IMG/VR virus record: IMGVR_UViG_3300034190_000194
Location: 1 to 23,150 of that record
Length of the DNA stretch: 23,150 bases
From: a virus
Reading direction: 5' to 3' (one strand)
Under the pieces are notes generated by a model that did not search any database, was not told the origin of the DNA, and worked only from the letters and a program-made list of their open reading frames with translations. Within the stretch, counting starts at the first letter, position 1. Each line of letters starts with the position of its first letter. The translations under genes were made by a program, and so were the position numbers. Shown here one piece after another: positions 1 through 23,150 of this stretch.

Positions 1-645
1 CGAGTTTCCGGTCGCGCTGCCGGTATATTTAATCGGAACCCACTGTCCGGTGTCGCTGTTGACTTCGCCAAAGCTGGTTGGGTCTAATTGCTGCCCATCT
101 ATGAAGTGTATCTCAGCTAAGTAGCCATCAAGTTTATATAACGCACTAAAGTTTTCTGCCGAACCTAACGTATGAATAGCGTTTTGATTGATCGAATAAT
201 CGGTATTCAGTGCAGGATCGTTGCTTATCGAAAAAGATGTTAGCTCAACTCCGTTTACGTACATATGAAGTCTATTAGACGCAGTTGCTTGTGTTGTGTC
301 TAGCGCAACGACGATGTGGTACCATGCGGAAGGGTCGCGAAATTTAGCAGTGCTAACTCTAAAACTAGACCCATAGAGACCATAATCTAAAGTATCCGCA
401 GAACTGAAATATATACCGCCATAATTAAAGTCATTGCTACCCGAAGACGGCGTAGAACCCCAAAGTCTCTGGGTTGCTCCTGTAAAATTGCCCCGCTTGA
501 CCCACGCACTCCAAGTCCATGTCTTTCGGTTTCCAGCACTTGGTGTGCGATATAGGTACGCCGAGTCGTTGTCATTAAACCGGATCGACTGGTCAATAGA
601 GTAACCAGCCGCAGACGATTTAGAAGTGCCTTGGATGATTGACAT
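1..645 (-). CDS. LamG/concanavalin-like fibre or adhesin protein (partial, C-terminus outside window)
   Basis: The frame is open without a stop from the ATG at 645 to the window edge, giving the first 215 residues. The translation begins MSIIQGTSKSSAAGYSIDQS and shows a LamG/concanavalin-type jelly-roll pattern: FNDNDSAYLYRTPS, then RKTWTWSAWVKRG, RDPSAWYHIVVALDTTQA, LHMYVNGVELTSF and GYLAEIHFIDGQQLDP. The WSAWVK strand, the WYHIVVALD strand and the MYVNGVE strand are hallmarks of this carbohydrate-binding fold. The ATG shares one base with the stop of the upstream tail fibre gene (TAATG), so the two are translationally coupled. It is probably a virion surface protein that works with or extends the fibre in receptor binding. 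That role is inferred from fold and position; similar proteins next to fibre genes are known in marine podoviruses. Confidence 0.75.
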   Translation of the reverse strand, partial: MSIIQGTSKSSAAGYSIDQSIRFNDNDSAYLYRTPSAGNRKTWTWSAWVKRGNFTGATQRLWGSTPSSGSNDFNYGGIYFSSADTLDYGLYGSSFRVSTAKFRDPSAWYHIVVALDTTQATASNRLHMYVNGVELTSFSISNDPALNTDYSINQNAIHTLGSAENFSALYKLDGYLAEIHFIDGQQLDPTSFGEVNSDTGQWVPIKYTGSATGNS

Positions 646-2144
646 TATGCAAAGACCGCACTGGTGACGACATAGGCGTTCGTGCCATCGTCATAATAAG
701 ACAGCCAGTAGGTTCCAGCGGTGCTGATCGTCGTCGCCAGATTAGCATCGCCCTTAGTCGTCGCCGCCAGGCTAATCGCGTGACCGCCGCTGTTGTCCAG
801 CAGGATATTGCCCGACTGACCAGCGGTGTGGTTGGTGAACGTTAGTGTGCCGGTGCCGCTGGGGGTACACTTGAAGTTATTGGTGGCGTTCTGGTCAAAA
901 CTGAGGTCGTTGTCGGTGGTGATCGTGCCGCGCTGACTAACGGTGAACGTCTGTGCCGCATCGGTGACAGCGTTGTCCGCATCGTAAGCCTGAACGTCTG
1001 AGCCGATCACGAGGCCGAGGTTGCTGCGAGCGGTTACGGCGTTGTTAAGGTCGGACAGGTTGTTCGCTACCTGAAGGAAGTCGGCAGCAGTCAACGCCAC
1101 CTCCACCCACGCGCTGCCGGTGTAGACCTTCATCACGTTGGACGTAGTGTTGAAGTACAGGTCGCCCGCCGTCAGCGCATCGCCGTCATTATCAAGGGTC
1201 GGGTCGCTGGATTTCGCGCCGAGATAGGTGTCGTCAAAATTGTCAGCCGCCGTTTCCGCCGCTGCTTGTGCAGCCTCCGCTGCGCTCTGCGCGGTTTCGG
1301 CAGCAGACTGCGCGGATTCCGCTGCTGACTGCGCGGTCGTTGCATTGCCCGCAGACGTGGACGCAGCCGACGCGCTCGACGCCGCGTTGCTGGCGGATGT
1401 CGCCGCAGCCGACGCAGACGATGCGGCATTGCTGGCCTGAGTGGCAGCATAGGCTGCATCGACTACCAAGTCCCACTTGGCAGAGTCGGCGTTGCTGCTG
1501 ATCGGCGTGGTGCCGCTTGACGTATGCGCCGTGTTGCAGCGATAGACGTTGTAGTTGCTGGCGTCCTTAACCAGATCGCGCACGGAGTAAGCGGTCGTTG
1601 CGGCCCAATCGCCGCGCCAGTTGCCGATGTCCTCGCCAACGACCGGATTGCCGTTGGAGTCAAACGCCAAAGTCTTGCCAGCCCGCGATGCCTTAGTCGG
1701 CAGCGTCATATCAACAACGCCACCATCCGCGACAAGCGCCGGGTCGTAGGTCGGCGCTCGCATACCGCGTTGGTTTTCTTCCGCGATCTGCTGGATCATA
1801 ATGATCTGGCTATCAAGCTGTTCGTTAATCGCAGTAGCGCGGAAGTCGCCTGCCGTTACGAAGTCTGTCGTGCGCTCAATATCCCTTGACCCGACGATGG
1901 TGATCTGGTCGCTGGAAACCGGCGTTGAGGGAACGCTAGACCCGGTGACAATCGTGACGCTGCCCGTGCCATTGGCGTTGATCGTGACCGTGTAGTCAGT
2001 CGTCAGCGTCAACAGAGTTGCGTTGAAGTAGACGGCAACATCCGTCTGCACCAGAATCTCAAACGAGAAAGCATACGGCCCCGTACCAGCGGAGCCAGTG
2101 TAGACGACGCGGCGCGTCACTGCGTTGATACTATATTCCGGCAT
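645..2144 (-). CDS. Tail fibre protein with T7 gp17-like N-terminal domain
   Basis: This 499-aa protein most likely forms the receptor-binding fibre. Residues 1 to about 130 match the T7 gp17 N-terminal attachment domain pattern (RRVVYTGSAGTGPYAFSFEI, later DYTV, then DIERTTDF, INEQLDSQ and a QQIAEEN helix), which anchors fibres to the tail tube. About residues 175-230 form a small aromatic-rich module (WAATTAYSVRDLV, YRCNTAHTS) like those of carbohydrate-binding modules. About 231-295 is an Ala/Ser-rich heptad-like stretch (AESAQSAAETAQSAAEAAQ), probably a trimeric coiled coil. About 298-346 holds a DGDALTAGDLYFNTTSNVMKVY module common in phage fibres, followed by LSDLNNAVTARSNLGL and a beta-rich C-terminus. 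An AGGA precedes the ATG by 7 bases. No chaperone-type C-terminal peptidase domain is visible. Confidence 0.88.
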   Translation of the reverse strand: MPEYSINAVTRRVVYTGSAGTGPYAFSFEILVQTDVAVYFNATLLTLTTDYTVTINANGTGSVTIVTGSSVPSTPVSSDQITIVGSRDIERTTDFVTAGDFRATAINEQLDSQIIMIQQIAEENQRGMRAPTYDPALVADGGVVDMTLPTKASRAGKTLAFDSNGNPVVGEDIGNWRGDWAATTAYSVRDLVKDASNYNVYRCNTAHTSSGTTPISSNADSAKWDLVVDAAYAATQASNAASSASAAATSASNAASSASAASTSAGNATTAQSAAESAQSAAETAQSAAEAAQAAAETAADNFDDTYLGAKSSDPTLDNDGDALTAGDLYFNTTSNVMKVYTGSAWVEVALTAADFLQVANNLSDLNNAVTARSNLGLVIGSDVQAYDADNAVTDAAQTFTVSQRGTITTDNDLSFDQNATNNFKCTPSGTGTLTFTNHTAGQSGNILLDNSGGHAISLAATTKGDANLATTISTAGTYWLSYYDDGTNAYVVTSAVFA

Positions 2145-2194
2145 TTGTCAATCCTATTTGGGTGGATGGTACATGATAATTTGGAACCATTCTA

Positions 2195-5100
2195 CTATTC
2201 GATTCCGAAAACACGCATCGGCGGGTTTGCATCTCCAGAAAGATCAGACCTAGTAGGCAGCTTAGGCGCATCGGCCTGTCTCTTTCCGCCAGCCGCATCC
2301 TTCATTTTGTCAGACATCGCACTGTCGATGACTGAGGCAATTTCAGGATATTCGCGCAACAACTGCTGACGCGCAGCTTTTCTATAAGCGCCAGTGATTG
2401 CCCTGATGATAATCATCTTGCCTTCGTCTCCTGCATTATCGTATTGCTTCGAAACTTTCCCGGCCTTGCCAGACACGACAGCATTTAGATATTCGAAGAA
2501 AGACACCTTGTTTGAAACGCCCGGCATTTTGGCGAGAATTGCGTTCTTTCGATCAGCGCCGCCGGACAGTTTTATATATCTGTCGTACACTTCCGGCGGA
2601 TACTCGCGCAGATCATGTGCGACACGAATGCCTCTCCGCGTGAAGGAAAGAACAGGCTTGGGCATTCCGACGACTTCCTGCATCCGGCCCAACTCCTTAT
2701 CAATCGGAGTCCCTTTGGCTTCCGAAAATCGTGCGGGAAAGAAAATGTTATAGACGCCGTTCGTGTCTTTCTGTTCTCGACCGAATGCGTCGAGGCGGAT
2801 TGATACGCTTTCGGACAGGCCCGGTATCTTTTGCGCCACCGAATCAAGCCAATTACGCGCACGTCGTATTTCGGGATCGACCGTTCTTTCTACCGCGCCC
2901 ACTGCCGCCGGGACAAAGGAACTTGCCAAACGATTGAAATAACTTTCGCCATACCGATTGGGATCACTCAGCGCGTCCATAAACGCGCTAAGTTGTTGCA
3001 TGTAGACTTTGCTCAGAACGGCATTGGCGAAGGGTACGACGACTGACGTCGCCACACTTTCTTCTATTGGTACTCCGTCCAAGTCTACAGTGTCAGATTG
3101 TTTGGTGTAGACTCCGCTTAACAACTCGACAGAATCAGCGGCAATACCAATTAGGCTGCCAATAGTAGCAAAGCGATTATAGCTAATCCACTTACCGGGA
3201 GCATACTGGATACTATACGGCTGCCAGCCCGTCGCGGCTTTCATCTGCTGCCGCAGCTTGTAATCCTTAGGACCCGCTCCGCTTATCTTTCCCTCTGCCA
3301 CATAAGCTGCCATGTTCCCCATAAAAGCGGTCCCTAATGCGATGCGCCCCAGCGCCATATCGCGTTGCGCGCCACCGGCTGCTATTTCCGCTCTTATCTT
3401 AGGGGACATAAAGGCGGCGGGAGTATTGTGAACAGTCCATCTAAACAGGTTGATGGGCGTCCTGACGAACGTGGCGAACATAATCCGCCCTAGCGGCACC
3501 GGGCCGAAGCGCATACCGTTCACGAGTTTAGCGACAGCAGGCGCAACTTCTCCCTGCAATTTTTCGTTAAACGTGCTTTCGATTGCCTGCGCTCCCGCCT
3601 TGTCCTTCAACCATTTCGGCGGGTCCGCGAGAATCTTAGTAAGCGCATCCCGCGCCTCATCGCCCACTAAGCCCAACTCTCCCATAACATGGCGATATGC
3701 TAACTGGTTGATAGTACCCTGATAATTAATGACCTTTAGAAGTTGATCTCCCGCACGACTCATATTCGTCGGGTACACCATCTTTAAGTAGTCGGCTATC
3801 CGCCGATTGCTGTTGACCGCACCAAGGTCGTTAGCGATGACGCCCTGCTTTCCGGGTATCTCCATAGGGTTACTGGGAAGAAACTGCTCCTGACCAGTTT
3901 TTAGGGTTCTCGCGGCATAGCGCAACCCGTTCCTGATACCCATAATCTGACCGAAAAGAAGATGCCGTGCCTCTCCCTCCATCACATCATCACCGAACTT
4001 ACTTGCCGTGTAGACTGACGGGACGCGCCACAAAGTAGAAGACGCGGTATCAAGAATGTTGACGACCTGTGTCGCAGGGTTGGACATCAGGATATTGGAA
4101 TATGCGAACAAGATTTTGTCCGCGCCATCGGCTTGCGCGACATCCTCTACAAACCTTGCCAAAGACTTGGGGTCTTTCAGCGTAGAGATTTTGTCTGCCA
4201 AATCCATCGCCGCATTCGTGCCACCAGACTCGTCTATAATTTTCTGTAGAGCCTTCGCCATGTCTTTGTCGGGTTGGCGCAGACGCTTGTGAATTTCCAA
4301 TGCTCGTGCGATCTCAGATGACTGCTTTTTAGCAGTGCGGAGAATAGCGTATGTCGTCTGGAATGCGGCATTGAAACGCGCCACGTCTTCTGGCGATCCG
4401 CTGGTTCGCGCTTTATTCGCAAGAGGGATAAGTTCGTCCATCGCGGATCGGAACATCATCCAAGACGCGGCGATTTGCCGCCGGTCGAATATCTGCCCCT
4501 GTAACCCCTTGATAAGTTCCTGTGGCTTAATGCCAAGCGCATCGGCTTGCTGCATCGTCACCTTTTGCGGGATCACATCTTCTTCCGGCAGAATCCGAGA
4601 GATGTTAGCGATCTGCTGCTGGATATCTTCCGGCCCCTCGAATCGAGATACATTGACCTTGATCGGGGATTCGTCAATTTCGCCGGAAAGAAACTTTCTT
4701 GCTTGCTCCGCAAACTCATAGTTATCTTGAGTGACACGGACGACCGGCTGTTCTTGCGGGCTCATCTTAGGAACCTCAATGGTAGGTTCCGCCGTTTCTC
4801 CAACCGTGCTTTTGCGCCATTCTCTAAGAACGCGAAGGCTTAAAATGATACCTTCAGCGGCAAGTCCAAGTCCACCGTTTTCAAGACCAGATTTAAGACG
4901 CGCCAGAACCGCAGGGTCGTCTTCTTCAGCCTGAAGGAACTCAGTGATTACGTTCGGGTACGCTTCTTGAATTGTATTCGTCAGACGTTTTTCGTATGGA
5001 TCGAACCCCGCCGCCGCACCAAAAAAGGCGTCGATTGTGCGTTTATATACATTAAGCGGCACACCCAATGCCTTTGTAACCTTACCCGCTACGCCCGCAG

Positions 5101-5746
5101 AGGTGAGGAACTGGCTGACGCCCTGTATCACTTCGCCTGTTATCGTGGTGGGATCAATGGTCAAAGATTCTCCAGATTCCTTGAGCAAATTCGACAAACT
5201 ACCAAACACATTCTTGTCGCCTTCGCCCAAAGCAAAGTCGCCAGTGTCGAATGTGCCTAGCGGGATATTTTCCTCAAGCCACCATCCCAAATCGTTCACG
5301 CTTTTGATAAATTCAGAAACACCGCTGGTTACGCCACGCGCAATCGCGTGACCTCCTTCCATGACGACACCCTTGCCGATATCCGCAGCGACGCCTTCTG
5401 CCGTTTCGCCAACACCTTTGACCCAAGACGGCGTGATCGAAGACGCATAATTCTTAATCCAATCAAACACAGATTCTTCTTCGGTCTTGCGTTTCGGGGC
5501 TTTGGCGTCTTCAGTTTCTCCGGCGTTTTCAACCTTTTTTCGGGAAGACATAAAATTCTGCAATATAGCTTCATCGTTTGAAGCGTAAATGCGCTCTTTC
5601 TCGTACTCTGACGCAGCATCCGGCTCAGACAAAAACGCTTGCGCCGGGTCTTCGAACAGCGGCGGCTCAGGGACAACGACCTGATCGCGCGGCGCGTAAG
5701 CAGCTAATTCGTTTCTAGGAGAGTCGTATTCAGGGTTGATCGCCAT
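2195..5746 (-). CDS. Large internal virion (DNA ejection) protein, gp16-like position
   Basis: At 1183 aa this is the largest gene and lies exactly where T7 encodes gp16, after the gp14- and gp15-like genes and before the fibre. By position it should be carried in the head core and injected to form the trans-envelope DNA conduit. The N-terminal 110 residues are charged and low in hydrophobics. Amphipathic Gly/Ala-rich helices follow at about 110-230 (GVAADIGKGVVMEGGHAIARG). A central segment around residues 550-600 (FAYSNILMSNPATQVVNILD) resembles a motif I have seen in large polyvalent or ejection proteins of marine podoviruses. No lytic transglycosylase signature like that at the T7 gp16 N-terminus is recognisable. 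The start lies 4 bases after the preceding stop. Family assignment rests on size, position and composition. Confidence 0.72.
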   Translation of the reverse strand: MAINPEYDSPRNELAAYAPRDQVVVPEPPLFEDPAQAFLSEPDAASEYEKERIYASNDEAILQNFMSSRKKVENAGETEDAKAPKRKTEEESVFDWIKNYASSITPSWVKGVGETAEGVAADIGKGVVMEGGHAIARGVTSGVSEFIKSVNDLGWWLEENIPLGTFDTGDFALGEGDKNVFGSLSNLLKESGESLTIDPTTITGEVIQGVSQFLTSAGVAGKVTKALGVPLNVYKRTIDAFFGAAAGFDPYEKRLTNTIQEAYPNVITEFLQAEEDDPAVLARLKSGLENGGLGLAAEGIILSLRVLREWRKSTVGETAEPTIEVPKMSPQEQPVVRVTQDNYEFAEQARKFLSGEIDESPIKVNVSRFEGPEDIQQQIANISRILPEEDVIPQKVTMQQADALGIKPQELIKGLQGQIFDRRQIAASWMMFRSAMDELIPLANKARTSGSPEDVARFNAAFQTTYAILRTAKKQSSEIARALEIHKRLRQPDKDMAKALQKIIDESGGTNAAMDLADKISTLKDPKSLARFVEDVAQADGADKILFAYSNILMSNPATQVVNILDTASSTLWRVPSVYTASKFGDDVMEGEARHLLFGQIMGIRNGLRYAARTLKTGQEQFLPSNPMEIPGKQGVIANDLGAVNSNRRIADYLKMVYPTNMSRAGDQLLKVINYQGTINQLAYRHVMGELGLVGDEARDALTKILADPPKWLKDKAGAQAIESTFNEKLQGEVAPAVAKLVNGMRFGPVPLGRIMFATFVRTPINLFRWTVHNTPAAFMSPKIRAEIAAGGAQRDMALGRIALGTAFMGNMAAYVAEGKISGAGPKDYKLRQQMKAATGWQPYSIQYAPGKWISYNRFATIGSLIGIAADSVELLSGVYTKQSDTVDLDGVPIEESVATSVVVPFANAVLSKVYMQQLSAFMDALSDPNRYGESYFNRLASSFVPAAVGAVERTVDPEIRRARNWLDSVAQKIPGLSESVSIRLDAFGREQKDTNGVYNIFFPARFSEAKGTPIDKELGRMQEVVGMPKPVLSFTRRGIRVAHDLREYPPEVYDRYIKLSGGADRKNAILAKMPGVSNKVSFFEYLNAVVSGKAGKVSKQYDNAGDEGKMIIIRAITGAYRKAARQQLLREYPEIASVIDSAMSDKMKDAAGGKRQADAPKLPTRSDLSGDANPPMRVFGIE

Positions 5747-5750
5747 TAGA

Positions 5751-7499
5751 TCATTTCGCCTCTTTTATTGGTGCCGTTATGGTGAAATAGTTCAACCATT
5801 CGACCAATTCCTTGTTGTTCTGCTTATATTTCGAGGTTGCCCGCTTGCCATTGTTGTATTTGGTTTCGTTTTCTTGTATCAAAAGCTCCAAATCACTCGG
5901 TGATTGCGGGTTGAAAGAGTTTACTGGCGCAGGGATATTTGATCTGTACCTCATAACGATATCATTCGCCACCTGTTTAGGTATCTCGCCATTACGGACA
6001 CGACTTCTGTACTCGCGTTGCGCCGCCGCTACGCGCCTATTTATCTTCGCCCTTTGCTCATCATTCATATTAAGAATAGTAATCCCCCCGATGGCTCCGC
6101 CAGATATCTGGCCCTTTACATATTCCCACTCTTCTTTTTCTTCTTCCTGCCCGTAACGGGGCGTGGCGTTCAACATTCTTTGGTTTTCCAAAACAAGCAA
6201 CTTAAAGTCCTCTTCAGAAAGCTGATCGTTGATGCGCGCGCGAAGAAGATCGTCGTGCTGATCTATGCCATTAACAATGTTATCAGATATTTCAGACAGA
6301 ACATTGATGTTCGTGGTTGCGTCTTGTGTTCTGGATTTCTCTTTCTCAGCAAATTGATAAAACAGCTTCGAGATTTCTTGACCTCGCCTCATGTCAGACA
6401 AGAGTGTTTCAGAATAATTATTTTTATTCTTAAAAAAGTCCGAGATCATAGCAGATTCTCGCGTCTGTTGGCCGCGCGTTTTCGCCTGAATTGCTTGTAC
6501 CTGTGCGCTTTCTTCTAATTTAACCGCCGCAGCGTTCGCGCTCTCTGCGATCTTGCGAAGTTCTGTGCGGTCCTTTGGATTGGAATCATTATAAAATCTA
6601 TCCAGCTTGGAACCTTCGGGAAGGCGTCCCTCTAAAATAAAACGCAAAATCTGCTCATCGGGTGTTTCGGGATTTCGTGCCCATGCTTCAACCGCGTCCT
6701 TCTTGGAGGCCAGAACTCTTTTGTTCAGATTATCAGAAAACGCCTTGTATCCCTCCGGGTCGCCTAATGCCATATAAAGATGGAATCCCTTCCGGCGGGT
6801 CGCCTCAATCTTGTCGTTATAGGTGATAACGTCTCCATTACGGGCGCGCGTATCACCCGTATCCATTACGTCAGGTATTTCATCAAGAAGTTGCCGGGCA
6901 AGCTCGAACGCCTTAACTTCGCGTTGTTGCTTGAGGCGCGCTTCGTACTTGCGCGACGCAGAAACAAACGCAGTATTACCAATCGTGGCAAGACCAGCGC
7001 GCATTTTCCTAGCGTCTGCCGTACTGTATCCCGATAAAGAAGACGCATATCCTTCGATAGAGGCATTGACGCGAGTCTGGAAGTCTCCCGGCGTCATCCG
7101 CCCTTCTTCAACAGCAAGCTGGAGATTGGATATCTCTTGACGACCCAGCAGTTCAATTTCGTTATTGATTGCCGAAAGAGCGGCAGAGCGCGCCGCATTT
7201 CCGAAGATAGTATCCCTATCGCCTATAACCTGTATTTCCTCACCTACGGCGACAGAATCTCTGATCTGTGCCGCAGTAGGCGCATTTTCAGCGCCGTATT
7301 CAGCGCCCTCAATCTTCGCCCGTTCGGCGGCCTCTTTGAAAGCAAACGTCGTCATGCGATCCAGCGCGTTACGAACCCCTTCAAACTCGTCGCGTATCTG
7401 CATCTGCGGCATACGGTAATTCAAGCCGCGTGTCGAAACAGACGGGACGGCGGTAGGAGAAACTCCTATTCTGCGATATCTAGGAAGACGTTCAGCCAT
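5751..7499 (-). CDS. Internal virion protein, gp15-like
   Basis: This 582-aa protein is strongly helical and charged, with long stretches of heptad-like sequence (for example AERAKIEGAEYGAENA, KLEESAQVQAIQAKTRGQQ and NDEQRAKINRRVAAAQREYRSRVR). There is no signal peptide or clear membrane segment. It sits between the gp14-like and gp16-like genes, so it most likely corresponds to the T7 gp15 ejection protein that forms the periplasmic tube with gp16. T7 gp15 is somewhat longer (about 750 aa). The gene starts immediately after the preceding TAA (TAAATG). No enzymatic motif is visible. The assignment comes from synteny, length and composition, because this protein class diverges quickly. Confidence 0.72.
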   Translation of the reverse strand: MAERLPRYRRIGVSPTAVPSVSTRGLNYRMPQMQIRDEFEGVRNALDRMTTFAFKEAAERAKIEGAEYGAENAPTAAQIRDSVAVGEEIQVIGDRDTIFGNAARSAALSAINNEIELLGRQEISNLQLAVEEGRMTPGDFQTRVNASIEGYASSLSGYSTADARKMRAGLATIGNTAFVSASRKYEARLKQQREVKAFELARQLLDEIPDVMDTGDTRARNGDVITYNDKIEATRRKGFHLYMALGDPEGYKAFSDNLNKRVLASKKDAVEAWARNPETPDEQILRFILEGRLPEGSKLDRFYNDSNPKDRTELRKIAESANAAAVKLEESAQVQAIQAKTRGQQTRESAMISDFFKNKNNYSETLLSDMRRGQEISKLFYQFAEKEKSRTQDATTNINVLSEISDNIVNGIDQHDDLLRARINDQLSEEDFKLLVLENQRMLNATPRYGQEEEKEEWEYVKGQISGGAIGGITILNMNDEQRAKINRRVAAAQREYRSRVRNGEIPKQVANDIVMRYRSNIPAPVNSFNPQSPSDLELLIQENETKYNNGKRATSKYKQNNKELVEWLNYFTITAPIKEAK

Positions 7500-8099
7500 T
7501 TATCGTCTCGTCTTCGGCTGGGTCGGCTGTTTCTCCTGGGTCGGTTTTTTACCTATTTTATAATAGTCATAACCAGCCTCTCCCAATGTAGTCGCTGCCT
7601 TGAAGTAAGATTGCCTCTTCGCCACTTCGCCCTCATAACGCAACCGAGAGGCTTCTTGTGCGCCGCGATTAAGCTCAAGCTGGGCGTCTTCTTCAAATAT
7701 ATTAGCCTGCATTTCTCCGGCTCGGAGCGTAATAGTCGCGTTGTCTCTTGCCGTATAGGCCTCGTCGGCACCACGCGCCAATGCAAATTGATTGAGCGCC
7801 CCCGCGCTGCCGCTAAACGGATCAATCCCACCAGTACCACTCATGGCGTTTAATGTCGCCATCGTGCTTACGATGTTCTCAAGCGTCCTCACGCCTTGCT
7901 CTTTGTATTTTAGCACTTCTGATCGCGTTTTCATCCGCTGCATCGTCGCTTCGCGCAAGGAAGCCATCGCCTGCTGCTGTGCCGCCTGCTGGGCAGCGGC
8001 AGCTTGTGCGTTCGCCATTTTCGCCTGCGCTTGACCGCCAGCAATAGTTGCGATGGCACTCACGCCAGCCGTGATAAGGGGGACGACCGCTGCTGTCAT
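7500..8099 (-). CDS. Internal virion protein, gp14-like
   Basis: This 199-aa protein has the layout of T7 gp14. A hydrophobic N-terminal segment (VVPLITAGVSAIATIAGG, residues 5-22) could insert in the outer membrane on ejection. It is followed by a long Ala/Gln-rich helix (QAQAKMANAQAAAAQQAAQQQ) and a conserved-looking centre with SGTGGIDPFSGSAGA and GEMQANIFEEDAQLELNRG. The C-terminus is basic and Pro/Lys/Thr-rich (GKKPTQEKQPTQPKTRR). The central pattern, short loop then IDPFSGSP-like then helix, recurs in gp14-type proteins. It overlaps the upstream tail tubular gene by 4 bases (ATGA). Expected role: an ejected virion core component that starts the channel through the outer membrane. Confidence 0.8.
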   Translation of the reverse strand: MTAAVVPLITAGVSAIATIAGGQAQAKMANAQAAAAQQAAQQQAMASLREATMQRMKTRSEVLKYKEQGVRTLENIVSTMATLNAMSGTGGIDPFSGSAGALNQFALARGADEAYTARDNATITLRAGEMQANIFEEDAQLELNRGAQEASRLRYEGEVAKRQSYFKAATTLGEAGYDYYKIGKKPTQEKQPTQPKTRR

Positions 8100-10303
8100 T
8101 GTGCTATACTCACTTTATAATCGACACCAAGAACGGTCATCTTTAGCGGCACATTTTGGCCTATCGTAATTTGACCGTCATAATTATAACCTAAAATCCC
8201 GTGTAGAGTTTTGAGGCCCGTGAACTCCGGCACGTCTTCGTCAAGGATGTCACCGCCCAAACGTCGGAAAGGTATTTCTTTGCCGTTGATTGTCATCGCT
8301 TGCGTTTCGTAGACTTCAGCGTTCACCTCAAAGATGCGCTTCTTAAACCCTTTCAGCGGGCCAGACGGCAGCTTTGGTTCAAACGGCAGCGTCTTGATTA
8401 CAGGCGTGAAGTTAAGGCCGACTTGATACGAAGCAGTAGCAGCTTCAGCGAACGTAACAGTGAACGGAGTAGCTGGTACAGTTTGGTTAGGCTCCACAAC
8501 ACCATCTCGTATAATCGCGACACTAGCAGCTTCAAGGTGGTCCATAGAAACTGAAGAAGCCGCGCCGCCAGTTTTTGCACAGTCAAGAAGAACCGTCTCA
8601 TCAAACAACTCCACATAATAAACGGTAGCCGCATTTACTGTTCGCTTCACCGCGACATAGACATCATCGACATCGACGCCGACATTTATAAAATCGCCAT
8701 CTGTCGTCCATGACGACGGGGCGACGACATTCTGTGACCTCAAGACCGTGTAACAAGTTATCGAACCGTCATCGCTATTTACAATCATAAGCCTATCGCC
8801 CTCATCCGTAGACGTTGCAACGCGAACCGCCATCTCCTGCGGCGATTTCAGCAGATGAGACGAAAGTAGCGATATTTTTGCCGACGTGTACGCTTGAACC
8901 GCATCACTATATAAGAACTCTTGAAGCGCTTTTCCCTGTCTCTGAATAAACAAAGACGCGCCGTCAATGTTCTGCACACGGATGCCGGTTTTCATACCAA
9001 AAGCGGTTTGCTGCTTCACGATCAAATTTGAAGGCGTAATCGGCTCATCCAATGACTGCGGTACATAGAACTCGCCGCCGGTCGTGAATACTTGCAGATG
9101 ACGCCCAGAGTAAATATCGACAATCGCATTAAACGTTCCGGTGTCTAGTGTCGCTTCAACAGAACTATCGTCTAATGCTTGCCCCGGATCAAAGTTAAAA
9201 AAGTCGCTGACGCGTGACCCCCAGATCGTAGATGGCAACCCTTTCGATCCGCCGAAATATAAACGCCCCTCATGGAACGTAACGCTTCGGGGCCAACCGC
9301 GCGTTGCACTCCACGCATTTTCATAACCAAATTCAATAGACCAGTTACCGCTACTGATTGCATTAGTATCGAAAAAGGGTATCTCGACATAAGCCTTAAC
9401 AACAGTGTTGCTAACGAACTCTGTAATACGCGCCCGCCCAAAACCATTCAGCGCATTTATGTATTCACCAACCGCAGCTTCTTTGAACGCCTTAATGTCA
9501 TATTGTGAGGTGGCGTCAGGAGCGGTATCGAAACTAGGCTCAACCGTTGCTATCTTAGAAGTTGCGTTATAATCAGCAATACTACGAGTCTGACCAGAAC
9601 CAGTGCCACCTGTGATTTCAATAAACATACCATTGCACTGATCGTCTGACCCAAAGCTAGTGGCCGATTTGAGGGTAATCGTGCTTGTGCTGCCTGCTTG
9701 CGCGGTTCCGTTGTCGGTCGTTACGCTGGACGCCGTAATCTGGATATTACCGCTAGTGCCGGATGGCGTGATAGTGTAGGTCGGATTGTGTATATCAATA
9801 TTAAACGCAAAAAGCGGAACATAAGAAAAATTTATTGTGGTGGCTGTCCACGAAGAATCACTTACACCGCGCACGATCTTGAGAGGTTCTAGGTCTTCAT
9901 GGACAACGATAACCGTATCCGCCGACTGGACCCAATTTATTTCCGGCAAAATTGAAGATGTAAGCGCCGCTAATGTGAGATAATCGTTGCCGCTGCCATT
10001 GATATTCGTGATGAGAGCGCCATTCTTAACGACGTACATGCGCCCCGGCGTGAACACAAGCATGTAACTATCTGACACGCTAAACTCAAACTTGACCATA
10101 CGGACAGCATCGCCAGCGCCAGAGTCCAGTTCGAAGATAAACTTCGTGCCTTCACGGCGCTTTGCGCCACCTTGCGGTTGGATTGATACGTTTGTCGCCG
10201 TCGTTAGGCCGGACGAGTATTGGGCAATATCAGTACGCGCCCTCAGTTTAGGGTCTAATTCACCAGACGTGAAATCGTTCTGTATGAATACAGTGCGGCT
10301 CAT
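8096..10303 (-). CDS. Tail tubular protein B (T7 gp12-like nozzle)
   Basis: At 735 aa this is close in size to T7 gp12 (794 aa). It begins with the family's typical opening, FTSGELDPKLRARTDIAQYSSGL, then N-V-S-IQPQGGAKRREGTKFI (about residues 38-56). Other typical segments are DSYMLVFTPGRMYV, NWVQSADTVIVVHEDLEP, FHEGRLYFGGSKGLPSTIWGS and DFFNFDPGQALDDSSVEATLDTG. It would form the hexameric nozzle below the gp11 adaptor ring and carry the fibres. An apparent insertion at about residues 174-270, rich in Thr/Ser/Gly, interrupts the N-terminal part (GNIQITASSVTTDNGT, TGGTGSGQTRSIADYN). It follows the gp11-like gene with a 4-base ATGA overlap, which supports joint translation. Confidence 0.93.
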   Translation of the reverse strand: MSRTVFIQNDFTSGELDPKLRARTDIAQYSSGLTTATNVSIQPQGGAKRREGTKFIFELDSGAGDAVRMVKFEFSVSDSYMLVFTPGRMYVVKNGALITNINGSGNDYLTLAALTSSILPEINWVQSADTVIVVHEDLEPLKIVRGVSDSSWTATTINFSYVPLFAFNIDIHNPTYTITPSGTSGNIQITASSVTTDNGTAQAGSTSTITLKSATSFGSDDQCNGMFIEITGGTGSGQTRSIADYNATSKIATVEPSFDTAPDATSQYDIKAFKEAAVGEYINALNGFGRARITEFVSNTVVKAYVEIPFFDTNAISSGNWSIEFGYENAWSATRGWPRSVTFHEGRLYFGGSKGLPSTIWGSRVSDFFNFDPGQALDDSSVEATLDTGTFNAIVDIYSGRHLQVFTTGGEFYVPQSLDEPITPSNLIVKQQTAFGMKTGIRVQNIDGASLFIQRQGKALQEFLYSDAVQAYTSAKISLLSSHLLKSPQEMAVRVATSTDEGDRLMIVNSDDGSITCYTVLRSQNVVAPSSWTTDGDFINVGVDVDDVYVAVKRTVNAATVYYVELFDETVLLDCAKTGGAASSVSMDHLEAASVAIIRDGVVEPNQTVPATPFTVTFAEAATASYQVGLNFTPVIKTLPFEPKLPSGPLKGFKKRIFEVNAEVYETQAMTINGKEIPFRRLGGDILDEDVPEFTGLKTLHGILGYNYDGQITIGQNVPLKMTVLGVDYKVSIAQ

Positions 10304-10914
10304 CCACGAACATCCGTTAGTGGGAACTCCATGATATTCTGCGGCGGGCGGTCGCCGCCGTCAATGTTCATGGAAACGCGCGCCAGACCGCCGCGCATAT
10401 TCTGTGTCGGAGACCCGAAAGCCATCTCGTGAAAGTATTGCGCTTTCGTGATTTGATCCGTGACCGGTTCTGCAAACGTCGCAGCGAGTGCGTGTCGCAG
10501 GAAGTTTACGAAATAAGGCGGAAAAGAGGAAGCATCGGGACGGAACTGGTAGTCAATCCAAACCTGCTCGTAATTTGCGTATAAGCCGCCGCTGTAAATT
10601 TCAAACTCGCGCAGAGGCAGCGCCCCTGTCGCGCTCGTGTTAAATACCGCTTTCGGGTTGCCTAAGATGTCACCCGGCAGCGCGTATTTGTATTTCCATT
10701 CATTTACGGGAGTGTCAACAAGCTGTGCAAGCTGAACTTTCTTGACAGACCAGCTGTACGGATACTGCATTATAGCAGTGTCGCGGATATCATCGTAGAG
10801 ACGATCTGCAATCTGCGCCTCATCAGTTCCGTCGCTAAAACTAGAAAGAGGAGAAGCGCCCAACATAATGAGCGCATCGGAACATATGGATAGTTTCGTA
10901 TCGCCTGCGGCCAT
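10300..10914 (-). CDS. Tail tubular protein A (T7 gp11-like adaptor)
   Basis: This 204-aa protein matches the gp11 head-to-tail adaptor in length (T7 gp11 is 196 aa) and in motifs. The N-terminus has KLSICSDALIMLGASPLSSF, then DEAQIADRLYDDIRDTAIMQYPYSWSVKK (catenated helices of the adaptor), followed by EWKYKYALPGDILGNPKAVF and FPPYFVNFLRHALAATFAEPVT. It forms the dodecameric ring between portal and nozzle. The start is the ATG at 10914, preceded by GAGAGG at a suitable spacing. It is the first gene after the strong terminator at 10931-10957, so its expression must come from read-through or a promoter not recognised here. Confidence 0.93.
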   Translation of the reverse strand: MAAGDTKLSICSDALIMLGASPLSSFSDGTDEAQIADRLYDDIRDTAIMQYPYSWSVKKVQLAQLVDTPVNEWKYKYALPGDILGNPKAVFNTSATGALPLREFEIYSGGLYANYEQVWIDYQFRPDASSFPPYFVNFLRHALAATFAEPVTDQITKAQYFHEMAFGSPTQNMRGGLARVSMNIDGGDRPPQNIMEFPLTDVRG

Positions 10915-10930
10915 GCCGACCTCTCAAAGC

Positions 10931-10957
10931 AAAAGGGGCGGGCCGAAACCCGCCCCG
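10931..10957 (-). terminator. Intrinsic terminator after the capsid/decoration genes
   Basis: On the minus strand there is a perfect 8-bp GC stem, GGGGCGGG / CCCGCCCC, with a 6-base loop (TTTCGG), followed directly by TTTTGCTTT. It lies just after the tandem TAATAA stops of the decoration gene and just before the tail tubular A gene. The position parallels the T7 late terminator that lies after gene 10. It would lower expression of tail genes relative to the capsid pair. Confidence 0.9.
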
Positions 10958-10963
10958 ATCTTA

Positions 10964-11242
10964 TTAGTCGCCGTCAGTCGCGGCAAGCGTCGTGCCGTCC
11001 GCAACATCGACCACACCACCGCTGTTCGAAAGAACCTGCGTCAGTGTGCTGACCCGTGTGCCACCCGTAGAGGTGACGCAATAGATCAGATCGCCAATGG
11101 CGAGCGTGTCGGAGATACTGTTGAAATATCCCGCAGTGTTTACATCAGCAATCGTGTCGGCGGTCTGATAGGTGTAAATGCTAGGAGCATTACCCTTTTT
11201 AGAGGCCGAAACAACGCCAAGTCCTGAAGAAGCAAAAGCCAT
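10964..11242 (-). CDS. Probable capsid decoration / head accessory protein
   Basis: This 92-aa protein is encoded directly after the major capsid gene and before the terminator. The sequence is beta-rich and low in charge: an N-terminal MAFASSGLGVVSASKKGNAP segment, then IYTYQTADTIADVNTAGYFN, DTLAIGDLIYCVTSTGG and a C-terminus rich in V/T/D. The core (TADTIADVNTAGYFN...L..GD.I) resembles short proteins often found next to podoviral capsid genes, and head-fibre or decoration domains. Sharing a transcription unit with the capsid suggests a high-copy head component. An AAGGAG lies ahead of the ATG. The structural role is inferred from position and composition only. Confidence 0.7.
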   Translation of the reverse strand: MAFASSGLGVVSASKKGNAPSIYTYQTADTIADVNTAGYFNSISDTLAIGDLIYCVTSTGGTRVSTLTQVLSNSGGVVDVADGTTLAATDGD

Positions 11243-11253
11243 AATAAAACTCC

Positions 11254-12087
11254 TTACTCAGTGCTGCTGATTTTGACAATGCCGTCGTCGTCGATGGCAA
11301 CCGCACCAGCGGAGAACATCGAGGAGACGAGGAACGAAGTCTTCTCAGGCACATAGTTGATTTCGGACTTCTGATTCATGCTGATACCCATACCAACCGC
11401 GTCACGATGGAACGCGAAGCTGGTGCGGGTGGACGGCAGAGGAAGACCGCCTTCATCACGATCACCGAGCATGATAAATTTCATGCCCAAAAACGTATCG
11501 ACCTCTCCAGCACTTAGCGCCTTGATGGTGGAGAAATCGCTTGAAGTGAGTTCAGTTTCATTCAGAAGCGCCGACAGACCATTCGCATGGATGACAATCA
11601 TACGACCTTCAGCCGGGACATTCTTGGCGTCCAGAGCCTTTTTCGCCGCCAGCAATTTGTCCAGATTCAGGTTCGTACCCACGCCACCGACGTCGGTGCC
11701 TACAGTTGAGGGCGACGAAGCTGAGTTCAGCGCGTCGATACAAAGCTGATCCATCCGACGGCCAATAGCGTTACCAACGACCTGCACCAGTTCACGGCGC
11801 TCGTCGAAGTTTACTTTGGCCTGATGGAAGATGTCGCTGTATTCAGCAGCGATGTAGTCTTCCATAGTGGCAGACACCTGCGAGTAGGTGACGTTCAGCG
11901 GGGTTACGTCGGTCTGCGGGACGCGGACCGTTGCCGTGCCTTTCCCAATTTTCGGGAACTTCACGACCGAGCCTTCGACATTGTTCCGCTCGCGGGTAGC
12001 ACCGGCAAGCATACGAGAAGCCTGATACGCTTGCTTGACTTCCGCGTCGAACAACTGAACGAAAGCGTTAGAAATGCCTACGGCCAT
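11254..12087 (-). CDS. Major capsid protein (HK97-fold, podovirus type)
   Basis: This 277-aa protein has the pattern of the T7-like/marine podovirus capsid family. The N-terminus is MAVGISNAFVQLFDAEVKQAYQ, then GSVVKFPKIGKGTATVR with VTPLNVTYSQV, the long spine helix region YSDIFHQAKVNFDERRELVQVVGNAIGRRMDQL, and the P-domain/C-terminal segments MIVIHANGLSALLNE, FLGMKFIMLGDRDEGGLP and RTSFAFHRDAVGMGI. It self-assembles into the icosahedral shell around the scaffold. It is shorter than T7 gp10A (about 345 aa). AAGGA lies about 7 bases before the ATG. It is the only structural gene here with a clear promoter of its own and a long (about 120-base) leader, which fits the need for large amounts. 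Confidence 0.94.
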   Translation of the reverse strand: MAVGISNAFVQLFDAEVKQAYQASRMLAGATRERNNVEGSVVKFPKIGKGTATVRVPQTDVTPLNVTYSQVSATMEDYIAAEYSDIFHQAKVNFDERRELVQVVGNAIGRRMDQLCIDALNSASSPSTVGTDVGGVGTNLNLDKLLAAKKALDAKNVPAEGRMIVIHANGLSALLNETELTSSDFSTIKALSAGEVDTFLGMKFIMLGDRDEGGLPLPSTRTSFAFHRDAVGMGISMNQKSEINYVPEKTSFLVSSMFSAGAVAIDDDGIVKISSTE

Positions 12088-12210
12088 TTCATTTTCCTTT
12101 CTGTTGTGTTTAACGAAAAGCGCCTATCAGGTATCCATATCGGGCTGAGGCTTGAACGGTTTTGCGCCTCGTCCCAAGGCCGGTCCAACGGGCCACGCGG
12201 TTATCCGTTA
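12088..12210 (-). promoter_or_regulatory. Structured 5' leader of the capsid gene
   Basis: About 120 bases lie between the likely transcription start (near 12208) and the capsid ATG. No ORF of useful length is present on the minus strand. The leader contains short inverted repeats, for example GAGGC and GCCTC separated by 14 bases (within 12140-12165), and ends in AAAGGAAAATGAA before the ATG. An 8-bp palindrome, GTTATAAC (12207-12214), lies at the expected start of transcription. It may influence mRNA stability or translation, but nothing here proves that. Confidence 0.4.
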
Positions 12211-12215
12211 TAACA

Positions 12216-12244
12216 ATTATAAAAAACATTTCGAAAAATGTAAA
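12216..12244 (-). promoter_or_regulatory. Sigma70-type promoter for the capsid gene
   Basis: On the minus strand the -35 element TTTACA (12239-12244) and a consensus -10 element TATAAT (12216-12221) are separated by exactly 17 bases. They lie in an AT-rich gap between the scaffold and capsid genes. The expected start is near 12208. A second hexamer, TTGACA (12254-12259), lies upstream but has no matching -10 at the usual distance. Use of a host-type promoter suggests that capsid transcription does not need a phage RNA polymerase. Confidence 0.8.
12226..12241. repeat. Inverted repeat inside the capsid promoter spacer
   Basis: The 16 bases ACATTTTTCGAAATGT (minus strand) form a perfect 6-bp stem with a TTCG loop and are followed by TTTTTT. 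They lie between the -35 and -10 boxes and touch the -35 box. The element could be a weak terminator for transcripts coming from the scaffold gene, or a protein-binding site. The AT-rich stem makes termination strength uncertain. Confidence 0.5.
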
Positions 12245-12296
12245 TACTTCCTATGTCAAGAAAAATTACTAGACTCCCCTAGCAATTCGATTTCAT

Positions 12297-13109
12297 TCAC
12301 ACAGGGGAATAATCTTGCGTACCGTACACTTGATCAAACATCTTCTCGACCTTGGCGCGGTATCCGGGATCACTAATATATTCGGGCTTTGCGACCATAG
12401 CTGAAAGTTCTTCTTTTGATGGCAAACCCTCAACCGGCCCGACATCTACCGGCACCGGCTGATCGCCATAGTACGAACGGACTTTCTGTAAAGCGCGAAG
12501 ACCTTGGGCAGTGCCGCCCATGATCTTGAACTCCTCAAAATCGTCGTTACTCCAAACACCTTTGCGAACAAGCCCTTGTCCCCATTCAGTCATAGACTTG
12601 ATGGCTATGTCAGCGTTCGGCCCCAATTTCTTAAGTTCTTCTTCATAAGAAACTTTTGCTAAATCTTGCTCTGCGCCTGCCATGCTAATAAATTTAGATG
12701 CCAAGTCTTCAAATGCCTTTTGGCTAATGCCGTTTTCTTTTGCCCAATCTTTATACGTTGAGAAAAGTTCGTCATCTTCCGGTATATTAGAATCCTCAAA
12801 TATCTTAACATCGTATTCTTCAGGCGCTTTATGCTTTCCTTGAGAAAACTTCTTTTGAAGTTCGTTGTACGATTTTGCAAGATTTTCAAGATCAGGCCCG
12901 CTTTCATCGTTCCAGAATTTGTCTGGATACCAGTCTGGACGCTCGAACTCTACTTCCTCATCGTTCTCCGCGACTGTTACCTGATCAACGCTAGGCTGCT
13001 CATCAGGAATGCGATGCTCAATAGACGCCTCCTCTTGTGGCGTTTCTTCTACCGCAGTATTCGCCTCAGCTAAAAGACCTTCGCCTTCGATTGTGTTTTC
13101 GTCACTCAT
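12297..13109 (-). CDS. Scaffolding / capsid assembly protein (T7 gp9-like)
   Basis: This 270-aa protein is strongly acidic at the N-terminus (residues 1-55 are rich in E/D: EEVEFERPDWYPDKFW). A motif characteristic of podoviral scaffolds follows at about 56-100 (RPDWYPDKFW, then DLENLAKSYNELQKKFSQGKH, then PEEYDV). The middle is helical (YKDWAKENGISQKAFEDLASKF), and the C-terminal helix-turn-helix may bind coat protein (PEYISDPGYRAKVEKMFDQVYG). It lies between portal-linked genes and the capsid gene, as in T7 gene 9. It directs prohead assembly and leaves before DNA packaging. The ATG overlaps the Bbp19-like stop by 4 bases. Confidence 0.92.
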   Translation of the reverse strand: MSDENTIEGEGLLAEANTAVEETPQEEASIEHRIPDEQPSVDQVTVAENDEEVEFERPDWYPDKFWNDESGPDLENLAKSYNELQKKFSQGKHKAPEEYDVKIFEDSNIPEDDELFSTYKDWAKENGISQKAFEDLASKFISMAGAEQDLAKVSYEEELKKLGPNADIAIKSMTEWGQGLVRKGVWSNDDFEEFKIMGGTAQGLRALQKVRSYYGDQPVPVDVGPVEGLPSKEELSAMVAKPEYISDPGYRAKVEKMFDQVYGTQDYSPV

Positions 13110-13378
13110 AATTCTGATGCCCTTTTAATACGCCGCTCAATTTCGCGGACTAATGAGTTTTGTCCTTCCCTCGCATATCCATGACTTGCTTCTTCGCCCG
13201 GATACCAAGTCGGCTGTTCTATCGTCAGCGAACGCAAATGTTCAAACACATTTTGCCCATCTTCGCTGCCAAATACACGCAGGTACATGCGATCTATATC
13301 ATCACGATCCTGCTGATTTGTACGACGAAGCTCTGGCGCTACCTGCCGGAGTCCGTCCCAACCTTCTGTTTGTTCCAC
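13106..13378 (-). CDS. Bbp19-like small phage protein
   Basis: This 90-aa protein starts with GTG at 13378, which overlaps the portal stop by one base (TAGTG). The core DDIDRMYLRVFGSEDGQNVFEHL, with a C-terminal EGQNSLVREIERRI, fits the Bbp19-like family (named after Bordetella phage BPP-1) found between portal and scaffold genes in many podoviruses. Typical features are the VF-x-S-x-x-G motif near the start and the Gly-x-x-x-L-V-x-x-I helix at the end. No enzymatic residues are evident. Its position between portal and scaffold suggests a minor head or assembly role, which is not established. Confidence 0.75.
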   Translation of the reverse strand: MEQTEGWDGLRQVAPELRRTNQQDRDDIDRMYLRVFGSEDGQNVFEHLRSLTIEQPTWYPGEEASHGYAREGQNSLVREIERRIKRASEL

Positions 13379-14949
13379 TATTCTCCCTCAACCATATCTT
13401 GTTGCTCCATCGCTTGGCCTCCATCAACCATACCCTGTTGCGCCGCCATCTGCGCCATCTCAGCTGCCTGCTGCATTGCCATTTGACGCTCCTCCGGCGT
13501 TGTGCGTAGTTCAGCAGGGACTCCTAATTTATCAGCAACGTAATCAGCGATAGCACCCATGCGCGGAGCCATCATGCCCTCCGGTCCAAGCGCTTGCGAA
13601 AGTTGAACCCATTGCGTAATTTTCTCTATGTCACCCATGTTTTGTGCCTGCGCGATAGGCGACACCGGAGACACCTTTACCTCCAAACCATTTACACGCA
13701 ACGGCATCTCGATCATGCCGCGCTCGTCCATGACGTACAGCACCCGCGACACGACAGGGATCATCGTTTCGGTGATCAAACGACCGAAGGCGCTGCCAAG
13801 GTTCTGTGCTAGTTCTTTCATACGCTCTGCAATTTCAGTAGCAGAACGCGCCGACATATTATCTGGCGGTAATGTGTCATCTAGCAGAATCTTCTTCACG
13901 TTCATACGAAGATCGTTGATAACGATTTGCGACACATTGAAATCGCCGGAACGCGGCAACTGCTTCAGGCTCTCACCCTGCGGCCCGCCATTACGCGCGA
14001 CCGGAATGATAGCACCGGGCGTAATGCGAATCGTCTGCGGGTTGAGAACGCCATCGTCTGCCGCAGTGTACACGCCAGCGATAGATAGAGACGCATTTTT
14101 CAGTAGCAGTTCCAGTGTTTTGTTTAGCGTCTTGATGTCGGGCAGCGCCGTGATTAGCGGACCTCGACCATAGACCTCACCCGCCACTTTCATAAAACGC
14201 GCAACAATCCACGGCGACGACTTCATCTTGCGTTCAACAATCGCGGCTTTGCCATCCGGCCAGATTACCATGTAGTCGTAATCGCCACGCTGAACATCAA
14301 GAACAGTTGCCTCAAGCAAGTCGATCTCATCAGTCGGCTTCTCGTCAATCATGCGCTGAAGACGATCCGGGATTTCCGCGTCAACCCAATGCTGCTTGAT
14401 CGCTTCTGCCTTCAGACGCATACGCCGGTAAACATTATCGACTTTGCCGTGTGCGCCTTCTTCGATTGCAACGAGATACTGTGGAACAGACGTGAATCGG
14501 ACTGGGGTTGTCTCATCACCGGGTTGAATGAGCATGACCGCCGTGCCGACAGCCAAGTCCATAAGGAACTCACCCATCGCCAGATCGAAATTAGACTGAC
14601 GCAAAACAGAAAACATTTTGTTTGCGTATGTATCAAGAACCGCCTGTGCCTCAAGCTGACGCTCCTGCGGAATATCCGGCCCCGGCTCCAGACGACACCA
14701 GCGCCCATAGGGCGGGAACAGACCCGACTGAATGCGGTTGGCAAACCGCTGCGTCGAGTTGATCGCGGTGGAGTCGAACACGCGAACCATCTTGTTCTGA
14801 CCGGGCGAACCACCACCTTCGTAGTGACCGTCATACAGATTCCGCTGCGGCAGCGCGAACTCATAGCAGTCCTCGTAAATCTGACGCCAGTTGTCCTTAC
14901 GACGCTGGGCCAGTTCGTGGCGCTTGATAACCTGTTCGACGGTGAGCAT
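13378..14949 (-). CDS. Portal protein (head-tail connector, T7 gp8-like)
   Basis: This 523-aa protein is close in size to T7 gp8 (536 aa). Family segments are visible along its length: WRQIYEDCYEFALPQRN near residues 21-38; KMVRVFDSTAINSTQRFANRIQSGLFPPYGRW (52-84); YANKMFSVLRQSNFDLAMGEFLMDLAVGTAVMLI (about 110-140); YGRGPLITALPDIKTLNKTLELLLKNASL in the middle; and DNMSARSATEIAERMKELAQNLGSAFGRLITE towards the C-terminus. The C-terminal tail is rich in Met/Gln/Ala (MAMQQAAEMAQMAAQQG), typical of portal barrels. It forms the dodecameric ring at one vertex through which terminase pumps DNA and to which gp11-like protein binds. AAAGG precedes the ATG. The gene starts 3 bases after the previous stop. 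Confidence 0.95.
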   Translation of the reverse strand: MLTVEQVIKRHELAQRRKDNWRQIYEDCYEFALPQRNLYDGHYEGGGSPGQNKMVRVFDSTAINSTQRFANRIQSGLFPPYGRWCRLEPGPDIPQERQLEAQAVLDTYANKMFSVLRQSNFDLAMGEFLMDLAVGTAVMLIQPGDETTPVRFTSVPQYLVAIEEGAHGKVDNVYRRMRLKAEAIKQHWVDAEIPDRLQRMIDEKPTDEIDLLEATVLDVQRGDYDYMVIWPDGKAAIVERKMKSSPWIVARFMKVAGEVYGRGPLITALPDIKTLNKTLELLLKNASLSIAGVYTAADDGVLNPQTIRITPGAIIPVARNGGPQGESLKQLPRSGDFNVSQIVINDLRMNVKKILLDDTLPPDNMSARSATEIAERMKELAQNLGSAFGRLITETMIPVVSRVLYVMDERGMIEMPLRVNGLEVKVSPVSPIAQAQNMGDIEKITQWVQLSQALGPEGMMAPRMGAIADYVADKLGVPAELRTTPEERQMAMQQAAEMAQMAAQQGMVDGGQAMEQQDMVEGE

Positions 14950-14952
14950 GAC

Positions 14953-15255
14953 TTAACCTTTCGCCTTGTTGCGGGCGCTAATTGCACGGGCCTTGCTTTT
15001 CGCATCGGCCTTGGAAGAAGCGCCCCACGCGCGGAGGGAAAGCAACAAACGCGTGGGGCGTCCTTTCTCGTCGCGCTCCGGGCCGGGCATAGCCCCCATT
15101 CGCGCCAAGAAAGATGCACGACGTGGGTTATCGCCCTTTTTGACAGGCGCTTTCAGGTCCATACCCTGCGCCCGCGCAGAGGCACGGCCCTTTTCATTCA
15201 AACCGCCTGCGGGGTTCTTCCCCGCTTTGCGCTGCCAAGCTGGAGTCTTAGCCAC
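14953..15255 (-). CDS. DUF6321-like basic small protein
   Basis: The proposed start is GTG at 15255, giving 100 residues beginning VAKTPAWQRKAGKNPAGGLN. This N-terminus, together with LNEKGRASARAQ, LKAPVKKGDNPRRASFLARM and GPERDEKGRPTRL, matches a recurrent small phage family (DUF6321) in podoviruses and cyanophages. The protein is very basic, and the C-terminus is Lys/Ala/Arg-rich (KADAKSKARAISARNKAKG), which suggests nucleic-acid or virion association. An upstream TTG at 15276 would add seven residues that do not fit the family. The start overlaps the preceding gene by 8 bases. Its function is unknown. Confidence 0.75.
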   Translation of the reverse strand: MAKTPAWQRKAGKNPAGGLNEKGRASARAQGMDLKAPVKKGDNPRRASFLARMGAMPGPERDEKGRPTRLLLSLRAWGASSKADAKSKARAISARNKAKG

Positions 15256-15400
15256 GGGCGGCTCGCATATTATCAATCAGGTTGGGGTACGGACGACCAG
15301 CCTTCTTCGCTGCTCGCATTGCGGCGCGTTTTTGTTCGGGCGTCAGGCTCTTGGACTTGCCAATGCCTTTCGGTCGTTTCTTTTCCCAGACCTTCTTCAT
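15248..15400 (-). CDS. Small basic conserved phage protein (50 aa)
   Basis: A 50-residue ORF begins with ATG at 15400 (MKKVWEKKRPKGIGKSKSLT) and ends in KAGRPYPNLIDNMRAARG. The combination of a basic KRPKG-GK-KSLTPEQK N-terminus with the GRPYPNLIDNMRAAR ending recurs, to my knowledge, in small proteins of podovirus portal regions. It overlaps the upstream gene by 4 bases (AAATGA) and the downstream GTG by 8 bases, as expected for a real gene in this cluster. The charge suggests binding to nucleic acid or to an acidic partner. No function is known to me. Confidence 0.7.
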   Translation of the reverse strand: MKKVWEKKRPKGIGKSKSLTPEQKRAAMRAAKKAGRPYPNLIDNMRAARG

Positions 15401-15543
15401 TTCTTCTTCATCATCGCGGTTTTCATATTGACCTCGCTGATTCGTCCGCCGTACTGCTTGGCGTATTCCTTCGCCGCAGACATGCCTGCTTTGGTATATG
15501 CAAACGTCTTAGTCTTTCCATTCTTCAACACTACTTTAGGCAT
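15397..15543 (-). CDS. Small basic conserved phage protein (48 aa)
   Basis: The ATG at 15543 opens a 48-residue ORF starting MPKVVLKNGKTKTFAYTKAG, followed by MSAAKEYAKQYGGRISEVNM and a Lys-rich end. The pattern K-x-x-x-F-x-Y-T-x-x-G-M-x-A-A-K-x-Y-A-K is typical of short hypothetical proteins found between terminase and portal genes in podoviruses. It lies in a gap otherwise lacking a gene. Its stop overlaps the ATG of the next small gene by 4 bases. The ribosome binding site is weak. Its function is unknown. Confidence 0.68.
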   Translation of the reverse strand: MPKVVLKNGKTKTFAYTKAGMSAAKEYAKQYGGRISEVNMKTAMMKKK

Positions 15544-15577
15544 TATGGACCCAATCTATTGTAAATATCAGTTGGAC

Positions 15578-15814
15578 TTAACCAACTCCAAGTGTCTGCT
15601 TTTCTTCGCTAGTTGCGCTGTTATTACTGAGAAGTGAGCGGGCGCTAATCCGACGTGCGCGACGACGCGCCGCCTCTTCGCGCTCATTTCTAGTGCTTTC
15701 CTTTACGACAGGTTTCGGTTCAACAACAGGTGCGGGTGCGGGCGCGGGCGCGGGTGCGGGTGGCGGAGCAGGCGCAGGCGGTTTCTTCTTCTTAAGAGGG
15801 TTCAAACCGCCCAT
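15578..15814 (-). CDS. Pro/Ala-rich, Arg-rich small protein B
   Basis: This 78-aa protein starts with MGGLNPLKKKKPPAPAP. The N-terminal part is an extended Pro-Ala repeat (about residues 12-30), then a basic-acidic helix (STRNEREEAARRRARR) and a short C-terminus ending in LGVG. The ending RRRARR-x-(S/G)-x-R-(S/A)-LLS...LG-x-G is shared with the preceding gene's product, so the two look like paralogues. The ATG shares one base with the stop of that gene (TGATG). The proline-rich arm suggests an extended virion-internal or scaffold-like peptide. Its function is unknown. Confidence 0.65.
   Translation of the reverse strand: MGGLNPLKKKKPPAPAPPPAPAPAPAPAPVVEPKPVVKESTRNEREEAARRRARRISARSLLSNNSATSEEKQTLGVG
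15729..15780. repeat. GC-rich low-complexity tract (Pro-Ala codons)
   Basis: The plus strand reads as near-tandem GGTGCG/GGCGCG units, which on the minus strand encode the PAPAPAPAP arm of small protein B. It is a slippage-prone coding tract. The number of Pro-Ala units probably varies among relatives. Confidence 0.7.
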
Positions 15815-16062
15815 CAGCCAGCCCCAAGTTTCGGTGCAATGCCACGACGCGGATCTTCACGCTCCATTGAAAGTAAAGCCCTTTGACCACCAACACGCCG
15901 CGCACGACGGCGGGCAGCAATTTCCTGTTCAGCTTTGCGCTCCTGCTCCTCAAGGCGCTGTTCCTGACGCTCTTGCGCGGCATTGATCTCTGGGTCAGGC
16001 TCAGGCGGAGGAGGGAGAGGTTGCGGTGCAGGGGTCTTTGGGCTACCGAAAAGTCCACTCAT
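15814..16062 (-). CDS. Pro-rich, Arg-rich small protein A
   Basis: This 82-aa protein begins MSGLFGSPKTPAPQPLPPPP. A proline-rich arm (residues 8-24) is followed by a charged coiled-coil-like helix rich in Gln/Glu/Arg (QERQEQRLEEQERKAEQEIAARRRARR), then GGQRALLS and a C-terminal LGAG. The architecture, a short Met-Gly-type head, Pro arm, RRRARR, then an ALLS/LG ending, recurs in small proteins next to terminase and portal genes of many phages. It is repeated in the next gene here. It starts in a one-base overlap with the GNAT-like gene's stop (TAATG). Its function is unknown. Confidence 0.65.
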   Translation of the reverse strand: MSGLFGSPKTPAPQPLPPPPEPDPEINAAQERQEQRLEEQERKAEQEIAARRRARRVGGQRALLSMEREDPRRGIAPKLGAG

Positions 16063-16535
16063 TAGAAATACCTCGCATACATAAAATGATTTGACTTGTC
16101 TGGACCATACTGTCTCATCAAACCTTCTTCAACGAATCCTAATGCTTTTGCCCATCGAATTGCAAGAAAATTACTTTCATCTATCACAAACTGCAATCTA
16201 TGTAATTCCATATCTATTGCAATCTTATTGATATAACGCATAGCGCCGCGTGTGAGTGATATAGGATTGCTTTCAACGATATAGCTAGTAAGCAACCAAC
16301 CCTCAGCGGTGCCTGTTATCAGAGGCACAGCGCCAAAACAGCAGGCCACGTTGCCGTCATGGAGCGCTGTGTAACAATTACCATACGAAGCAAAATGCTT
16401 CAGAGTCTCGTTGTAGTCATCGAACCATTCAAAATACTGTTCCTCAAATGGGCGTAAATCCATCATATAAACATGACCCCAATGAAACGGAATCATATTC
16501 ACGCGATAATTGGTTGATATATCATTCGTGGACAT
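16062..16535 (-). CDS. GNAT-fold protein, T7 gp13-like (DUF2833 type)
   Basis: This 157-aa protein shows the pattern of a GCN5-related acetyltransferase fold: an N-terminal helix with receptor strands, HDGNVACCFGAVPLI (residues about 59-73), TAEGWLLTSYIVE, a helix RGAMRYINKIAIDMELHRLQF, then the typical C-terminal DESNFLAIRWAKALGFVEEGLMRQYG. The acetyl-CoA loop consensus (Q/R-x-x-G-x-G/A) is not obvious, so catalysis is doubtful. T7 gp13 and its DUF2833 relatives have the same degenerate GNAT fold and help virion morphogenesis, which is the best guess here. Unlike T7, the gene lies next to the large terminase instead of between gp12 and gp14. The ATG at 16535 has only a weak AGGA about 10 bases upstream. 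Confidence 0.75.
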   Translation of the reverse strand: MSTNDISTNYRVNMIPFHWGHVYMMDLRPFEEQYFEWFDDYNETLKHFASYGNCYTALHDGNVACCFGAVPLITGTAEGWLLTSYIVESNPISLTRGAMRYINKIAIDMELHRLQFVIDESNFLAIRWAKALGFVEEGLMRQYGPDKSNHFMYARYF

Positions 16536-16554
16536 ATATATTAATCCTGTTCAT
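16522..16554 (-). CDS. Possible 10-residue leader peptide ahead of the GNAT-like gene
   Basis: A full AGGAGG lies 6 bases before an ATG at 16554. That ATG opens MNRINIYVHE and stops at 16522, past the GNAT-like start at 16535 and in another frame. The strongest Shine-Dalgarno in the gap therefore belongs to this mini-ORF and not to the long gene. Termination just inside the GNAT-like gene could allow re-initiation (coupling). It may instead be chance. Confidence 0.35.
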   Translation of the reverse strand: MNRINIYVHE

Positions 16555-16573
16555 TCGAAACCTCCTGGTTACT

Positions 16574-16609
16574 AACGCCTTGGCTAAAGACAAGCCAAGG
16601 CGTTTTTTT
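16574..16609 (+). terminator. Strong intrinsic terminator, plus-strand orientation
   Basis: A perfect 12-bp stem (AACGCCTTGGCT / AGCCAAGGCGTT) with a 7-base loop is followed on the plus strand by a T run (603-609). Read on the minus strand, the A run precedes the stem and only TTAG follows, so it would be a poor terminator for the phage genes. It begins at the stop of the large terminase gene. Its likely roles are blocking antisense transcription, or giving an RNA hairpin that protects or cuts the late mRNA. Confidence 0.75.
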
Positions 16610-18164
16610 ACGCAAAGATATTGAAGTCGGTCGCGGCCATGTGCTGCTTGAACATCGGGCGACCGTTCGGATTGCGCGTCAAGGTGCGATGCTCCCCGCC
16701 GCCCAACATCAGATAGCCATATGCGTCTCCAACGTGCGAATGCTCGTTCTTGTTCGGCATGTCGCGGAAGCGTTCATAACCAGCACCAACCGCAACGCGC
16801 TTGAAATGATATCCGCCAGATAAAGACTTTCGTGTCCGCATACATTCCCTCGACACAAGCAGTCCGGGGCGACCGTCGATCAGACGGTTCATCGGCATCG
16901 CGCCAGCTTCACGACGCACCTTAAAATCGTTCGATACTGTCGGCTGGGCGCGAAGCCCCAACGTTCGCAGATGGTCGAACGCTGTGACCTCAAATATCTC
17001 GTCACGCTTGCCACCAGCCGGGTCGCCCCAGATAAATATCTCCGACTTCGGAAACTTCGTCTGGATATCCGCCATCAAATGATGCGCGAATCGTTCAAGC
17101 CCCATATCGAAGGCGACAAGTTCATGTACGAGATGCCATCGACCGTTCGGCATCTTCTGGCCAAACACCGCAGCGGGCGTCAAACCAAAGTCGAGCCCGA
17201 CATGCACAGGCATACCAGTCTCAATCTCTAAATCCGCCGACATCAAACTATCACTAAACTCGTGCCACACCGGTTTGCCGTCCTGAACATAAACGTACTG
17301 CGCTCCGGCATAACATTGAATCCAATCAATCGTTTTACCAGCAAGCTGTTGCTCGTAATAGCCGGGAGGCAAGTTGCTTAGATTCTCTGCGCCTTCGTTA
17401 ATTATCCAGTATTTGTCAGCCGCGAAGATCGCTGTTTGGTGTTCCTTCGTTCCTTCCTTTACGCCACCGGGTTGCTTAAAGAATTTCCAAGGATAGCGAC
17501 CGCGTATAGGGTTCTTTTCCGCAAGGTTCGGCCACCAGTGATCCGAATCCATCGGGTTTGTTGACATCCACACGCCACGCCACGGACAACCGCCGTTCTT
17601 CTTCGTCGGGTAACGACCGACACGCGATGTCAGACCATCAACCACCGCCTTCGGCAGTTCACGCGCCTCGTCAATGAATCCGCCGGTCAGTTCAAGTGAC
17701 AGCAACTTTCGCACATCACGCGGCTGATCTAGCGCGAGAAATATCACTTCGCAATCAAGACCCGGCGCTCCATCGCGTGGGGGTAGCTTGATGTGATGCG
17801 TGATCGGTGGAGACCAGCGCATATCGCCCCAAGTGTTCTCAGGGAATATCTCTTGCCACGTCTTAATCGTCGTCGTGCGAAGTTCTGGATACGAGTTACG
17901 AATGACTGCAAAGCGTGTGTAGCGGATGTTATCAACCGGCGAGGGCGGCTGCTTGACAGCGCGAAGCATCACTTCCGCCAGACTAGCATACGTCTTGCCG
18001 CTGCCGACCGGACCCATTAGGCCGCGAACAAAACTATCGTCGTTCAAAAACTTCCAGACTGTCGGGCTTTCGCTGAAGTCCAAGTTTAATCCAGTCAGCG
18101 CATCCGTATCACGCTGGCGCTTGCGACGTGGTGAACGATCAGTCGCCCGTTGCGCTCTAGCCAT
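16608..18164 (-). CDS. Terminase large subunit (ATPase and nuclease)
   Basis: The ATG at 18164 is chosen because GAGGAG lies just upstream and it overlaps the zinc-ribbon gene by 8 bases; the product is 518 aa. The packaging ATPase is clear: Walker A GPVGSGKT (51-58), Walker B GGFIDEA (161-167, with the catalytic Glu166) and coupling motif STNP (201-204). The C-terminal RNase H-fold nuclease shows three acidic sites: VGLDFGLT (Asp325), GDPAG (Asp381) and HVGDAYGY (Asp480). It cuts concatemeric DNA and pumps it through the portal. A basic N-terminal arm (RSPRRKRQRD) may contact DNA or the small subunit. In T7 the terminase genes end the late region, but here they lie upstream of the head genes. 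Confidence 0.96.
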   Translation of the reverse strand: MARAQRATDRSPRRKRQRDTDALTGLNLDFSESPTVWKFLNDDSFVRGLMGPVGSGKTYASLAEVMLRAVKQPPSPVDNIRYTRFAVIRNSYPELRTTTIKTWQEIFPENTWGDMRWSPPITHHIKLPPRDGAPGLDCEVIFLALDQPRDVRKLLSLELTGGFIDEARELPKAVVDGLTSRVGRYPTKKNGGCPWRGVWMSTNPMDSDHWWPNLAEKNPIRGRYPWKFFKQPGGVKEGTKEHQTAIFAADKYWIINEGAENLSNLPPGYYEQQLAGKTIDWIQCYAGAQYVYVQDGKPVWHEFSDSLMSADLEIETGMPVHVGLDFGLTPAAVFGQKMPNGRWHLVHELVAFDMGLERFAHHLMADIQTKFPKSEIFIWGDPAGGKRDEIFEVTAFDHLRTLGLRAQPTVSNDFKVRREAGAMPMNRLIDGRPGLLVSRECMRTRKSLSGGYHFKRVAVGAGYERFRDMPNKNEHSHVGDAYGYLMLGGGEHRTLTRNPNGRPMFKQHMAATDFNIFA

Positions 18165-18348
18165 CCCATCTCTCCTCAGAATCCAATTTCCACAACCACC
18201 ACAAATCTCCACAATAACCGCAGACGACCGCTTGCGTACTGTCGTAAATACGACCGCGAGATAACTCGCCGCAGCGGGTACACTCAACAGGCTTGGCATA
18301 AAAACGAACGTAACGACGCGAAAGGTCTATGACGTTATTCCCGTTCAT
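18157..18348 (-). CDS. Small zinc-ribbon protein between terminase subunits
   Basis: The ATG at 18348 follows AAGGATG and gives 63 aa. Two Cys pairs, CTRC (23-26) and CGYC (43-46), with CxxCG knuckles, make a treble-clef or zinc-ribbon fold likely. A basic strand (RRYVRFYAKP) precedes them and an aromatic stretch (DLWWLWKLD) follows. The ORF overlaps the small terminase stop (by 14 bases) and the large terminase start (by 8 bases), so it is built into the terminase operon. A role in packaging or in DNA/RNA binding is plausible but not shown. No family name is recognised. Confidence 0.65.
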   Translation of the reverse strand: MNGNNVIDLSRRYVRFYAKPVECTRCGELSRGRIYDSTQAVVCGYCGDLWWLWKLDSEERWDG

Positions 18349-18754
18349 CATCATCCTTATCATCGTCGTCCACGACCTCATACGTCGTCGTCTTCGGACC
18401 CGTCACGTTGATGCCAATCATGCTGGGGCGGCGCTCATCGCTGTTCGGCTCAAGCAAGCCACGATGTTTCGCCAATAAGCGAAGCGCGGACAGCTTGTCG
18501 TGCATCTCAACCTCAATCGTGTTGCCATGCTGGTTCGGCGTGATCTTCACTTTCTTGATCGACCGACGCGCCCTCTCCGACAGCTTGTCAGATGGACGCA
18601 CCTGTACGCGGCCAAGTTCATCCCACGACAGCACGTCGGTGATCTCGCCGGAGCCAATCGCTTCCAGTTCTTCAACGACAGCGCGTTTCCGGTCCTCGTC
18701 GTCAGCCGCTAGAGCCGCTCGCGCCTCGCGGACGGTTAGCTTCTTATCCGTCAT
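18335..18754 (-). CDS. Terminase small subunit (putative)
   Basis: The ATG at 18754 overlaps the upstream gene by 11 bases; the product is 139 aa. The recognisable part is residues 57-101: LSERARRSIKKVKITPNQ followed by TIEVEMHDKLSALRLLAKHRGLL. This is the C-terminal oligomerisation pattern of Terminase_2-type small subunits (KVK...G...VEM.DK..AL..L.KH.GL). The N-terminus, however, is an acidic helical segment (ARAALAADDEDRKRAVVEEL) and lacks the usual helix-turn-helix that binds the packaging site. DNA recognition may therefore work differently or use a partner, for example the neighbouring zinc-ribbon protein. The C-terminus is very acidic (VVDDDDKDDDERE). Its position before the large subunit supports the call. 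Confidence 0.78.
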   Translation of the reverse strand: MTDKKLTVREARAALAADDEDRKRAVVEELEAIGSGEITDVLSWDELGRVQVRPSDKLSERARRSIKKVKITPNQHGNTIEVEMHDKLSALRLLAKHRGLLEPNSDERRPSMIGINVTGPKTTTYEVVDDDDKDDDERE

Positions 18755-19004
18755 TGACCTCAACCCCCAACGCCGCATAGCCAGCCAGATCGATCCAGCT
18801 ATCTTCATGGTCCGGTGTCTCGATCAATCTTGCCATCTTTACCGCCGCCATGCAAAGCGCGACCTCTTTCACCGTTACGCGGCGGCTCAGTATAACCGAC
18901 CACATATCTGCGATCCGCTGGAAGTTCTCCGACGCATCGCCATACGCGCTGCCGCGATCCGACAGCGCGACGGTGACGTTCTCTAGCAGTTCGGTTCTAT
19001 TCAT
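18744..19004 (-). CDS. DUF6378-like protein
   Basis: This 86-aa protein has the opening ELLENVTVALSDRGSAYGDASENFQRIADMWSVIL, then VTVKEVALCMAAVKMARLIETPDHEDSWIDLAGYAALGVEV. The pattern RG..YGD..ENF..IA.lW...l......DV.lcM...K.aRl......DSWiDiaGYaal matches the widespread phage family DUF6378. The conserved YGD..ENF, K-x-x-R and D-x-W-x-D-x-x-G-Y residues resemble all-alpha nucleotide pyrophosphohydrolase-like (MazG-like) helices, so a nucleotide-related role has some logic but is unproven. GGAGAGG lies ahead of the ATG. It overlaps both neighbours slightly. Confidence 0.8.
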   Translation of the reverse strand: MNRTELLENVTVALSDRGSAYGDASENFQRIADMWSVILSRRVTVKEVALCMAAVKMARLIETPDHEDSWIDLAGYAALGVEVNDG

Positions 19005-19143
19005 CTTCTACCTCTCCCCATCCGCTGCACGTTTCACACTCGACCCATCTCACGCGATACTCCATCCACGGACCATTGTGATAGCCGCCGACCGTGTATT
19101 CGCGCTCGACTTGGCCGTCGCCGCCGCATTCTTTACATCTCAT
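18997..19143 (-). CDS. DnaJ-type zinc-finger small protein (48 aa)
   Basis: The ATG at 19143 starts 11 bases inside the end of the beta-helix gene and gives MRCKECGGDG... ending in GWGEVEDE. Two CxxCxGxG-type motifs, CKECGGDG (3-10) and CETCSGWG (36-43), are the signature of the zinc-binding central domain of DnaJ. Here they stand alone, without a J-domain. The intervening segment (YTVGGYHNGPWMEYRVRWVE) looks like the beta-hairpin of that fold. Such mini-zinc proteins are common in phage early regions. It might be a chaperone-like or regulatory adaptor, but no activity can be inferred. It overlaps the DUF6378 start by 8 bases. Confidence 0.68.
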   Translation of the reverse strand: MRCKECGGDGQVEREYTVGGYHNGPWMEYRVRWVECETCSGWGEVEDE

Positions 19144-19726
19144 CCGTTTCTCCTGCGAGGATTGCTTTTCCGATTTGCTCGACGACCACAGCATTTTTAT
19201 AAACCCAAGATTTACCAAAGACCTTAGCATCGCCATAGACTAAAGCACTGCCAAAGACCACAGCATTGTCAGAGACCCAAGAATTACCAAAGACACAAGA
19301 CTTACCAAAGACCTTAGCATCGCCATAGACTAAAGCACTGCCAAAGACCACAGCTTTGTCAGAGACCTGAGCATTGTTATAGACCCAAGCCTTGTCAGAG
19401 ACCTGAGCATTGTTATAGACCCAAGCCTTGTCAAAGACCCTAGCATCGCCATAGACCCAAGAATTACCAAAGACCCAAGACTTACCAAAGACCTTAGCAT
19501 CGCCATAGACCTTAGCATCGCCAAAGACCCTAGCATTGCCAAAGACCCTAGCATCGCCATAGACCCTAGCATTGTCAGAGACCCTAGCATTGCCATAGAC
19601 CCTAGCATCTCGCCCTACGTGTGCGGTATCAGCAACCTTAGCGGTATCAGCAACCCAGCCACCACCATTGTAATGCTTGTGAGCCGGAACCGGACCTTTA
19701 CCGTCATCAAAATCAAAAGTAGTCAT
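19133..19726 (-). CDS. Left-handed beta-helix hexapeptide-repeat protein
   Basis: The preferred start is ATG 19726, preceded by GGAGGAG, giving 197 aa. After a short head (MTTFDFDDGKGPVPAHKHYN), residues 25-180 consist of 26 unbroken hexapeptides of the form V-[YFS]-[GD]-[DNK]-[AS]-x, for example VYGDAR, VFGNAR and VFGKSW. This fits the [LIV]-x-x-x-[STA]-x rule of left-handed parallel beta-helices, predicting between eight and nine coils of three hexads. No acyltransferase residues or loop insertions are visible, so an enzyme is unlikely; a structural or binding rod is more likely. The head KHYNGGGWVADTAKVADTAHV resembles a phage-borne family known to me only as hypothetical. It overlaps the zinc-finger gene and begins one base after the methyltransferase stub ends. 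Confidence 0.82.
   Translation of the reverse strand: MTTFDFDDGKGPVPAHKHYNGGGWVADTAKVADTAHVGRDARVYGNARVSDNARVYGDARVFGNARVFGDAKVYGDAKVFGKSWVFGNSWVYGDARVFDKAWVYNNAQVSDKAWVYNNAQVSDKAVVFGSALVYGDAKVFGKSCVFGNSWVSDNAVVFGSALVYGDAKVFGKSWVYKNAVVVEQIGKAILAGETDEM
19187..19654. repeat. 18-bp tandem coding repeat array (26 hexapeptide units)
   Basis: The coding array has period 18 bp, with higher-order copies. A block with a near-identical sequence starts at about 19221 and again at 19311, exactly 90 bp apart (five hexads). A 36-bp unit (two hexads, VYNNAQVSDKAW) occurs twice at about residues 103-120. These show recent duplication by slippage or unequal exchange. Confidence 0.85.
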
Positions 19727-19727
19727 C

Positions 19728-19787
19728 TCAATCTCCTCCGATGCCGCTGAACAGGTCGAGGACGTTGATGGTTTCTTGCTCATTCAC
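19728..19787 (-). pseudogene. N-terminal stub of a C5-cytosine DNA methyltransferase
   Basis: A GTG at 19787, overlapping the end of the primase gene (GTGAATGA), opens a 19-codon frame VNEQETINVLDLFSGIGGD and then TGA. The string NVLDLFSGIGG is motif I (the S-adenosylmethionine-binding F-x-G-x-G loop) of C5-cytosine methyltransferases. It stands at the place such enzymes begin: a few residues, then the first beta strand and the loop. Everything after motif I is missing; no PC, ENV or target-recognition motif was seen downstream. The stop is one base from the ATG of the beta-helix gene, and the Gly-Gly codons (GGAGGA) now form that gene's Shine-Dalgarno. The stub is best read as a broken gene replaced by the repeat gene. 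Confidence 0.78.
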
Positions 19788-21636
19788 CGCCATCCCCCTT
19801 CAACACGCTGTAGTCCACCCACGCATGTCCCTTGTCGATCACGACGATGCCTTTGTTCTGCAAGGCGTCACGCGCACGATTACGCGCCTGTCGTGTCGCA
19901 GATGGCGTCTTGCCGTTGTGTTCATCATGCCACGCCGCGACAGAAACCTTCGGCCCGTGATCGACCGCCAAGTTCGTCAACGCCTGCAACGCTATCTTCT
20001 GCGGCCCGGTCAGACGTTCGCCACGCTTCTTCGGAACGCCCTGCTTATCCGTCTCATGCAGCACGACAGTCTGATCTCCAATCAGACCGACACTCACCAT
20101 ACGCAAGTTAATATCGTCGGCGGGTTCTGCATCCTTCTGCTTCTCCACATGGATGGTCATCAGGCCGTCGTTTTGCATGGCGCGAAGCGAAGCGTCCACG
20201 CCACCAAGTAGCGACGTGCTGCCACGCATTCCACGCGCCGCATCCTTGCCCGAATGGTGAACAGCCAACACAGCGCAACCAGCATGACGCTTGATCGCGT
20301 CACACGCATCGACAAACATACCCATGTCCGTCGCGCTGTTCTCGTCACCACCCAGAAGGGCACGGGCGACCGTATCAATCACGATAAGAGAGAAACGCTG
20401 TCCAAGCGAATCAATCGTCCGCATCAGTTTCTCAATATCACCTTGCTCACGAAAACGTACCGCCGTAGGCAGAACATAAAACGGACAGTCCGCACCGGGC
20501 AGTTCGTGATGAAACTCCCAGCCCTTGATGCGCTTACCCAATCCGCCGACGCCCTCACCAGCGATATACAATACGCTGCCAGCCGTCACGTTATGACGCC
20601 CCTGCCACGCACGGCCATGCGCGATAGACAGCGCCCAGTCCAACGCGAGAAACGACTTGCCTGCACCCGGCTCACCGTACAGCACACTGAACCCATGCTT
20701 CGTCAGCATCCCGTCAATCAACCACTCGACCGGCGGCATACGACGCAAGTGCTCAAGCGTATATATCTCGAACGTATCCGCCTGCTCGCCTTCCGCCTCG
20801 TCGCCCGATTGCTCAACTTCCGGTAGATCATCCGGCACTTCATACAACGGCGTAGAGCGCATGATGTGCTTCAACCGTTCCGCGTCATTGCCATTCGCGG
20901 CAAGCCAATCCGCGACATCGCCCTTCGGCGCAAGGTTCGGAAGCACGACGCGCTTCATGCGATTGGCGACACCGTTCAGGTTCTCCGCGACCATATCCAT
21001 GTGCGCCTCGCCCGCCTCGTCGTTATCGGCTATCATCACAACGGCGCGACCTTCGAACCAGCGGTTCAAATCCTCGCGCCACTTTCGCGCACCGCCATGA
21101 CTCGTCGTCGCGAGAAAACCTGCCTGCGCCAGCGCATCCGCACACTTCTCACCCTCAACGATCAGGATCGGGCGGTTGGAATGATTGACGATAAGCGGAA
21201 GGTTATACGGCAGTGGCGTCACACCATCCATGTTCCATACCCAACCGCCCTTGTCGTCAGGACGCCGTTGTATAAAACGCTTTGGCTCATAACGCAGCAC
21301 TTGGTACGACAGAACACCATTCTCGTCATAATACTCATAGACCTTCGACAGCCATTCCTTTGGGCGAATACGCTCTTCAACGTCACGCGTTATGCCAAAA
21401 TTCTGTTGAAGGATTTCGTGCATCGGCTTCAACGACGCACCTTCGTGATGGCGCACCATATCTACGACGCCGCCACCCTTGTTTAATTCGTAGTCAAACC
21501 ACACGCCCTTGCGTAGATCGACCTCGCGCCCATTATGCGTACCCCACCGAAGTTTCCGCCCTCGCGGCTTCGGGTTAGGCTCACCCCAATAATGACGCGC
21601 CACCATCTCAATATATGCTGATAAATTTGTGTTCAT
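19780..21636 (-). CDS. Primase-helicase: Toprim plus RepA-like RecA-fold ATPase
   Basis: This 618-aa replication protein has an N-terminal primase-like part (1-110; WGTHNGREVDLRKGVWFDYE, GGGVVDMV). It is similar to the CHC2-type region but contains no cysteine at all, so a zinc ribbon is absent. A Toprim domain follows, with EGEKCADAL (161-169, catalytic Glu), IADNDEAGE (202-210) and KGDVADWL (238-245). After an acidic linker (about 267-290) comes a RepA/AAA_25 RecA-fold ATPase with Walker A GEPGAGKS (321-328), LYIAGEG (356-362), Walker B SLIVID (416-421) and AVHHSGKD (458-465). A winged-helix-like C-terminus (about 540-610) may bind DNA. It most likely primes and unwinds DNA at the phage fork. 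The ATG follows GGAAAGAAG. Confidence 0.9.
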   Translation of the reverse strand: MNTNLSAYIEMVARHYWGEPNPKPRGRKLRWGTHNGREVDLRKGVWFDYELNKGGGVVDMVRHHEGASLKPMHEILQQNFGITRDVEERIRPKEWLSKVYEYYDENGVLSYQVLRYEPKRFIQRRPDDKGGWVWNMDGVTPLPYNLPLIVNHSNRPILIVEGEKCADALAQAGFLATTSHGGARKWREDLNRWFEGRAVVMIADNDEAGEAHMDMVAENLNGVANRMKRVVLPNLAPKGDVADWLAANGNDAERLKHIMRSTPLYEVPDDLPEVEQSGDEAEGEQADTFEIYTLEHLRRMPPVEWLIDGMLTKHGFSVLYGEPGAGKSFLALDWALSIAHGRAWQGRHNVTAGSVLYIAGEGVGGLGKRIKGWEFHHELPGADCPFYVLPTAVRFREQGDIEKLMRTIDSLGQRFSLIVIDTVARALLGGDENSATDMGMFVDACDAIKRHAGCAVLAVHHSGKDAARGMRGSTSLLGGVDASLRAMQNDGLMTIHVEKQKDAEPADDINLRMVSVGLIGDQTVVLHETDKQGVPKKRGERLTGPQKIALQALTNLAVDHGPKVSVAAWHDEHNGKTPSATRQARNRARDALQNKGIVVIDKGHAWVDYSVLKGDGGE

Positions 21637-21652
21637 TCTTCTTTCCAGAAAT

Positions 21653-21679
21653 AACGACGGGGTAAAAAACCCCGCCGTT
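21653..21679. other. Hairpin between the ssDNA-binding and primase genes
   Basis: On the minus strand, AACGGCGGGGT pairs with ACCCCGTCGTT (11 bp with one G-U pair) around a 5-base T loop. It ends about 16 bases before the primase ATG and is not followed by a clear T run, so it is more likely an attenuating, RNase-processing or translation-control structure than a full terminator. A run of eight G (21685-21692) that begins in the preceding TAG stop lies just before it. Confidence 0.55.
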
Positions 21680-21691
21680 GTTTACCCCCCC

Positions 21692-22306
21692 CTAAAACAA
21701 ATCGCCGTCGTCTTCTTGCTCAATAACGCGATCATCATCTTCAGGCGCGGGCGTTGACGCCTGATTGCCTTGGAAAGCATCAGGCGCGTCAACCCAACCA
21801 CCAATCTTCCAGAGCGGAGACTTAAAACGCAACTCGCCCTGCGGTGTATTCACCTTGACCGTCTCAAGGTCGTCAACCACAACGAGAGCGTACTTGCCCG
21901 GATTCGCTTTGGACTGCGACACATACTCGTCGTGCAACTTGTCCATCGCCCTAAGCAACGTCTTGCTGCTGCCGGACAATTCCCGCAACCCCAAGTCCTC
22001 ATTCGTCAGACGAATACGGAACGCCTGCTTGTGTTCTGGCGTTGGGCGGGCTGGCATCTCGCCACCAACGCGAGTCATCGCAAAGTCTGGATGACCCGAC
22101 GCAAACGAAAGCCAACCGACCTCCATTTTCTCAAAATCGACAGCAAATTCTAGGGGAAGTTTTACCTCCTCCTCGCTCTTCTCCCATGCCCCGCTTTCGC
22201 TCTGAAAGCGGTCTTGGCGAATGAAGTCACCCGCCTTCGCGTCAAACTTCAAAATCGGCAAAATATCGCCAGAAGATTTGTTTCCTACATCTAAACCTAG
22301 AGCCAT
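21692..22306 (-). CDS. Putative single-stranded DNA-binding protein
   Basis: This 204-aa protein begins MALGLDVGNKSSGDILPILKFDAKAGDFIRQDR. The centre has beta-rich stretches (KLPLEFAVDFEKMEVGWLSFASGH, ALVVVDDLETVKVNTPQGELRFKSPLWKIGGWV). The C-terminus is a disordered acidic tail ending in an aromatic residue (EDDDRVIEQEDDGDLF), the architecture of phage ssDNA-binding proteins such as T7 gp2.5 and of SSB (tail ending in DDDIPF). It is encoded just before the primase-helicase, where an SSB is expected. I do not recognise an OB-fold signature with certainty, so the call rests on the tail, composition and neighbour. AAAGGAAAG precedes the ATG. Confidence 0.6.
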   Translation of the reverse strand: MALGLDVGNKSSGDILPILKFDAKAGDFIRQDRFQSESGAWEKSEEEVKLPLEFAVDFEKMEVGWLSFASGHPDFAMTRVGGEMPARPTPEHKQAFRIRLTNEDLGLRELSGSSKTLLRAMDKLHDEYVSQSKANPGKYALVVVDDLETVKVNTPQGELRFKSPLWKIGGWVDAPDAFQGNQASTPAPEDDDRVIEQEDDGDLF

Positions 22307-22459
22307 AACGTCTTTCCTTTCATTAACAGTTTCGCTCTTTCACCATAAGGACGAACGTGTCCGTCGCGTCCTTGCGTGTCGCCATCCAGATATGACCTGT
22401 GTCATGCAGACGGCGGACACCCTCTAACACCAACGACTACCGTCCTTGGCGTATTTGTA
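22307..22459 (-). other. Intergenic region with hairpin and possible mini-ORFs
   Basis: These 153 bases hold a perfect 7-bp inverted repeat, AAGGACG ... CGTCCTT (22347-22373, 13-base loop), and a short one, ATGAC-CTGT-GTCAT (22392-22405), before the ssDNA-binding gene. A 20-codon frame (22385-22323, MATRKDATDTFVLMVKERNC) lies there but has no clear ribosome binding site, so it is not called as a gene. No clear promoter hexamers were seen. Confidence 0.4.
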
Positions 22460-23071
22460 TCAGCGGCACGCAACACATCTGTTGTCACTCTCAATTCGCG
22501 CCGCGTGGCGCAGCAAGCCATCGTAAACACGCAGATCGTCCTGTTCGCGGGCGGCGTCGCGAACGATTCGCACTTTTGCTTTGCGCCATGCCATGTGCGC
22601 CTCATGCGGGCAGGTGAAGCGCCCGAGGTTTCGCTGTTTCCCTCCTTCTTTGATATAGGCGCAGAATTTTTTTTTCGCCTTATCAAAACACACCCCAATC
22701 GGCCATTCGCCACGGGCGGCGGCGCGGTCGGTGAGCAGGGTATTAAGATTTGGCGACACAAAGACGCATGTGTCGGGCGAGTAGACTTTGTTTCCCGGCG
22801 CGATGATGTCTTTGTCGAGTTGCTTCCCTTCCCAATCCTGCGTCTCCATCCAAGCGCGGAACGCCATGAACGAGTGCCATTCCTCGCATACCGTGACGCC
22901 GATGTAGGTAGGTTGGCGGGCGTGGAACTTGGGGCAGTAGGCGCGTTTGAGCATACCGGACCATGCACGATAATACGGACACCATAATTGCTTACCGTCC
23001 GGTCCTCTGGGGCGTACAGCGTAGTCCGCGTCGTTTATGCCGACGCCGTGGACTTTTCGTGATTTCTTCAT
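22460..23071 (-). CDS. AP2-domain phage protein (homing-endonuclease-like)
   Basis: The ATG at 23071 is chosen because AGGAGA lies 9 bases upstream; the longer frame from 23140 lacks such a site. The product is 203 aa. The N-terminal half has the pattern W-x-x-M-L-K-R-x-Y-C (36-46), Y-I-G-V-T-V-C-E-E-W (56-65), F-R-A-W-M (71-75) and LDKDIIAPGNKVYSPDTCVFVSP (85-107), typical of phage proteins related to HNH/AP2 homing endonucleases. The C-terminal half has an AP2-like DNA-binding domain at about 125-166 (GVCFDKAKKKFCAYI, GRFTCPHEAHMAWRKAK). No full HNH catalytic triad is obvious, so it may bind DNA without cutting. Such genes are often mobile inside phage genomes. Confidence 0.72.
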   Translation of the reverse strand: MKKSRKVHGVGINDADYAVRPRGPDGKQLWCPYYRAWSGMLKRAYCPKFHARQPTYIGVTVCEEWHSFMAFRAWMETQDWEGKQLDKDIIAPGNKVYSPDTCVFVSPNLNTLLTDRAAARGEWPIGVCFDKAKKKFCAYIKEGGKQRNLGRFTCPHEAHMAWRKAKVRIVRDAAREQDDLRVYDGLLRHAARIESDNRCVACR

Positions 23072-23150
23072 TTCGTGATTCTCCTTTCGCGATAACGATT
23101 TACTGTGGTTTCGTGGGAAAATTTTGTGCGATACCCCCATATAGATACGG
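23072..23150 (-). other. Upstream leader at the window edge
   Basis: These 79 bases precede the AP2-domain gene and contain its AGGAGA ribosome binding site. A frame continues upstream from the gene to 23140 without a Shine-Dalgarno. No promoter hexamer pair or upstream stop of another gene can be assigned with confidence. Confidence 0.3.

Follow-up and report, generated by a model that had tools for sequence, protein, structure and literature searches.

Gene order and dcm remnants at the locus

The window analysed here is an IMG/VR record in its entirety (23,150 bases), a metagenomic contig representing a linear phage fragment. Its minus strand carries every gene discussed at the slot, in the order primase/helicase, methyltransferase stub, hexapeptide-repeat gene, small CxxC gene, DUF6378 gene and terminase genes. 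The features are listed below with their support in brackets.

19780–21636, minus strand: primase/helicase, RepA-like AAA_25, 618 aa, flanking the exchanged slot on its upstream side (PF13481, E = 1.3e-45)
19794–19800, minus strand: Shine-Dalgarno-like AAGGGGG within the primase end, 6 bases ahead of the GTG (sequence)
19728–19787, minus strand: methyltransferase stub, GTG to TGA, VNEQETINVLDLFSGIGGD (translation)
19735–19787, minus strand: dcm-derived 5′ block, dcm codons 1–18, through GGCATCGGAGG (51/53 bases identical to L004, 50/53 to L012)
19727–19737, minus strand: leader AGGAGATTGAG, which probably came with the repeat gene; 5′ joint and Shine-Dalgarno (the identical sequence precedes a related repeat gene in L175)
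19133–19726, minus strand: YdcK-like beta-solenoid (hexapeptide-repeat) gene, 197 aa from its ATG (PF18836, E = 1e-25)
19203–19608, minus strand: repeat array, 18-base period, ~22 copies (sequence)
19147–19187, minus strand: dcm-derived 3′ block (GGTCGTCGAG...GGAGAAA) with the motif X tail VVEQIGKAILAGE in frame (41/41 bases identical to L012)
19000–19143, minus strand: small CxxC zinc-ribbon-like gene, MRCKECGGDG..., the slot's downstream neighbour in all alleles (sequence)
18744–19004, minus strand: DUF6378 gene, conserved downstream neighbour (PF19905, E = 1.3e-28)

Minus-strand positions 19787–19731 translate to VNEQETINVLDLFSGIGGD, with the TGA stop at 19730–19728. As the first-pass annotation had described, the frame opens with a GTG that overlaps the primase end (primase stop 19782–19780) and closes a single G before the repeat-gene ATG at 19726–19724. 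Its reading of this frame as the motif I N-terminus of a C5-cytosine methyltransferase was borne out by the relatives: DLFSGIGG is present at the N-terminus of the stub, and the 53 bases are 96% and 94% identical to the intact dcm starts of L004 and L012, respectively. A degenerate pattern combining the motif with the stop occurred once in the window compared to none expected from shuffles. Judged from the sequence, the resemblance of the stub to a dcm start is not due to chance.

Similarity to dcm at the 5′ joint ran through GGCATCGGAGG and stopped at 19735, where dcm ...GGCATCGGAGG meets AGGAGATTGAG-ATG with a shared AGG (19737–19735). From 19737 onward, AGGAGATTGAGATGACTACTTTTGATTTTG is identical to the beginning of a repeat gene carried by L175, a phage contig that is unrelated in other respects and whose leader AGGAGATTGAGATG is identical too. 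L175 was the sole match to the leader pattern outside the family among 2.9 million contigs scanned; the ATTGAG spacer occurred in none of the other loci with GGAG equally far from a comparable start, and no match to the window leader stood in front of the further similar repeat genes compared (L097, L104 and L105). Because the Shine-Dalgarno core AGGAG and the ATTGAG spacer match the L175 leader, the core probably arrived with the repeat gene. The first-pass proposal that motif I codons had become the ribosome binding site therefore holds in part: GGAGGA does lie at 19739–19734, upstream of the repeat-gene ATG, but the motif I Gly codons probably merged with and extended an incoming core. L175 is only a relative of the repeat-gene parent at this joint (~79% identical over 350 bases, the contig ending within the array); a DNA-pattern search for the true donor found none, L175 alone sharing the leader.

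At the other end of the gene, the repeat protein terminates in ...KNAVVVEQIGKAILAGETDEM and the L012 methyltransferase in ...GNAVVPQVVEQIGKAILAGEKA. Window positions 19187–19147 are identical to L012 at 41/41 bases, and the tail VVEQIGKAILAGE is the dcm C-terminus (motif X), fused in frame. A search of all viral contigs matched this tail only within this phage group, and other proteins of the repeat family lack it, ending for example in ...FIEMNDKRYKLVEIV. Repeat sequence ...AATGCTGTGGTC meets dcm sequence ...CCGCAGGTCGTCGAG at the 3′ joint with a 4-base overlap, GGTC (19187–19184). Since the leader follows dcm codon 18 and the last codons are in-frame dcm, the repeat gene is enclosed within a dcm gene. 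On these alignments the locus carries two dcm scars, the 5′ stub and the 3′ block, with the body replaced; the replacement picture drawn earlier had captured the stub and was incomplete, as the dcm C-terminus was also kept, as the tail of the repeat protein.

What remains of dcm in the window amounts to 18 start codons and about a dozen end codons. Compared with phage C5-cytosine DNA methyltransferases (PF00145, TIGR00675 dcm; PHROG 363), the window retains motif I in the stub and motif X in the repeat-protein tail, whereas all catalytic and target-recognition parts are gone: PF00145 matched nowhere in the contig, and catalytic motif IV PCQ, motif VI ENV, motif VIII and the target recognition region are absent from the window. 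The dcm parent was identified for both joints (L012, L004), and the junction DNA had no match in phage GenBank. In a mosaic-junction test, similarity was lost abruptly at the joints, with overlaps of only 3 and 4 bases. Overlaps of this length are close to chance and thus do not prove a microhomology mechanism; their shortness would fit illegitimate recombination.

Alleles in related phages and the history of the exchange

A primase scan of viral contigs gave 12 relatives and genome contigs added L180, a Rhodospirillales MAG contig; allele types, read from the DNA beyond the primase stop, numbered four among the close relatives. Three of these (L004, L005 and L012), with primases 92–93% identical to that of the window, carry at the site a full predicted C5-cytosine methyltransferase (dcm) of ~280 or 245 residues that starts VNEQETINVLDLFSGIGGFSLGLERAGPFRTVAF (PF00145, E = 2e-47 and 4e-46). 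These genes have the same VNEQETINVLDLFSGIGG behind the same GTG as the window stub and hold motifs I, IV (PCQPWS), VI (ENV), VIII and X, the L012 dcm scoring above the TIGR00675 cut-off. Full methyltransferase genes with an identical start after a homologous primase support the earlier proposal of a primase–dcm ancestor whose dcm body was replaced by the beta-helix gene. The stub and the repeat gene are common to the window and three near-identical contigs (L002, L003 and L013), the four copies being 99.3–99.8% identical over the primase and the 19-residue frame being unchanged in all three.

The other two alleles lack dcm. In L006 (joint TGA/TGA), the CxxC gene (GTG AGG TGT AAA) now begins with the GTG used as the dcm start in other alleles, and in L180 CTGAAGGGAG is joined to AAAAAACATGAGATG, most simply read as a deletion between the GGAG in the primase end and the GGAG before the CxxC gene. 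The L006 arrangement (L006:2176–2200) is a start-codon swap, the dcm GTG standing directly before CxxC codon 2 where ATG AGG TGT AAA is usual. L180 also carries, between the CxxC and DUF6378 genes (L180:870–1830), a gene that by eye is PAPS-reductase-type-like; the slot region takes up other genes too.

A tree of the last 880 primase bases joined L012 (dcm) with L180 (none) and L004/L005 (dcm) with L006 (none) at ~85% support, whereas the downstream-flank tree placed L012 with the window group at 100% support; the 3′ block and right flank of the window group were closest to L012 (TerL 99.1%). The two flanks of L012 conflict with strong support (L180/L004 upstream, the window group downstream), and by these trees there is a recombination breakpoint near the dcm slot. 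Because dcm-bearing and dcm-less members interleave in the primase tree and the window group keeps dcm ends, dcm looks ancestral by parsimony, with three independent losses as the simplest history. The disagreement between flank trees and the recombination around the locus weaken this argument, leaving it good but not absolute.

We consider it very probable that the dcm body was replaced by the repeat gene through gene-replacing illegitimate recombination, with both dcm ends kept. Starting from an ancestor with the order primase, dcm, zinc-ribbon gene and DUF6378, recombination would have removed dcm from codon 19 to ~15 codons short of its end, leaving short overlaps at the joints (AGG at the 5′ and GGTC at the 3′ joint). 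The incoming YdcK-like repeat gene would have brought its own Shine-Dalgarno leader and left its own C-terminus behind. The product would be a closed 19-codon dcm stub ending 1 base before the ATG, together with a repeat protein ending in the motif X tail. The lost gene suggests that the phage lost cytosine methylation, probably an anti-restriction trait. A two-step route, insertion followed by deletion, would yield the identical product.

The reverse order of events, in which the repeat gene was original and the relatives acquired dcm in its place, could draw on the outgroup phages L007–L010, whose primases are 56–61% identical and are not followed by dcm, but we regard it as highly improbable. 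The repeat allele holds both dcm ends, including the 41 bases encoding motif X, a tail found in no other repeat protein of the family; each of the three dcm-less alleles has a joint of its own, as independent losses predict; and searches found no basal repeat allele free of dcm ends. An assembly chimera of two phages, a concern with a metagenomic contig, has a probability close to nil here, both joints recurring in three further contigs whose IMG datasets are numbered separately and whose arrays differ in length. Hydrophobic, glycine-rich short frames are generally expected to arise at random, but chance resemblance of the motif I frame is hardly credible and was rejected, being refuted by L004, L005 and L012: the shuffles predicted no such pattern, the 94–96% DNA identity is to intact dcm starts at the same locus in three relatives, and the opposite end of the repeat gene carries a second dcm block.

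Replacement of the dcm body by illegitimate recombination is an event of a kind already known from phage mosaicism, and the window case is unusually legible. Phage mosaic boundary sequences and illegitimate recombination are discussed in PMC3029335. The present junctions resemble those in being abrupt, in having no long shared sequence and in keeping the surrounding gene order; in contrast to them, both joints fall within one gene, both remnants are readable, and intact, replaced and empty alleles can all be compared.

The repeat protein and its translation

The repeat protein scored 87.7 bits against PF18836 (cut-off 30) and 55 bits against the YdcK equivalog NF040481, below its cut-off of 350; by these profiles it is of the YdcK repeat type and not a YdcK orthologue. 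An NCBIfam virulence/avirulence match (61 bits against a cut-off of 625) was driven by the repeats and set aside. The protein shares with phage YdcK-type beta-solenoid proteins (PF18836; PHROG 5070 and 7964) the N-terminus MTTFDF.DG.GPVPAH.H.NGGGWVADTA and the 6-residue repeats, whereas their usual C-terminus (e.g. FIE.NGKRYKLVE) is swapped for the methyltransferase tail in the window. The family start MTTFDF..GPVPAH was found in ~80 loci. With regard to a left-handed beta-helix fold, an AF2 model showed regular short strands every 6 residues with a solenoid core at pLDDT ~90, whereas a PDB fold search with this model gave no hit at E < 0.001. The idea that the motif X tail caps the solenoid as a helix was not supported, the last 15 residues being of low confidence in AF2. 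Literature searches for repeat proteins of this kind in phages gave nothing relevant.

The repeat gene has a G+C content of 0.47 compared to 0.56–0.57 for its neighbours. Its array (19203–19608) differs from those of L002, L003 and L013 by a 36-base indel and several substitutions, whereas the flanks are 98.5–100% identical; on this alignment, such differences between near-identical phages represent fast repeat turnover. Another phage group (L105–L107) has a repeat gene of the same family that directly overlaps a DUF6378 gene (L105:1097–1823), an arrangement echoing the window neighbourhood.

Translation signals at the locus follow in the order purine-rich stretch, GTG frame, AGGAG, stop, G and ATG, and a purine-rich stretch at the AAGGGGG position was also found in L004, L006, L012 and L180. 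The repeat protein would most likely be made from the ATG at 19726 via the AGGAG site, and ribosomes ending at the primase stop or at the stub stop, 1 base upstream, may boost it. A start at ATG 19783, which lies in the +1 frame relative to the former dcm, would give a 216-aa protein with the 19-residue extension MSKKPSTSSTCSAASEEIE; no stop interrupts this frame after the ATGA shared with the primase stop, but the ~80 homologous loci begin at M(TT)FDF or close to it and the strong Shine-Dalgarno precedes ATG 19726, which makes the longer form unlikely. Somewhat less doubtful, though still no better than a tentative idea, is that the stub was kept as a functional leader peptide, translation from the GTG and its termination setting repeat-gene expression. 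The TGA-G-ATG spacing fits termination-reinitiation, a Shine-Dalgarno lies inside the stub and a purine-rich stretch stands 6 bases before the GTG, with no promoter or terminator between the genes on the minus strand. However, the repeat gene has its own Shine-Dalgarno, and the downstream gene in L006 and L180 manages without a leader. The four stub copies, 99.3–99.8% identical over the primase, are almost clonal, so that their identity is uninformative about selection.

A probable +1-frame gene nested in dcm

The +1 frame was open across dcm in L004, L005 and L012. Most of the ~70 dcm loci compared from related phages have a +1 frame whose ATG arises from the Asp-Asp codons GAT-GAC, generally with a purine stretch containing AGG ahead of it, and which extends ~130–290 codons to near the end of dcm (e.g. 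L012:1168–1638, L014:3266–3802 and L016:3275–3850, with many further dcm loci). Its product is conserved at MTxxSG, LTWK, LLFQL.PSMPRTD, WPTPT.RD and LNPxWVEWLMGFPxGWTDL. When 48 clusters at 80% identity were subjected to synonymous shuffling (500 shuffles), the nested frame was open in 31/48 compared to 2.0 expected, and it contained 29 stops compared to 176 expected, the lowest shuffle having 154. Divergence at fourfold sites was mostly 0.15–0.45 for dcm pairs 61–82% identical in protein, compared to 0.54–0.63 for primases of 57–73% identity. Over the target-recognition part, the +1 frame was overall no better conserved than that of dcm (24 pairs compared to 21), a count that does not by itself favour a nested gene.

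In the Paenibacillus phages Lily and Shelly, the submitters had annotated an internal gene of the methyltransferase, and PHROG 1008 and 26627 match the nested frame. The +1 protein had no Pfam or PDB match and its structure model was of low confidence (pLDDT 51); searches of a literature library found no paper on a nested gene in cytosine methyltransferases. The nested frames of L026, L036, L041 and L090 contain tandem WPTPxxxD units over the variable target-recognition part, in copy numbers that vary between phages.

The nested gene is absent from the window, gone with the dcm body. We think it likely that the slot was dual-coding, with a second, +1-frame protein extending over the target-recognition half of dcm from the ATG at GAT-GAC to LNPxWVEWLMGFPxGWTDL. 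The swap would then have cost the phage two proteins in one step, and what was kept of dcm, its start and tail, would lie largely outside the conserved nested core.

Taken together, the locus is an unusually complete record of how a probable anti-restriction gene of a phage was exchanged for a gene unrelated to it, and both joints are readable because the slot occurs intact, replaced and emptied in two different ways. Of the four joints examined, three coincide with translation signals (Shine-Dalgarno sites and start/stop overlaps), and the methyltransferase tail was reused as the C-terminus of the repeat protein. The same locus led to a probable nested gene, mostly missed by general annotation, that is widespread in phage C5-methyltransferase genes.
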